From: Lysobacter sp. CFH 32150 | GTDB taxonomy: Bacteria; Pseudomonadota; Gammaproteobacteria; Xanthomonadales; Xanthomonadaceae | Assembly: GCF_022758295.1 (NCBI RefSeq) | Contig: NZ_JALDWJ010000004.1 | Span: forward strand, 124,001-188,000 | DNA: 64,000 nt | Direction: 5' to 3' | In this document: piece by piece, positions 1 through 64,000 of the stretch | How the letters are laid out: each line of letters starts with the position of its first letter | How positions within the stretch are numbered: the first letter of the stretch is position 1 | Notes under the pieces: model-generated | Seen by the model: the letters and a program-made list of their open reading frames with translations, nothing else | What the model was told of the DNA's origin: nothing | Database searches by the model: none | Translations under genes and position numbers: made by a program

Positions 1-648
1 AAACCGCAAAGCAACGATGCGCGGTTGAATGCCACCATGCGCTGCGTGGTCAGCGCCGTGACGCGCCAGCTGCCGCCTACGTGGCGGGGCAACTGGGAGA
101 GCGCGCTGTTCGTCGACAGCAACCCGAACGCGTTCGCGCTGCCGGGCGGCAAGGTCGGCCTCTACACCGGCATCTTTACCGTGGCGCGCAACCAGGACCA
201 ACTGTCCGCGGTGATCGCCCACGAGATCGGTCATGTGATCTCACGCCATCACGACGAGCGCATCACCCGCCAGGCCGGTGCTTCGGGCGCATTGCAGGTA
301 CTGGGTGCAATTCTCGGTTCGCGCTACGGGCAAGGGGTCGGCAATGCCGCGATGCAGGGTGGCAGCATCCTGGCCCAGGCGGGCTTCCTGTTGCCGGGCT
401 CGCGTGCCCAGGAAACCGAGGCGGATGTGGTCGGCCAACGCCTAATGGCCGAAGCCGGCTTCGACCCCCGCCAGGCGGTCAATCTCTGGCAAAACATGAT
501 CGCCGCCAGCAGTGGAAGCCGTCCGCCGCAGTGGTTGTCCACCCACCCTGATCCGCAAAGCCGCATCCGCGAATTGCAGCAGCGCGCCGCCGATTTGGTG
601 CCCGTGTACGACCAGGCGCGCGCCGCCGGGCGCCGCCCCAATTGTTGA
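1..648 (+). CDS. M48 family metalloprotease, 5' end outside the window
   Basis: Zinc-dependent endopeptidase of the M48 family, probably periplasmic or membrane-associated and involved in envelope protein quality control. The reading frame is open from base 1 with no convincing start (only a TTG at 25), so the N-terminus, where a signal peptide would be, lies upstream of the window. The zinc motif HEIGH is encoded at 220-234, and the third ligand lies in ETEAD near 415. The sequence before HEIGH (NAFALPGGKVGLYTGI) is typical of BepA/LoiP-like M48 proteins. It ends 144 bases before the TPR-protein gene on the same strand. Family assignment is firm; the substrate is unknown. Confidence 0.9.
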   Translation, partial: KPQSNDARLNATMRCVVSAVTRQLPPTWRGNWESALFVDSNPNAFALPGGKVGLYTGIFTVARNQDQLSAVIAHEIGHVISRHHDERITRQAGASGALQVLGAILGSRYGQGVGNAAMQGGSILAQAGFLLPGSRAQETEADVVGQRLMAEAGFDPRQAVNLWQNMIAASSGSRPPQWLSTHPDPQSRIRELQQRAADLVPVYDQARAAGRRPNC

Positions 649-792
649 TGGCGCCGCGCCGATGACTTAATGGATGCCGACGTGCGCGAGCAATCCCGTG
701 TCGCACGCACCCGTGTTTCTGTTAGCGTGGCCGCCCCCGGCCTTGCGCCCCCACTCGCAGCCCTAGCTGACCGCTGCCGTCGAGGTGACCCC

Positions 793-1929
793 ATGAAGAC
801 CCCGCGCTCCAATTTCCGCCCGCTCACCCTCGCCGTCGTAGCCGTCATGCTGGGTGCGTTCGCCGCGCCTGTCTTCGCGCAGCAGCAGACAGGAACCGAA
901 AGCCTGCGCGCGCAGCGCGCCAAGCGCTTGAAGGAACTCGGCAAGGACACCGAGGAAAAACAGGCCAAGGCCGTGGAAGAAGCGCCCTTGTATCCGAATG
1001 CGGCCCGGCAGTCGCCGGAAGCGAAGGCCAAGGGCAAAGGCTTGAAAGCGCTGCAGGACTTGCAGGCGCTGTACGAAAAACAGGACAACGCCGCCGTCGT
1101 GGCCAAGGCCGAGGCGATCGGTGCCGATGCCGATGCTGGCGCATATGAAAAAGCCTTCGCCTATCAGCTGGCGGGCAACGCCTCTGCCGACCTTGGCGAC
1201 GAGGCCAAGTCGGCCGAGTATTTCCAGAAGGCGCTCGACGCCAACGGCCTCGACAACAACAGCCACTACACCGTGATGTACAACCTGGCGGTGGTCAAAC
1301 TCGGGCAGGAAAAGCACGCGGAAGCCCTCGCCACGCTCGACCGTTTCCTCGCTGAAACCAAGTCCGACAAGCCGGAGCACCAGGGCCTGCGGGCCGGCCT
1401 CCTGGGCAACATGGGCCGTAACGACGAGGCGGCCAAGCTGTACCAGGAACTGCTCGCCAAGAATCCGAATGACAAGCGGTTGTTGTTGAACGCGGTTGCG
1501 AGCTACCAGCAGGCGGACCAGTTCGACAAAGGCAACGCACTGCTCGCTGATGCCTACAAGCGCGGTCTGCTTACGGAAGGCAAGGAGTTGCGCGCGTTGT
1601 ACGTCGGTTACATGAACGCCGAGCAGATGAAGGAAGCGCTGGCGGTCATCAACGATGGCGTGGCCAAGGGCATCCTCACGCCGAGCCCCGAGCTCGCCAA
1701 GGACTACATGGTGTTGGCGCAGCACGCCTATTACAAAGGCAGCGACAGCGAGGCCATCGAGCTGTACCGGAAAGCTGCGCCGATGGCGGCCGATGGCGAG
1801 GCCTATCTGAACCTGGCCAAGATCCTGCGGGACCAGGGCAAGGCCGCCGAAGCCAAGGCGGCGGCACAGCAGGCATTGGACAAGGGTGTCAAGAAACCCG
1901 CCGAGGCCAAACAGATCGTCGGCAAGTAA
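793..1929 (+). CDS. Periplasmic tetratricopeptide-repeat protein
   Basis: A 378-residue secreted protein with no enzymatic motif. The ATG at 793 gives a clean Sec signal peptide (basic start, hydrophobic core, AFA-QQQ cleavage near residue 29); the frame runs further upstream but would bury it. The rest is Ala/Lys/Glu-rich helix-turn-helix units that read as TPRs, for example segments around AFAYQLAGNASADLGDEAKS, AKLYQELLAKNPNDKR and AIELYRKAAPMAADG. Such proteins serve as protein-protein scaffolds. It lies directly upstream of the tonB promoter, and many xanthomonad TPR proteins accompany TonB genes, but a link here is inference. Confidence 0.85.
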   Translation: MKTPRSNFRPLTLAVVAVMLGAFAAPVFAQQQTGTESLRAQRAKRLKELGKDTEEKQAKAVEEAPLYPNAARQSPEAKAKGKGLKALQDLQALYEKQDNAAVVAKAEAIGADADAGAYEKAFAYQLAGNASADLGDEAKSAEYFQKALDANGLDNNSHYTVMYNLAVVKLGQEKHAEALATLDRFLAETKSDKPEHQGLRAGLLGNMGRNDEAAKLYQELLAKNPNDKRLLLNAVASYQQADQFDKGNALLADAYKRGLLTEGKELRALYVGYMNAEQMKEALAVINDGVAKGILTPSPELAKDYMVLAQHAYYKGSDSEAIELYRKAAPMAADGEAYLNLAKILRDQGKAAEAKAAAQQALDKGVKKPAEAKQIVGK

Positions 1930-1940
1930 AGCGTTCGTCA

Positions 1941-1980
1941 CAATCCTGTGGATGGTCATTGGAACACGTCCACAGGATTG
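1941..1980. promoter_or_regulatory. 12-bp perfect inverted repeat upstream of tonB
   Basis: CAATCCTGTGGA (1941-1952) is repeated exactly inverted as TCCACAGGATTG (1969-1980) with a 16-base spacer. There is no T-run after the right arm, so it does not look like an intrinsic terminator. The right arm sits inside the spacer of the promoter proposed at 1959-1987, so an operator for an unidentified dimeric regulator is the simplest reading. It does not resemble a Fur box. Confidence 0.5.
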
Positions 1981-1987
1981 GTATATC
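1959..1987 (+). promoter_or_regulatory. Candidate sigma-70 promoter of the tonB operon
   Basis: TTGGAA (1959-1964), a 17-base spacer and TATATC (1982-1987) match the -35 and -10 consensus at four of six positions each. It lies 87 bases before the tonB ATG and its spacer carries one arm of the inverted repeat. Confidence 0.4.
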
Positions 1988-2073
1988 CTTAGAGGTTCCC
2001 GCGGCCGCCTTCTGGCGGCGGTATTGCAAATCCGGTGCGCGCAGGCGCCCGCCCCCCACCCCGAGCGCAGCGC

Positions 2074-2742
2074 ATGACGCAACACTTGCCGCACACCGAC
2101 AAGAACGACGACCGCCAGGGTCTGAGTTGGCCGCGCATTGCCGGCTTCTCCTTTGTAATTGCGCTGCATGCTGCGGCGCTGCTATTGCTGTTGATGCCGG
2201 TGGCGCCCCCAGGCGCGGCCGTGGAGGAAGAGGAAGTGACGCTGGTCAACTTCATCAAGCCGCCACCGCCGCCGCCACCGCCGCCGCCGCCGCCGCCGGA
2301 ACAGCCCAAGCCGATCCAGATCAAGCAGGACGTCGTGCCGAGGCCGACCCCCCTGCCGCCGCCGCCGGAAGAGCCGCCGGTGGTGTTCGACGAGCCGTCA
2401 CCGGTCGACGTGCAGGCCGAGCCGGCGCCGCCGGCGCCGCCGCCGCCGGTCGCCGACATCGCTGGTGGCGAGGTGGACCCGTCGGTCCGCGCGCGCTTCC
2501 TGCCGCAATATCCCGCCACGGCCTTGCGTGCGCGTGCACAAGGCACCACAGTCGTCGCGATTACGTATGACGCCAGCGGCAATATCACGGCGGCCAGCAT
2601 CTTCAAGAGCAGCGGTAATCGCGATCTGGACCGCGCTGCCGTTGCTGCTGTGAAGAAATGGAAAGTCAGCCCGGGCCGTAGAGGCGGGCTGGCGGTAGGT
2701 GGCGAAAACACCATTTCGGTGGTGTGGACGCTGCCCAATTAA
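2074..2742 (+). CDS. tonB: TonB energy-transducing protein
   Basis: Inner-membrane-anchored periplasmic protein that passes proton-motive-force energy from ExbB/ExbD to outer-membrane receptors. The 222 residues show, in order, a short cytoplasmic segment, one transmembrane helix (about residues 20-40, FVIALHAAALLLLLMP), a rigid proline-rich spacer with a run of 13 prolines followed by PEQPKPIQ, and a C-terminal TonB domain starting near VDPSVRARFLPQYP and containing the ATTVVAITYDASG-like strand region. The ATG at 2074 was preferred to a GTG at 2035 because the upstream codons are GC-rich and the ATG places the helix near the N-terminus. It heads the cluster with exbB and exbD. Confidence 0.9.
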   Translation: MTQHLPHTDKNDDRQGLSWPRIAGFSFVIALHAAALLLLLMPVAPPGAAVEEEEVTLVNFIKPPPPPPPPPPPPPEQPKPIQIKQDVVPRPTPLPPPPEEPPVVFDEPSPVDVQAEPAPPAPPPPVADIAGGEVDPSVRARFLPQYPATALRARAQGTTVVAITYDASGNITAASIFKSSGNRDLDRAAVAAVKKWKVSPGRRGGLAVGGENTISVVWTLPN

Positions 2743-2824
2743 TAGTTTGACGATTTTGTTGTAACACCCGTTAGGCCACCAGGCCGTTTCTTTCATCCTT
2801 CCACGACTTCCAAAGGTAAGCGTC

Positions 2825-3592
2825 ATGCTGCAGGAAACCACCACCACCGCTGCGACCGGAAGCAGTGCCGACGCGCTGAAGCAGATGGGCGTCGATCACC
2901 TTCTCACCGAAATGCTCGCCAGCCCAGGCGATTACATCGTCCAGTTGGCCGTCGCACTGACCCTGTTGGTCATGTCCGCGATGTCCTGGTACTGGATCGT
3001 GATCAACTTCATCAAGAACACGCGCCTGCGCGGTAACGCCGACCGCGTCGTCAGCACGTTCTGGGAAACCCCGAACGCGCAGGACGCGATCCGCTTCATG
3101 GAAGAGCAGGGCAAGAGCGAGCCGTTCTCCAAGATCGCGCTCGACGCCGCCCAGGCTGCCGCCCACCACCAGCGTCACGAAGGCTCGCGCCTGGTTGAAT
3201 CGCTGAACCGCTCCGAGTTCGTCGACCGCGCGCTGCGCCAGGGCGTGACCCGCGAAAGCTCGCGTCTCGAGAACGGCCTGACCGTGCTCGCCACCGTCGG
3301 TTCGACCGCGCCGTTCGTCGGCCTGCTCGGTACCGTGTGGGGCATCTACGGCGCGCTGATCAAGATCGGTGCGACTGGCCAGGCTTCGATCGACGCCGTC
3401 GCCGGTCCGGTCGGTGAAGCGCTGATCATGACCGCGGTCGGTCTGTTCGTCGCCATCCCGGCGGTGCTTGCGTACAACTTCTTCGTGCGCCTGAACCGCG
3501 TTACCAACAGCAAGTTCGATACCTTCGCGCACGACCTGCACGACTTCTTCGCCACCGGTGCACGCGTGGGCGAGATCGGCGGCAAGCGTTAA
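2825..3592 (+). CDS. exbB: ExbB/TolQ/MotA-type proton channel protein
   Basis: A 255-residue inner-membrane protein that forms the proton channel of the TonB motor with ExbD. It shows an N-terminal transmembrane helix (about 40-62, LAVALTLLVMSAMSWYWIV), a cytoplasmic domain, and two further helices in the conserved block ENGLTVLATVGSTAPFVGLL and the following GEALIMTAVGLFVAIPAVLAY segment. Length matches ExbB. It follows tonB by 82 bases and precedes two exbD genes, the xanthomonad arrangement. Confidence 0.92.
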   Translation: MLQETTTTAATGSSADALKQMGVDHLLTEMLASPGDYIVQLAVALTLLVMSAMSWYWIVINFIKNTRLRGNADRVVSTFWETPNAQDAIRFMEEQGKSEPFSKIALDAAQAAAHHQRHEGSRLVESLNRSEFVDRALRQGVTRESSRLENGLTVLATVGSTAPFVGLLGTVWGIYGALIKIGATGQASIDAVAGPVGEALIMTAVGLFVAIPAVLAYNFFVRLNRVTNSKFDTFAHDLHDFFATGARVGEIGGKR

Positions 3593-3619
3593 TAGTCGAA
3601 TTGTTGACGGAGCCTGACC

Positions 3620-4048
3620 ATGGCCTTCAGTTCTGGTACCGAAAGCGGCGGCCCGATGGCCGAGATCAACGTCACGCCCCTCGTGGACGTGATGTTGGTG
3701 CTGCTCATCATCTTCATGATCACCGCGCCGTTGATGTCGCATAAAGTCAAGGTCGAGCTGCCGCAGGCCACCCTGGACCAACTCGACCGTGACAAGGTGA
3801 TTGTCGTCCAGCCGATCACCATCGCGGTGACCGAGGAAGGCAAGCTGTTCTGGAACGACCAGCCGATCACCCACGACCAGGTCGAGAGCCGGCTGTCGGT
3901 TGAGGCGCAGAAGACGCCGCAGCCGCCGCTCAACGTCCGTGGCGATAAGACCACCAAGTACCGGGTGATCGCCGACGTGGTGCGGATGGCGCAGGCCCAG
4001 GGCATGCGCAAGGTCGGCTTCGTCGCCGAGAAAGAACGGCCCAACTAA
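3620..4048 (+). CDS. exbD: ExbD biopolymer transporter, first copy
   Basis: A 142-residue inner-membrane protein of the TonB motor. After a short cytoplasmic start it carries the signature [19 protein letters not shown], where the aspartate in LVDVML is the proton-carrying residue of the single transmembrane helix; the remainder is the periplasmic dimerising domain. Start ATG at 3620 follows GGAGCC. Spacing to exbB (27 bases) and to the next exbD (15 bases) indicates one transcript. In Xanthomonas the second exbD has a distinct role from the first; whether that holds here is unknown. Confidence 0.92.
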   Translation: MAFSSGTESGGPMAEINVTPLVDVMLVLLIIFMITAPLMSHKVKVELPQATLDQLDRDKVIVVQPITIAVTEEGKLFWNDQPITHDQVESRLSVEAQKTPQPPLNVRGDKTTKYRVIADVVRMAQAQGMRKVGFVAEKERPN

Positions 4049-4063
4049 CCGGAGACCACGACC

Positions 4064-4474
4064 ATGGCTTTTGCTTCCAGCTCCGGCGGTGGCCCGATGG
4101 CCGACATCAACGTCACGCCGCTGGTCGACGTGATGCTGGTGCTGCTGATCATCTTCATGGTGACGGCACCGACCCTGTCCTACCCGATCGACATCAACCT
4201 GCCACAGAAGAGCACCACGCCGCCGCCGCCGACGCCGCCGAAGGAGCCGATCAAGCTCCGCATCGACGCCTCCGGCCAGGTGTACTGGAACGAGTCGGCA
4301 CAGCCGATCTCCGCGCTGAAGAGCATGATGGAAGTCGAAGTCCAGCGCGATCCGAGCAACCAGCCGGCGCTCGAGATCGACACCAGCCCGGATGCCGATT
4401 ACGGCGTCCTGGCCAAGGTCCTGGCCGCGGCCAAGAATGCCGACATGCAGAAAATCGGGTTCGTTTCGAACTGA
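4064..4474 (+). CDS. exbD2: ExbD biopolymer transporter, second copy
   Basis: A 136-residue ExbD paralogue with the same [19 protein letters not shown] helix and conserved aspartate. The linker after the helix is unusually proline-rich ([12 protein letters not shown]) compared with the first copy. GGAG precedes the ATG at 4064. It closes the tonB-exbB-exbD-exbD transcript, since an intrinsic terminator begins 42 bases after its stop. Confidence 0.9.
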
Positions 4475-4515
4475 CGGACCGATCGCTTACCAAGCACCGC
4501 TTACCAAGTCGTTTC

Positions 4516-4542
4516 AACGCCGCCTCCGGGCGGCGTTTTTTT
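4516..4542 (+). terminator. Intrinsic terminator after the tonB-exbBD operon
   Basis: AACGCCGCC (4516-4524), loop TCCG, GGCGGCGTT (4529-4537), continuing into seven T residues (4536-4542). A textbook rho-independent structure. Confidence 0.9.
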
Positions 4543-4618
4543 GTCCGCTTGCAAGGATGCGCGGCTCGGGCGTAGCGTGAAGTTGGGCATCCCGCCCATC
4601 CAAGGATGTGGAGTGCGT

Positions 4619-5017
4619 ATGGCCGTCTCCGCGTTTTCCGATGCTCCTGCCGCAGACCGCGGCTTCGCCGACATCAACGTCACCCCGCTGGTCGACGTGA
4701 TGCTGGTGCTGCTGATCATCTTCATGGTCGCTGCGCCGACGTTGACCCATGAGCTTCCGCTGCGCCTCGGCCGTGGCGACGGGACGCAAGCGTCACCATC
4801 GCGCTTGGGCCTGATCGTGCAGGCCGATGGCAGCCTGCAACTCGACGGACAACTGATCGGCCGCGACGACCTGCGCACGCAGCTGACGGCAATCGCGCAG
4901 CGCACGCCCAGCACCGTGCTCGAGATCCGGACGGATGCGGATGCGGATTACCAGGACTTCGCCGGCGCACTCGCCGTTGCACGCAATAGCGGCATTACCA
5001 ATATCGCTACGCAGTAA
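4619..5017 (+). CDS. ExbD biopolymer transporter, third copy
   Basis: A third ExbD-family protein, 132 residues, with [20 protein letters not shown] and the conserved helix aspartate. The ATG at 4619 follows GGAG (4610-4613); an upstream in-frame start at 4541 would lie inside the terminator. It is separated from the operon by that terminator, so it likely has its own promoter or depends on readthrough. The periplasmic part differs clearly from the other two copies. It might pair with ExbB here or with an unlinked ExbB/TolQ. Confidence 0.88.
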   Translation: MAVSAFSDAPAADRGFADINVTPLVDVMLVLLIIFMVAAPTLTHELPLRLGRGDGTQASPSRLGLIVQADGSLQLDGQLIGRDDLRTQLTAIAQRTPSTVLEIRTDADADYQDFAGALAVARNSGITNIATQ

Positions 5018-5055
5018 GGCGTGCATCGACGCCTCGGGGCGTACACCGACGCTCG

Positions 5056-5079
5056 CATGGCGGGTCGAGACCCGCCATG
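5056..5079. repeat. Palindromic hairpin between convergent genes
   Basis: CATGGCGGGTC (5056-5066) is followed after two bases by its exact inverse GACCCGCCATG (5069-5079). It lies in the 130-base gap between the third exbD and convergent pdxJ. It lacks a T-run, and resembles the dispersed palindromic units common in xanthomonad intergenic DNA; it may stop transcripts from both sides. Confidence 0.6.
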
Positions 5080-5147
5080 ACGAGTACTCGGCTTATGGCG
5101 GATGTCATTCGCCCGCGTTTGTCTGCATTCGAACAGCCAAGGCATGC

Positions 5148-5927
5148 TTATGAACGCGATGCGGCCGCGATGATCGCGAGATAAGTGCGCACGGTGGCCT
5201 CAAGTCCCGCGTACAACGCCTCGCCGATCAACGCGTGGCCTATGGAAACCTCAAGCACCTCGGGCACGCCGCGCAGGAAGTCACCGAGGTTGGCCTGGCT
5301 GAGGTCGTGGCCGGCGTTCACGCCGAGCCCGACCGCCTGTGCACGCCGCGCGCTGTCCGCGCACAACGCCAGCATCGCCGTGGCCCGCCCCGCGTCAGCG
5401 TCGCCGGCGGCATGGGCTGCTGCGAACGGGCCGGTGTACAACTCGATCCGATCCGCACCAACCACGGCGGCCTGTTCCACTAATGGATCGCCGGCATCGA
5501 CGAACAGGCTGACTCGGCAGCCGAGTGCCTTGAGTTCGGCGATGCGCGGGGGCAACGCATGATGATCGCGGGCGAAGTCGAAGCCGTGGTCGGACGTCAG
5601 CTGTCCGTCGCTGTCGGGCACCAGCGTCGCCTGCGCCGGCCGCGCGAGCGCGCACAGATGCGCGAATCCCGGATAGCCCGCGCGCGGTGGTGCGAACGGA
5701 TTGCCTTCCAGGTTGAACTCGACCGCGTACTCGCGGGTGAGTTCGGCTAGCGCCAGCACATCATCGGCACGGATATGGCGCGCGTCGGGACGCGGATGCA
5801 CGGTGATGCCATGCGCGCCGGCATCGAGGCAGACGCGCGCGGCGCGCACGACGTCGGGTTCATCGCCACCACGCGAATTGCGCAGCACCGCGATCTTGTT
5901 GATGTTGACGCTGAGCTTGGTCGACAT
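5148..5927 (-). CDS. pdxJ: Pyridoxine 5'-phosphate synthase
   Basis: Cytoplasmic enzyme that condenses 1-deoxy-D-xylulose 5-phosphate with 3-amino-2-oxopropyl phosphate to give pyridoxine 5'-phosphate, the last ring-forming step of the DXP-dependent vitamin B6 pathway. The 259 residues form a single TIM barrel with family signatures: [17 protein letters not shown] at the start, [13 protein letters not shown], and [14 protein letters not shown] and [13 protein letters not shown] at the end. Length is normal. The start MSTKL is the first ATG of the frame. It is convergent with the exbD genes. Confidence 0.97.
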
Positions 5928-6027
5928 GCGCGAAGCTTAACGTGCGGCGGTTGGTTGTGAGCGAATCCGGCTCCGCTGCATCGTCGAATGCACGTGCCCG
6001 TGGAAACGGGCGGAGTCGAGCTGCCCG

Positions 6028-6294
6028 CTACTGCGTCGGTGGTTGTGACTGGGATTGCGACGCAGCCAGCTTGCGCGCTTCGGCCTGCTCGCGCAGGCGA
6101 CGCAGTTCCGCCGGGTCGATCATGCTCGATTCGTCGCGGCTGCGGCTGCCAACACGGGCGGAATACAGGCCGAGGGCCCACAGCACTACCAGCACCAGCG
6201 CGGCCAACAGGCATACCGCCATCAGGCCGATCGAAGTGGTCTTCAGTGCGACGGCGAGCGCGCCGATCGCGAGCAACAAAAGCAACCAATGCAT
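6028..6294 (-). CDS. Small inner-membrane protein, function unknown
   Basis: An 88-residue protein. The ATG at 6294 is preceded by a strong AAGGGGG ribosome-binding site, which decides it over longer in-frame starts. Two adjacent hydrophobic helices (WLLLLLAIGALAVAL and MAVCLLAALVLVVLWALGLY) make a hairpin, followed by a charged cytoplasmic tail containing LRRLREQAEARKLAASQ, which could form a short coiled coil. It is 106 bases downstream of the cardiolipin synthase gene on the same strand and might share its transcript. No family recognised. Confidence 0.65.
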   Translation of the reverse strand: MHWLLLLLAIGALAVALKTTSIGLMAVCLLAALVLVVLWALGLYSARVGSRSRDESSMIDPAELRRLREQAEARKLAASQSQSQPPTQ

Positions 6295-6400
6295 CGTCGA
6301 ACCCCCTTGGTAGCGATGGCCGCAGTTTACGCCGATCGCTTCGTGCGGAAACCCCGCCTCGTGGCCCAGGACCGGCGGATGCCCCGAAGTGCCATGCGCC

Positions 6401-7834
6401 TCACAGCACCGGCGAGACCAGTCGCGCCAGCGCTTCGGGCAGGCGTGCACGCCATAGCGGCCGGTCGCGTTCGGCGTGGACCCGTGGGGCCAGGGTGAAT
6501 TCGCCTTCGACCAGCCGCGCGAGTTCCGCGGCGATGCTGGCGTCGCGGAACAGCATCGACACTTCGAAGTTCAAGCGGAAACTGCGATGGTCGAAATTGG
6601 CGCTGCCGATCAGGGCGAGATCGTCGTCGACCAGCAGCGCCTTGGTGTGCAGCAGGCGCGGGCCGTACTCGTAGACCTTGACCCCGGCGTGGAGCAGATC
6701 GTCGAAATACGAACGCGCGGCGTAGGTGACGAGCCGAGAATCACTCATCTTCGGCACCAGCAGGCGCACATCCAGTCCGCCGAGTGCGGCCGAGGTCAGC
6801 GCCATCATTGCCGCCTCGCCGGGCACGAAGTACGGCGTCGCCAGCCACACCCGCTTTTGCGCGCTATGGATCGCGCCGACATGCAGGCGGTGGATCGCTT
6901 CCCAGGCCGAATCCGGACCCGAAGTCAGCGCCTGTACCGCGATCGGTCCGGGGTTCGGTGGCGGCGGTGGCGGCAGTCGCGGCGGTGCGCCGGTGGCGTA
7001 GGCCCAGTCCTCGACGAAGACTTGTTGCAAGGCGCGGACCACGTCGCCTTGCAGCCGTAGGTGCAGGTCGCGATAGGCGTCGGTGCGCAGCCGCTCGTCC
7101 TCGTCGTCGGTGACGTTGATGCCGCCGGTATAGGCGACGCGGTCGTCGATCACCACGATCTTGCGGTGGCTGCGCAGGTTCAGCCACGGACGCTTCCAGA
7201 ACCAGCGCAATCGCATCGGATGGAACCAGGCGACTTCGCCACCAGCGTCGAGCAGGGGTTGCAGGAAGCGCTGATTGGTCTTGCCGGAACCGACGGCGTC
7301 CAGCAACAGGCGCACCCGCACGCCGGCGCGGGCGCGGTCGGCCAGGGCGTCGCGCACCGCCGTGCCGGTGCGATCGGGATAGAAGATGTAGTACTCGAGG
7401 TGGATCGACTCGCGCGCCGTCGCGATGTCGGCCAGCAGTGCGGTGTACTTGGCGCCTCCGTCGATCAGCAGGCGCACGCCAGTGGCGGTGGTCGGCGCCA
7501 GCCCGGTTGTGGCGAGCCCGATCCGGGCGAGCTCCAGCGCGGTGGGATCGGCGTGCAATACCGCTGGCGACGGCAGCGAGGCGCGACTGCGCGCGCGTCG
7601 CAGGCGCTGGCGCACGATCCGCTGCGGTCCCAGCCAGTGATAGATGATGAAGCCGAGGTAGGGCAGCAGGGCCAGGCCGAGCAGCCAGCTGATCGTCGCC
7701 GCCGGCTCGCGTTTCTGCAGCACGATCCAACCGCCGAGGCCGATCAGGTACAACGCCCAGCCGAGCGTCAGATACAGGCCCAGGTGCGGAATGGCCAGCA
7801 GCGCGGTCCAGGCATCGTGCAGGGCGTCGGGCAT
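6401..7834 (-). CDS. cls: Cardiolipin synthase (phospholipase D family)
   Basis: Inner-membrane enzyme that joins two phosphatidylglycerol molecules to form cardiolipin and glycerol. The 477 residues have two N-terminal transmembrane helices (YLTLGWALYLIGLGGWIVLQ, ISWLLGLALLPYLGFIIY), a basic loop, and two PLD catalytic motifs: HRKIVVIDDRVAYTGG and HTKALLVDDDLALIGSANFD. Length suits the ClsA group. The start at 7834 has GGAAG six bases upstream; a GTG four codons earlier is the alternative. An oddity is a proline-rich insert (PPRLPPPPPPNPGP) between the two halves. Divergent from the radical-SAM gene. Confidence 0.93.
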   Translation of the reverse strand: MPDALHDAWTALLAIPHLGLYLTLGWALYLIGLGGWIVLQKREPAATISWLLGLALLPYLGFIIYHWLGPQRIVRQRLRRARSRASLPSPAVLHADPTALELARIGLATTGLAPTTATGVRLLIDGGAKYTALLADIATARESIHLEYYIFYPDRTGTAVRDALADRARAGVRVRLLLDAVGSGKTNQRFLQPLLDAGGEVAWFHPMRLRWFWKRPWLNLRSHRKIVVIDDRVAYTGGINVTDDEDERLRTDAYRDLHLRLQGDVVRALQQVFVEDWAYATGAPPRLPPPPPPNPGPIAVQALTSGPDSAWEAIHRLHVGAIHSAQKRVWLATPYFVPGEAAMMALTSAALGGLDVRLLVPKMSDSRLVTYAARSYFDDLLHAGVKVYEYGPRLLHTKALLVDDDLALIGSANFDHRSFRLNFEVSMLFRDASIAAELARLVEGEFTLAPRVHAERDRPLWRARLPEALARLVSPVL

Positions 7835-7903
7835 GCCGGCTTCCACAAAGGGACTTCACGTTCGTCGCGGGCGTTGCGACGAAGCGAGCGTAACCTAGGT
7901 TGC

Positions 7904-9025
7904 GTGGAAGACGCCCGAAAAGCACTAGCACCGATCAAGGGTCGCGGCGCGGCCTCGCACGTTACCGGCCGTTTCGAAAAAACCGTGCGCCGTGGCGAGG
8001 ACGACGGCTGGGGCTCGGTTTACTGCACGACTGCTGACGGCAGCGCCATCGTCGAAGGCGACGACCTCGCGGTGCCGCGTCTGGACACGCAGGTGACCGA
8101 AGAGCGCGCGCGCTCGGTGATCAGCCGCAACGACTCGCCGGATATCGGCTTCAGCCATTCGGTGAATCCCTATCGCGGCTGCGAGCACGGTTGTGTCTAT
8201 TGTTTCGCCCGCCCGTCGCACGCCTACCTCGACCTGTCGCCAGGCCTCGATTTCGAAACCAAGCTTTTCGCCAAGACCAATGCCGCCGAGCAACTGCGGT
8301 TGGAGCTGGCGAAGCCCTCATACCGCTGCTCTCCGATCGCGCTCGGGATCAACACCGACGCTTACCAACCGATCGAACGTCGCTACCAGGTCACGCGCTC
8401 GCTGCTGGAAGTGCTGGCCGAGTGCAAGCACCCGGTCAGCTTCATCACCAAGAGCGGGCTGATCGAACGCGATCTCGACCTGTTGACGACGATGGCGCGC
8501 GAGCGGCTGGTGACGGTGTACTTCTCCATCACTACCCTCGACAACAAACTCGCGGCGAAGATGGAGCCACGTGCCACCGCTCCGCACGGCAAGTTGCGGG
8601 CGATGCGTGCGCTGTTCGATGCCGGCGTGCCGGTCGGGGTCATGGTGGCGCCGGTGGTGCCGATGATCACCGATCGCGAACTGGAGCAGATCCTCGAAGC
8701 CGCGCATGCGCACGGCGCGCGCGCCGCCGGCTACGTGCTGCTGCGCCTTCCGCACGAATTGAAGGAAATCTGGCGCGAGTGGCTGCAGCTGCATTATCCC
8801 GATCGCGCCGCGCACGTGATGAGCCTGATCCGGCAGATGCGCGGCGGCAAGGATTACGACAGTACCTTCGGCAAGCGCATGCGTGGGGAAGGTCCGTTCG
8901 CCGAGTTGATCGCGCAGCGGTTTGCCAAGGCGCATGCGCGCCTGGGCTTTGGGCGCTTGCCGCCGTTGGATGCTTCGAGGTTCGTCGCGCCGCGCAAACC
9001 GTCGCCGCAGGGCGAACTGTTCTGA
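7904..9025 (+). CDS. Radical SAM protein, PA0069 family
   Basis: A 373-residue radical S-adenosylmethionine protein. The [4Fe-4S] motif is C-EHG-C-VY-C in YRGCEHGCVYCFARPSH; the CX3CX2C spacing and the N-terminal IKGRGAASHVTGRF block are typical of the uncharacterised PA0069 family (distantly related to spore photoproduct lyase-like proteins). The frame is open far upstream, antisense to cls, so the GTG at 7904 was chosen because homologues of this family begin close to IKGRG. The protein ends SRFVAPRKPSPQGELF. A degenerate second copy of the 3' part follows in two pieces, at 9061 and 16530. The reaction is unknown. Confidence 0.9.
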   Translation: MEDARKALAPIKGRGAASHVTGRFEKTVRRGEDDGWGSVYCTTADGSAIVEGDDLAVPRLDTQVTEERARSVISRNDSPDIGFSHSVNPYRGCEHGCVYCFARPSHAYLDLSPGLDFETKLFAKTNAAEQLRLELAKPSYRCSPIALGINTDAYQPIERRYQVTRSLLEVLAECKHPVSFITKSGLIERDLDLLTTMARERLVTVYFSITTLDNKLAAKMEPRATAPHGKLRAMRALFDAGVPVGVMVAPVVPMITDRELEQILEAAHAHGARAAGYVLLRLPHELKEIWREWLQLHYPDRAAHVMSLIRQMRGGKDYDSTFGKRMRGEGPFAELIAQRFAKAHARLGFGRLPPLDASRFVAPRKPSPQGELF

Positions 9026-9060
9026 GATTGCTTGCTCGTCATCGCGCGAAGCGGATCCAG

Positions 9061-9197
9061 TTGAAGCAGATTTGGCGTGAGTGGCTGCAACTGCATTATC
9101 CGGAACCCGTCGCGCACGTGGATGAGCCTGATGCAACAGATGAGCGGTGGAAGGATTGCGGCAGTACGCTCGGAACACGGATGTGCGGGGCGCGGTC
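9061..9197 (+). pseudogene. Decayed copy of the radical-SAM gene 3' region (left piece)
   Basis: The stretch repeats 8759-8896 of the intact gene with scattered substitutions: TTGAAGCAGATTTGGCG against TTGAAGGAAATCTGGCG, then GAGTGGCTGCA.CTGCATTATCC, CGCGCACGTG, ATGAGCCTGAT and AAGGATT in the same order. The first frame encodes LKQIWREWLQLHYPE against LKEIWREWLQLHYPD, then an extra G near 9121 shifts the frame. Similarity fades after about 9197. It is a remnant, not a gene. The missing C-terminal piece appears at 16530. Confidence 0.8.
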
Positions 9198-9639
9198 AGT
9201 GACGCGAATGGGCGAGGTGAAACGACGTCGCCGATGGAATGCGCAACCTGTCGACGCAGTTCCCGGGAGCGGGATTCGCACGAGAAATGGTCGCAGATGA
9301 CGCCAAGATGTATGAAGCATTCGACGATCGTGCCTCCCTCGCCTTCCTGCATCTGCTGCTCGTACTGCGCGCGGACATTCTCAGATGAGAGGGAACAAAT
9401 TCCTGTCGCGGCGACCTGCGTGATCGCTTACGAGTTCGGTTGACGTTGCATTCGTCCCGGGATTTGTACGGTTCGTCCCATGGCTCCTTCTGCACGTTGA
9501 CACGACACAAATACCTCGGCGATATTCCAATCGCGGTTGACAGACCATTCGCGATCTGTCGTTGTGATTGTCGCTGCGCCATGCCTGAGAGTACGTGGCG
9601 GCAGAGTGGCTGTGTTCGTGATCCCAAGGAAGGGAAGAT
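9198..9639. other. Gene-free spacer before the P450 island
   Basis: No convincing coding region. Short frames on both strands lack recognisable domains and good ribosome-binding sites. The composition drops towards that of the island. It contains the candidate promoter at 9497-9526 and probably the left boundary of the inserted DNA. Confidence 0.5.
9497..9526 (+). promoter_or_regulatory. Candidate promoter of the P450/peptide locus
   Basis: A perfect -35 TTGACA (9497-9502), 18-base spacer, and GATATT (9521-9526), four of six to the -10 consensus, about 115 bases before the first P450 start. A second TTGACA occurs at 9537 but has no good partner. Confidence 0.4.
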
Positions 9640-10779
9640 ATGCTGAAAGGAAATATCGCAACCCGCTTTTATCAGGATCCTTTGACATTTCTGGACCAGG
9701 AATTTCCTGCGACCGGCGACGTCGTGCAAACCGGGCAAAACGAATACTGCCTGGGCAATCCTGTCGATGCTCGCGCCGTACTTCGCAACAACGAAGGGCG
9801 TTACCTCGAGCACTCGGATTTCTTCCATACACGGCACGGTCTCTTTGGCCCCCGGTCGGCACAGCTGAAGATCCGGCGCGCGTCGCGTGCGTTATTGCGC
9901 AACTATCTGGACACCCCGGGGCAGGGAGAATTGCCCGCCTTTCTCAAGGCCAACCTACCGTTGGTGAGCGAATGGCCGGATTCAGGCAATCGATTGGTCT
10001 ATCGCTATTTGTTGCCGGTGCTGCTCGCGCCGGACAGTCCACCGAAGCTGCGGCTATTGCTTGAGCGAATTGTCGAAACCGCCGTGCTGGCCAACGCCAA
10101 GTCGCGCCAGCCGCGCTGGCGGCGGATGATCCTGCAATTCAAAACGACGTTGCTATTGTCTCGGGCGATCGAGGCACGCCAGGCGCTGGCGCGTCCGAGT
10201 CCGATTGATTTGCTTGACGTGGTGGCTTGTTCGGCCGAGCCCGGACAGAAGGTCGATGAATTGGCCGAAGTCTTCCTGTCTTTTGTTTTCGCCATCGCCG
10301 GATCCGTCGGTTTTGTCCTGGGCTGGTCCATCTTTTTATCGGGTACTCATCCGGATCGCGAGGCACCGCCGGAATGGGTGGTGCAAGAAGCCCTGCGTCT
10401 GTGGCCGGTAGCTTGGCAGTTGGGGCGGCATCCGGCGAAGGAGCACCAAGTGTCGGGTGTGAATGTGAGTACGGCCGACGAAGTCGTGGTGTGTCCTTAC
10501 CTGGTGCATCGAAACCCGGAGTACTGGCCGGAGCCCGCGGCATACCAACCCGAGCGTTGGTCGAATCCGGAAGCCTGGCGCAACCCGGCCTTCATTCCGT
10601 TCGGCTACGGACCGCATCGCTGTGTCGCGGCGGATCTGTCATCGCAGTTGGTCAGCGAAATGCTCGGCATCATCGCGCGTTCGAACACCTTGACGGTTGC
10701 TGCGCGCGACACGCGCCCGACCGTCGCGGCGGCGATGGCGCCGCCACCTTTTCAGCTAACGCTTCACCCACGGAATTGA
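9640..10779 (+). CDS. Cytochrome P450, first of two in the peptide locus
   Basis: A 379-residue soluble P450-fold protein. Seen: K-helix ExxR (E250-R253 in QEALRLWP), PERW at 304-307, and a heme-thiolate loop FGYGPHRCVAADL with C328. The I-helix segment (about 214-230, SFVFAIAGSVGFVLGWS) lacks the usual acidic-alcohol pair, so oxygen activation would differ from a standard hydroxylase; this occurs in some P450s that couple aromatic rings. The start ATG at 9640 follows GGAAGGGAAG. The gene is 108 bases upstream of a 34-codon peptide gene and shares its strand with a second P450. Proposed role (inference): oxidative crosslinking of the peptide. It is short for a bacterial P450 but all core motifs are present. 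Confidence 0.9.
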   Translation: MLKGNIATRFYQDPLTFLDQEFPATGDVVQTGQNEYCLGNPVDARAVLRNNEGRYLEHSDFFHTRHGLFGPRSAQLKIRRASRALLRNYLDTPGQGELPAFLKANLPLVSEWPDSGNRLVYRYLLPVLLAPDSPPKLRLLLERIVETAVLANAKSRQPRWRRMILQFKTTLLLSRAIEARQALARPSPIDLLDVVACSAEPGQKVDELAEVFLSFVFAIAGSVGFVLGWSIFLSGTHPDREAPPEWVVQEALRLWPVAWQLGRHPAKEHQVSGVNVSTADEVVVCPYLVHRNPEYWPEPAAYQPERWSNPEAWRNPAFIPFGYGPHRCVAADLSSQLVSEMLGIIARSNTLTVAARDTRPTVAAAMAPPPFQLTLHPRN

Positions 10780-10788
10780 GCGACCGCA

Positions 10789-10803
10789 TTGCAGTCGCTG
10801 CAA
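10789..10803. repeat. Small hairpin between P450-1 and the peptide gene
   Basis: TTGCAG (10789-10794), TCG, CTGCAA (10798-10803): a six-base stem with a three-base loop. It overlaps a second possible pairing AGCGAC/GTCGCT. It could protect or separate the peptide mRNA, or be an operator half-site. Confidence 0.3.
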
Positions 10804-10887
10804 AGGCGCACCAAGGGCTTGCGGAGCACTCATCCGTGGCCTTGGCGTGAACGTAGTAAATATCCATCCATCCAATAAGGAATTGAT

Positions 10888-10992
10888 ATGAAGAAGCTCT
10901 TCTCGGCTGTGAAATCGGCTTTTGGTGTTCGTGGCTGCGGCGGCCCGAATTCCCCGCTCGGCTGGCGCTGGGTGATGTACCACAACATCTAA
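10888..10992 (+). CDS. Putative RiPP precursor peptide, 34 residues
   Basis: A 34-codon gene placed between two P450 genes. The ATG at 10888 has AAGGA seven bases upstream, a good ribosome-binding site. The peptide begins MKKLFSAVKSAFGVRG, an amphipathic leader-like half, then a Cys-Gly-Gly-Pro stretch (C17-P20), and ends LGWRWVMYHNI. The C-terminus is packed with residues P450s can couple: W26, W28, Y31, H32. Only one cysteine is present, so it is not a lanthipeptide-type precursor. Known P450-crosslinked peptides (biarylitides, cittilins, tryptorubin-type atropopeptides) also derive from very short precursors with aromatic C-termini. The core boundary is unknown; cleavage near PNSPLG by the M16 pair downstream is a guess. 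I know of no described family with this sequence. Confidence 0.8.
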   Translation: MKKLFSAVKSAFGVRGCGGPNSPLGWRWVMYHNI

Positions 10993-11001
10993 GTCTCAAG
11001 C

Positions 11002-11035
11002 TGCCGGGGAAGCGGTTTCGATCGCCTCCCCGGCA
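11002..11035 (+). terminator. Hairpin after the peptide gene, possible attenuator
   Basis: TGCCGGGGA (11002-11010) pairs exactly with TCCCCGGCA (11027-11035), and inner bases extend the stem after one mismatch. Only three T residues follow. Sitting ten bases past the peptide stop and before P450-2, it would allow higher peptide than enzyme expression by partial termination or 3'-end protection, a common arrangement in RiPP operons. Confidence 0.55.
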
Positions 11036-11063
11036 TTTGGCCGCGCATAGTTGGAGCACATCG

Positions 11064-12302
11064 ATGCAAGACCCGACGGTGGTGGAGGTAGAGTTCATGC
11101 GGAAGTTTCGGGACCGCCGTCGAGAGAAAGGCCCGATATTCCTGACCGAAGAAAATATCCTGGCGGTTTTCGACGCGCGGGTCGCGCAGAGGCTTGAAGC
11201 CGCAAACTATGCCGACCTGACCATGCTCGATGGTTGGAGCGACGTCATCCGCGGCTGTCCCAGCGAGCCTGTCACCTGGAATCAGCTGCGCTCGGGCTGG
11301 TCCGGACAAATGCGGACTCTGACCGGCGTTGACAGCCTGCGACAACTCGCGCAACGCATGGACCACCTGCTCAGTGCGGAGGCGGGCCGCCAACAAGACT
11401 TGGTCTGGCTGGCCGAACGGGTATCCATCGAATCGTTGGTGCCGGCAATCATTGGCGGGTTGAAGCCCGCAGCGCATCGTCGCGTGGTCCGGGAAGTTTT
11501 AACCAAGGTCGCGTTTGTCCTGTCGGACATTGACGCGCACCGGAACCCGCGCTGGCACAAATGGACCATGGTGGCGTGCCAGGTAATAGCGGGAATCGAA
11601 GTCAGGCGCGAGCTGAAAGGCCGAGCCAGCGGAAAGCGGGCGCGGCAACCGGATCTTACCGACGCCGTCGTTGACCTGATCCCTACGCTGGGCATCGGCC
11701 GGGCAGTGGATGCCGTCACCGCGCTACTCACGGCCATCACCGGATCGCCCGGTGCCGCCGCCGCCTGCCTGCTTTACGAATTGAATCGGCAGCATGAATG
11801 GCGAGCGCGCCTGGAAGCAGAGCTCGCTGCCGTATCGCTGGAGCAGTTGTGCGAATCGCCGATGCGCGTTGCGCCGTTGACCGGTCGATTCGTCAAAGAA
11901 ATCCTGAGGATGTGGGGTTCGCCCATCATGATCCGGACGGTGCGCACCGATATCGATCAAGATCAGATCTCATTGAAGGCCGGTCAGGCATATGCGATCA
12001 GCCCGTTCCTGGTTCATCACGACGATACCGACTGGTCGGACCCTGAAACATTCGATCCGGACCGGTGGTTGGCCGACGGTCGCCGCGCGCAGTGCCCACA
12101 CGGCAGCTATGTGCCGTTCGGCTGGGCACCAAAATCCTGCATCGGCGCCAATCTGGGTATGGCACAGCTGGTCCTGCTGGCCCACTTGATGTGCACGCGC
12201 TATCGATTGCAGGTGCCTGAGCCGGAACGCGCGAAGATGGCGGTGGCGTCGGTGGTCAGGCCGATGGATTTCAACGGTGCAGTCCTGCACCGCTCGCAAT
12301 AG
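11064..12302 (+). CDS. Cytochrome P450, second of two in the peptide locus
   Basis: A 412-residue P450-like protein, only distantly similar to the first. Seen: ExxR (E279-R282 in KEILRMWG), FDPDRW, and a heme loop FGWAPKSCIGANL with C359. Two departures from consensus: the loop glycine of FxxGxxxC is alanine (A355), and the I-helix (about 220-235, LTAITGSPGAAAACL) has no acidic-alcohol pair. The ATG at 11064 is preceded by GGAG; a TTG at 11037 is a weaker start. It starts 71 bases after the peptide gene. Likely role (inference): a second ring-forming oxidation on the peptide, or a partner of P450-1. Confidence 0.88.
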   Translation: MQDPTVVEVEFMRKFRDRRREKGPIFLTEENILAVFDARVAQRLEAANYADLTMLDGWSDVIRGCPSEPVTWNQLRSGWSGQMRTLTGVDSLRQLAQRMDHLLSAEAGRQQDLVWLAERVSIESLVPAIIGGLKPAAHRRVVREVLTKVAFVLSDIDAHRNPRWHKWTMVACQVIAGIEVRRELKGRASGKRARQPDLTDAVVDLIPTLGIGRAVDAVTALLTAITGSPGAAAACLLYELNRQHEWRARLEAELAAVSLEQLCESPMRVAPLTGRFVKEILRMWGSPIMIRTVRTDIDQDQISLKAGQAYAISPFLVHHDDTDWSDPETFDPDRWLADGRRAQCPHGSYVPFGWAPKSCIGANLGMAQLVLLAHLMCTRYRLQVPEPERAKMAVASVVRPMDFNGAVLHRSQ

Positions 12303-12310
12303 GGATTTGA

Positions 12311-13687
12311 ATGCAGGATCTGACGCAAGGCTCTATCAAGCAGCAGCTGCTGACGATGTCCGGGGCATTTCTGCTCAATCTGCTCGCCGGCACGGTGTTC
12401 TCGCTGGTGAATATATTCTGGCTCGGACGGCTCGGGTCTTCTGCGCAGGCGGCAGTGACCCTCGCCGCCATTCCGATGATGTTCTTGCTCACGCTGATGC
12501 CGATCATCAGCGTCGGATCGGGGATCCGGATCTCGCATGCGGTCGGCGCCAAGGATCGCGAGCGCGCCAACCAGATCTTCAACGAGGTATTCGGTGCTTC
12601 GTTGCTCGTCATCGCGTTTATTGGCTGCGTTGCCTGGATCAATCGCGAAGCATTCGGTTTCCTGCTGACCTCCAACCCCGAGACCGCCGCGTTGATCGCT
12701 GCGTACTCGCGTTGGTTCATTCCTTCGATCGTGGTTCAAATACCGGTGTTCGTGTTGGCGGGCGCATTGGAGTTCACCGGTAATGTACGAGCCGGGACCA
12801 TTGCCCAGTCCGGGACCGTCGTCCTGAACGCTATCCTGGCACCGGTGCTGATGTTCGGCTGGCTCGGCCTGCCGCCGCTTGGAGTCGATGGCGCCGGGCT
12901 GGCGTCGTTCCTCGCCTGCAGTGCGAGCATGCTTGGTCTGCTCGTCTACTGCGCCAGAGAAAGCGCTTACCTCACCATGCGCCCCTCCATCTGGCTGGCG
13001 CGGCCGAAGGAACTCTGGGGCGCACTGAAGGTCGGCTTGCCAACCGGGATGGAAAGCGGCGTGATGGCCGTTTATCTGCTGGCAATCGCACTACTGCTGC
13101 GTCCATTCGGTCCAGCCGAACAGGCGGCCTTCGGCATCGGCCAGCGGATATTCCAGGCAGGCTTCATGCCATTGATGGCCTTGAGCAGCGCTACCTGCGT
13201 GCTGGTTGGCCAATGCTACGGCGCGGGGCTGACCGGCCGGTTGCGCGAAACGCTGAGGATCAGCCTGCTATTCGGATTCGTCGGCGCACCGGTGCTCTCG
13301 CTATTCCTCGAGGTCTTTGCCCCGTGGATTTGCAGCAATTTTTCCAGTGACCCGGCGGTCATCGCGGCGGGTACGCTGTTCCTGCGCATTGCCAGCCTGA
13401 GTTTGATTCCGGCAAGTGCTGCCTACGCGGTATTCGCCGTGCTCTCTGGAATGGGTAATACCAAGGCGAGTCTGTACACGCAGCTGATCTACGCCGCGCT
13501 TGTAATCGTACCGGCCTGTGCCTTGTCGCAACTTCCTGGATTCAAACCGAGTTGGTTGTGGACGGTCATGGTGGTTGCCGGCGTAGTGCAGGCACTGATG
13601 GCATGGCATTTCCTTCGCAATGAATTTCGCAAAGGGGTCGATCGACCGCATGTCATTCCAGCCATCGAGCTGACGGCCGCACAGTAA
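12311..13687 (+). CDS. MATE family efflux transporter
   Basis: A 458-residue inner-membrane protein with about 12 hydrophobic helices in two homologous halves, typical of multidrug and toxin extrusion transporters driven by Na+ or H+. The N-terminus (GSIKQQLLTMSGAFLLNLLAGTVFSLVNIFWLGRLG) and the segment QIFNEVFGAS...SRWFIPSIVVQIPVF fit the family. It starts eight bases after P450-2, so it is co-transcribed. In this setting it probably exports the mature peptide or gives self-protection (inference). Its length is normal and no helix seems to be missing. Confidence 0.92.
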   Translation: MQDLTQGSIKQQLLTMSGAFLLNLLAGTVFSLVNIFWLGRLGSSAQAAVTLAAIPMMFLLTLMPIISVGSGIRISHAVGAKDRERANQIFNEVFGASLLVIAFIGCVAWINREAFGFLLTSNPETAALIAAYSRWFIPSIVVQIPVFVLAGALEFTGNVRAGTIAQSGTVVLNAILAPVLMFGWLGLPPLGVDGAGLASFLACSASMLGLLVYCARESAYLTMRPSIWLARPKELWGALKVGLPTGMESGVMAVYLLAIALLLRPFGPAEQAAFGIGQRIFQAGFMPLMALSSATCVLVGQCYGAGLTGRLRETLRISLLFGFVGAPVLSLFLEVFAPWICSNFSSDPAVIAAGTLFLRIASLSLIPASAAYAVFAVLSGMGNTKASLYTQLIYAALVIVPACALSQLPGFKPSWLWTVMVVAGVVQALMAWHFLRNEFRKGVDRPHVIPAIELTAAQ

Positions 13688-13721
13688 CGGCCGAATGCCT
13701 CAGTCCAAAGGAAGCACAGGG

Positions 13722-15089
13722 ATGCATCATTCGCCCACTCATACCATTGGCGGCGATAGCGGCCGATCGAATTTCCGCTTCATTCGCAGCGCAGGCGGCA
13801 TCGAGGAGTATCGCCTTGCCACCAACGGCCTGAGGTTGCTGACCATGGACGCCCCTGCGTTTCCGGTGGCGCTGCTGATGGTGACCTACGAGGTGGGCAG
13901 CTGCCACGAAACCAGCGGATTCAACGGCGCCAGCCACATGCTCGAACACATGATGTTCAAGGGTAGCGCCCGCTTCAACAAGCAGCTGGGAACTTCAATC
14001 TATGACCTGCTGCAGCCGGTGGGCACCCTGATCAATGCAACCACCTGGCTTGATCGCACCAACTATTTCAGCCTGGCCCCGACCAGCCATCTGGAGCTTG
14101 TCGCCGAAATCGAGGCGGACCGGATGCGCAAACTCCGGATTGACCTGCGCGATCTGGAAGCGGAGAGGACGGTCGTGCTCAACGAGCACGATCAGCACGC
14201 CGGAAATCCGCTGGAGAAACTCTACCAATCGGTGTGGAGCACGGCGTTCGCCAGCCACCCCTATGGCGCGCCGGTGCTCGGCACCCGCGAGGACATACAA
14301 GGCTTTACCCGCGACAGCTTGCTTCAGCATTACAACAGCTACTACTGGCCCAACAACGCTACCGTTACCGTCATTGGCGACGTTCGGCGCGAGCATGTCC
14401 TGGAGGTTGTCGGCCGACACTTCGCGCACGTGCCGGCGGCCGATAACCTGCCTGATGCAGGTCATGAGGCCGAACCCGAGCAGCGCAGCGAACGCCGGGT
14501 CGTGGTCGAGCAGTCGTGCCAACCAGGCTGGATCATGCTCGCCTACAAGACAAGCACTGGCCTGAGTCGAGACGCGGATGCACTGGAGTTGCTGGGCAGC
14601 ATACTGGCCGGCAGCAAGCTGTCGAGGTTGTATCGGCAACTGGTCATCACCCAACTAGCCGCTGGTGCATGGTCGAGCTCACCGAGGTTGAAGCATCCTG
14701 GGCTGTTCCTGGTGCAGGCGCTGCTTGGCGCGAGCCAGGATCATCATCGAGTGGAGCAGCTTATCCGCGACGCCATCGGCGACATCCGCAACCACGGCGT
14801 GTCGCACGAAGAGTTGGAGCGAGCCAAGGGCCAGGCAAGTGGCAGCCTGCTGACCTCGCGCGACGGTCCCTTGGTTATCGCCATGCAGCTCAACGAAGCC
14901 ATCGCCGCTGGCGACTGGACGTCATACTCGACGGCAGTCGATCGGTACGGCGCGGTATCAACTGCCGACGTGCAGCGAGTCGCCCGCCAGTACCTGACCG
15001 ATGAACGGCTGACTGTTGGCTACCTCGTCCAAGCCACCGATGAACCTCGGGCTGCGTCCTCCGCTGGCGACTCGGCGCAGCTGCAATGA
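13722..15089 (+). CDS. M16 family metallopeptidase, catalytic subunit
   Basis: A 455-residue M16B protein (PqqF/mitochondrial-processing-peptidase fold). The inverted zinc motif HxxEH is intact: H72-M-L-E75-H76 in GASHMLEHMMFKGS, with the distal acidic helix about 75 residues on (EIEADRM...LEAERTVVLNEHD). The C-terminal domain lacks the substrate-binding R/Y pair (the place reads ITQLAAGAWSS), which the next gene supplies, as in two-chain M16B heterodimers. The ATG at 13722 follows AAAGGAAG; another ATG at 13695 has no ribosome-binding site. No signal peptide is evident. Proposed role: removing the leader of the crosslinked peptide. Confidence 0.88.
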   Translation: MHHSPTHTIGGDSGRSNFRFIRSAGGIEEYRLATNGLRLLTMDAPAFPVALLMVTYEVGSCHETSGFNGASHMLEHMMFKGSARFNKQLGTSIYDLLQPVGTLINATTWLDRTNYFSLAPTSHLELVAEIEADRMRKLRIDLRDLEAERTVVLNEHDQHAGNPLEKLYQSVWSTAFASHPYGAPVLGTREDIQGFTRDSLLQHYNSYYWPNNATVTVIGDVRREHVLEVVGRHFAHVPAADNLPDAGHEAEPEQRSERRVVVEQSCQPGWIMLAYKTSTGLSRDADALELLGSILAGSKLSRLYRQLVITQLAAGAWSSSPRLKHPGLFLVQALLGASQDHHRVEQLIRDAIGDIRNHGVSHEELERAKGQASGSLLTSRDGPLVIAMQLNEAIAAGDWTSYSTAVDRYGAVSTADVQRVARQYLTDERLTVGYLVQATDEPRAASSAGDSAQLQ

Positions 15090-16366
15090 CGGCGATCGTG
15101 CAACTGCGGAAACAAGAGGCTGTTGTCGGCCTGCCGCTGACGCACGGTCGCTTCTTTGGGCTTCGCGCGGCCACGCCTTCCTTGGTCGCGCTGACCGGCT
15201 CGTTCCAAACCGAGCCGGCTGGCGACCGCGGTGAACTGCTGCTGCAACAGTTGGTCGCTGCGTTGGTGACCTGCGGAAGCCGGCAGCGCAATCAATTCGA
15301 GATCGCGCATCTGCTGGAAAGCCGTGGCGCTTCGCTGTCGGTAGAGTCCGAGATGCGGCGTGTAACGTTTTCCGCCCGAGCCTGTGCCGGGGATCTGCCC
15401 CTGGTAACGGAACTGCTTTCGGAGTGCCTGCGCGAGCCGAGGTTCGACGCAGAAGGCTTCGCTACCGAACAGGCGCGCCTGATCGCAGAACTGCAATACC
15501 GCGCGACCGACCCAGCCGTCCTGGCGGCGGATGCCCTTTCGCGCATCCTCTACCCAGCGCAGCATCCGCGGCACCAAACCGAGCTTGCCGGGCAGGTCTC
15601 GCACATCCAACAGCTGACTGTCGACGACGTGCGCAGATACCACCGCGAGCACTTCGCTGCGAACAATCTCTGTGTCGTGGCCGTTGGCGACATCGATCCG
15701 TTGGCGACTGCTGCGGAAATTGACCGGCACTTGGCCCCGTGGTCGCCGCGACCAGGGCGCGTGAGCAGCGAACTAGGCGTGCTCGCAAACTCGGCGACGG
15801 TGGTCGAGATACCTGTGCCAGGGCGCGAAAATTTCGATGTCGCGCTTGGGCACGGGCTGACCGTCCGCTGCGACCATCCGGATTACCTGGCGCTATGGAT
15901 GGCCAATCATGTTCTCGGGGCCGCATTTACTTCCCGCCTGTCCACTGCCGTGCGCGAGGAACAGGGGCTTACTTACGCCATTCGCTCCGAGTTGGCCAAG
16001 CCGGACTGCGAGTTCGATGGCCACTGGCAGATCGACCTGTCGCTGAGCCCGGACAAGCTCGATGCCGGGCTGGCGGCGACCCATGCGGAAATCAGCCGTT
16101 TCGTTGACGAGGGCGTTACCGCGCAGGAGCTTGCCGCCAAGCGACTCGAAGCCATCGGCGTGTTTCATATCAGCCTGGCAACGCTTTCCGGGCTGAGCGA
16201 AACCATCCTGTTTGGCGCGGAGCTGGGCTGGGGACCGAACTTCATTCACGAGTTCGCCGACAAGCTTGGCGCGATAACCACCGCTCAGCTCAACCGCACC
16301 GTCAGAGAGCACCTGCGCCCAGCAGAACTGCACACAGCTGTTGCCGGCCCGTTTGCCGGCGCCTAG
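15086..16366 (+). CDS. M16 family non-catalytic partner subunit
   Basis: A 426-residue M16B protein lacking the zinc motif: where HxxEH should be (about 51-62) it has LLLQQLVAALVT. It carries the R/Y substrate-binding pair, R290 and Y297 in VREEQGLTYAIRSEL. The start ATG overlaps the stop of the catalytic subunit by four bases (ATGA), so the two are translationally coupled and very likely form a heterodimer, as known for PqqF/PqqG-like and Sphingomonas M16B pairs. Last gene of the island operon; no clear terminator follows. Confidence 0.88.
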   Translation: MTAIVQLRKQEAVVGLPLTHGRFFGLRAATPSLVALTGSFQTEPAGDRGELLLQQLVAALVTCGSRQRNQFEIAHLLESRGASLSVESEMRRVTFSARACAGDLPLVTELLSECLREPRFDAEGFATEQARLIAELQYRATDPAVLAADALSRILYPAQHPRHQTELAGQVSHIQQLTVDDVRRYHREHFAANNLCVVAVGDIDPLATAAEIDRHLAPWSPRPGRVSSELGVLANSATVVEIPVPGRENFDVALGHGLTVRCDHPDYLALWMANHVLGAAFTSRLSTAVREEQGLTYAIRSELAKPDCEFDGHWQIDLSLSPDKLDAGLAATHAEISRFVDEGVTAQELAAKRLEAIGVFHISLATLSGLSETILFGAELGWGPNFIHEFADKLGAITTAQLNRTVREHLRPAELHTAVAGPFAGA

Positions 16367-16748
16367 TGCTTCGTCAATATTGAACCAGCATCTCGTATTG
16401 TGGCCCGACTCATCCCTTCCGCCGCGGACGATGCACGATGAAACTTTCTGGTCTGGAGAACAGGGGAGAAGTACCACGAGAAATGCCATCCTCGGTTACC
16501 TCGCTCAGTCGACCAAATGAGATTGGTCTGGGCGCTTCTAGAATCGTCGTGCCGCGGAAAACGTCGCCTCAGGGTGAATTGTCTGATGCCGCCGTAGTGC
16601 GGCTTCTGCGGGCTTTTGCTCGTCATTCCTGCGAAAGCAAGGGACTTTGGCTTTCGCAGCTTCCCGCTTCCATTGATTCGAGCGGCCTCAACGCCACCTA
16701 CACAAGCCGCGCACATACACTCTGACGAGTCCACCACCCAAATCACCC
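16367..16748. other. Gene-free right boundary of the P450 island
   Basis: No gene with a recognisable product; a short frame from 16438 is open but contains the radical-SAM remnant and no domain. The stretch holds that remnant (16530-16586) and, near 16614-16636, a TTGCTCGTCATTCCTGCGAA-type sequence resembling a dispersed xanthomonad repeat. A shorter TTGCTCGTCAT also follows the intact radical-SAM gene at 9033. Confidence 0.5.
16530..16586 (+). pseudogene. Decayed copy of the radical-SAM gene 3' end (right piece)
   Basis: This segment matches the last 57 bases of the radical-SAM gene (8969-9025) at roughly three-quarters of positions. The encoded residues SRIVVPRKTSPQGEL correspond to SRFVAPRKPSPQGEL; one deleted base near 16582 puts the matching TGA out of frame. 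With the piece at 9061 it suggests one ancestral duplicate 3' end, now split by the 7.3-kb island. Confidence 0.7.
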
Positions 16749-17930
16749 GTGCTCGCCAGCGACGCCTACGCCGATCCTTCTTCCGATGCCCGCTTCCGGC
16801 TGGCCATGGCCTCGTCCGGGATCGGCATGGCGATCGTGTCGCTCGACGGCGCATGGCTGAACGTCAATCCGGCGCTGTGCAGCTTGCTGGGTTATGCGCG
16901 TGAAGCATTACTCGGCCACAACATGCGCGAGGTCGTCCATCCGGACGATCTCGGCGAAGCGGATGCCGCGTTCAGCGACCTGGTGCATGGCCGTATCGAC
17001 ACCATCGACGCAGAGAGACTTTATCTGCACAGCGACGGCCATGCCCTCTGGGTGCAGGTCAACACCGCGCTGATGCGCGATGCGGAAAGTCGGCCGCAAT
17101 ACCTGATCTCGCAACTGCGCGATATCTCCGCGCAACGCGAAGCCGAGCGCGCACTGCGCGAGCTCAACGACACCCTCGAGCTGCGCGTGCAGGCGCGCAC
17201 CGCCGACCTGCAGGCGCTGAACCGGCAGCTGGAACTGTTCGCGTTCGGCGTCTCCCACGACTTGCGCGCGCCGCTGCGCGCGATCGACAGCTTTTCCTGG
17301 CTGCTGGAACAACACAGCCACGACCAGCTCGATGAACTCGGCCGCGAACACCTGCAGCGCATCCGCGGCGCCGCCACCAAGATGGCGAGCATGATCGATG
17401 GCCTGCTGGAGCTCTCCCGTGCCACCCGCGCCGAACTGCGACCGGCGCCGGTCGATCTCAGCCTGCTCGCCGACTGGGTCGGGGCCGAATTGCAGGACGC
17501 CCATCCCGGCCGCTTGGCCGAGGTGGTGGTACAGCCGGACCTGCACACGATCGGCGACGAGCGCCTGTTGAAGACGATGCTCGGCCAGTTGATGGACAAC
17601 GCCTGGAAATTCTCGAGCGAGCGCGAATGCACCCGGATCGAAGTCGGTGGCAACAGCGCCGGCGCCGACCTGGAACTATGGGTGCGAGACCAGGGCAGCG
17701 GTTTCGACATGACGTATGCGGACAAGCTCGGCGAACCCTTCCAGCGCTTGCACGGGCCGGAACAGGGCGGTGGCAACGGCTTGGGCCTGGCGATCGCCAA
17801 ACGCGTGATCGAACGGCATGGCGGACAGCTACGGATCGAGTCGATCGTGGGAGTCGGCACCACCGTCCGCGTCCTCCTCCCGGAAACGCGCTCGCTGGGA
17901 CCACGCTCGCCGGAGGCACGAGCGGCGTAA
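16749..17930 (+). CDS. PAS-domain sensor histidine kinase
   Basis: A 393-residue cytoplasmic kinase without transmembrane helices. Domains: PAS with PAC (about 14-130), a short coiled linker (ELNDTLELRVQARTADLQAL), HisKA with the phospho-accepting H170 in FAFGVSHDLRAPL, and HATPase (N box QLMDNAWKF, G1 VRDQGSGFD, G2 GGGNGLGLAIAKR). The FGVSHDLRAPLR box is typical of phytochrome-type kinases, but no chromophore domain is present. Starts with GTG at 16749. Its stop overlaps the start of the response regulator by one base, so they form a two-component pair. Confidence 0.92.
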   Translation: MLASDAYADPSSDARFRLAMASSGIGMAIVSLDGAWLNVNPALCSLLGYAREALLGHNMREVVHPDDLGEADAAFSDLVHGRIDTIDAERLYLHSDGHALWVQVNTALMRDAESRPQYLISQLRDISAQREAERALRELNDTLELRVQARTADLQALNRQLELFAFGVSHDLRAPLRAIDSFSWLLEQHSHDQLDELGREHLQRIRGAATKMASMIDGLLELSRATRAELRPAPVDLSLLADWVGAELQDAHPGRLAEVVVQPDLHTIGDERLLKTMLGQLMDNAWKFSSERECTRIEVGGNSAGADLELWVRDQGSGFDMTYADKLGEPFQRLHGPEQGGGNGLGLAIAKRVIERHGGQLRIESIVGVGTTVRVLLPETRSLGPRSPEARAA

Positions 17931-18367
17931 TGGCGCAAAAAACCATCCTGCTGGTCGAGGACAATCCTGACGACATCGAGCTGACGCGCCTTGCCTTCGC
18001 CGAGGCGAACATCGCCTATCCGCTGACGGTAGTCCGCGATGGTGCCGAAGCGCTGGATTGGCTGTTCGCGCGCGGGCGACACGCCGGCCGCGACCGCCAC
18101 AATCTGCCGGTGTTGATCCTGCTCGACCTCAACCTGCCCAAGCTCGACGGCCGCGACGTGGTGCAGGCGATCCGCGCCGACCCCACCACCCGCGCCGTGC
18201 CGGTGGTGGCGCTGACCAGCAGCGTCGAGCCGCCTGACATCGATACCTGCTACGCGCTGGGCGTGAACAGCTATCTGCAGAAGCCGGCCGATTTCGCCCA
18301 GTTCGTATGGGCGGTGAAACAGCTGGGAATGTATTGGCTGGAACTGAACCAGCCGACCACGGAATAG
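17930..18367 (+). CDS. Single-domain response regulator (Rcp1-like)
   Basis: A 145-residue receiver domain with no output domain. Phospho-acceptor D66 lies in LILLDLNLPKLDG, the acidic pair in LVEDNPDD, the switch Thr/Ser in VALTSS and the lysine in YLQKPADF. The long loop before D66 and overall length match Rcp1-type regulators partnered with phytochrome-like kinases. TAATG overlap with the kinase gene implies coupled translation. Output is unknown; a protein-protein relay is likely. Confidence 0.93.
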   Translation: MAQKTILLVEDNPDDIELTRLAFAEANIAYPLTVVRDGAEALDWLFARGRHAGRDRHNLPVLILLDLNLPKLDGRDVVQAIRADPTTRAVPVVALTSSVEPPDIDTCYALGVNSYLQKPADFAQFVWAVKQLGMYWLELNQPTTE

Positions 18368-18394
18368 CCTTTCCTCTCCGGGATCGGCGAGAAA

Positions 18395-19099
18395 TCACTT
18401 CGCCGGAAACAGCATCTCCGCCCGCTGGAACAGGATCCAACTCGTCGCGATGAACTTGTCGCCGCCCTGTGGCCGATTGCCGCGATGGGTATGCGTGAAC
18501 GCGGTTGGCGCGATCAGCAGGCTGCCGGCGCGCGGCGCGATCTTGCGCTGCTGGAACAGGAATTCGGTTTCGCCTTCGGCGAACTCCTCGTTCAAGTAGA
18601 TCGTCCACAACAGGTGCCGGTGCAGGGTTTCCGCACTCGCATCGCGCGGATACAACTCGCAATGCCAATACGGATAACCGCCCTGGCCCGCCGTATACCA
18701 CTGCAGGTTGATGGCGCCGGGGCGCAGGCAGGTGCTGAGCAGCGGCGAGAGTGCGGCATCGTCCATCGCCGCCAAGCTTTCGGCGCTCAGGCGTTGCAAT
18801 GCGCCGCTGGCGTCCGGTTGTTGCAGCATCAGCGGTGCGATCAGGGCCTGCGGATAGCGGCGGACATAACGCAGCAGGCCGCTGAACACAGCGCGATTCA
18901 AGGCACCCTCGACATCGGCCCATTCCGGCTTGCCCTGCAGCGACAAATCGCGACTGTGCTTCAACTCCGGGAACACGCCGCCGCCGACGCGGCCCGGCTG
19001 CAGGCCGGCGCTGGCGCGCACGCGCGCGACGATCGCGGCGCAACTGGCGCGATCGAGCGCGTCCTCGGTGACTTCGATGAAATCGGCGGCGTTCGTCAT
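18395..19099 (-). CDS. 2OG-Fe(II) oxygenase (prolyl-4-hydroxylase-like)
   Basis: A 234-residue predicted iron/2-oxoglutarate dioxygenase with the double-stranded beta-helix core: GAINLQWYTAGQGGYPYWHCELY, then LLWTIYLNEEFAEGETEF (the conserved YLN..F.GGET-like strand), and the distal histidine with the 2OG-binding base in PTAFTHTHRGN. The first iron motif reads H-C-E rather than the usual HxD; Glu in this place occurs but is uncommon. The substrate is not evident. It is 10 bases downstream of fbp on the same strand. Confidence 0.82.
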   Translation of the reverse strand: MTNAADFIEVTEDALDRASCAAIVARVRASAGLQPGRVGGGVFPELKHSRDLSLQGKPEWADVEGALNRAVFSGLLRYVRRYPQALIAPLMLQQPDASGALQRLSAESLAAMDDAALSPLLSTCLRPGAINLQWYTAGQGGYPYWHCELYPRDASAETLHRHLLWTIYLNEEFAEGETEFLFQQRKIAPRAGSLLIAPTAFTHTHRGNRPQGGDKFIATSWILFQRAEMLFPAK

Positions 19100-19109
19100 G
19101 TCGCGACTG

Positions 19110-20168
19110 TCATGCCGGGACCGCGGCGTCGTGCTCGACGTGGTAACGCACCGCCGCTTCCACCTCGCGCTTGCTGCCGAGGAACACCGGCACGCGCTGG
19201 TGCAGGTGGTGCGGTTGCACTTCCATCATCCGCGCGCGGCCGGTGCTCGCGGCGCCGCCGGCCTGCTCGACGAGGAAGCTCATCGGATTGGCTTCGTACA
19301 TCAGCCGCAGCTTGCCGCCCTTGTCGATGCACTTGGCATCGAGCGGATAACTGAAGATGCCGCCGCGGGTGAGGATGCGGTGCACGTCGGCGACCATGCT
19401 CGCGACCCAGCGCATGTTGAAGTCCTTGCCGCGCGGACCTTCCTTGCCGGCCAGCAGGTCGCCGATGTAGCGCTGCATCGGCGGTTGCCAATAGCGCTGG
19501 TTGGATACGTTGACTGCGAACTCCTTGGTCTCTTCCGGGATCATCATGCCCCGTGTGGTCAGCACGAAGCCGCCGACCTCGCGATCGAGCGTGAATGCAT
19601 GCGTGCCGTTGCCGACCGTGAGCACCAGCATCGTGCTCGGCCCGTAAGTGCAGTAGCCGGCCGCGACCTGGGCTGTGCCCGGCTGCAGGTAATGCTCGTC
19701 GCCGGGCGTGGTCACGCCGTCGGGGCAACGCAGCACCGAGAAGATCGTGCCGACCGAAATGTTGACGTCGATATTCGACGAACCATCGAGCGGATCGAAC
19801 AGCAGCAGGTAGTTGCCGCGCGGAGACCCGTCGGGGGCCAAGTCGGAAATGGGCTGCGAATGATCCATCTCCTCCGACGCGAGGCCGGCGAGGTGGCCGC
19901 CCCAGGCATTGGCTTCGAGCAGCACGTCGTTGGCGATCACATCGAGTTTCTTCTGCGCCTCGCCCTGGATGTTGCCTGTCCCAGCGTCGCCCAACACGCC
20001 GCCGAGCGCGCCCTTGCCGACCGCGATCGAGATCGTCTTGCACGCGCGTGCAACCACTTCGATCAGCAAGCGCAGGTCGGCGCTGATGCGGCCGCCGCGC
20101 TGTTCCTCGATCAGGTAACGGGTGAGGGATATGGCGCTGGGGGCGGGATTTGGAGCGGGCTGCGACAT
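19110..20168 (-). CDS. fbp: Fructose-1,6-bisphosphatase class I
   Basis: Cytoplasmic gluconeogenic enzyme hydrolysing fructose 1,6-bisphosphate to fructose 6-phosphate with Mg2+. The 352 residues include the metal-binding loop [15 protein letters not shown], the substrate region [15 protein letters not shown], and the C-terminal block [35 protein letters not shown]. Length is normal. An N-terminal [16 protein letters not shown] start fits proteobacterial forms. Probably co-transcribed with the dioxygenase gene. Confidence 0.97.
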
Positions 20169-20281
20169 GACGATGGCGGGCGGACGGCGGGGTCGCTATT
20201 GTCGCCGAAGCCCGCCGCGCTTGCCGGCCGTATGCCGTCCACGCCGCGCCATCCATATAGCGAATCCTGCGGAGAATAACG

Positions 20282-21115
20282 ATGCGATCTGTCTGCCTGA
20301 TCCTGGGACTTGGCTTGCTGTCGGCGTGTCAGCCCGCGGCGTCCGATGTTGCGGCGTCGAGCGTGTCACCGGCGCAAGCACCCGGCGTTGCGAGTGCGTC
20401 GCCAGCGCCGGATGGCGGAAAACGATTACGCACGATCCTGACCTGTCGCGACCCCGACGCGCTGAAACAGGGGCGGGCTTTCTTCGAAGCGCAATTCCGC
20501 CAGGATCCGAAGGTGACGTGCGACAACGCGGGCTATCCGATGCGATGCGCCATCGCCCCGCCGTTGGCGTTCGGCAGTGCGACAGTTGGCTGGTTCAGCG
20601 TGGAATCGATTGAGGGCAACCGCGCGACCATCCTGCTGCCGGCACCTGCCGACATCGTGCGGGCGACGTTGCCAGCAACCGGCGCGCAACTGGCCGCTGC
20701 GTCCGATCTCGGCGATACCGCGGTGCTGTGTGCGCTGGCGCAGGGCGCGCTCGATGACGGTGCGATCGCTGGCGCGTTGAGCTATCCCGGCGAATCCTTG
20801 CCGCCGATGCGCGTCTGTGCCTTCGAACTGGCCAACGGCACGCCGTATTGCACGTCGACTTCCAAAGACGAAGCCAGTTACCGCATCGATGCCGTACCGC
20901 GCGGCGACTATCTCGTCGTCGCCTTCCCGAAGGAAGACGGGGCAACGCCGGGCGGTTACAGCGAATGCGTCCCGGAACTCGACGCGGCTTGCACCGACCA
21001 CGCGCTGCGCGTGGTCGTGGTGAAGCCGGGTGCGGCGACGTCAGGCATCGATCCAGCGGACTTTTATGCCGACGAACCCGACCGGGCCGACTGGCCGCAG
21101 GCACCAGCGCCCTGA
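20282..21115 (+). CDS. Predicted lipoprotein of unknown function
   Basis: A 277-residue protein beginning with a lipoprotein signal peptide: MRSVCLILGLGLLSAC, with the lipobox LSAC and acylated Cys16. An Ala/Ser/Pro-rich linker (about 18-45) follows. Two parts are visible: residues about 50-130, which include four cysteines, and a C-terminal part ending in a beta-rich SYRIDAVPRGDYLVVAF segment that resembles a carboxypeptidase-regulatory-like (CNA_B) fold. No family name assigned. Divergent from fbp with about 113 bases between. Confidence 0.75.
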   Translation: MRSVCLILGLGLLSACQPAASDVAASSVSPAQAPGVASASPAPDGGKRLRTILTCRDPDALKQGRAFFEAQFRQDPKVTCDNAGYPMRCAIAPPLAFGSATVGWFSVESIEGNRATILLPAPADIVRATLPATGAQLAAASDLGDTAVLCALAQGALDDGAIAGALSYPGESLPPMRVCAFELANGTPYCTSTSKDEASYRIDAVPRGDYLVVAFPKEDGATPGGYSECVPELDAACTDHALRVVVVKPGAATSGIDPADFYADEPDRADWPQAPAP

Positions 21116-21204
21116 ACTGCCGCGCGGGCATTGCTGACACCAGGTTGGCAGCAGCCCCCGGGCATCCTGTCGGCGTGCACCCTGCACGCCACAGGAGACG
21201 CGTC

Positions 21205-21588
21205 ATGCTCAAGCCCAATGTTCCCGCCTGGTTCGAAATCCCAGCCCGCGACCTCGACCGCGCGCAGGCGTTCTACCAGACCCTGCTTGGCGTCGCGCTC
21301 AAGCGCGAACGCTTCAGCGAAGACATCGACCAGGCGATCTTCCCCGCTGGCGACAAGCCCAATGCCGCCGGCGCGCTGGTGCGCTGGGACGAAGTGTATG
21401 CGCCCTCCGAAAGCGGTGGCTCGATCGTCTACCTCAACGTCGACGACATCCGTCCGCTGCTGCAGCGCGCACCGGAACTCGGTGGCGCGGTGCTGCTGCC
21501 GCTGACCGAATTGCACGACAACATTGGTGTGTTCGCACACATTCGCGACAGCGAAGGGAATCGCGTCGGCCTGTTTTCACCACATTGA
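21205..21588 (+). CDS. VOC (glyoxalase/bleomycin-resistance) family protein
   Basis: A 127-residue vicinal-oxygen-chelate protein made of two beta-alpha-beta-beta-beta units. Features: WFEIPARDLDRAQAFYQTLLG at the start, SIVYLNVDD at the second unit, and the end HIRDSEGNRVGLFSP. The ATG at 21205 has AGGAGA seven bases upstream. Such proteins are often PhnB-like or metal-dependent enzymes of unknown substrate. It lies 63 bases before a WYL regulator gene, which might control it. Confidence 0.9.
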   Translation: MLKPNVPAWFEIPARDLDRAQAFYQTLLGVALKRERFSEDIDQAIFPAGDKPNAAGALVRWDEVYAPSESGGSIVYLNVDDIRPLLQRAPELGGAVLLPLTELHDNIGVFAHIRDSEGNRVGLFSPH

Positions 21589-21651
21589 TGTCGCCGCATT
21601 GATCACGCGCCTCGATTGAACGAAGGCACGGCGTAAGGCGATCATGCCGTC

Positions 21652-22350
21652 ATGCGCCGCGCCGACCGACTGTTCCTCATCATCCATGCCCTGCGTGGCC
21701 GCCGTTCCGCCTTGCCCGCGCGTAGCCTCGCCGAGACGCTCGGCGTCTCCCTGCGCACGGTGTATCGCGATGTCGCGGACCTGCAGTTGTCGGGCGTGCC
21801 GATCGAAGGCGAGGCCGGCGTCGGCTACATGCTGCGCAAGGGCAGCGATATCCCGCCGCTGATGTTCAACGCCGACGAACTCGAAGCCCTGGTGGTCGGC
21901 ACGCGCTTCGTGCGTGCCTTCGGCGGCGAACGCCTTGGCCGCAGCGCCACCGCGGCGTTGCTGAAGATCGAGGCGGTGCTGCCACCGGAACTTCGCGAGC
22001 GTAGCGGGCGCACCCGCATCTTCGCGCCGACGCTGTCGGCGCGGGCCGAAGCCAACCGCCTGGTCGAACAGTTGCATGCGGCGATCGAGGCGCAGGCCGT
22101 GTTGCGCCTGGACTATCGCGACGATCGCCAGGCCGCCAGCGCGCGCGAAGTCGAACCCTTGTGCCTGGCGTTCTGGGGCGGCAGCTGGACGCTGGGGGCG
22201 TGGTGCCGGTTGCGTCGCGACTTTCGCAACTTCCGTCCCGACCGCATCGTTGAGTTCGCGACCACTGGCGAGATCTTCGCCGACGATCCGGCGCGCGGCT
22301 TCACGGCTTATCTGCGCGCGATGGACGTGGCGTCGGAGACCGTCGGCTGA
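21652..22350 (+). CDS. HTH and WYL domain transcriptional regulator (YafY family)
   Basis: A 232-residue DNA-binding regulator. The N-terminal winged helix-turn-helix (RSLAETLGVSLRTVYRDVADL, about 22-43) is followed by a WYL-type ligand-binding domain (about 130-210: AVLRLDYRDD, EPLCLAFWGGSWTLGAWCRLR). YafY-like regulators often control adjacent small-molecule enzyme genes. Located just after the VOC gene on the same strand. Confidence 0.93.
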   Translation: MRRADRLFLIIHALRGRRSALPARSLAETLGVSLRTVYRDVADLQLSGVPIEGEAGVGYMLRKGSDIPPLMFNADELEALVVGTRFVRAFGGERLGRSATAALLKIEAVLPPELRERSGRTRIFAPTLSARAEANRLVEQLHAAIEAQAVLRLDYRDDRQAASAREVEPLCLAFWGGSWTLGAWCRLRRDFRNFRPDRIVEFATTGEIFADDPARGFTAYLRAMDVASETVG

Positions 22351-22473
22351 GTTGTGTTTTTTGCGCAACGGGCTGCCTTGACGCCCTGCCAACGCCACAT
22401 GAACATGCCGTGCATATCCCGCACGACGCTGACAGTCTGTCGCGCGATGAGGATAGGCCCTTGGAGTTTCCAC

Positions 22474-22950
22474 ATGTCTCCTACTCCGTTCTCCATCCAT
22501 GCTCTTGGCAGAAGCGATGCTCCGATGATGAGAGCGGTGCTGGCTATGTTCGGTACGGCCTTTGAAGACAAGGAGACTTACATTAGCTCTCAACCAAGCA
22601 CGACCTACCTGGAGCGCCTGCTTGAGAGCGACACTTTCATTGCGCTTGCTGCCCTCAAGGACGACGAGGTTGTCGGAGCCATTGCGGCTTATGTACTACC
22701 CAAGTTCGAACAAGAGCGTAGTGAGATTTACATCTACGACCTGGCAGTGGCCGATGCGCACAGGAGGCAAGGTATTGCCACCGCATTGATCATGGAGCTC
22801 AAGGACATTGCGTCTTTGCGCGGCGCCTACGTGATCTTCGTGCAGGCAGACTTGGTTGATGACCCCGCCATCGCGCTGTATACAAAGCTTGGCACTCGTG
22901 AGGGTGTCCTGCACTTTGATATTGCGAGTGGCGGCTCGGGTGCCGCATAG
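22474..22950 (+). CDS. Aminoglycoside N-acetyltransferase, AAC(3)-I family
   Basis: A 158-residue GNAT enzyme. The run [20 protein letters not shown] and the segments [21 protein letters not shown] and [15 protein letters not shown] closely follow the AAC(3)-I enzymes that acetylate gentamicin-type aminoglycosides at the 3-amino group using acetyl-CoA. The acetyl-CoA loop is RRQGIA. The ATG at 22474 follows GGAG by seven bases. The gene is visibly less GC-rich than its neighbours and is followed at once by an attC-like sequence, pointing to integron-cassette origin. Activity against drugs is not shown by sequence alone. Confidence 0.88.
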
Positions 22951-23002
22951 CAATCCATTCAAGCCCAAGCCGCTGCCGCGCGACCAGATTCAGGCGCCAG
23001 GC
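22944..23002 (+). repeat. attC-like site 1 (decayed) after the acetyltransferase gene
   Basis: CAATCCATTCAAGCC (22951-22965), a CCGC-rich centre and ATTCAGGCGCCAGGC (22988-23002) follow the layout of integron 59-base elements, in which CAATTCATTCAAGCC-like and TCAGGCGTTAGGC-like ends flank a hairpin. The conserved GTT of the crossover is GCC here, so the site is likely inactive. It begins at the stop codon of the gene, as in cassettes. Confidence 0.55.
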
Positions 23003-23057
23003 GGCGACGCTTTCGTACCGATAGGAAAAAGCATGGAACAGCCCATGAGGAGCATCA

Positions 23058-23456
23058 ATGCACACGGGTAGCTGTCTTTGTGGTGCGGTGAAGTACGAGA
23101 TTCGCGGCGAGTTGGGACCGGCCTTCTACTGCCATTGCTCGCGTTGCCGCAAGGCCAGCGGATCGGCATTCGCCTCGAATGTCGTCGTCGCCGCTGGGGA
23201 CTTCGTCATCGTCCAGGGCGAGGAATCGCTCGGCAGTTTCAGTTCCAGCGAAAACATGCAGCGCAGTTTCTGCCTGCGCTGCGGGTCTCCGATCATGAGC
23301 CGCCGCGGCAACCTTCCGCAGGTTCGCGTCCGGCTGGGTACGCTCGACACGCCGTTATCGGAAGGCCCTGGTGCGCATATCTTCGTGGCGTCGAAAGCCG
23401 ACTGGTTCGATATCCACGACGCGTTGCCACAACATCCTGAGCGACCGCAGGGCTAA
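23058..23456 (+). CDS. GFA (CENP-V) zinc-fold protein
   Basis: A 132-residue protein of the glutathione-dependent formaldehyde-activating enzyme-like family. Zinc-binding cysteines lie in GSCLCGAVKYE, FYCHCSRCRKASGSAFAS and SFCLRCGSPI, the standard GFA pattern. Family members bind two zinc ions; most have no proven reaction. The start ATG follows GAGGAG. It sits between two attC-like sequences and its stop codon is inside the second, as for an integron cassette. Confidence 0.9.
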   Translation: MHTGSCLCGAVKYEIRGELGPAFYCHCSRCRKASGSAFASNVVVAAGDFVIVQGEESLGSFSSSENMQRSFCLRCGSPIMSRRGNLPQVRVRLGTLDTPLSEGPGAHIFVASKADWFDIHDALPQHPERPQG

Positions 23457-23509
23457 CCAACCAACTGAGCCGCAGCTGCGTCGCGGCCGGTTTGATCCCG
23501 GAGTTGCAT
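23451..23509 (+). repeat. attC-like site 2 (decayed) after the GFA gene
   Basis: GGCTAAC (23451-23457) at the stop codon, a GAGCCGC...GCGGC centre, and GTTGCAT (23503-23509) at the end resemble an attC with R'' and R' boxes; the GTT crossover triplet is kept. The similarity is weaker than at site 1. Confidence 0.45.
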
Positions 23510-23512
23510 TAG

Positions 23513-24184
23513 ATGCGAATGGATACGCAAGTCCACGGGGAAGCGGCTGGGCGCAGCCGCCTGCTGGCGGCGCTGTCACCCTTGGTGCTGATGGCCGTGT
23601 GCATACCGGCGCAGCATGTCGCGGGAGCCAGGCTGGGGGTGTGGGCATGGGTGCCCACGATGTTGTTGTTCTGGACGACGATCGCCATCGCGGTCAACTG
23701 GTTTGGCGGTCGCCGTGCCCTTGCCCGGTGGTTGCAGCCGGCGCAGGGCGCGATGTTATGGGGTGCGCTGGGTGTCGGCGTCGGGTTGCTCTCGCTTCCT
23801 GGGTTCCTTGCGCACTGGCAGATCGTCCGCGAGCCATCGATCCTGGTTTTCTGGCTTGCCTTCGGCCTGATCAATCCGTGGTTCGAGGAAGCGTACTGGC
23901 GCGGCATGCTGATGGATGCGACCGCGTCATGGGGCGGCTTGCTCAGCGTGGTCTACTCCGCCGCGTGGTTCGCACTCAGCCATCCGCTGATCTGGGGCGT
24001 GCATGCCACGGCCATGCGCCAATGGCCGGTGATTGCTGCGCTGTTCTTCGTTGGCGTGATCTGGGCGGTCGTCTATCGCCGCAGCAAGAGCATCCGCTGG
24101 ACCATCGCCGGACACATGCTGGCGAACCTGTTGGGCATGGCGGTCCCGGTGCTGCTCAACCTGTATGACCCGGCGGCGCGCTGA
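23513..24184 (+). CDS. CPBP family intramembrane metalloprotease
   Basis: A 223-residue integral membrane protein with about six helices and the three conserved CPBP/Abi motifs: EEAYWR (in NPWFEEAYWRGML), FALSH and HMLAN. This glutamyl-protease-like family acts on membrane proteins; some members handle prenylated CAAX proteins or bacteriocin self-immunity. Substrate is unknown. The start ATG is four bases past attC-like site 2, typical of cassette genes. A second ATG two codons on is possible. Confidence 0.88.
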   Translation: MRMDTQVHGEAAGRSRLLAALSPLVLMAVCIPAQHVAGARLGVWAWVPTMLLFWTTIAIAVNWFGGRRALARWLQPAQGAMLWGALGVGVGLLSLPGFLAHWQIVREPSILVFWLAFGLINPWFEEAYWRGMLMDATASWGGLLSVVYSAAWFALSHPLIWGVHATAMRQWPVIAALFFVGVIWAVVYRRSKSIRWTIAGHMLANLLGMAVPVLLNLYDPAAR

Positions 24185-24215
24185 GGCTAACGCCTGTTGA
24201 ATGAATTGGTCAGCG
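24185..24215 (-). repeat. attC-like site 3 (truncated)
   Basis: Read on the minus strand, the stop codon of the small membrane-protein gene is followed by CAATTCATTCAA (24208-24197), then GGCGTTAGCC (24195-24186). The two outer parts of an attC are present, including the GTT crossover, but the central hairpin is missing. On the plus strand GGCTAAC also abuts the CPBP stop. Confidence 0.4.
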
Positions 24216-24563
24216 AGCGGATGCATGACGCAACGCATTCAACCACCCACCAGACAGCACGAATCTGGGGAAGGTAAGCCATTGCTCCAGGAAGATGCGT
24301 GATATTGCATTTGCAGCGCTGGTGAAAGGCTCTGGCGGTACCGCCTCATCGCGATGCCCGCGGCCTTGCAGTGCAATGGATGCCATCATTGCAAGAACTG
24401 CAACGGGGGCCACGAGCCACGAACCTTGAATCAAGCCAATGACGAGCGAAAGATTGGCGAAAAGAAACAAGGGAACGAGCACGATGTGGAGCAGCAGATT
24501 GCGCCGGGAGCGGTGATAGCGCGGATAGCCTTCCCACTGCCATCGCAGCAATTCAGAGATGTT
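24210..24563 (-). CDS. Small membrane protein, possibly DUF962/Mpo1-like
   Basis: A 117-residue protein with two hydrophobic helices (LHIVLVPLFLFANLSLVIGL, WLVAPVAVLAMMASIAL). The pattern YHRSRRNLLLHIVLVPLF followed by a glycine-histidine turn (QGRGHRDE) is reminiscent of Mpo1-like proteins, but the match is weak. The ATG at 24563 has GGAG five bases upstream. Its stop lies inside attC-like site 3. Function unknown. Confidence 0.7.
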   Translation of the reverse strand, partial: NISELLRWQWEGYPRYHRSRRNLLLHIVLVPLFLFANLSLVIGLIQGSWLVAPVAVLAMMASIALQGRGHRDEAVPPEPFTSAANAISRIFLEQWLTFPRFVLSGGWLNALRHASAR

Positions 24564-24612
24564 CATTTCAGCTCCAATTTCGTGCCAACAATTCAAGGAA
24601 GCACATGTCGCT

Positions 24613-25251
24613 CTAGATCACCCGCAGCGTGATCGCCTTCAGCACTGCCCGGGTGCGATCGCGGGTGTCGAGCTTCTCCAGGATCACCGATACGTAGTTC
24701 TTCACCGTGCCTTCGGCCAGGAACATCGCACGCGCGATCTCCTTGTTGGAGTAGCCACCGGCGAGCAGGCGCAGGATCGCGACTTCGCGTTCGCTGAAGG
24801 CTTCGCGTGGGGCGTGGGCGGCGTGGTACTGATAGCGCGCGCGCACCGGTTCGGTACTCACCGGCTGCAGCAGGGTTTCGCCGCGGGCGACGCGAGTGAT
24901 CGCGTCGCGCAGGTCTTCCGGCGCGGCATCTTTCAGCAGAAAGCCCTGCGCGCCGGCCTCGGTCGCGCGCAATAGCAAGTCGCTGTCGTCGAAGGTGGTC
25001 AGCAGCAACACCGGCGTGCTGTCGCCGCGTGCGCGCAGCGCCTGCAAGGCGGCGATGCCGTCGACACCGGGCATGCGGATATCGCTGAGCACCACGTCGA
25101 CCGGTTGCTGCGCGAGTTGGGCGAGCAGCGCTTCGCCGCCGTCGGCCTCGAACACGATGGCAATGCCTTGACGTTCCAACAGCGCGCGCAAACCCGCGCG
25201 CACCAGCGCCTGGTCGTCGGCCAAGGCGATACGGATGGCTGCACTGTTCAT
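24613..25251 (-). CDS. NarL/FixJ-type response regulator
   Basis: A 212-residue two-domain regulator. The receiver domain has the acidic pair in LADDQAL, phospho-acceptor D57 in VLSDIRMPGVDG, Thr in LLTTF and Lys in FLLKDAAP. The LuxR-type helix-turn-helix reads FSEREVAILRLLAGGYSNKE then GTVKNYVSVILEKL. The start overlaps the stop of the kinase gene upstream by four bases (ATGA), so they are a coupled pair. Targets unknown; the divergent membrane-protein gene at 26569 is one candidate. Confidence 0.95.
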   Translation of the reverse strand: MNSAAIRIALADDQALVRAGLRALLERQGIAIVFEADGGEALLAQLAQQPVDVVLSDIRMPGVDGIAALQALRARGDSTPVLLLTTFDDSDLLLRATEAGAQGFLLKDAAPEDLRDAITRVARGETLLQPVSTEPVRARYQYHAAHAPREAFSEREVAILRLLAGGYSNKEIARAMFLAEGTVKNYVSVILEKLDTRDRTRAVLKAITLRVI

Positions 25252-26369
25252 GCGGGCGATGCGCCTGCAGGAAGCTGTGCTTCGATGCGCAGCGAACCGG
25301 CGGGCGCCAGCATGAAGTGCACGGCGCCTCCATAGGCCTCGATCCGCTCGCGCATGCCGGTGAGGCCATTGCCGGGTTGCCAGGCGCCACGCACGCGGCC
25401 GTCATCGTCGATGGTGAGTTGCAACGCATCGGCGTTGCGCGTGAGTGACACATGCAACGTGTTGGCACCGGCATGGCGGGCGGCATTGGTCAGCGCTTCC
25501 TGCACGATCCGCAGGATGGTTTCCGCCAGCGCCGGATCGTCGACGCGGACATCCCCGGCCATGCGCAGCTGCAACACCGGTTTCGGCATCGGCGCGGCCA
25601 GCGCGCGCAGCGCGGTGGCGAGGTCGAGGCCGCGTTCGCGCCGCAATGCATCCACCACGCCGCGGATATCGCCGAGTAGTTCGCTGGACAGTTGTTGCGC
25701 GAGCACGACTTCGTGCCGCTGCGCGAACGCGGGTTCCTGCGCCAGCGCGCGCAGGTTCAAGGTGAGCGCTGTCAACTTGTGGCCAGCGACATCGTGCAAT
25801 TCACGCGCCACGCGCAGGCGTTCGCTATCGCGTGCGCTATCGGCGAGCAGCGCGCGCGTCGCCAGCAGATCGGCGTTGACCAGCAGCAACTGGTCGCGCG
25901 CCTGTTCCGCGCGGCGTGCGTAGTGCGCGCACAAGCCGGCGAAGAGCTGGAAACCGGCGTTGACGGTGACGACCAGCATGGGCGTGCCGTGGCCGGATTC
26001 GCGCACGATGCAGTAGTACACCAGGTCCGCCGCCAGCACCGCGAGCAGCGCCGTGCGCAGCGGCCAGATCATCGCCAGCTGTGCGGCCCAGATCACCAGC
26101 AGGATCTGCGCCGTGCCGGGGCGCGGATAGAGCCAGATCAGCGTCAGTGCCAGCAATCCTTCGAGCAGCAGCAATGCTGTGCAGAGCCGCACCCGATGCT
26201 CGGGCAGGACGCGCAGGGCGATGAACGCCAGCAGGAACGCAATCAACAACCCCCACGCCAACGGCGCGTTCGGCGGCGTGATCAAACGCAGCGACAGGCC
26301 GATCGCCACCCAGGTGATCAACGCAGCCCAGCTCATCGGGTCGACGGCGGCACGCCAACGTTCGTTCAT
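25248..26369 (-). CDS. Sensor histidine kinase, NarX/DesK-type (HisKA_3)
   Basis: A 373-residue inner-membrane kinase. Residues about 10-150 hold five or six transmembrane helices (for example SWAALITWVAIGLSLRLI, LAWGLLIAFLLAFIAL), with no large periplasmic domain, as in DesK-like sensors. The HisKA_3 motif is RVARELHDVAGHKL, and the ATPase part has EALTNAARHAGA and a GNGLTGMRERIEAYGG G-box. The ATG at 26369 was chosen because codons before it lack hydrophobic or domain signal. Pairs with the regulator that overlaps its 3' end. Confidence 0.92.
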   Translation of the reverse strand: MNERWRAAVDPMSWAALITWVAIGLSLRLITPPNAPLAWGLLIAFLLAFIALRVLPEHRVRLCTALLLLEGLLALTLIWLYPRPGTAQILLVIWAAQLAMIWPLRTALLAVLAADLVYYCIVRESGHGTPMLVVTVNAGFQLFAGLCAHYARRAEQARDQLLLVNADLLATRALLADSARDSERLRVARELHDVAGHKLTALTLNLRALAQEPAFAQRHEVVLAQQLSSELLGDIRGVVDALRRERGLDLATALRALAAPMPKPVLQLRMAGDVRVDDPALAETILRIVQEALTNAARHAGANTLHVSLTRNADALQLTIDDDGRVRGAWQPGNGLTGMRERIEAYGGAVHFMLAPAGSLRIEAQLPAGASPA

Positions 26370-26568
26370 GCCGCCATGCTGCGGCTGCCGCCGCGTGCTG
26401 GCAATGCATGTGGCGCAGAAAGTGACTTTCGGCAGGACGATCCGCAGGTTGCGTCGCAGCGCCACGGACGGCAACGAATGACTTCCGGCAGGGTGAAGCG
26501 ATGACGACGGGCACTGCGCTGCCGCGTGCCGCGCGCGGAAGCTGTACGCAACCGCTGAGGAGGCCCAC

Positions 26569-27282
26569 ATGAGCACCTATTCGACGATCGTCGCGATCCA
26601 CGGCAGCATCGGCGCATTCGCCCTGCTCACGTTCTGGCTCGCCGCGTTCCTGCGCAAGGGCAGCCCGCTGCATCGCCGCGTCGGCCAGGCCTACCTGTTG
26701 GCGATGACGGGCATCATCGCCACCGCGACGCCGATGGCATGGCACGCCTACAGCATTGGAAAACCGGTGATGGCGGCATTCCTGGGCTACCTGGTGGTGA
26801 TCACTGCGACGGGTGTGTGGGGCGCATGGCGCGCGATCCGCGACAAGCACGACGTGGTGCGTTTCACCGGCCCGATCTATGTGGCTTTGGGTGTGCTGTC
26901 ACTGCTGTCGGGCTTGGGTGTGCTCGCGCTCGGCTATCGCGTCGGCTCGCCGCTGCTGATGGGCTTCTCGGCGGTCGGCCTGTTCGCCGCGTATCAGACC
27001 TTCGACCGGCGCCTGCACCGTGCGCGTCTCGCCGCGCAGCCGCGCTGGTGGCTCGAAGCGCACTACACCGGCATGCTCGGCAACGGCATCGCGACGCATA
27101 TTGCCTTCCTCGCGATCGGCTTGCCGCGGCTGATGCCGTCGATCAGCGGCAGTACGCTGAACTACGTCGCGTGGTTCGGGCCGGTGCTGGTGGCGGTGAT
27201 CGCCAAGATCCTGATCGATCGGCGTTGGAAACCGAAGCCGAAGTCGAAACCCGTCGCGCCGTTGCTCGCGACGGCGAACTAA
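26569..27282 (+). CDS. DUF2306-like multi-pass membrane protein
   Basis: A 237-residue protein with about seven transmembrane helices. The pattern HGSIGAFALLTFWLAAFLRKG followed by PLHRRVGQAYLL fits DUF2306-like proteins, in which conserved histidines recur (also EAHYTGMLGN). The ATG at 26569 follows a near-perfect AGGAGG. It is divergent from the kinase/regulator pair and its last bases overlap the convergent phhA stop. Function unknown. Confidence 0.8.
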   Translation: MSTYSTIVAIHGSIGAFALLTFWLAAFLRKGSPLHRRVGQAYLLAMTGIIATATPMAWHAYSIGKPVMAAFLGYLVVITATGVWGAWRAIRDKHDVVRFTGPIYVALGVLSLLSGLGVLALGYRVGSPLLMGFSAVGLFAAYQTFDRRLHRARLAAQPRWWLEAHYTGMLGNGIATHIAFLAIGLPRLMPSISGSTLNYVAWFGPVLVAVIAKILIDRRWKPKPKSKPVAPLLATAN

Positions 27283-28172
27283 ACGTCGCCGTCGCTCGCC
27301 CAGCCTTCGCCCGTGCCGCGGTGATGCACGACATCGGTCGGCAATACCATGCCGGCCGGATACGACTCCAGCTGCGCCAGGCGCTCATAGATCGGGCGGA
27401 AGTCCGGCGTCGTCGCTTCCATCAACTGCTCGTAGCTGTCGATGACGAAGTAGGTCTTCTGGTAGGTGTCGATGCGATAGCGCGTGCGCATGATCCGTTC
27501 GAGGTCGAAGCCGATGCGGTTCGGCGCGGCGCTGTCGAGGCAGTAGATCGATTCGCCCTTGGACGAGACGATGCCGCTGCCGTAGATGCGCAGCCCGTCG
27601 GCCTGCTTGATCAGGCCGAATTCGACGGTGTACCAGTACAGGCGGGTGAGGTTGACCAGCGCTTCCGGGCCAATGCCGTGCGCCTTGACGCCGCCGCGGC
27701 CGTAGGCCTGCATGTAGTCGGCGAACACCGGGTTCATCAGCAGCGGCACATGGCCGAACAGGTCGTGGAACAGGTCGGGCTCGGCCAGGTAATCGAGCTG
27801 CTCGGGTTTGCGGATCCACCACGTCACCGGGAAACGGCGATTGGCGAGGTGGTCGAAGAACGTAAGTTCCGGCAGCAGGCCTTCGACGCCGACCAGTTCC
27901 CAGCCGGTGGCAGCGCGCAGCCGCTGGTTGAGGTCGTCGAATTTCGGGATCTGCTGCGGCGACATCCCCATCGCCGCCTGCGTGCGCAGGAATTCGTCGC
28001 TGGCGCGGCCGACCAGGATTTCGCGCTGGCGCTTGAACAACGTCGCCCAGACCTCATGGTCGGTCGCCGTGTAACTCGCCCATGGTTGCTCGACCACGGC
28101 AGTGGTGTAGACCGGGACATAGCCCTTGTCGGTGAGCTGGTGTTCGACGCGGTTGGGGGAGGCAGTGTTCAT
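27279..28172 (-). CDS. phhA: Phenylalanine 4-monooxygenase
   Basis: Cytoplasmic pterin- and iron-dependent hydroxylase converting phenylalanine to tyrosine. The 297 residues match bacterial single-domain PAH. Iron ligands are visible: two histidines in PDLFHDLFGHVPLL and the glutamate in YWYTVEFGL; also GLLPELTFFDHLANRRFPVT at the pterin site. The ATG at 28172 gives the normal length; longer in-frame extensions run antisense to the regulator gene. It is divergent from an Lrp-type gene, its likely regulator. Confidence 0.97.
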   Translation of the reverse strand: MNTASPNRVEHQLTDKGYVPVYTTAVVEQPWASYTATDHEVWATLFKRQREILVGRASDEFLRTQAAMGMSPQQIPKFDDLNQRLRAATGWELVGVEGLLPELTFFDHLANRRFPVTWWIRKPEQLDYLAEPDLFHDLFGHVPLLMNPVFADYMQAYGRGGVKAHGIGPEALVNLTRLYWYTVEFGLIKQADGLRIYGSGIVSSKGESIYCLDSAAPNRIGFDLERIMRTRYRIDTYQKTYFVIDSYEQLMEATTPDFRPIYERLAQLESYPAGMVLPTDVVHHRGTGEGWASDGDV

Positions 28173-28219
28173 AAGAAGCACTGTAACCGCCGATCTGCGC
28201 AATAGTCTTGCGTTGTTGC

Positions 28220-28246
28220 GCGTATGATTGCGATTGGCGCATGATT
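28220..28246. promoter_or_regulatory. Direct repeats in the phhA/lrp intergenic region
   Basis: GCGTATGATT (28220-28229) and GCGCATGATT (28237-28246) repeat at a 17-base step, each followed by a TTGCG-like run. They lie in the 105-base gap between the divergent starts and could be binding sites for the Lrp-type regulator. Confidence 0.4.
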
Positions 28247-28277
28247 CTTGCGGAAATTGCATGAAAGGCGCACGAAC

Positions 28278-28757
28278 ATGCCAGCCGTCGAACTCGACCG
28301 TACCGACCTGCTGCTCCTGGCCGAGCTGCAACGCCAGGGCCGGCTGACCAATGCCGAGCTGGCCGAGCGCGTGCATCTCTCGGCCTCGGCTTGCCTGCGC
28401 CGCGTACAGCGGCTGGAACGCGAGGGCGTGATCGCCGGCTACCGCGCGGAAGTTGATCCCGAACGGCTGGGCCTCGGCCTGCAGGCGTTCGTGCGCGTGC
28501 AGCTCAATCGCCACGACAGCGCCGCGATCACCGCCTTCAGTGATTTCGTCAACAGCTGGGATGAAGTCGTCGCCTGCCATGCACTCACCGGCGACATGGA
28601 CTACCTGCTGCAAGTCGTCGTGCACGACCTCGAGCACTTCTCGCGTTTCCTGCTCGACCGTCTGTTGAATCAAGCCGGCGTCGCCGACGTCAATTCCAGT
28701 TTCGTGTTGCGCACGGTGAAGGTCTTCCGCGGTCTGCCTTTGTCGGCACGTTCATAG
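28278..28757 (+). CDS. Lrp/AsnC family transcriptional regulator
   Basis: A 159-residue regulator with an N-terminal AsnC-type helix-turn-helix (LDRTDLLLLAELQRQGRLTN, then LSASACLRRVQRLEREGVI) and a C-terminal RAM domain (about 68-150) with ALTGDMDYLLQVVV, the amino-acid-binding turn. Start ATG at 28278 matches the family length. Divergent from phhA, so it probably controls aromatic amino-acid catabolism in response to phenylalanine or tyrosine (inference). Confidence 0.95.
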   Translation: MPAVELDRTDLLLLAELQRQGRLTNAELAERVHLSASACLRRVQRLEREGVIAGYRAEVDPERLGLGLQAFVRVQLNRHDSAAITAFSDFVNSWDEVVACHALTGDMDYLLQVVVHDLEHFSRFLLDRLLNQAGVADVNSSFVLRTVKVFRGLPLSARS

Positions 28758-28774
28758 TCACCACGGGATCTGCC

Positions 28775-29407
28775 ATGACCGACCACCGCAACGTCATCGC
28801 GCAGCCGCCTGCTCGCTTCGAGGCGTGGTTGCTGATCATTCTTGTCGCCGGTGCGCTGCTGTGGTCCGGGCTCGCGCCAACCGATCGCATGACCTGGTTC
28901 CTGGAAGTGGTGTGGGTGATCGTCGCGCTGCCGTTGGTGATGGCGAACTGGCAGCGCTTCCCACTGACGCGCCTGTTGTGCTGGTTGCTGGCCACCCACG
29001 CGCTGGTGTTGATCTATGGCGGCGCCTACACCTATGCGGAAACGCCGCTGGGTTTCCAGTTGCGCGATCTAGTTGGTTTCGAGCGTAATCCGTGGGATCG
29101 CGTCGGCCACTTCATGCAGGGTTTCGTGCCGGCGATCCTGGCGCGCGAACTGCTGCTGCGCTGCACGCCGCTGCAACGCGGCGGTTGGCTCCATTACCTG
29201 GTGCTGGCCGCGGCGCTGAGTTTCAGCGCGTTGTTCGAATTGATCGAATGGTGGGCAGCGCTCGCCTTCGGCGCCGACGCGGACGCGTTCCTCGCGACCC
29301 AGGGCGACCAGTGGGATACGCAGTGGGACATGTTCCTGTGCCTGTGCGGCGCGGCGCTGTCGCTGCTCCTGTGGTCGCGGTTGCACGACCGGCAACTGGG
29401 ACGCTGA
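28775..29407 (+). CDS. DUF2238 (YjdF-like) membrane protein
   Basis: A 210-residue inner-membrane protein with about six helices. Family signatures include YGGAYTYAETPLGF, RNPWDRVGHFMQGFVPAI and the glutamates of ALFELIEWW, followed by GDQWDTQWDMFLCL. Function of the family is unknown. It starts 17 bases after the Lrp-type gene and may share its transcript. Confidence 0.9.
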   Translation: MTDHRNVIAQPPARFEAWLLIILVAGALLWSGLAPTDRMTWFLEVVWVIVALPLVMANWQRFPLTRLLCWLLATHALVLIYGGAYTYAETPLGFQLRDLVGFERNPWDRVGHFMQGFVPAILARELLLRCTPLQRGGWLHYLVLAAALSFSALFELIEWWAALAFGADADAFLATQGDQWDTQWDMFLCLCGAALSLLLWSRLHDRQLGR

Positions 29408-29507
29408 ACGCGACGCGTCCATACCGCCCCGTTTGCTGTGGCTGTCATCGTGTAGCAACATCAACGGTTGACGGGCGCCGGGGGTGCCCACACGCCAAGG
29501 GGACACC

Positions 29508-31829
29508 ATGAGCATGAACCGCCGTCCGTCGCCGTGCGCGTTGGCACTCGCCATCGCCACTCTGCTACCACTGGGCAACACGCTGGCCCAGGAGCAGGGG
29601 GCCACCGCACCGCAGGCCGCCAGCACCGAGCAGAAGCCCGCCACGCTGGACACGGTGACGGTCACTGCACAGCGCCGCGTGGAGGACGTGCAGGACGTGC
29701 CGATGGCGATCACCACCGTCGATGGCGAGAAGCTCGAGGTGCTCGTGTCCGGTGGCGAAGACGTCCGTCTGCTGTCCGGTCGCCTGCCCAGCCTCAACAT
29801 CGAGTCCTCGTTCGGCCGCGCGTTCCCGCGCTTCTACATCCGCGGCCTCGGCAACACCGACTTCGACCTCAACGCTTCGCAACCCGTTTCGCTGGTCTAT
29901 GACGATGTCGTGCAGGAAAACCCCATCCTCAAGGGCTTTCCGATGTTCGACATGGCACAGGTCGAGATGTACCGCGGTCCGCAGGGCACGCTGTTCGGGC
30001 GCAATTCGCCGGCCGGCGTGATCAAGTTCTCGTCGGCGCGGCCGGAAGAGGTGTTCGGCGGCTACGGCAAGATTTCCTACGGCTCGTACGGCACCATGAA
30101 CCTGGAAGGCGCCATCACCGGACCGCTTGCCAAGGGCGTGTCGGCGCGGCTGTCGGTCCTGCACCAGCGTCGCGACGACTGGGTCGACAACGTCAACAAT
30201 GGTCCCGGCGATGATCTCGAGGGTTACGAGGAAACCGCCGCGCGGCTGCAGGTGCTGTTCGCGCCGAGCGACGATTTCGAGGCGCTGGCCAACGTGCACA
30301 TGCGCAAGCTCGACGGCACCGCGCGCCTGTTCCGCGCCAACATCATCCAGCCCGGCACCAACGATTTCGTCCCCGGCTACGAGCGCGACAAGATCTACAT
30401 CGATGGCACCAACGTGCAGGACCTCGACCAGGTCGGCGCCAACCTGCGCATGCGCTGGGATTTCGGTCGTACCACGCTGCATTCGATCACCGGTTACGAG
30501 AGCGTCGAAGTCTTCAGCCGCGGCGACATCGACGGCGGCTCGGTCTACACGTTCGATTTCTTCACGGGTGACGGCGCCGACATCGGCCCGCCGCTGACGG
30601 GCGCGCGTTTCAACGCGCAGTCGGCCGACGGCCTGCCGGAACACCGCCAGCTGAGCCAGGAATTCCGCCTCGAATCCAACGAGTGGGGCCGCTTCGACTG
30701 GCAGGCCGGCCTGTTCTGGTTCGACGAAGAGATCGATGTCGACACGTTCAACTACGACGACTTCGCGCCGGGCCAGCCGCAGAACGGCCACGCCAGCCAG
30801 CAGCAGGACAACACCGCGTGGGCGGTGTTCGCATCGGCCGACTTCGACGTCACCGACCGCTTCATCCTGCGCGGCGGCCTGCGCTACACCCGCGACGAAA
30901 AGGACTTCACCGCGGCGCGCGACCAGCCGACACCGTTCAATCCACCGGTGATCGCACCCATCTCGATCAGCACCGCAGACTCCGACATCAGCTGGGATCT
31001 CAGCGCCGTGTACGAGCTGAGCGAAGCGACCAACCTCTACACGCGCGTCGCCAAGGGCTTCCGCGCGCCGTCGATCCAGGGCCGCCTGCTGTTCGCCGAC
31101 CTCATCTTCACGCCTGCGACCGGCGCGGACTACGTGACCGTCGCCGATACGGAGACGGTGATCTCGTGGGAAGCGGGCATCAAGACGCAGGTGTGGGACA
31201 ACCGCCTGCGCATGGGCCTTGCGGTGTTCCATTACCAAGTCGATGACCAGCAGCTCACCGCGGTCGGCGGCGACGCCAACATCGCGCGCTTGGTCAACGC
31301 CGACCGGATGGTCGGCCAGGGCGCCGAGTTCGACCTCGAGGCCTTCCTGACACCGAACCTGCTGGTGACCTTCGGCGCCAGCTACAACGACACCGAGATC
31401 CAGGACAGCGACCTCAGCGTGTTCCCGTGCGCGGCCTGCACCGTGCTCGATCCGGCGGATCCGAATCGTCCGGGCGCGGTGCTGATCGATGGCAACTCGC
31501 TGCCGCAGGCGCCGAAGCACGTCTACAACGTGACCGCACGCTATGGCGTGCCGGTCGGCAACGGCGAGTTCTTCGCCTTTACCGACTGGGCCTATCGCAG
31601 CGAGGTCAATTTCTTCCTCTACGACTCGGTGGAGTTCATCGGCAAGTCGAAGGTGGAAGGCGGCCTGCGCCTGGGCTACAACTGGAGCAACGGCGCCTAC
31701 GAGGTCGCGGTGTTCGGCCGCAACATCACCGACGAGGACGTGATCGTCGCCGGCATCGACTTCAACAACCTCACCGGCATGGTCAACGAGCCGCGCACCT
31801 GGGGTGCGCAGTTCACCGCGAAGTTCTGA
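29508..31829 (+). CDS. TonB-dependent outer-membrane receptor
   Basis: A 773-residue outer-membrane transporter. It has a signal peptide (cleavage near TLAQEQG), a TonB-box-like stretch (TLDTVTVTAQRR), a plug domain (about 50-165, with DVPMAITTVDG, RFYIRGLG and MYRGPQGTLFGRNSPAG) and a 22-strand barrel ending in aromatic F (AQFTAKF). The GRNSPAGVI and FRAPSIQGRL boxes are normal for the iron-siderophore-like group, although in xanthomonads such receptors may carry carbohydrates or other ligands. The ATG at 29508 follows AAGGGGAC. It depends on TonB/ExbBD, encoded 27 kb away. Its substrate cannot be told from sequence. Confidence 0.93.
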   Translation: MSMNRRPSPCALALAIATLLPLGNTLAQEQGATAPQAASTEQKPATLDTVTVTAQRRVEDVQDVPMAITTVDGEKLEVLVSGGEDVRLLSGRLPSLNIESSFGRAFPRFYIRGLGNTDFDLNASQPVSLVYDDVVQENPILKGFPMFDMAQVEMYRGPQGTLFGRNSPAGVIKFSSARPEEVFGGYGKISYGSYGTMNLEGAITGPLAKGVSARLSVLHQRRDDWVDNVNNGPGDDLEGYEETAARLQVLFAPSDDFEALANVHMRKLDGTARLFRANIIQPGTNDFVPGYERDKIYIDGTNVQDLDQVGANLRMRWDFGRTTLHSITGYESVEVFSRGDIDGGSVYTFDFFTGDGADIGPPLTGARFNAQSADGLPEHRQLSQEFRLESNEWGRFDWQAGLFWFDEEIDVDTFNYDDFAPGQPQNGHASQQQDNTAWAVFASADFDVTDRFILRGGLRYTRDEKDFTAARDQPTPFNPPVIAPISISTADSDISWDLSAVYELSEATNLYTRVAKGFRAPSIQGRLLFADLIFTPATGADYVTVADTETVISWEAGIKTQVWDNRLRMGLAVFHYQVDDQQLTAVGGDANIARLVNADRMVGQGAEFDLEAFLTPNLLVTFGASYNDTEIQDSDLSVFPCAACTVLDPADPNRPGAVLIDGNSLPQAPKHVYNVTARYGVPVGNGEFFAFTDWAYRSEVNFFLYDSVEFIGKSKVEGGLRLGYNWSNGAYEVAVFGRNITDEDVIVAGIDFNNLTGMVNEPRTWGAQFTAKF

Positions 31830-31850
31830 CCGACGCGCCTTGCGGCATGG

Positions 31851-31879
31851 AACGCCCCGCACACGCGGGGCGTTTTGTT
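31851..31879 (+). terminator. Intrinsic terminator after the TonB-dependent receptor
   Basis: AACGCCCCGC (31851-31860), loop ACAC, GCGGGGCGTT (31865-31874) then TTTTGTT. Confidence 0.88.
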
Positions 31880-31922
31880 GCATGGCCAGGCCGTGTTACG
31901 CGATCGGGGATATGAATCGCCC

Positions 31923-31952
31923 AAAAAGAACGGCCGTCGATGACGGCCGTTC
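31923..31952 (-). terminator. Intrinsic terminator of the barrel-protein gene
   Basis: On the minus strand GAACGGCCGTC, loop ATC, GACGGCCGTTC and five T residues (A run at 31923-31927 on the plus strand). It lies 24 bases past the stop of the minus-strand gene. Confidence 0.88.
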
Positions 31953-31976
31953 GGGTGTCGCGGTGTCGCGTGATGC

Positions 31977-32516
31977 TTAGAAGCGGAACTCGAGGCCTGC
32001 GGTCAGCGTGTTCGCATCGATGCTGACATCGAAGGCTTCCGCCTTGTTGATGTCGTAGTTGAGGCTCAGGCCGAAGTTGCGGTTGAAGTCGTAGCCGGCG
32101 CCAACGCCGAAATACGCCTTGTTCGAGCTGTCATCGACGCTGCCGACGCCAGCGACGCTCAGCTCGGTGGTGATGCGGGCGATGCCGGCGCGGCCATTGA
32201 TGAAGAAGCCGGTGTTGTCCGGGCCAAAATTCTTCTTGCCGACCACGCCGACGCCGAAGCCGTCGAGCTTGGCCGAGATGCCGTCGCTGGAGTCCTCGCC
32301 ATAGTTGGCATAGAAGGCTTCGAACGCGAAATTCGGGGTGAAGTAGTAGCCGCCGCGGACGTTGAACGCGGTTTCATCGGAAGACGTATCTTCGATTTCG
32401 ATCTCGCTATTGCCCGCTTCGAGGCGGACATAACCCTGGCCGGCTTCGACTGCGAACGCCGAGGTCGACAGACCAGCCAGAACCAGCGCGGTGGAGAGCG
32501 CCAAAATCTTCTTCAT
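31977..32516 (-). CDS. Outer-membrane beta-barrel protein (porin/opacity-like)
   Basis: A 179-residue secreted protein with signal peptide MKKILALSTALVLAGLSTSAFA and eight alternating beta strands (for example AFNVRGGYYFTPNFAFEAFY, KAYFGVGAGYDFNRNFGLSL), ending in phenylalanine (LEFRF), the outer-membrane sorting signal. The size fits the OmpW/OmpX/OmpA-barrel type of small eight-stranded proteins. Acidic loops (EIEIEDTSSDE). Monocistronic, with its own terminator. Confidence 0.9.
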   Translation of the reverse strand: MKKILALSTALVLAGLSTSAFAVEAGQGYVRLEAGNSEIEIEDTSSDETAFNVRGGYYFTPNFAFEAFYANYGEDSSDGISAKLDGFGVGVVGKKNFGPDNTGFFINGRAGIARITTELSVAGVGSVDDSSNKAYFGVGAGYDFNRNFGLSLNYDINKAEAFDVSIDANTLTAGLEFRF

Positions 32517-32600
32517 GTTGCGGAATTCCCTGTTTGATATGAATTGCCCGGCACGGGCCGGGCAAGTTTCCGCATTGCATTCAGCAATGTCAAATATTCG

Positions 32601-33377
32601 TTAATCCGACCTTTTCGGCGGAAATGGCAGCACCACGCCAGTGGGCTCGGAGGGCCGCTGCCATAGCACCGGCACGTCGCGCGGGCTGACCGGTTCGAAC
32701 TGCTCTCGTTCCGCGCGTGCGGCTTCGGCCGCGAGCTCTTCCTCGAGCTCCCAGCTGTAGCGTTTGCGCGGCGGCAGCGGATCGCTGCGACGGAACAACC
32801 AGGCCGCGACGAGGCCGGCAAGCGCGCCGCCGAGATGCGACTGCCACGACACGCCTGGCTCCTGCGGCAGCACCGTCAGCAGCATGCCGCCGTAGAGGAA
32901 GAACGCGATCATCGCCGCGGCGATCGCCGGGCGGTCGCGGCGCAGCAGGCCGAGGGTGAACACCAGGAACATCAGCCCGTGGGTCACGCCGCTGGCGCCG
33001 AGGTGGTGCGTGCCGGGCTCGCCGAGCAGCCACGCGCCGAGACCGGACCCCAGCCACAGCAACGGCAACGCGCGCAGTGTCGCCCGCGGATACACGCTGC
33101 CGGCGAGGGTGCCGAGCAGCAGCAACGCCACCGCATTCGCGGTCACATGCGCGAACGAGCCGTGCAGCACTGGCCCGGTCAGCAGGCCGATCAGGCCTTC
33201 GACCGCGTGTGGCGTGACCGCCCACGCGCCAGCGTCGAAACCCTTTTGCGCGGTGAACACCGCGGCGAGCAGCAGGACGAAGGCGAGGCTGGCGTTGAAC
33301 GCACGCAGCACGCGGCGGCGGTCGTGCATGCGCTGGGCGTGCGGGTCGGGCGGATCGTCGTGGACGGGCAGGTGCAT
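32601..33377 (-). CDS. Rhomboid family intramembrane serine protease
   Basis: A 258-residue inner-membrane protease with about six helices. Catalytic serine lies in HHLGASGVTHG (GASG), the histidine in WQSHLGGALAGL, and the conserved HxxxN in GSFAHVTANAVAL. A charged cytoplasmic tail of about 60 residues (SDPLPPRKRYSWELEEELAAE) follows the last helix. ATG at 33377 gives the common length; the frame continues upstream into a repeat-rich region that is unlikely to be coding. Confidence 0.92.
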   Translation of the reverse strand: MHLPVHDDPPDPHAQRMHDRRRVLRAFNASLAFVLLLAAVFTAQKGFDAGAWAVTPHAVEGLIGLLTGPVLHGSFAHVTANAVALLLLGTLAGSVYPRATLRALPLLWLGSGLGAWLLGEPGTHHLGASGVTHGLMFLVFTLGLLRRDRPAIAAAMIAFFLYGGMLLTVLPQEPGVSWQSHLGGALAGLVAAWLFRRSDPLPPRKRYSWELEEELAAEAARAEREQFEPVSPRDVPVLWQRPSEPTGVVLPFPPKRSD

Positions 33378-33414
33378 GGCTTGAGGATGGCGACGGCCAG
33401 CGCGGATGCAAGGG

Positions 33415-33620
33415 CTCAACTCCTCCCCTTGCGCGCAGCGCAGGGGGAGGTTGGGAGGGGGTGCTCTTTGCGCGCAGCAGCAACGGCGAAAGCAAAAAGC
33501 ACCCCACCCCAACCCGTCCGGCCCGCCGGCATAGCCGTCGGGCGTTCGTCGGGCCGCGAGCCAGTGGCTCGCAAGCGGCCCTCCTCACCCCTTCGCCTCC
33601 GGCGAAAGGGAGGGAGTAGG
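33415..33620. repeat. Repeat-rich palindromic intergenic region
   Basis: Several stem-forming pieces sit side by side: CTCCCCTTGCGC...GCGCAGGGGGAG near 33422-33450, GCGAGCCAGTGGCTCGC at 33556-33572, and CCTTCGCC/GGCGAAAGG near 33592-33609. Purine- and pyrimidine-rich runs alternate with no coding signal. Such composite units are typical of dispersed intergenic repeats in xanthomonads; other copies would be expected elsewhere in the genome. Confidence 0.55.
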
Positions 33621-33640
33621 ACGCCGCGTAGAATGGCGCG

Positions 33641-34810
33641 ATGAATAGCGAATTGCCCGTAGTCAGGCTCAAGAACGCCTGGCGTTCGACCCATCCGTGG
33701 ATCTTCCAAAAGCTGGTCGAAAAGCCGGCAATTAAGCCCAAGCCGGGCAGCATCGTCGACATCGTCGGCGTCGATGGCGTGTGGATCGGCCGCGGTTTCT
33801 ACAACGGCCATTCGCGGATCGCGCTGCGCATCCTCGAAACCGATCCGGACATCGCGGTCGATGCCGGCTGGTTCGCGCGCAAGATCGCCGCGGCGGTGTC
33901 GTTGCGTCGCGACGTGCTCAAGCTCGACGCGGTGAGCGACGCCTGGCGCGTGGTGCACAGCGAAGGCGATGGCCTCAGCGGGCTCGTCGCCGATCGCTAC
34001 GGCGACCTGCTCGTGGTCGAATACTTCAGCGCCGGCATGTTCCGCCATCGCGAATGGATCTACGACGCGTTGCGCGCGCAGTTCCCCGGCTGCCGCTTCC
34101 ATGCCTTCGCCGACGAGCACATCCAGAAGCAGGAAAGTTTCGATTTCCGCGGCAGCGAGCCGGCCGCGCCCGCGATCATCAGTGAGCACGGCATCCGCTT
34201 CCGCGCCGACCCCGCCGGCGCGCACAAGACCGGTTTCTTCGCCGACCAGCGCGACAATCGCGAATGGCTGTCGCAGCAGGTCGCCGGTCAGCGCGTGCTC
34301 GACCTGTGCTGCAACACCGGCGGCTTCGGCGTCTACGCCGCCGCGCGTGGCGCCAGCGAAGTGGTCGGGATCGATATCGATGAGGACGTGCTGGCAATCG
34401 CCAAAGGCAACGCCAAGCTCAATAATGCGCACGTCAAGTTCGTGCAGGCCGACATCTTTCCGTGGCTGCGCGACGCCGGCAATCGCGGCGATCTGTTCGA
34501 CGTCGTCATCCTCGACCCGGCGAAGATGACCCGCGACCGCGAACAGGTGATCCCGGCGCTGAAGAAGTACCTCGACATGAACAAGCTCGCGCTCGGCGTG
34601 GTCAAGCCAGGCGGCCTGTTCGCGACGTTCTCGTGCACCGGCCTGGTCAGCGAGGAACAGTTCCTCGACATGCTGCGCCGCGCCGCGTTCTACGCCGGGC
34701 GCACCGTGCAGGTGCTGAAAGTGAGCGGTGCCGGCGCCGATCATCCGTGGCTGGCGCAGGTGCAGGAGTCGCGCTATCTCAAGGCGGTGTTCTGCCGCGT
34801 GCTCGACTGA
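33641..34810 (+). CDS. rlmI: 23S rRNA (cytosine-C5) methyltransferase RlmI-like
   Basis: A 389-residue class I SAM-dependent methyltransferase. An N-terminal PUA RNA-binding domain (RLKNAWRSTHPWIFQKLVEK...) precedes the catalytic domain with the SAM loop VLDLCCNTGGFGVYAA, the acidic strand GIDIDEDVL, motif IV VILDPAKMTRD, and FSCTGLVSEEQF with the catalytic cysteine. This matches RlmI, which methylates C1962 of E. coli 23S rRNA. Length is normal. Confidence 0.92.
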   Translation: MNSELPVVRLKNAWRSTHPWIFQKLVEKPAIKPKPGSIVDIVGVDGVWIGRGFYNGHSRIALRILETDPDIAVDAGWFARKIAAAVSLRRDVLKLDAVSDAWRVVHSEGDGLSGLVADRYGDLLVVEYFSAGMFRHREWIYDALRAQFPGCRFHAFADEHIQKQESFDFRGSEPAAPAIISEHGIRFRADPAGAHKTGFFADQRDNREWLSQQVAGQRVLDLCCNTGGFGVYAAARGASEVVGIDIDEDVLAIAKGNAKLNNAHVKFVQADIFPWLRDAGNRGDLFDVVILDPAKMTRDREQVIPALKKYLDMNKLALGVVKPGGLFATFSCTGLVSEEQFLDMLRRAAFYAGRTVQVLKVSGAGADHPWLAQVQESRYLKAVFCRVLD

Positions 34811-34933
34811 CGCGATCGTGGCTTGCGGATGGCGGGTGAAGCCGCGCTGCCCAGGTAAGCGAATGGGCATCGCAATCGTCACCGCGGGCAGTGGATTCGC
34901 AGCCGTTGAGACCGCCCCCGCTACACTGTCGCC

Positions 34934-36292
34934 ATGCCTGAGACCACCATGCTGCTCGTCGTCCTGCTGGTCGCGCTCGTCATCGCGATCGCGTTGCTGT
35001 TCGCCTTGCTGTTGCGCAAACCCGACACGCGCCTGGAACAGGCCCTGCGCGACGAGCAACGCGAGGGCCGCGGTGAATTACGACAGCAGCTCGACAGCCT
35101 GTCGGCGCAGCAGGAGCAGCGGATCGGCGGTTTTGCCGGGCAGCTCAACGACGCGGCGCTGCGCACCGACCAGCGCCTGGAAGACCTGCGCGAAGCCCTG
35201 ACCGAGGACGCGCGCAAGGCGCGTACGGAGGCAGCGGTGGCGCTGCGCGACTTCGCCGTTGCGCTGGATGCCAGCATCGGCGAACTCACCCGCAACAACG
35301 AAGCCCGCCTCGGCGAAATGCGCGCGACGCTGGAAGGCCGTCTGCGCGAGTTGCAGACCGGCAATGAGGCCAAGCTCGAACAGATGCGCGCCACCGTGGA
35401 CGAGAAGCTGCATGCGACGTTGGAAACGCGTCTGACCGAGAGCTTCGGCAACGTCACCACCATGCTGGCGCAGGTGCACCAGGGCCTGGGTGACATGAAC
35501 AAGCTCGCCGCCGATGTCGGCGGCCTGCAACGCGTGCTGACCAATGTGAAGTCGCGCGGCGTGTTCGGCGAAGTGCAGCTGGCGGGTTTGCTGGAGCAGG
35601 TATTCGCGCCCGATCAGTACGCCGCCAACGTGGCGACGGTGCCGGGTAGCGGCGAGCGGGTCGAGTTCGCGGTGCGCTTCCCCGGCTCGAGCGGCGAGGC
35701 ACCGGTGTGGTTGCCGATCGACGCCAAGTTCCCGCGCGAGGATTACGAGCGGCTGCTGGATGCGCAGGAACGCGCCGATCTCGAAGCCGCGCGCGCGGCA
35801 GGCGATGCGCTGGAACGACGCGTGCGCCTGGAGGCGCAGCGCATCCGCGATAAGTACGTCGCCGCGCCGCATACGACCGAGTTCGCGATCCTGTTCCTGC
35901 CGACCGAAGGCCTGTATGCGGAAGTGCTGCGCCGGCCGGGCCTGGTCGATGCACTACAACGCGACCAGCGCATCGCGGTCGCCGGGCCGACGACGCTGCT
36001 GGCACTGATGACCAGTTTCCAGATGGGGTTCCGCACACTCGCGATCCAGGAACGTTCGAGCGAAGTCTGGCGCACGCTGGGCGCGGTCAAGACCGAGTTC
36101 GCCAAGTTCGGCGTGGTGCTCGACGGCGTGAAGAAGAAGCTCGACGAAGCCAGCAACAAGATCGAGGAAACCGGCCGCCGCTCACGCATGCTGTCGCGAA
36201 AATTGCGCGAAGTGGAAGCCTTGCCGGCCGACGAGAGCCGGCGTTTGCTGGGCACGGAACTGGAAAGCGATGACGAAACGGCGCGCGAATAG
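34934..36292 (+). CDS. rmuC: DNA recombination protein RmuC
   Basis: A 452-residue protein: one N-terminal membrane helix (TMLLVVLLVALVIAIALLFALLL), a long coiled coil (about 35-165), and the RmuC nuclease-like domain with GVFGEVQLAGLLEQVFAPDQY, LPIDAKFPREDYERLLDAQ and FLPTEGLYAEVLRRPGL. RmuC limits DNA inversions between repeats in E. coli. Length is normal for the family. Confidence 0.95.
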   Translation: MPETTMLLVVLLVALVIAIALLFALLLRKPDTRLEQALRDEQREGRGELRQQLDSLSAQQEQRIGGFAGQLNDAALRTDQRLEDLREALTEDARKARTEAAVALRDFAVALDASIGELTRNNEARLGEMRATLEGRLRELQTGNEAKLEQMRATVDEKLHATLETRLTESFGNVTTMLAQVHQGLGDMNKLAADVGGLQRVLTNVKSRGVFGEVQLAGLLEQVFAPDQYAANVATVPGSGERVEFAVRFPGSSGEAPVWLPIDAKFPREDYERLLDAQERADLEAARAAGDALERRVRLEAQRIRDKYVAAPHTTEFAILFLPTEGLYAEVLRRPGLVDALQRDQRIAVAGPTTLLALMTSFQMGFRTLAIQERSSEVWRTLGAVKTEFAKFGVVLDGVKKKLDEASNKIEETGRRSRMLSRKLREVEALPADESRRLLGTELESDDETARE

Positions 36293-36345
36293 GCCCGCGC
36301 CCGCCGTAACGCCTAGAAGAACGCCTGGAACAATGCCTACAGCCG

Positions 36346-36927
36346 CTAGCGTTCGTAGTGGGTCAGGCTGCCGTCCTTCTCGCGCAGATTGAAGCTCCCG
36401 GAGTCAGCGTCGCGGATCGGGTTGATGTCCGGCGGCCACACCTGGCCTTCGTCGTACAACCACACGAAGTGCTCATCGACCACGCTCCACACGCCGGTGA
36501 GCGACCTGGACCCGTTCGCTGTCGTCGGGCCTTCGAGCTGCGCGGCGTAAAACGTGCCGTCGCCATTCAAGTCGACGCGCCAGCGACTTCCGGGCCGCGT
36601 AGCGATCCACGTACCGTGGTATTCGGGCGGCGTCAGGGGCATTGGTTCGACGAAACGGCTGGTGGACTTCAGCGTCATGCCATCGAGCAGGCCGGCCCGG
36701 TCCTGCAGGCAGCGCAGGAATCCGCGCGTGCGGTCCAGGGCGCTGCCGTCGATGCGCGACCCCTGCGCTTCGCAGGCCGGATAGTCGTTGGCGCGCTTCA
36801 TGCCTGCAGCGAAGGAACCGACCAGGTAGATCAGTCCCAGCGCGCCGAGCCAGCCGAAGGTGCGCAACATGCCCGTGAACCATGCCGGCAGCGGTTCCTT
36901 CCACCGGTTGTAGGGGTCGTGGCGCAT
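36346..36927 (-). CDS. Conserved hypothetical protein with one membrane helix
   Basis: A 193-residue protein. A cytoplasmic start (MRHDPYNRWKEPLPAWF) is followed by one helix (TFGWLGALGLIYLVGSFAAGM, about 23-43) and a periplasmic domain. That domain contains a lipocalin-like beta stretch (YHGTWIATRPGSRWRVDLNG, SRSLTGVWSVVDEHFVWLY), the sort of fold that checks product against a baseline of substituted strands. No family known to me. It lies 26 bases downstream of mlaA and may end the mla transcript. Confidence 0.7.
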   Translation of the reverse strand: MRHDPYNRWKEPLPAWFTGMLRTFGWLGALGLIYLVGSFAAGMKRANDYPACEAQGSRIDGSALDRTRGFLRCLQDRAGLLDGMTLKSTSRFVEPMPLTPPEYHGTWIATRPGSRWRVDLNGDGTFYAAQLEGPTTANGSRSLTGVWSVVDEHFVWLYDEGQVWPPDINPIRDADSGSFNLREKDGSLTHYER

Positions 36928-36953
36928 GAACTACGCGTGCTGCAGGCCAGCGA

Positions 36954-38033
36954 TCAGTTCACGTCCGTCGGCATCACCGGCATCGCATCGGCCGGCACGA
37001 TCGGGTTCTCGTCTTCTTCGCGCAGGTAGTCGGGCAGGTTCTCGTCGCCTTCGAGTTGGCGGTCGCCAAAGATCTGGTAGTTGCGGCGTTGCATCCAGGC
37101 GTCGCGGAGCAGCGCGTAATCATCGGTAGCGCCTTCGCGCATGCTGTCGACCGACAGCAGCTGCGTGCGCACGTCGACCAATTGCAGGCCCTGCAGGAAC
37201 ACGCGCGCCTTGTCTTCCTCGATACCGCGGATCGGCGCCAGCGGCGCGTCGCCGACCATGCCGAACACATCGCGCACGGTGCGCGGGCCAAACAGCGGCA
37301 GCTCGACGTAGCGCGAGCGCTTCCAGCCCCACACGCCCAGGGTCTGACCGAAGTCCTCGCTGCGATGCGGCAGCTTGGCGTCGGTGGCCGGATCGAAGAT
37401 GCCGGCGAGACCGAGGGTGCTGTTGAGCGCGAACCGCCCAAACGCCTGCGCGGCCCGTTTCGGCTTGCCCTGCAACAGGCTGTTCAGGGCACTGACCGGC
37501 TGGCCGAGATTGCTGAAGAAATTGCTGACGCCCAGTCGCACCGGACGCGGCACCGTCGCGACGTAGGCCTTGGCCAGCGGCTTGGCGATGCGACGATCGA
37601 CCACGTCGTTGAAGCGATGCATGCGGCGGTTGAAGCCTTCCCACGGATCGTAGGAGGTGGGCAATTCCGCCGGCGTCGGCAGGCCGACGATCTGCTCGTC
37701 CTGGTCGCCGTAAAGCGCCTGGTCATCCTGTTCGACTGCGGCCTGTTCGACAGCGGCCTGTTCGACAGCGGCCTGTTCGGCCGTGGTCGGCGTGTCCGAC
37801 GCATGGGGCGTCGGCGCGACCTCGTCCTGCGGCGGCGCTTCTGTCACCTCCGCCTGCGGTGCGTCGCTGCCCGCATTCACAGGCGCGGGCTCGGTCACGG
37901 GCGGCGTTTGTGGATCCGTTCGTGGATCCTCGCTCGTGATCGGTGTTGGCGTTTCGACCGGGGCGGTCGTGGTTTGGGCATTGGCGCTGCCGATGATGAG
38001 CAGCAGCGCCAGGAACAGGCGTGGGGGCGTCAT
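36954..38033 (-). CDS. mlaA: MlaA (VacJ) phospholipid-transport protein
   Basis: Outer-membrane component that removes misplaced phospholipids from the outer leaflet and hands them to MlaC. The MlaA domain (about 130-335) shows YDPWEGFNRRMHRFNDVVDR, NFFSNLGQPVSALNSLLQGK, GIFDPATDAKLPHRSEDFGQ and TLGVWGWKRSRYVELPLFGP. Two oddities: the signal peptide ends GSANAQ with no lipobox cysteine, so it would not be lipidated; and an acidic, proline-rich linker of about 100 residues with an AVEQA tandem repeat separates it from the domain. The ATG at 38033 is preferred to a GTG two codons earlier. Confidence 0.93.
   Translation of the reverse strand: MTPPRLFLALLLIIGSANAQTTTAPVETPTPITSEDPRTDPQTPPVTEPAPVNAGSDAPQAEVTEAPPQDEVAPTPHASDTPTTAEQAAVEQAAVEQAAVEQDDQALYGDQDEQIVGLPTPAELPTSYDPWEGFNRRMHRFNDVVDRRIAKPLAKAYVATVPRPVRLGVSNFFSNLGQPVSALNSLLQGKPKRAAQAFGRFALNSTLGLAGIFDPATDAKLPHRSEDFGQTLGVWGWKRSRYVELPLFGPRTVRDVFGMVGDAPLAPIRGIEEDKARVFLQGLQLVDVRTQLLSVDSMREGATDDYALLRDAWMQRRNYQIFGDRQLEGDENLPDYLREEDENPIVPADAMPVMPTDVN
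37728..37781. repeat. Tandem 15-bp repeat within mlaA
   Basis: CTGTTCGACWGCGGC occurs three times in a row (37728-37742, 37743-37757, 37758-37772) plus a partial fourth. It encodes AVEQA units in the linker, in frame, so copy-number change would lengthen or shorten the linker. Confidence 0.9.
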
Positions 38034-38050
38034 GCCCACAGTTTAACGGC

Positions 38051-38359
38051 TCAGGTGGCGAAGCCGAGCGACGGGTCGAGGCGATACGCCGTGCGCAATG
38101 CGGCGAGGCCGGCAGGCTCGCCGTCGATGGCGATGCTGTCAAAGGCGATGCCACCGCCGGCGCGCGCCGCCAATTCGCCCAGCAATGCCAGCCCGGCGCT
38201 GTCGACCTGACTCACGTCGCGCAGGTCGAAGCGCGCGACACCGGCCAGTACAGCCAGTGCCTGCGGCCACAACACCGCGACCGCGGCGCGCTCGAGCGCG
38301 CCGGTGAAACGCAGCGTTTCGCCCTCGCGACGCAGGTTGGCGTCAGTTGGTGCTGGCAT
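38051..38359 (-). CDS. mlaB: STAS-domain protein MlaB
   Basis: A 102-residue cytoplasmic STAS protein that stabilises the MlaFEDB ABC transporter by binding MlaF. The core reads LRFTGALERAAVAVLW, then FDLRDVSQVDSAGLALLGEL with the conserved serine of DSAG. Its start overlaps the mlaC stop by 17 bases, indicating coupling. Divergence from E. coli MlaB is large but position and fold agree. Confidence 0.88.
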   Translation of the reverse strand: MPAPTDANLRREGETLRFTGALERAAVAVLWPQALAVLAGVARFDLRDVSQVDSAGLALLGELAARAGGGIAFDSIAIDGEPAGLAALRTAYRLDPSLGFAT

Positions 38360-39017
38360 CGGCCTGCAACTTGCCGGCGCGGATGTCGGCGGCGACCTGC
38401 GGGATGGTCTTGCGCGACAGCGGTGCGTCGAACTGACTGCGGAAGGTCTGCACGAAGGACACGCCTTCGACCATCACGTCGAACACCTTCCAGTTGCTGC
38501 CGGTCTTGCGCATCAGGTAGTCGACTGGGATCGGCTCGCCGGCGGTGCGTACGAACTCGCTCGCGACCTTGACGATGGCGCCGCCGCGCAGCGAGGTTTC
38601 CGATTTCACCCGGACTTTCAAGCCGCTGTCGAAGTCGAGCAGCGCGCCGCCGTAACGCGACATCAGGCTGTCGGCCAGCGCGTCGCCGAACACTTTGACG
38701 TCGGCGTCGGAGGCACCGCGGCCATGCCGGCCCAGGACCAGACGGCCGGCGTATTCGCGGTCGAACATCGCGTTGAATTCGCCGGCGATGAACTTGTCCA
38801 GCGCGGCGCGGTTCTGCTTGAACTCGGCGCGGCGCTTCTCGAGCGTGGCGACGATGCGGGTGGCGTTGCTCAGCACCAGCTGGCTCGGCACGCCCTGCGT
38901 GGTGGCGGCGGCGGGTTTGGCGGCCGCCGGTGCCTGCGTGCCTTGTGCAAGCACGAGCGCCGGCGCTGCGGTCAGCAGCGTCGAGGCAATGACGATGGCA
39001 AAGAAGTTGCGCTTCAT
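38343..39017 (-). CDS. mlaC: MlaC periplasmic phospholipid-binding protein
   Basis: A 224-residue secreted protein (signal peptide MKRNFFAIVIASTLLTAAPALVLAQ) that shuttles phospholipids between MlaA and MlaD. The domain contains LDKFIAGEFNAMFDREYAGRLVLG, an IPVDYLMRKTGSNWKVFDVM strand pair and the VEGVSFVQTFRSQF end typical of Ttg2/MlaC. Starts with ATGA overlap onto mlaD. Confidence 0.95.
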   Translation of the reverse strand: MKRNFFAIVIASTLLTAAPALVLAQGTQAPAAAKPAAATTQGVPSQLVLSNATRIVATLEKRRAEFKQNRAALDKFIAGEFNAMFDREYAGRLVLGRHGRGASDADVKVFGDALADSLMSRYGGALLDFDSGLKVRVKSETSLRGGAIVKVASEFVRTAGEPIPVDYLMRKTGSNWKVFDVMVEGVSFVQTFRSQFDAPLSRKTIPQVAADIRAGKLQADASTN

Positions 39018-39568
39018 GGGGTCTCTTCCGTGGGGGCGGAGTCGGATTCGGATTGGGGTTCGGTGGCAGTGGCGGCGTCGGCGGGTGCGGCTTCGGCTTC
39101 GACTTCGACCGGCTTGCCGCCGCCGCTGAACATGTATTTGCCGACCAGCTGCATCAGGTCGACGGCGGATTGGGTCAGTGCGATCTCGTCGCCGGGCTTC
39201 AGCGTTTCCGGATCGCCGCCCGGGCTCAAGCCGACATAGCTTTCGCCGAGCAGCCCGCTGGTGAAAATGCCGGCCGCGGTATCGGCAGGCAGGTCCTTGA
39301 ACTTGTCGTCGATGGCGAGCGTGACCACGGAGTCGAACTTGACCGGGTCCAGCTGAATGTCGGCTACCTGGCCGACCACGACCCCGCCGATCTTCACCGG
39401 CGCCGACGCACGCAGCTGGCCGATGGTGGAGAAGCGCGCGGTCAGCGGATAGCTGTCGCCACCGATGCCCAGCTTGCCGTTGGTGGAGGCGATCGCCAGC
39501 ACCAGCAGCGAGGCCAAGGCCAGCAGCAGGAAGGCGCCGACGGCGAATTCGAGACGAGGACCACGCAT
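39014..39568 (-). CDS. mlaD: MlaD MCE-domain protein
   Basis: A 184-residue inner-membrane protein with one N-terminal helix (EFAVGAFLLLALASLLVLAI) and one MCE domain (about 40-125: YPLTARFSTIGQLRASAPVKIGGV, GLLGESYVGLSPGG). It forms the hexameric periplasmic ring on the MlaFEB transporter. The C-terminal tail is Ala/Glu-rich. Starts five bases after mlaE ends. Confidence 0.95.
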   Translation of the reverse strand: MRGPRLEFAVGAFLLLALASLLVLAIASTNGKLGIGGDSYPLTARFSTIGQLRASAPVKIGGVVVGQVADIQLDPVKFDSVVTLAIDDKFKDLPADTAAGIFTSGLLGESYVGLSPGGDPETLKPGDEIALTQSAVDLMQLVGKYMFSGGGKPVEVEAEAAPADAATATEPQSESDSAPTEETP

Positions 39569-39573
39569 GGTCG

Positions 39574-40326
39574 TTAACTCCTGAACAGCAAAGCGGAAAG
39601 AACGAAATTGAACATCAGCACCAGAAGCGATGCGTTCACCACCGCGCGCGTGGTCGCCACCGACGTGCCTTCGATGGTCGGCTCGGCGTGGTAGCCGACG
39701 TAGGACGCGACCAGCGCCGAGACGCCGCCGAACACCGCCGCCTTCTCAAACGCGACGAGGAAATCGTGGCGGAAATCGACCGCATCCTTCAGCACTTGCC
39801 AGAACGTGCCGGCATCGATGCCGATCACGTGCACGGCTTCGAAGTAGCTGGCGCTGATGCCGAGGCTGCAGAAGAAACCGACCAGCAACGGCATGCACAG
39901 CACCGCCGCCCAGAAGCGCGGCGCGACGACTTTCGCGACCGGATCGATGGCCATCAGGCCAAGCGCGGTGATCTGGTCGGTGGCGCGCATCAGCCCGAGT
40001 TCGGCGGCGATCGAGCTGCCTGCGCGGCCGATGAACAGCAACGCGGTCAGCACCGGTGCCAGTTCGCGGTACAGGCCGAGGCCGACCAGCGCGCTGATCT
40101 GGTTGCTGGCGCCGTAGGTATCGAGCGCGCGATAACCGAGCAGGGTGACCGACAGGCCGACGAAGGCGCCGCCGACGGCGATGATCGGCAACGAACGCGC
40201 GCCGACCTTGTAGATCTCGCGAACGAGTTCGCGCCAGAAATCAGCGGTCGGTTTCGACGCGCGCAGCACCGACAACGTGAACAGGCCGGCGGCGCCGACC
40301 GCGCGGGTGGCGGCAACGAAAGGCAT
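39574..40326 (-). CDS. mlaE: MlaE permease of the Mla ABC transporter
   Basis: A 250-residue inner-membrane permease with about five helices. Family blocks: GGAFVGLSVTLLGYRALDTYG, ELAPVLTALLFIGRAGSSIAAELG, LMRATDQITALGLMAIDPVAKVVAPRF. It forms the membrane core of MlaFEDB. Its ATG overlaps the mlaF stop by one base (TAATG). Confidence 0.97.
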   Translation of the reverse strand: MPFVAATRAVGAAGLFTLSVLRASKPTADFWRELVREIYKVGARSLPIIAVGGAFVGLSVTLLGYRALDTYGASNQISALVGLGLYRELAPVLTALLFIGRAGSSIAAELGLMRATDQITALGLMAIDPVAKVVAPRFWAAVLCMPLLVGFFCSLGISASYFEAVHVIGIDAGTFWQVLKDAVDFRHDFLVAFEKAAVFGGVSALVASYVGYHAEPTIEGTSVATTRAVVNASLLVLMFNFVLSALLFRS

Positions 40327-41120
40327 TACGCAGCCTCCATGGCGCGCGCGGCGGTATCGAACGCGATCGGGCCATCGGGTTCGCCATTCAAGAACTGCTT
40401 CACCAATGGATCCTGGGTCGACTGCAATTCCGCCGGCGTGCCGGAAAACACGATGCGGCCGTTGGCGATCACCACCGCGTGGTCCGCAACCGGCATGGTT
40501 TCGTGCACGTGGTGGGTGACGATGATGCTGGTCAGGCCGAGCGTGTCGTTGAGGCGACGGACCAGGTCCATGACGACGCCGCTGGCGATCGGGTCGAGCC
40601 CGGTCAGCGGTTCGTCGTAGATCATCAGCGGCGGGTCCAGCGCCAGCGCGCGCGCCAGGGCGACACGTCGGGCCATGCCGCCGGAGAGTTCACGTGGATA
40701 CAGATCCGCGGCGGCGCGCAGGCCGACGCCGTGCAGTTTCATCAGCACCAGGCGGCGGACCACCGCGTCGGGCAGATCGGTGTGCGCGCGCAGCGGCAGT
40801 GCCACGTTCTCGGCCACGGTCAGGTCGGTGAGCAGGCCGTTGCCCTGCAACAGCACGCCAATGCCCTTGCGCATCTCCAGCAAGGGTCGCTTGCTGCGCG
40901 GCACCGGTTGTCCGAACACCTCGACCGTCCCCGCCGCCGGCACCAGTTCACCGGTCAGCGCGGCCAGCAACGTCGACTTGCCGCTGCCCGACGGCCCCAG
41001 CACCGCTGTCACGCTGCCGCGAGGCACCGACAGTGCGATGTCGCGCAGCACCGCGCGTCCGCCACGGTCGAGGCGGACGTCGGTCAGGCGCACGGCGGGA
41101 AGGTCGGCGTTGATCGGCAC
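40326..41120 (-). CDS. mlaF: MlaF ATP-binding protein of the Mla ABC transporter
   Basis: A 264-residue cytoplasmic ABC ATPase: Walker A GPSGSGKSTLL, Q-loop VLLQGNGLL, signature LSGGMARRVALARALALDPP, Walker B LMIYDEPLTGLDP and the switch histidine in IIVTHHVHE. It powers phospholipid transport. The first gene of mlaFEDCBA. Start is the GTG at 41120 (MPINADLP...); the frame runs on antisense through all of recC, which is coincidental. A promoter should lie in the 174-base gap to recC. Confidence 0.93.
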   Translation of the reverse strand: MPINADLPAVRLTDVRLDRGGRAVLRDIALSVPRGSVTAVLGPSGSGKSTLLAALTGELVPAAGTVEVFGQPVPRSKRPLLEMRKGIGVLLQGNGLLTDLTVAENVALPLRAHTDLPDAVVRRLVLMKLHGVGLRAAADLYPRELSGGMARRVALARALALDPPLMIYDEPLTGLDPIASGVVMDLVRRLNDTLGLTSIIVTHHVHETMPVADHAVVIANGRIVFSGTPAELQSTQDPLVKQFLNGEPDGPIAFDTAARAMEAA

Positions 41121-41294
41121 GGAAGATCCGGGGGAAGGTGAATACGAAAAACGGCGCAGCTTGGCGGCTGACCGCTGAATGGCAGCGTAGCGCGGGCCGT
41201 GGGCTATTGTCGCAGCTCGCCGGTCTCGGCGGATGCGACCGCGCTCCGGCATCATGCTTTTCATGAATCCGCGTCTTTCGTGAACCAGGCCCGC

Positions 41295-44200
41295 ATGCAG
41301 CGACGCCCGGACTTCCGCCTTTACCACTCCAATGCGCTGGACGTGCTGGCGGGCCTGCTTGCCAAGCAGGTCGCGCAGCTGCCGGCCGATGGCGATTGGC
41401 TGCGGCCCGACGTGGTGCTGGTGCCGCAGTTCTCGATGCGGCGCTGGCTGCAGCAGGCGCTGGCCGAACACAGCGGGATCTGCGCCAACCTGCGCTTCCT
41501 GACCCCGGGCGAATTCGTCGATCTCGCGCTCGACGCCAACCTCGCGCCGGCGACTGCGGGCGACCGCCTCGCACCCGAGGTGCTGCGTTGGCACCTGCTG
41601 CGCGAATTGCAAACGGCGCCACCCTCGCGCCTGGCCGGTTTCAGCGCGGATCCGATGCGGACCTGGACGCTGACCGGTGCCCTCGCCGACACCTACGAGA
41701 AATACCAGGCTTGGCGCCGCGACCTGTTGCAGCGCTGGGAGCGCGGCGCCGACGCCGATGACTGGCAGGCCACGCTGTGGCGTCGCATCGCGCGCAACCG
41801 CCAGCATCGCGCGCGACGCATCGGCGAGTACCTCCAGCGGTTCGGTGCCGAGTCCGCCGGCGTTCCGGACGGCCTGCCGCCACGGTTGTTCGTGTTCGCC
41901 TGCCAGAACGTCTCGCCCGATGTGCTGCAGTTGATCGCCAGCCAGGCGCGCATCGGCGAACAGCATTTCTATCTGCACACGCCGGCCCGCGCGTTCTGGG
42001 GCGACCTCGGTCGCTGGGCCGCCGATTACCAGCCGGCCGACGACGACCATTTCCTCGGTGGCATCGAGGGGGAAAGCGGACCCAATCCCTTGCTCGCCGC
42101 GTGGGGCCAGGCGGGTCGCGACTTCATCGCCACGCTCGGCAGTGGCGAAGCGGTGGCGGCGAGTTTCGAGGCTGCCGGTTTCGCCGAGCCACCGCACGGC
42201 ACCTTGCTCGGTCGCCTGCAGGCCGACGTGCTCGACAACCGTGCGCCGCTGGCGACCAACCGCGACGGTGCATGGCCACGTGCGCAGGTCGATCGCGTCG
42301 ACAGTTCGCTGCAATTCCACGCCTGCCACACCCGGCTGCGCGAAGTGCAGGTGCTGCACGACCAGTTGCGCGCGTTGCTGGAAATGCCGGGCACCGACGC
42401 GCAGCCAGCATTGCAGCCGCGCGACATCGCCGTGCTCGCGCCCGACATCGATCTGTATGCACCGCATATCGAAGCGGTGTTCGGCGGCGCGCTCGGGACG
42501 CCGCGCGAACTGCCCTACACCATCGCCGACGCCAGTCCGCTGGCGAGTGCGCCGCTGGCCGAGGCCTTCGCGCGTCTGCTGGAACTGCCGCTGCGTCCGC
42601 TCACCGTGGGCGATGCCGTGGATTTGCTGGCGGTGCCGGCGATCGCCGCGCGTTTCGACATCGACGACAGCGACCGCGGCGCGTTGCAGGGCTGGCTCGA
42701 GGAAGCCGGTGCGCGTTGGGGCCTGGATGGCGCCGATCGCGCGCGCCACGGCGCGCGCGACGACAACGCGTATACCTTCGAATTCGCACTCGATCGCCTG
42801 TTGCTGGGCTACGCCTCGGGCGCCGACGACGACATTGCCGGCGTCGCGCCATGGCCCGATCTCGAAGGCCAGTCTGCCACCGCGCTCGATGCCCTGCTGC
42901 GCTTCCTCGCGATGCTGCGCGACGGCGCCGCGCGGCTCGCCGGTCCGCATCCTCCGGTGACCTGGGCGCGCGAACTCGAACGCCTGCTCGACGCCGCCTT
43001 CGCCACCGAACGCGACAGCGCCGATGCCGCGGTACTCAAGCGCCTGCGCGAATGCACCACGGGCTTCGCGCGCAACGCCGCCCTCGCCGACTACAGCGCG
43101 CCGGTCGAACATGCCGTCGTGCTCGAGCACGTTCGCGAAGAACTCACGCGCAGCGACGCGCGCGCGCCGTTCCTGTCGGGCGGCATCTGCTTCGGCCGCA
43201 TGGTGCCGATGCGGCTGATTCCGTTCCAGGTGATCTGCTTGCTTGGGCTCGACGACGGCGCATTCCCGGCGCGCGACGGCCGCGATCCGCTCAATCGCAT
43301 CTCCCAGAAACTCGATACGCGCGAACGCCGCGTCGGCGATCCCTCGCGACGCGACGCCGACCGCTATCTGTTCCTGCAGCTGTTCGCGAGCGCCGGCCGT
43401 GTGCTGTACCTGAGCTGGTGCGGCATGGATCCGCGCGACGGCAGCGAACGCGAACCGTCGACGTTGGTATCGGAACTGCTCGATGCCGCGGTGGAGTATC
43501 ACGCCGCCACGGACGTCGATACGCGCGACGCCGTACGCAAGGCGCTGGTGGTGCGGCATGCGCTGCAGCCTTTCTCGCCCGCGGCGTTCGGCGCGCCGCA
43601 AATGGATGAGGATGCGGTCGAGCCGCGCCGCTTCAGTTTCGATGCCCGCTGGCACGCGGCCGCGGAGGAAGGATCGGGCAACGCCGCGGTGCCGGTGTTC
43701 GCACCTTTGCCGTTGCCGCGCGATGTGGACACCAGCGCGATTCTTTCGATCGAGCGGCTGCGCAGCGCACTGAACAAGCCACATGTTGCCTACTTGCGCG
43801 ACGGCCTGGGCCTGCGCCTGCCGGAAGAAGAACCGCCGCTGGCCGAGCACGAACCGTTCGGTGCGCCGGAGCCGTTGCCGCGGCATGCGTTGCGCAGCAC
43901 GATCTTCGATGTCTGGCTGCGCGCCGGCAGCCGACCCGATGCGCGCGCCTTGCACGCGCACCTGCTGGCACGGGCGCTGCTCGCGCCGGGCGCGGACGGT
44001 CGCGCGACTGTGGAGCAAGTGCTGGACGATGTTGCTCCGTTCGCGCAGTGCGCGCTCGGCGCAGGGTTCGGCGCCGCATCGCAATCGCGCAGCATCGAAC
44101 AGGCCGCGGGTCCGCGCATCTTGCAGGGCATGCTGCCCGGCGTGCAGCGCGGCGGCGTGCTGCGGGTGGCGTTGCGTCCCGAGGGTCGCCATGGCGGGCA

Positions 44201-44654
44201 GGCGTTGCGCCACGGACTGGACTGGCTGCTGGGGTCGCTGCACGAGTTGCCGCTGTACGAGATCGCGAGCGTCGACGAGAAGGGCGACCCCGTTCTGAAC
44301 ACGCATCCGCCGTTGTCGCGCGAAGGCGCCATCAGCAGCCTGCAGGCACTGGTCGCGTTGCGCGACGAGGCACTGCAGGTGCCGCTGCCGTTCCTGCCGC
44401 GCACCGGCTTCACCTATTTCCGCCGGCTGCTGGAAAAAGGCGAGGAGTCGGCGCTGGAGAAGGCCGCGGAGGAATGGCGCGGCAACGACCGCCAGCGCGG
44501 CGACGCCGGCCCCGCCACGCGACTGGCGCTGCGCGGGCGCGATCCCTTCATCGACAACGATTCCGCTCAGCGTGATCGCTTCGCACGCATCGCGACGGCG
44601 TTGTTCGGCGCGTTCGAGAACCACACGCCGGTGCGCCTCGAGGATCTGGCATGA
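41295..44654 (+). CDS. recC: Exodeoxyribonuclease V subunit gamma (RecC)
   Basis: A 1119-residue subunit of the RecBCD helicase-nuclease, which processes double-strand breaks and recognises Chi. Typical RecC features: N-terminal FRLYHSNALDVLAGLLAKQ, VPQFSMRRWLQQALAEHSGI, helicase-like GGICFGRMVPMRLIPFQVIC with LLGLDDGAFPARDGRDPLN, and an inactive nuclease domain near the end. The ATG at 41295 begins the conserved MQRRPDFRLYHS. Its stop overlaps recB by ATGA. Length is normal. Confidence 0.95.
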   Translation: MQRRPDFRLYHSNALDVLAGLLAKQVAQLPADGDWLRPDVVLVPQFSMRRWLQQALAEHSGICANLRFLTPGEFVDLALDANLAPATAGDRLAPEVLRWHLLRELQTAPPSRLAGFSADPMRTWTLTGALADTYEKYQAWRRDLLQRWERGADADDWQATLWRRIARNRQHRARRIGEYLQRFGAESAGVPDGLPPRLFVFACQNVSPDVLQLIASQARIGEQHFYLHTPARAFWGDLGRWAADYQPADDDHFLGGIEGESGPNPLLAAWGQAGRDFIATLGSGEAVAASFEAAGFAEPPHGTLLGRLQADVLDNRAPLATNRDGAWPRAQVDRVDSSLQFHACHTRLREVQVLHDQLRALLEMPGTDAQPALQPRDIAVLAPDIDLYAPHIEAVFGGALGTPRELPYTIADASPLASAPLAEAFARLLELPLRPLTVGDAVDLLAVPAIAARFDIDDSDRGALQGWLEEAGARWGLDGADRARHGARDDNAYTFEFALDRLLLGYASGADDDIAGVAPWPDLEGQSATALDALLRFLAMLRDGAARLAGPHPPVTWARELERLLDAAFATERDSADAAVLKRLRECTTGFARNAALADYSAPVEHAVVLEHVREELTRSDARAPFLSGGICFGRMVPMRLIPFQVICLLGLDDGAFPARDGRDPLNRISQKLDTRERRVGDPSRRDADRYLFLQLFASAGRVLYLSWCGMDPRDGSEREPSTLVSELLDAAVEYHAATDVDTRDAVRKALVVRHALQPFSPAAFGAPQMDEDAVEPRRFSFDARWHAAAEEGSGNAAVPVFAPLPLPRDVDTSAILSIERLRSALNKPHVAYLRDGLGLRLPEEEPPLAEHEPFGAPEPLPRHALRSTIFDVWLRAGSRPDARALHAHLLARALLAPGADGRATVEQVLDDVAPFAQCALGAGFGAASQSRSIEQAAGPRILQGMLPGVQRGGVLRVALRPEGRHGGQALRHGLDWLLGSLHELPLYEIASVDEKGDPVLNTHPPLSREGAISSLQALVALRDEALQVPLPFLPRTGFTYFRRLLEKGEESALEKAAEEWRGNDRQRGDAGPATRLALRGRDPFIDNDSAQRDRFARIATALFGAFENHTPVRLEDLA

Positions 44655-47600
44655 GCGACGCCGTCCTCGCCACCGACCTGCGCGGCCGCAGCCTGCTCGA
44701 GGCCAGCGCCGGCACCGGCAAGACCTATGCGCTGGCGGGCCTCTTCGCGCGCGCGGTGATCGTCGACCGCCTGCGCGTGCCGCAGGTGCTCGCGGTCACC
44801 TACACCATCGCCGCCACACAGGAACTACACGCTCGCGTGCGTGCGCGCCTGCAACGCGCCGCCGAACTTGCCGCGCAATGGAGTGAAGGCGATTTGGAGA
44901 CGTGCGCGGGCGACCAGCCTGACACCGCCCTGCTCCGGCTGCTGCTGCACACCGCCCTGCACACGGACGTGTGCGAGGGCGGGCGCGAATCGTTGCCCGC
45001 GCTGCGCCTGCGCCTGAGGCGTGCCGTGCGCGAGATGGACCTCGCCGCGATCACCACCATCCACGGCTTCTGCAAACGCCTGCTGGCCGAGCATGCGCTC
45101 GATGCAGATCAACCGTTGCTCGCAACCGAACTGCAACCGGACAACCGCGCCTCGCGGCGCGCGCTGGCGGTGGAGTTGTGGCGCGAGTTCAGCACGGACG
45201 CACTGGGCAGCGATTTCCTGCGTCGCGCCTTCGGCGACATCCAGGGCCTCGCGGACGTGATGGTGCAGCTCGTCGCTCCGGAGGAACTGCTGCCGCCGCC
45301 TCCCGCCACGCTGCCGGACGATCCGCGCCCAGCCCGCGAGGCAGCGTGGCAGGCGCTGCGCGCGGCGTTCGAGACGCATGGCGACGAGGCGCGCGCCGCG
45401 GTGCTGGCAGCGATCGCGGGCAAGACGCTGAGCAACGCCCAGTACAAGCCCGATCACGTCGCCGGCGTGTGGGCATGGCTGGCGCAATGCAGTCGCGCGA
45501 CGCGCACGCCCACGCAGTGGCACGCCAAGTGCGCGAAATACACGCCCGACGCCCTGCTCGCCGGCACCAGCGTGAAGCGCGCGGGACACACGCCGCGCTC
45601 GCCGCTGTTCGACGCGATGGGCGCGATGCTGACAGCGGATGCGGCGCTGTTGCCGTGGCGCGAAGCGGTCGACTTGACGCTGCTGCATCGGCTGCGCGGT
45701 GCTGCGCGCGCGCGCGACCAGGCGCGCAAGCAGGCCTTCAACGTGCGCGGCTTCGACGACCTCGTCGCCGGCGTGTACGAGGCGCTGCTGACACCCGAGG
45801 TGCGCGAGCGGCTGGTCGCGGCGTTGCAGGCGCAGTTCCCGCTGATGCTGGTAGACGAGTTCCAGGACACCGACGCTCGCCAGTGGGCGATCTTCGACCA
45901 GTTATCGCAACACGGCGGACTGGTGCTGGTCGGCGATCCCAAGCAGGCGATCTACCGCTTCCGCGGCGGCGACGTGCATGCCTACTTGCGGGCGCGGCAC
46001 GGCGTGGGCGCGGCGTCGCAGCTCGACCGCAATTTCCGTTCGCGGCCCGGCGTGGTGGCGGTAGTGAATGCGCTGTTCGCGGACATGCCCGCCGAGGCGA
46101 TGGGTGCAGGCATCGATGTCGTGCCGATCCACGCCGCCAAAAGCGATGACAACACGCTGCTAGTCGACCGCGCACCCGCGCCGGCGCTGACCTTCCACTC
46201 GGTGCCGCAACGCGCGGATGGGGAAGGCGGCTGGCGCGATCACAAAGCCGCCGAATCGGTCGAGGTCGCTGCCGCGCTGTGCGCGCGTGCGATCCGCGAC
46301 GCGCTGCAGGCCGCCGCCGAAGGCCGTGCCACCCGCCGCGACGCCAACGGCGTGCAGCGCGCGCTGGAGCCGCGCGACTGCGCCGTGCTGGTGCGCCGCC
46401 ACAACGAAGCCCAGGCGGTGCGCGATGCGCTGGCAACGCTCGGCGTGCCCGCAGTGGCCACGGGCCGACAGAGCCTGTTCTCCAGCGAAGCGGCGCAGGA
46501 ACTGCTGACCCTGCTGCTCGCGCTGGCCGCGCCCGGCGATGAACGCCGCCTGCGCGCAACACTCGCTTTACCGTTATTCGGCTTGGATGCGTCCGCGCTG
46601 CGCGCGCTGGAAGACGACGGCGAACAGTTGCGGCGCTGGCAACTGCAGTTCGAACACTGGCGCCTGCGCTGGCAACAGCACGGCCCGCAGGCGATGCTCG
46701 CCGACGTCGTCGCGCAACGCGCGGCGACGGTGCTCGCGCTGCACGACGGCGAACGCCGCCTCACCCACCTGTTGCAGCTCGGCGAGCTGATGCAGGAGGC
46801 GCGCGCCGCGCGTCTGGGCATGCATGGCCAGCTCGACTGGCTGCGTGCGGCCATCGACAGCGCCGACGACGCCGACGAAGCGCAGTGGCCGCGCCTGGAA
46901 TCCGACGCCAGCCGCGTGCAGATCCTCACCTTGCACAAGAGCAAGGGCCTGGAGTTCCCGCTGGTGTTCCTGCCGTTCGTGGGCATCGGCCGCGGCGGTG
47001 GCAACAGCTCCGATTTCGTCAGCTACCACGACACCGATGGTGAGCGCGTGCGGCAATGGAAAACGGAGCTTGCGCACGACGCATTGCCGTGGAAGGCCGC
47101 CAGCCAACTCGCCGCGCAGGAGGAGCGCGAGGAAGACATGCGCCTGCTCTACGTCGGCCTCACCCGCGCCATCGAGGCGTTGTGGGTGTGTGGCGGCGCG
47201 CTCGCCAGCCACGACAAGTCGGCACTGTCACGCTTGCTGCGTGGCAACGTGCCGGGCGCTGCGCTCAGGTGGGCGCTCGATGGCTTGCTACAGGTGCGCA
47301 GCGGCTTGCCCGATCCCGACGACACCACGCGCCTGTACCTGCAGGACGCGGTCGTCGCACCACCCGCGCGCGAACCCCTGCGGCGCCTGCATCGCGACTG
47401 GTGGATCCACAGTTTCAGCCAGCTGCACAGGCAACGCCCGCACGGCATGCAGGCGCTGGTCGAAGAGACGCCGGCCAGCGACGAGCGGCCGTTGGCCGTG
47501 GCCGTGGAGACGCCGCGCGACCTGCGCTTCAGCGGCGAGCGCTTCGGCAACGTGCTGCACCACGCGCTCGAACATACTGATTTCGCCGCCTGGCGCGATC

Positions 47601-48259
47601 ACGCCGGCGAGGCGCCGCCGCCGGGCCAGGACGACGTGCTGCGTCGCGCGCTGCAAAGCCAGGATTATCGCGACAGCGATTTCGCCGACGGCGTGCGCGC
47701 ACTGACGCCGCTGGTCGCCGCCACGCTCAACGCGCCGCTGCCCGAAGGAATGCGCCTGTGCGATGTGCCACCGGCGCAGCGCATCGCCGAGCTCGAATTC
47801 CACTTCACTCTCGACGATGCCAGCGCCATGGCCTTGCTTGCCCTGCTGCATGCGCATGGCATCGCCCGGGAGCGCCGCGACTTCGGCGCGTGGCCGCGGC
47901 TCAGCGGCCTGATGACCGGCAAGATCGACCTGACCTACCGCGTCGACGGCCGCGTCCACGTGATCGACTACAAGTCGAATTACCTGTCCGATTACGACGC
48001 AACCACGTTGCAGCAGGCGATGGCGGCCAGCGAATACGACCTGCAGGCGCTGCTGTACGCGGTCGCGGTGCATCGCTGGCTGCGCCTGCGGCTGGGCGAC
48101 GCCTACGACTTCGACGCGCATTTCGGCGGCGTGCGCTACCTGTTTTGCCGCGGCCTGGATCGCGAGGCGCCTGCACGCGGCGTGGTCGTCCCGACCCTGC
48201 CGCGCGCCTTGGTCGAAGCCGTCGATGAACTGCTGGCGCCAGCCGGAGGCCGCGCATGA
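44651..48259 (+). CDS. recB: Exodeoxyribonuclease V subunit beta (RecB)
   Basis: A 1202-residue superfamily-1 helicase with C-terminal nuclease. Walker A is ASAGTGKTYALAGL (about 15-28), motif II reads MLVDEFQDTDARQW, with LVGDPKQAIYRFRGGDVHAY and LTLHKSKGLEFPLVFLP later. The nuclease motif is VIDYKSNYL near residue 1100. It both unwinds DNA in the 3'-5' direction and cuts it. Overlaps recC and recD by ATGA. Confidence 0.97.
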   Translation: MSDAVLATDLRGRSLLEASAGTGKTYALAGLFARAVIVDRLRVPQVLAVTYTIAATQELHARVRARLQRAAELAAQWSEGDLETCAGDQPDTALLRLLLHTALHTDVCEGGRESLPALRLRLRRAVREMDLAAITTIHGFCKRLLAEHALDADQPLLATELQPDNRASRRALAVELWREFSTDALGSDFLRRAFGDIQGLADVMVQLVAPEELLPPPPATLPDDPRPAREAAWQALRAAFETHGDEARAAVLAAIAGKTLSNAQYKPDHVAGVWAWLAQCSRATRTPTQWHAKCAKYTPDALLAGTSVKRAGHTPRSPLFDAMGAMLTADAALLPWREAVDLTLLHRLRGAARARDQARKQAFNVRGFDDLVAGVYEALLTPEVRERLVAALQAQFPLMLVDEFQDTDARQWAIFDQLSQHGGLVLVGDPKQAIYRFRGGDVHAYLRARHGVGAASQLDRNFRSRPGVVAVVNALFADMPAEAMGAGIDVVPIHAAKSDDNTLLVDRAPAPALTFHSVPQRADGEGGWRDHKAAESVEVAAALCARAIRDALQAAAEGRATRRDANGVQRALEPRDCAVLVRRHNEAQAVRDALATLGVPAVATGRQSLFSSEAAQELLTLLLALAAPGDERRLRATLALPLFGLDASALRALEDDGEQLRRWQLQFEHWRLRWQQHGPQAMLADVVAQRAATVLALHDGERRLTHLLQLGELMQEARAARLGMHGQLDWLRAAIDSADDADEAQWPRLESDASRVQILTLHKSKGLEFPLVFLPFVGIGRGGGNSSDFVSYHDTDGERVRQWKTELAHDALPWKAASQLAAQEEREEDMRLLYVGLTRAIEALWVCGGALASHDKSALSRLLRGNVPGAALRWALDGLLQVRSGLPDPDDTTRLYLQDAVVAPPAREPLRRLHRDWWIHSFSQLHRQRPHGMQALVEETPASDERPLAVAVETPRDLRFSGERFGNVLHHALEHTDFAAWRDHAGEAPPPGQDDVLRRALQSQDYRDSDFADGVRALTPLVAATLNAPLPEGMRLCDVPPAQRIAELEFHFTLDDASAMALLALLHAHGIARERRDFGAWPRLSGLMTGKIDLTYRVDGRVHVIDYKSNYLSDYDATTLQQAMAASEYDLQALLYAVAVHRWLRLRLGDAYDFDAHFGGVRYLFCRGLDREAPARGVVVPTLPRALVEAVDELLAPAGGRA

Positions 48260-50088
48260 GCCGGCCGCTGCGATGGCGCGACGGTGACGGCGTGCGTGCG
48301 GTCGATCTCGCATTGGCCGATGTGCTGCGGCGGCGCGATCGTGCCGATGGCGTCGAGCCCGACGAACGCGTGTTGCAGGCCGCGGCATTGGCTTCACTGG
48401 CGATCGCGCAGGGCCACGCTGCATTCGATCCGGCGCGACCGGAATTGCTGCTCGATGATGCTGGCGAACTCCCCGACGCACGTGCGTGGTTGCAGGCGTT
48501 GGCGGCATCGCGCTGGGTCACTACGCCCGGCGGCGATGCCGTTGCCGATTCCGGTGCGCCGCTGGTGCTCGAAGCCGGCCTGCTCTACCTGCGCCGTTAC
48601 CGCGAATACGAGCGCCGCCTCGCGCACGGCCTGCAGCGGCTCGCTGCTCACCCATCGGACGCAGACGTGATCGATGCGGAAGCAATTGCGGCGTTGTTTG
48701 CCGCCTTGTTCCCGCACGCCCGCGACGGCGACCGACAAGCGCGCGCCGCCGCGTTCGCACTCGTGCAACGGCTGCTGTTGATCACCGGTGGCCCCGGGAC
48801 CGGCAAGACCACCACCATCGCCCGCCTGCTGTTGCTGCTGCTCGCGCAGGCGCAACACGCTGGCAGCGCGCCGCCACGCATCGCCCTGGCCGCACCCACT
48901 GGCCGCGCCGCCGAACGCATGGCGCAAAGCCTGCGCAATGCGGGGACGCAATTGCGCGCGACCGGCATCGATGCGGTGCTGTGCGACGCTTTGCCGACCG
49001 CAGCCAGCACCCTGCACCGCCTGCTGGGCACGATCGTCGACAGCCCCCGTTTCCGCCACGATATCGACCATCCGTTGCCCTACGACGTGATCGTCGTCGA
49101 CGAAGCCTCGATGGTCGACCTGCCGTTGATGTGCAAACTGGTCGAAGCCGTCCCCGTTGGCGCGCACCTGATCCTGCTCGGCGATCGCGACCAGCTGCCC
49201 TCGGTGGAAGCGGGCGACGTGCTCGCCGCCATCGTCGATGCCGCGGGCGATGACGATGCCTTGCCGGTGGCAAGCGCGCACGCGCTGCAGCCCCTGCTGG
49301 GTATCGTGCCGGCAACATCGGGAACAACGCACGGCCTCACCGGCCACCGTGTGCAATTAAAGCGCGGTTATCGCCTGTCCGATGCGCTCGATCTCGCGCC
49401 GCTCGCCACGGCCATGCGCGATGGCGATGCCGATCGCGCGCTCGCGGTGCTGCGTGACGACGCGTTGCGCGGCGTGCACTTCCATGACGGTTTGCTCGAC
49501 CCGCTCGCCGGGGCAACGCGCGATGCGTTGCTCGCACCGTGGCGTGCACTCGCCGACATGGCCGATCCCGCACAGGCGCTGTCGCTGGCCAATCGCATGC
49601 GCCTGTTGACTGCCTTGCGCGAAGGTCCGCAAGGCGCGCACGCGCTCAACGCGCGGATCGAGGAGGCGCTCGCCGGCGCACAACGCGCACCCTACTTCCA
49701 CGGCCGCCTGCTGCTGATCACCGAGAACAGTTATCGCCATGGTCTGTTCAACGGCGACATCGGCATCTGCCTGCGCGACGACGAAGGCGCCACCGTCGCC
49801 TGGTTCGCCGGCAGCGACGGCCCACGTGCCTTCCATCCCGCGGCGTTGCCCGCGCACACCGGCGCGTTCGCGATGACGGTGCACAAGGCGCAAGGTTCGG
49901 AGTTCGATGAAGTCTGGTTGCAGTTGCCGCGCCTTGATGCCCGCCCGCTGTCGCGCGAATTGCTGTACACGGCGATCACTCGCGCGCGCAGCGCCTTGCA
50001 TGTGTGTGCGAGCGAGGGCGTATTGCGCGCGGCGCTCGCACGCCATGCCGTGCGCATTTCGGGCCTAGCGGCGCGACTTGCGCGTTGA
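48256..50088 (+). CDS. recD: Exodeoxyribonuclease V subunit alpha (RecD)
   Basis: A 610-residue 5'-3' helicase subunit of RecBCD. Walker A is TGGPGTGKTTTIARL, motif II VIVVDEASMVDLPLM, motif III LGDRDQLPSVEAGDVLAAI, and the C-terminal MTVHKAQGSEFDEVWLQLP and ELLYTAITRAR motifs. Length is normal. Last gene of recCBD; no clear terminator follows. Confidence 0.97.
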   Translation: MSRPLRWRDGDGVRAVDLALADVLRRRDRADGVEPDERVLQAAALASLAIAQGHAAFDPARPELLLDDAGELPDARAWLQALAASRWVTTPGGDAVADSGAPLVLEAGLLYLRRYREYERRLAHGLQRLAAHPSDADVIDAEAIAALFAALFPHARDGDRQARAAAFALVQRLLLITGGPGTGKTTTIARLLLLLLAQAQHAGSAPPRIALAAPTGRAAERMAQSLRNAGTQLRATGIDAVLCDALPTAASTLHRLLGTIVDSPRFRHDIDHPLPYDVIVVDEASMVDLPLMCKLVEAVPVGAHLILLGDRDQLPSVEAGDVLAAIVDAAGDDDALPVASAHALQPLLGIVPATSGTTHGLTGHRVQLKRGYRLSDALDLAPLATAMRDGDADRALAVLRDDALRGVHFHDGLLDPLAGATRDALLAPWRALADMADPAQALSLANRMRLLTALREGPQGAHALNARIEEALAGAQRAPYFHGRLLLITENSYRHGLFNGDIGICLRDDEGATVAWFAGSDGPRAFHPAALPAHTGAFAMTVHKAQGSEFDEVWLQLPRLDARPLSRELLYTAITRARSALHVCASEGVLRAALARHAVRISGLAARLAR

Positions 50089-50180
50089 GCAAGACGGATT
50101 TCACTGCGCGTGAACCCGGTCCGATCTAGGATGACTGGTGCGCCTGGCAGTGGCGTGCCTCTCCACGACAGGAGCGACCC

Positions 50181-50585
50181 ATGAGCAACACCAAGAAAGG
50201 TCAAAGCATCGTCGCCGATGTGATCGCTCCCGTCGGCACCGTGATCGGCGCGTTCGCCACCACCGCCGCCAAAATCACCGTCGAAGCATCGGACCCGGCC
50301 GACAACTACATTGAGCATTTCCACAGCAGTTATCACAACGCCGCGTACTACAAGGGCGGCCGCGATTGGAACGATTACGCCCCGGCCTACCGCTTCGGCT
50401 ACGACAGCTATCGCCATTACCGTGGCCAGGACTTCGAGGATGTCGAGCATGCGCTCGCGCGCGACTGGAACAGCGTCAGGGCAGGGTCGCGCCTGGCCTG
50501 GGACGAGGCTCGCGGCGCCGTGCGCGACAGCTGGCACTATCTCGAAAGCAACCTGACCGGCGATTTCGACCACGACCGCGGCTGA
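50181..50585 (+). CDS. Unknown small protein, first of a paralogous pair
   Basis: A 134-residue protein with no known domain. After a short hydrophobic stretch (IVADVIAPVGTVIGAFATTAA) comes a repeated-pattern domain: FHSSYHNAAYYKGGRDWNDY, APAYRFGYDSY, GQDFEDVEHAL, then SRLAWDEARGAVRDSW. The same order of residues occurs in the next gene. The start follows ACAGGAG. Xanthomonadaceae have many such stress-type genes without named function. Confidence 0.7.
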   Translation: MSNTKKGQSIVADVIAPVGTVIGAFATTAAKITVEASDPADNYIEHFHSSYHNAAYYKGGRDWNDYAPAYRFGYDSYRHYRGQDFEDVEHALARDWNSVRAGSRLAWDEARGAVRDSWHYLESNLTGDFDHDRG

Positions 50586-50694
50586 GACGGCACGCGGGCG
50601 CCGGTACGTCTGCCTGACGGCCGCTTTCACCGCTGCTGAACGTTATCGGCAATAGCTTGACCACGAACACCGCGGCAATGCGGGAGATCGCGTC

Positions 50695-51168
50695 ATGAGC
50701 ATCCTCAAGAAGGACCATATCGTCGGCGCCGGCAGTGGCGCGCTCGCCGGCGGGGTCGCCGGCGCCGCGCTTGGCGCGGTGGTGGCGGGACCACCCGGGA
50801 TGGCGGTGGGTGCGGTGGCAGGCGTCGCGCTCGGCGCCAGTGCCGGCGACCGCATCGCCGAATCGCGGGACCGGCGCGAGAACCTCGGTCACTTCCAGCA
50901 GATCTTCCACAGCATGCCGTACTACATCGCCGGCCATGACTGGCACGACTACGCCCCGGCCTACCGCTACGGCATCGATACCTATGCCAGCCACGGCGGA
51001 CAGCCGTTCGCGCAGGCCGAGTCGGTGTTGCAGGGCGGCTGGGAGGCGCACTCGCGGTTTGGTTCGAGGTTGAACTGGCAGCAGGCGCGACCCGCGGTCG
51101 AGCACGCCTGGCGTTCGCTGGACGAGGCCCTGCACAAGACCGAGCACGTCACCCCGGCGCAAAGCTGA
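50695..51168 (+). CDS. Unknown glycine-zipper protein, second of a paralogous pair
   Basis: A 157-residue protein. N-terminal third is a glycine-zipper membrane segment (GAGSGALAGGVAGAALGAVV, continuing AGPPGMAVGAVAGVALGASAG). The C-terminal part repeats the pattern of the previous gene: FHSMPYYIAGHDWHDYAPAY, YRYGIDTY, GQPFAQAESVL, then SRLNWQQARPAVEHAW. The shared W-x-DYAPAYR and SRL-W-AR signatures show common descent. Function unknown; a membrane-associated stress role is a guess. Confidence 0.72.
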   Translation: MSILKKDHIVGAGSGALAGGVAGAALGAVVAGPPGMAVGAVAGVALGASAGDRIAESRDRRENLGHFQQIFHSMPYYIAGHDWHDYAPAYRYGIDTYASHGGQPFAQAESVLQGGWEAHSRFGSRLNWQQARPAVEHAWRSLDEALHKTEHVTPAQS

Positions 51169-51232
51169 TCGCGCAGGAAGAAGCCGGGCGCGACCGGGTA
51201 ACATGGCGACCCCGTAAGCAGGGCGATCCGCC

Positions 51233-51841
51233 ATGAGCGATACACGCACTGATGACAGCCGTAACGATGTCAGCCGCGCCGAGGCCGAAGACGCTGTCCG
51301 CGTCCTGCTGCGCTGGTCCGGCGAAGATCCGCAGCGCGAAGGTCTGCTCGACACGCCCAAGCGCGTGGTCAAGGCCTACGAGGACTGGTTCAGCGGCTAT
51401 GGCCTCGACCCCGAGGACTATCTCGCCCGCACCTTCGAGGAAGTCGAGGGCTACGACGAACTGATCGTGTTGCGCGACATCCAGTTCGAGAGCCATTGCG
51501 AGCACCACATGGCCCCGATCATCGGCCGCGCCCACGTCGGCTACCTGCCCGACGGCAAGGTCGTCGGCATCAGCAAGCTCGCGCGCGTGGTCGAGGCCTA
51601 CGCGCGCCGCTTCCAGGTCCAGGAGAAGCTGACCGCTCAGATCGCCGACTGCATCCAGCGCGCCTTGCAGCCGCGCGGTGTCGGCGTGGTGATCGAAGCC
51701 GCGCACGAATGCATGACCACGCGCGGCGTGCACAAGCGTGGCGTCAGCATGGTGACGTCGACGATGCTCGGCGGCTTCCGCGAGGATGCGCGGACGCGCG
51801 CGGAGTTCCTGCAGTTCATCAGCGTGGGAACGGGGCGCTGA
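51233..51841 (+). CDS. folE: GTP cyclohydrolase I
   Basis: Cytoplasmic zinc enzyme turning GTP into 7,8-dihydroneopterin triphosphate, the first step of folate (and pterin) synthesis. The 202 residues have the family signatures: [20 protein letters not shown] (zinc Cys and His), [20 protein letters not shown] and [13 protein letters not shown]. Its product line could also supply the pterin cofactor of the phenylalanine hydroxylase at 27 kb. Confidence 0.97.
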
Positions 51842-51856
51842 CCGTCGCCTAGGACG

Positions 51857-51883
51857 GCGGCCGGGCGCATGGTGCCCGGCCGC
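51857..51883. terminator. Hairpin after folE, possible bidirectional terminator
   Basis: GCGGCCGGGC (51857-51866), seven-base loop, GCCCGGCCGC (51874-51883): a ten-base perfect stem between two convergent genes. No T-run, so termination efficiency is uncertain. Confidence 0.55.
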
Positions 51884-51906
51884 GATGCAGCGGGGTGCGC
51901 TGCTAC

Positions 51907-52332
51907 CTAGTGCGTATGCCGGATCAGGCCTTTCGGCGGATCGCGTTCGTTGCTGATCACCGGATCGCATTGGAACGTGCAGCCGGCGGTGGTGTCGGCC
52001 ACCCTGACCTTGTAGTGCGCGGTCTCCTCCACGGTGTTGGCGTCGGTGATGACCCCGTTCGCGGGGGCGTTGCCCCGCCAGGTCAGTTGGTTCCCGGTAT
52101 CGTCCAGGAAGCTCACGGCATCGATGCTGTAACGGTTGTTGTCGTCGTCCAGGGACAGGTTGAGCGTCGCGGTACCGCTGTTGACCCTGACCTCCATGCC
52201 GCCGGCACCATCGTTGCCGCCGCTGTACATGTAGCTGTAGACCGCATTGTTGGAGGCGGTGGTGTTGGTGTAGCCGTCGGAGCCGTTGGACGGGAAATTG
52301 CGGACGTCCAGGTTGGCATTGGTGCTAGGCAT
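51907..52332 (-). CDS. Unknown beta-rich protein
   Basis: A 141-residue acidic protein (NANLDVRNFPSNGSDGYTNT at the start). It has no signal peptide. Predicted beta strands alternate with Asn/Asp/Gly turns (VYSYMYSGGNDGAGGMEVRV, TATLNLSLDDDNNRYSIDAV). It ends with an AHYKVRVADTTAGCTFQCDP segment containing two cysteines. The ATG at 52332 has GGAG nine bases upstream. No family recognised; it is convergent with folE and lies downstream of the TIR-TPR gene on the same strand. Confidence 0.65.
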   Translation of the reverse strand: MPSTNANLDVRNFPSNGSDGYTNTTASNNAVYSYMYSGGNDGAGGMEVRVNSGTATLNLSLDDDNNRYSIDAVSFLDDTGNQLTWRGNAPANGVITDANTVEETAHYKVRVADTTAGCTFQCDPVISNERDPPKGLIRHTH

Positions 52333-52415
52333 GACTGGGAACTCCAGGTTGGGGGAATGGCCGTCCAGGCCGGGGAAGCGGGTGCCAGCCCGCCGGTCCA
52401 ATCACAGGTCGTGCG

Positions 52416-54557
52416 TCATCGCGTGGCCACCGCCGTCGATGCAGGCCAGGGCCGCAGTGGCACATAGCCGGCAGCGTCGAGGCGCTGGTGATACCGCTGT
52501 GCCTGGTCGTTGTCACCGAGGTGGCGCAGCGCGCGCACGAGCGGATCGAGTCGCACGAACGGCAGCGGATCGGCGGCGTTCGCCAGCAGTAATTGCCGCG
52601 CGCGGTTCCACGAGGCAGCTGCCACGGTGTCGTCGCCTGCCAGTTGCGCCGCTTCACCCTCAAGCAGCAGCGTGTTGACGTGCGTGATGTTCAACGGACC
52701 CGGCTGTGTCTGTCCTTCCGGCTCGAGCAGGGCGCGCGCACGCGCCAGCTGCGCGCGCGCCGTTGCCGCATCGCCGCGTGCCAACGCCAGTTGTGCGAGC
52801 AGGTTGTGGGCATCGGCGAGTCCGCGCTGCACGCGCTGGTCCTTGGGTTCGGCCGCGTGTGCTGCGGCGAGCAGCGTTTCCGCTGCATGCGCATTCGTTG
52901 CCGCTGCAGCCGGGGCTGGGCCGGCATCGAGCTGTGCCTGCCACAGGCGGCAGAGCCCCAGACTGACCTGCCATTTGCGGTTACTGGGATCCTGCCTCGA
53001 CAGTGCCTCGGTGAGTGCACCTGCATCGCGCACGCTGGCGCGAGCTTCGGTCCACCGCCCACGTTGTGTCTGCGCATCGGCCAACAGGGCCAGCGCTTCG
53101 GCCGATTCCTTCTTCCAGCGTGCGTTTCTGGGTTCGGCGCTGCGGTTGCCAGCAATACCGCGCACCTCTTCGGCAAATAGCGCTTCTGCATCACGCAGCT
53201 TGCCCTGCCGCATGGCTAGCGTTCCCAGCCAGGACGTGGCGTTGGCGGCCTCGAATTGCAACGCGGTGTCCGTTGGTCGCTGCCTGGTCCAGATGCGATA
53301 CAAGGCCAGCACCTCGCGCATCGCCTCCTCAGCCTTGGCATAGCGCCCGCGCTTCTCATCCATCACCGCCAGGTTCTGGTGGCCATAGGCGACTTCCTTC
53401 TGCCAGCCGAAGTTGTCCCGATCCATCGCCGCCAGCGCGATCGCGCTATCGCGGTACTTGCGCAGCCACGCCTCGGCGTCGTCGTAGCGGCCCTGTTGCA
53501 GGGCGACGTAACCGATCCAGTACTCGGCCTGCGCCAGGTCGAACAAGCGTTGCCCGTTGGCCGGCTGGCGCTCGCGCAACGCAGTGCTGCGCGCATGCGC
53601 CTCGCGGAACGCGGTCATCGCTGCGTCGTGGCTGCCTTCGTCCAGTCGCACCTGGCCGATGCCGGTGAGTGAGCGCGCCTGTTCCTCCAGTGCCCGGTCG
53701 CTGAGGTCGCGCGGATCGAGCGTGGCGAAATACGTGGTGGCCTTGTTGTCGACCGCACGCATCAGGTCGAGCCGGCCGACGGTGGTCAGTTTCTCGCGCA
53801 GGTCGCCGAGCATGAAGCCGAGGATGTCCTCGGCCTGCGCCTGCCGGCGCTGCGCATCATTGCGCGCGACGTAAGCGGTCGCCGCCAGTGCCAGCGCGAT
53901 CGCCATGCCCGCCAGCGACGCGGCCGCGACCATCACCAGCTTGCGGTTGCGGCGCTGGGCTTCGCGTTGCGCCAGCGTGTCGTAGCCGACCCCGAGCAGG
54001 CCTGCGACCAGTTTCAGGAACGCGCGTTCGCGGCCGTCGCCCTCGCGGCGTGCATCCGCGGCCAACGGCTCGCGCTGCACGCCGTTGGCGTCGGCCTGCA
54101 GCAGTGCCGGCGGAAAACAACCGAGTGCGGGATCGTGCTTGCCGGAGCCGCGACTGGTGGGGTCACCTGCGACCACGAAGCACAGCACGCGCGCACCGCG
54201 GCCGCTGCTGCGGAACGCTTCGACTTCGGCATTCACCCATTGCGACTGCGCCGCCGCGGGCGAACAGATCACCACCAGCGTCGCGGAGTCGTCGAGCGCG
54301 CTGCGGATCGTCGTGCTCAGGTCGCCGGCGCTGGGCAGCTCGTCGCGATCGCGGAACATCGCGCCCAGCCTTGCAGGAATCGGGCCATCGATACCGGGCG
54401 TACCGACCAGCCGCGACGGCACCCGGTAGCCCTCCAGGCGGCGCAGTAACCAGCGCGCCCAATGGGCGTCGGCATGGCTATAGCTGAGGAAAGCGCGGTA
54501 GCGCACGGGGGGTTGTCCCGGGGGCGACGGAGGAACAACGCCGTGTCCCCGCGGCAA
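52416..54557 (-). CDS. TIR-domain membrane protein with TPR repeats
   Basis: A 713-residue protein. The N-terminal TIR-like domain (about 19-160) begins YRAFLSYSHADAHWARWLLR and carries FRDRDELPSAGDLSTTIRSAL and a SPAAAQSQWVNAEVEAF block, the pattern of bacterial TIR/TIR_2 domains. A transmembrane helix follows (LVMVAAASLAGMAIALALAA, about 209-228), then at least six TPR-like units to the end. The start is uncertain: TTG at 54557 or GTG at 54506. TIR domains may be NAD hydrolases or scaffolds; the TPR part would bind partners. A defence or signalling role is a guess. Confidence 0.82.
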   Translation of the reverse strand: MPRGHGVVPPSPPGQPPVRYRAFLSYSHADAHWARWLLRRLEGYRVPSRLVGTPGIDGPIPARLGAMFRDRDELPSAGDLSTTIRSALDDSATLVVICSPAAAQSQWVNAEVEAFRSSGRGARVLCFVVAGDPTSRGSGKHDPALGCFPPALLQADANGVQREPLAADARREGDGRERAFLKLVAGLLGVGYDTLAQREAQRRNRKLVMVAAASLAGMAIALALAATAYVARNDAQRRQAQAEDILGFMLGDLREKLTTVGRLDLMRAVDNKATTYFATLDPRDLSDRALEEQARSLTGIGQVRLDEGSHDAAMTAFREAHARSTALRERQPANGQRLFDLAQAEYWIGYVALQQGRYDDAEAWLRKYRDSAIALAAMDRDNFGWQKEVAYGHQNLAVMDEKRGRYAKAEEAMREVLALYRIWTRQRPTDTALQFEAANATSWLGTLAMRQGKLRDAEALFAEEVRGIAGNRSAEPRNARWKKESAEALALLADAQTQRGRWTEARASVRDAGALTEALSRQDPSNRKWQVSLGLCRLWQAQLDAGPAPAAAATNAHAAETLLAAAHAAEPKDQRVQRGLADAHNLLAQLALARGDAATARAQLARARALLEPEGQTQPGPLNITHVNTLLLEGEAAQLAGDDTVAAASWNRARQLLLANAADPLPFVRLDPLVRALRHLGDNDQAQRYHQRLDAAGYVPLRPWPASTAVATR

Positions 54558-54634
54558 CGGACAGGCATTGGAAACCGTGCCGACGAACGGTCGGCAAGCC
54601 TCGCAATACCAGGGCTTCGCGCCTTATGCGGGGG

Positions 54635-60686
<6,052 letters not shown>

Positions 60687-60921
60687 CGTCGTTTCTCTGT
60701 TGAAAAACTGCGGAACGCAGGGACGGGGCAACGCGGTTCGCTTGCGCGGTCCGGCCTGCCGTCATCCTTGGGATGACTCGACTAGACCACAGTTTGTGCG
60801 CTGCCGCAAATTGCTTTTTGATCGGTTAAGCGGTTGAAAATGAAACTATTTTTAGAGCTGAAGCCCTAGTTGCTTTCAAGCACGCGCTACACTTCGAACT
60901 CGCATTCAATCAGCCATCCCC
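60687..60921. other. AT-rich divergent promoter region
   Basis: The gap between divergent gltB and the MFS gene holds an A/T-rich stretch (60811-60855, with TTTTTGATCGGTTAAG and TTTTTAG) unlike the surrounding DNA. Promoters for both genes are expected here, but no pair of boxes with good spacing could be chosen. Confidence 0.4.
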
Positions 60922-62211
60922 GTGACCGAACCCGTCCCCCACGGCGCGCGCAAAGCCGCGCTGATCTTCATCTTCGTCACTGTCCTGATCGACATCCTCG
61001 CGTTCGGACTGATCATCCCGGTGCTGCCGCACCTGGTGAAGCAGTTCGTGGGTGGCGATACCGCCAAGGCCGCGTACTGGGTCGGCGTGTTCGGCACGAT
61101 GTTCGCGCTGGTGCAGTTCGTGTGCGCACCGATCCAGGGCACGTTGTCCGACCGCTTCGGCCGGCGGCCCGTGATCCTGTTGTCGTGCCTCGGGCTCGGC
61201 GTCGACTTCATCTTCATGGCGGTGGCGAATTCGCTGCCGTGGTTGTTCGTCGGCCGGATGATTTCCGCGCTGACCTCGGCCAGCTTCACCACCGCGAACG
61301 CCTACATCGCTGACGTCACGCCGCCGGACAAGCGTGCACAGGCGTTCGGCATGATCGGCGCGGCGTTCGGGCTCGGCTTCATCGTTGGCCCGGTCGTCGG
61401 CGCGCAACTCGGCGCGATCGACCTGCGCTGGCCGTTCTGGGGCGCGGCGCTGCTGGCGCTGTGCAACTTCGCCTACGGCTGGTTCGTGCTGCCGGAATCG
61501 CTGGCGCCGGAACATCGCACGCACCGCTTCGACTGGGCGCATGCCAATCCGCTCGGTTCGCTGAAACTGCTCAAGCGTTATCCGCAGGTGTTCGGCCTCG
61601 CCGCGGTGGTGCTGCTGATCAACCTCGCGCACTACGTCTACCCCAGCGTGTTCGTGCTGTATGCGGATTACCGCTATCACTGGGGCTTGCAGATGGTCGG
61701 CTACGTGCTCGGCATGGTCGGCATCTGCAGCGTGATCGTCAACGTGCTGCTGGTGAAGCGCGCCGTTGCGGCGTGGGGCGAGCGGCGCACGCTGATGATC
61801 GGCTTGTCGTGCGGCATCGTGGGGTTCGCGATTTATGGCCTCGCACCGACCGGCGCGTGGTTCCTGGCCGGCATTCCGATCATGGCCATCTGGGCGTTCT
61901 CGATGCCGGCCACGCAGGCGCTGGTGACGCGCCAAGTCGGTCCCGAAGTGCAGGGTCGCATCCAGGGGGCGTTGAGTAGCCTGGTCAGCCTCGCCGGCAT
62001 CGCGGGGCCAGCGATCTACACCAGCGTGTTCGCGCTGTTCATCACCCCACGCGCACCGATGCATGCACCTGGGGCGCCGTTCCTGTTGGCGGGTGCATTG
62101 TTGCTGGCTGCCCTGTTGGTGGCGTGGCGCTTTGCGCGGACACCGGCGTCGGCGGGTGCGGAACGCGAGGTGGCGTTACCGCCAGCGACGAGCGAGCTGG
62201 GCGCGGACTAA
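60922..62211 (+). CDS. MFS transporter, TCR/Tet family
   Basis: A 429-residue inner-membrane antiporter with 12 helices. Family signatures: LIDILAFGLIIPVLP at helix 1, motif A GTLSDRFGRRPVILLS, ANAYIADVTPPDKRAQAFGM in helix 4-5, and GAAFGLGFIVGPVVGAQLG, similar to TetA-like drug/H+ antiporters. Starts at GTG 60922. Most chromosomal members are not tetracycline-resistance genes; the substrate is unknown. Confidence 0.92.
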   Translation: MTEPVPHGARKAALIFIFVTVLIDILAFGLIIPVLPHLVKQFVGGDTAKAAYWVGVFGTMFALVQFVCAPIQGTLSDRFGRRPVILLSCLGLGVDFIFMAVANSLPWLFVGRMISALTSASFTTANAYIADVTPPDKRAQAFGMIGAAFGLGFIVGPVVGAQLGAIDLRWPFWGAALLALCNFAYGWFVLPESLAPEHRTHRFDWAHANPLGSLKLLKRYPQVFGLAAVVLLINLAHYVYPSVFVLYADYRYHWGLQMVGYVLGMVGICSVIVNVLLVKRAVAAWGERRTLMIGLSCGIVGFAIYGLAPTGAWFLAGIPIMAIWAFSMPATQALVTRQVGPEVQGRIQGALSSLVSLAGIAGPAIYTSVFALFITPRAPMHAPGAPFLLAGALLLAALLVAWRFARTPASAGAEREVALPPATSELGAD

Positions 62212-62239
62212 ACGCTCCAGCGAAAACGGATGACGGTCC

Positions 62240-63517
62240 TCAGCGTTCGAGGATCGCCACCACACCCATGCCGCCGGCGGTGCAGATCGACACCAGGCAG
62301 CGGCCGCCGCCACGTTCTTTCAGCTCTTTCGCTGCAGTCGCGACGATGCGTGCGCCGGTTGCGGCGAACGGATGGCCCGCGGCCAGCGACGAACCATTCG
62401 GATTGATTCTGGCCGGGTCGATGCGGCCCAGCGGCGCATCGAGGCCGAGGCGCGTCTTGCAGTACTCCTCGCTTTCCCATGCCCGCAACGTGCACAGCAC
62501 CTGTGCGGCGAAGGCTTCGTGGATTTCGTAGATGTCGAAATCCTGCAGCGTGAGGCCATTGCGCTTGAGCATCTCCGGCACGGCGATGGTCGGTGCCATC
62601 AGCAGGCCTTCGCCATGGACGAAATCGACCGCGGCGACGTGCGCGTCGCGGATGTGGCACAGCACTTCATGGCCGTGCTTCTGCGCCCACTCGTCCGATG
62701 CGACCAGGCAGGCGGAAGCGCCATCGGTCAGCGGTGTCGAGTTGCCGGCGGTGAGCGTGCCGCGGCCGGAGGTCCTGTCGAACGCGGGTTTCAGCGTCGC
62801 CAGTTTCTCGATCGAGGTGTCCGCGCGCAGGATGTTGTCGCGCGACACGCCGCGGAAGCTGACGACGAGATCGTTGAAGAAGCCGCGCTCATAGGCCGCG
62901 GCCAGCTTGTGGTGCGAAGCAACGGCGAGCTCGTCCTGCGAATCGCGCGAAATGTTCCACTGCTTGGCCATGTCCTCGCAGTGGTCGCCCATCGACTTGC
63001 CGGTGCGTGGCTCGGCGACGCCGGGAAAATCCGGCTTGAGTTCGCGCGGATGGAAGCCCTTGAACGCCAGCAGCTTGTCCTTGGTCGTCTTCGCCATCGC
63101 CGCGGCGAGCAGGCGCCGGCGCAGTTTCTGTCCGTACACGATCGGCACGTCGGATGTCGTATCGCTGCCGCCGCCGATGCCGACCTCGATCTGCCCGGTG
63201 GCGATCTTGTTGGCGATGGCGATGATCGAATCGAGCCCCGTGCCGCAGGCGCGCTGCAGGGTGATGCCGGGCGTCAGCGGTGACAGACCCGAGGACAACG
63301 TCGCTTCACGGCCAAGGTTCCAGTCGCTGCTGTGTTTGATCACCGCACCCATCGCCACTTCGCCGAGTTGCTGGCCGTGCAGGCCGAACTTCTCGACCAG
63401 CGCGCCGAGCGTGCGTACCGACATGCCGAGGTTGCCGACGTCGGCGTAGGCGGTGTTCTGTCGGCAGAATGGAATGCGGACGCCGCCGAGCACGGCGACG
63501 GGACGGCCTTGCAGCAT
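62240..63517 (-). CDS. fadI: Acetyl-CoA C-acyltransferase (thiolase), FadI-like
   Basis: A 425-residue thiolase of fatty-acid beta-oxidation, cleaving 3-ketoacyl-CoA to acetyl-CoA. The acyl-accepting cysteine is in LQRACGTGLDSI, the base histidine in IHEAFAAQVL and the second cysteine in SICTAGGMGV; also NPNGSSLAAGHPFAATGAR. The overall layout follows the FadI/mitochondrial trifunctional group. Start ATG at 63517 has GAGG ten bases upstream. Divergent from the incomplete gene at 63612. Confidence 0.92.
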   Translation of the reverse strand: MLQGRPVAVLGGVRIPFCRQNTAYADVGNLGMSVRTLGALVEKFGLHGQQLGEVAMGAVIKHSSDWNLGREATLSSGLSPLTPGITLQRACGTGLDSIIAIANKIATGQIEVGIGGGSDTTSDVPIVYGQKLRRRLLAAAMAKTTKDKLLAFKGFHPRELKPDFPGVAEPRTGKSMGDHCEDMAKQWNISRDSQDELAVASHHKLAAAYERGFFNDLVVSFRGVSRDNILRADTSIEKLATLKPAFDRTSGRGTLTAGNSTPLTDGASACLVASDEWAQKHGHEVLCHIRDAHVAAVDFVHGEGLLMAPTIAVPEMLKRNGLTLQDFDIYEIHEAFAAQVLCTLRAWESEEYCKTRLGLDAPLGRIDPARINPNGSSLAAGHPFAATGARIVATAAKELKERGGGRCLVSICTAGGMGVVAILER

Positions 63518-63611
63518 CGAACACCTCGCGGAGCGCAATCCGCCGCGGCGCGGCGGGCATAATGCGCTGCAGTGTAGCTCCGGCCGCGTGTATGGCCAAT
63601 CACAGGTAGCG

Positions 63612-64000
63612 ATGACCGATTCGACCATGCATGTACTGGGCGCATTGGCGCTGGAACTCGCGCCCGGCAGCGACGTCGCGCGCGACACGCTGGCGCAGGC
63701 CGAAGCCGGCGCGCTGGCGACCTTGATCGCGCACGATCTCGCCGGCTTCGCGCCGGAGGCCGCGGGCCTGGAGCTGGTCATGGTCGGCGCGCATTACGAC
63801 GCGGTCGAACTGTTGCGCCCGGGCTGGCCGCTGCACCATGAACTGAATCAACTGGCAGCGCGTGCACCGGGGGCTTCCGAAGCGCGCGTCATCGCCTTCG
63901 GTGCCCACGACACCCGCCTGCCCGGCACGTTGACGCCCTCGCTTGACCATGCCGGCGGCCCGTTGCGACTGGTGCCTTTCGTGCTTGGCGGGGAGGCCGC
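63612..64000 (+). CDS. Hypothetical protein, 3' end outside the window
   Basis: An open frame from an ATG at 63612 to the window edge with no stop (about 129 residues seen). It starts MTDSTMHVLGALALELAPG and contains GLELVMVGAHYDAVELLRPG and ARVIAFGAHDTRLPG. It has the GC-rich codon use of neighbouring real genes. No family recognised; divergent from the thiolase gene with 94 bases between. Confidence 0.7.
   Translation, partial: MTDSTMHVLGALALELAPGSDVARDTLAQAEAGALATLIAHDLAGFAPEAAGLELVMVGAHYDAVELLRPGWPLHHELNQLAARAPGASEARVIAFGAHDTRLPGTLTPSLDHAGGPLRLVPFVLGGEA

Follow-up and report, generated by a model that had tools for sequence, protein, structure and literature searches.

Going by the title of the study of Yin et al. 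(Angew. Chem. 2026, doi 10.1002/anie.202522698; cited in PMC13417212), hyalucidin A is a RiPP whose benzofuranoindoline is formed by tandem P450s. In the descriptions cited here, the marks of an atropopeptide are a class-defining P450, the leader motif KSLK, and a Trp at core position two (PMC11450843), and the atropopeptide cluster lau has two P450s (PMC12352619, PMC11450843). The enzyme ScaB makes WxxY links (PMC12352619) and is described as forming a Trp C6–Tyr link in WALY. Rubrin, a cyptide, is described with a P450-made (PruB) Tyr C6–Trp C7′ link, a linkage common to gpertide, and its scaffold has, as read from the description of its synthesis, a W-A-L-Y spacing. P450 coupling of Trp with Tyr thus has precedent, as far as these descriptions go, in the links of ScaB and rubrin. 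Biarylitides come from a pentapeptide precursor of the MxYxH/Y type (PMC13417212). Tyr-x-His cross-links are described for them as well.

In the window (the whole stretch of 64,000 nucleotides analyzed here), a 34-codon open reading frame is framed by two P450 genes and followed by genes for an exporter and for two proteins of the M16 peptidase family (Table 1). This open frame is a real gene, and very probably that of a RiPP precursor. We consider it probable, from comparison of sequences, that the cassette is a two-P450 RiPP system sister to that of hyalucidin A, in which W28 and Y31 of the precursor would be joined, an M16 heterodimer would cut the peptide, and a MATE protein would export it.

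Table 1. Coordinates of the precursor gene, the flanking P450 genes, and the genes 3′ of them in the window
Feature	Position	Strand	Remarks
P450a, first cytochrome P450, 379 aa	9640..10779	+	Pfam p450, E 9.7e-22
Ribosome-binding site AAGGA	10877..10881	+	Read from the sequence; 6 nt 5′ of the ATG
Precursor gene	10888..10992	+	34 aa plus stop; NF053510 match over the full length, 21.1 bits, E 2.5e-4, below the 35-bit cut-off
Leader MKKLFSAVKSAFGVRG	10888..10935	+	Kept in the 31-copy alignment; pN/pS 0.27 (codons 2–16, 22 Lysobacterales copies)
Spacer CGGPNSPLG	10936..10962	+	Variable in length and sequence among copies; probably the cleavage zone
C-terminal core block WRWVMYHNI	10963..10989	+	W28 and Y31 kept in every copy of the family (31/31)
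GC-rich hairpin directly after the precursor stop	10996..11040	+	Possible mRNA stabilizer or attenuator
P450b, second cytochrome P450, 412 aa counted from its ATG	11064..12302	+	Pfam p450, E 8.9e-25
MATE-family exporter	12311..13687	+	Pfam MatE, 4.5e-43; NCBIfam matE above cut-off
M16a peptidase, catalytic-type subunit	13695..15089	+	Pfam M16/M16_C; HxxEH
M16b peptidase-like subunit without HxxEH	15086..16366	+	Pfam M16/M16_C

The precursor gene

The translation of positions 10888–10992 on the forward strand is MKKLFSAVKSAFGVRGCGGPNSPLGWRWVMYHNI followed by a stop. An earlier note on this DNA, made from the letters alone, had placed the open frame between two P450s and credited it with a good ribosome-binding site; both neighbors do match the Pfam p450 model, and an AAGGA precedes the ATG (Table 1). 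The GC content here is about 61% (61–71% over the whole window). No Pfam model matches the peptide at E ≤ 0.001, and a search of plasmids with the peptide as query gives no match. The assignment to RiPP precursors follows from a short gene with a conserved leader and a conserved C-terminal block, and with candidate modifying enzymes encoded beside it. That the core begins after PNSPLG is a guess.

Conservation among the precursor copies

There are 31 precursor copies, none of them broken, in 17 non-redundant P450a loci of three phyla (one to four per locus, 29–36 aa in length). All 31 end with W-x-x-Y-[HR]-x-[IV]-stop. With positions counted back from the last residue, W(−7) and Y(−4), which are W28 and Y31 of the window copy, are invariant; an I or V at −1 and a His at either −3 or −2 are likewise present in 31/31. 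At −9 (the position of W26), a Trp or Tyr occurs in 28/31 copies, and H32 is kept in 28/31. Inside W-x-x-Y, on the other hand, ten different residues occur at position −5. The three precursors without an aromatic residue at −9 (L044, L061, and L062, all from Micromonosporaceae) belong to loci where both P450s are nevertheless kept, so that W28 and Y31 are the likeliest coupled pair.

The earlier note had drawn attention to the cluster of W26, W28, Y31, and H32, and named conserved aromatic positions together with a variable leader in homologous loci as support. W28 and Y31 bear this out in every copy. W26 and H32 are less constrained, and the W28–Y31 link is therefore the safest prediction. 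The leader, by contrast, is conserved, and the variability sits in the spacer before W26. The note had also named frameshifts or stops in relatives that keep the P450s as evidence against the gene; an intact precursor is present at 17/17 loci.

Open frames ending with W..Y[HR].[IV]-stop, a motif defined after inspection of the copies, number 31 between P450a and P450b on the correct strand (17 loci), 0 in the remainder of the 369,335 bases, and 0 in three dinucleotide shuffles. When a profile built from all 31 copies is run against the 17 genomes (E ≤ 0.01, best 150 candidates per genome), it finds 31 places in 17/17 genomes, all beside P450a and all without internal stops. The rates of change differ along the gene. 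Pooled over 22 Lysobacterales copies, with pairs that are not mutually independent, codons 2–16 of the leader give pS 0.534 and pN 0.146, which points to purifying selection on the leader. In the spacer, pS is 0.313 and pN 0.224 (22 close pairs). The pooled Lysobacterales values are pS 0.309 and pN 0.113 for the last nine codons, and pS 0.251 and pN 0.140 for the last seven; the pN/pS of 0.56 in the latter is due to the in-ring positions, which vary. A chance open frame that is never translated could well be as short as this one and could equally be without a model match above cut-off. With 31 conserved copies in 17 genomes, none elsewhere in the loci or in shuffles, and a leader pN/pS well under 1, such an origin is extremely improbable.

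Three or four precursor copies are present at L036:8848–9774, L021:11001–11818, L045:11141–11871, and L022:8146–8786. Within these loci, the copies differ mainly in the spacer and inside the predicted W-x-x-Y ring, and they resemble a small natural library.

Distribution of the cassette

Of 100 relatives searched with the peptide, 63 genomes have matches at E ≤ 1; only the strong matches, in the window's genome and in G012 and G014 (three copies in each of these two), were accepted as real, the others having E > 0.01. P450a is present in 9/395 sampled genomes of the window's family (E ≤ 1e-20; Lysobacteraceae, judging from its named members) and in 5/397 genomes sampled from the order (E ≤ 1e-60; one of these, a Dokdonella, is new). 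A non-exhaustive scan of contigs with two short peptide patterns gives at least eight loci. Four of them appear to have been in the sampled set already (Lysobacterales MAG SH_71_25, Luteimonas aquatica, Lysobacter sp. Root76, and Lysobacter sp. cf310); further ones are in Dokdonella fugitiva, in Rhizocola hellebori, and in two MAGs titled Thermoanaerobaculum sp. and uncultured Acidobacteria. In samples from the corresponding taxa, P450a occurs in 1/347 genomes of the phylum of the Thermoanaerobaculum sp. MAG, which is the MAG itself, and in 5/250 genomes of the family of Rhizocola, Rhizocola included. The 17 non-redundant loci comprise nine from Lysobacteraceae, one from Dokdonella (Rhodanobacteraceae), two from Acidobacteriota going by their titles, and five from Micromonosporaceae. 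In 17/17, the gene order is P450a, then one to four precursors, then P450b.

In the acidobacterial MAG locus L043 (4805–7657), P450a and P450b form one open frame of 950 codons, with three precursor genes in another frame of the P450a–P450b linker. At L042 (12789–20034), two giant WD40-repeat proteins, the first also with a TIR domain, adjoin the acidobacterial cassette. The best P450a relative on plasmids, from Embleya (33% identity), was excluded from the 17 loci because the 13-kb stretch examined contains no separate P450b-like gene and, by the filter applied, no precursor-like open frame. A radical SAM gene at 7061–9025, upstream of P450a, was weighed as a candidate tailoring enzyme but set aside as lying outside the conserved cassette; it encodes a PA0069-family protein. 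By tblastn, no relative of it is found in the eight other Lysobacteraceae loci or in L042–L045.

The two P450s

In the alignments of the 17 members, the ExxR motif and the heme cysteine are invariant in both enzymes (E250, R253, and Cys328 in P450a; E279, R282, and Cys359 in P450b). The AlphaFold2 models have the P450 fold, with a mean pLDDT of 88.9 for P450a and 85.6 for P450b. In the I helix, P450a contains AxxGSxGF in 17/17. At the site of the E-T of CYP170A1 and CYP24A1, P450b carries a G (12), S (4), or A (1) and then an S (10) or P (7). Both P450s thus seem to be without the usual acid–threonine pair of the I helix. Absence of this pair is tied to coupling chemistry, and the composition of the I helix would accord better with coupling than with insertion of oxygen. 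P450s are usually oxygenases, and a pair that merely oxygenates the peptide, by hydroxylation or similar and with no ring formed, would keep to this usual role. Such an outcome is unlikely here given the apparent absence of the acid–threonine pair from both enzymes, and the invariant W-x-x-Y pair is better matched by coupling.

The identity distances of P450a and P450b covary over the 17 loci (Mantel r 0.968, with 0/9,999 permutations as high), and the pair is therefore probably inherited together. A full-length relative of P450a is found in the PDB (9ulw, chain 9ulw_A, “Cytochrome P450,” 376 aa; profile E 2.3e-95). It is 39% identical to the P450a of the window and has the GSxGF stretch of the I helix in common with it, so that a structure of the P450a enzyme type may already exist. 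Comparison of folds with the P450a and P450b models gives general P450 matches only, and 9ulw is absent among the matches listed. A literature search for the code 9ulw found nothing. Searched with the 9ulw sequence, 274 genomes of the class give the window's genome as the sole match, and plasmids give only distant P450s (three records).

Exporter and M16 peptidases

The MATE gene is present in 10/10 Lysobacterales loci, the window included. In 9/10, the order 3′ of the cassette is MATE, M16a, M16b; in L037, the same three genes adjoin P450b in the opposite direction. The HxxEH motif is found in M16a at 10/10 Lysobacterales loci and in M16b at 0/10, and such a pairing of an active with an inactive subunit is typical of M16 heterodimers. 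One stop lies inside the aligned range in the M16a stretch of L037, and one in the M16b stretch of L033.

In the seven non-Lysobacterales genomes, no M16 gene occurs near the cassette, though M16 genes occur elsewhere in them. Likewise, tblastn finds no homologs of MATE or M16 in the stretches around these seven cassettes (the L043 contig is only 9,268 bases long). A release step by M16 is therefore not general.

A hairpin after the precursor stop

The RNA of positions 10985–11070 folds with −33.5 kcal/mol (z −2.85). A perfect stem of at least eight pairs within 60 nt of the stop, a strict test, is present after 19/31 copies, versus 73/1,860 random positions, 46/1,860 shuffles, and 1/13 other gene ends. 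The window hairpin fails this strict test because of mismatches in its stem, and it is not followed by a long run of T. Among the copies, the position of the hairpin is kept while the stem sequences differ. The hairpin would likely stabilize the precursor mRNA or partly terminate transcription.

A proposed pathway

In the pathway that we favor, the leader would recruit P450a and P450b, and these would oxidatively join Trp28 to Tyr31 in W-x-x-Y, plausibly as the benzofuranoindoline named for hyalucidin A, and one of the two P450s would carry out an additional oxidation or make an additional bond. Cleavage within the variable spacer by the M16a/M16b heterodimer would then free a ringed C-terminal peptide, some nine to twelve residues long, for export by the MATE protein. 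For WRWVMYHNI, the calculated [M+H]+ is 1304.636 in the linear form, 1302.620 with 2H lost, and 1300.604 with 4H lost. By way of the hairpin that follows its stop, the precursor mRNA may be more abundant than that of the enzymes. A benzofuranoindoline is an indole joined to a phenol, which fits W28 and Y31. A single W–Y benzofuranoindoline requires one two-electron oxidation only, which gives the other P450 no explained role and counts against the favored pathway.

The two P450s might instead make two links, one between W28 and Y31 and the other to W26 (−9) or to the His after Tyr31, with a bicyclic product unlike hyalucidin A. This is a sharper form of the favored pathway, with which its odds overlap, and it is possible although doubtful. 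In its favor, both P450s are kept at 17/17 loci, and a Trp or Tyr at −9 (28/31) and a His at −3 or −2 (31/31) are present; Tyr-x-His cross-links are also those of the biarylitides, as described. Against it, L044, L061, and L062 lack the aromatic residue at −9 and still have both P450s, and a single benzofuranoindoline motif is named in the title of the hyalucidin A study. A little more tentative is the specific version for Lysobacterales, in which W28 and Y31 would be fused as in hyalucidin A, Trp26 or the His after Tyr31 would be joined by the second P450, a dedicated M16 heterodimer and MATE protein would release and export the product, and up to four variants would be made per strain, some of them differing at the in-ring position −5.

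With the favored W28–Y31 pathway, two-P450 peptide chemistry would extend to Lysobacteraceae, Dokdonella, and Acidobacteriota. The 31 predicted natural substrates point to both the coupled pair (the invariant W and Y) and a tolerant position in the ring. Lysobacter sp. Root76, Lysobacter sp. cf310, Luteimonas aquatica, and Dokdonella fugitiva are strains suited to testing the order of the P450s, release by M16, and the exporter.

Comparison with hyalucidin A and other P450 peptides

Atropopeptides (tryptorubin, scabrirubin, and the WxxY products of ScaB), as described, share with the present system a short precursor and, as predicted for the latter, a P450 macrocyclase and WxxW or WxxY links. 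Their KSLK-type leader motif is found in 0/31 copies here. In biarylitides, the precursors are of 5 aa versus 29–36 aa. The short precursor beside a P450, the C-terminus rich in Trp and Tyr, and the WxxY links reported for ScaB would also suit an atropopeptide or a biarylitide of the known classes; with these differences in leader and length, and with two flanking P450s at every locus, membership in either class is very unlikely. For cyptides, a P450-made Trp–Tyr link is described; here, the W-x-x-Y motif is present in 31/31 copies, and the bond within it is a predicted one. Cyptides are set apart by their description, in which one P450 each is named for rubrin and gpertide, versus two here.

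The closest curated family is that of NCBIfam NF053510, “hyalucidin A family RiPP precursor” (an equivalog model of 29 positions). At E ≤ 1, it matches 19/31 copies and gives no match for the other 12/31. The standing relative to the 35-bit cut-off is known for the ten copies of the 31 that were scanned singly. Above it are L042 (48.2 bits), L060 (47.8), and L059 (42.6). Below it are L045 (30.3), L043 (27.6), L062 (17.5), L044 (16.3), and the window copy, which aligns with the model end to end (Table 1); one copy from L037 and one from L021 give no match. Searched against whole genomes at E ≤ 0.01, the model finds nothing in the window's genome (G000) or in the control genomes. Since the window member falls under the curated cut-off, such members are easily missed. 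No title among the literature matches listed connects these genera to a RiPP made with two P450s; the name hyalucidin was outside that search.

The loci with above-cut-off precursors have the same P450 pair and the same gene order as the window. The window P450a is 53, 47, and 45% identical to the relatives in L042, L059, and L060, respectively, and P450b 50, 45, and 45%; going by the title of the hyalucidin A study, the related P450s of these three loci are presumably the published tandem P450s. The above-cut-off precursors have relatives of P450a and P450b on either side, and the window cassette is for this reason best placed in a sister branch. As far as the sequences indicate, the cassette would operate in the manner of hyalucidin biosynthesis; our best reading of the branch is a divergent one, below the curated score of the hyalucidin A family. 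Tandem P450s, as described for hyalucidin A, and the C-terminal W-x-x-Y-H-x-I are common to both. On the other hand, the Y-x-W of the three above-cut-off copies is replaced by W-R-W in the window, and the window branch has one to four precursors per locus with an M16 pair and a MATE gene beside the P450s. Since the family was described in 2026, the kind of precursor is itself not new, and the window represents a distant branch of it. What this analysis adds is the Lysobacterales branch, with W-R/H-W, multiple precursor copies, a protease and exporter module, and a hairpin after most precursor stops.
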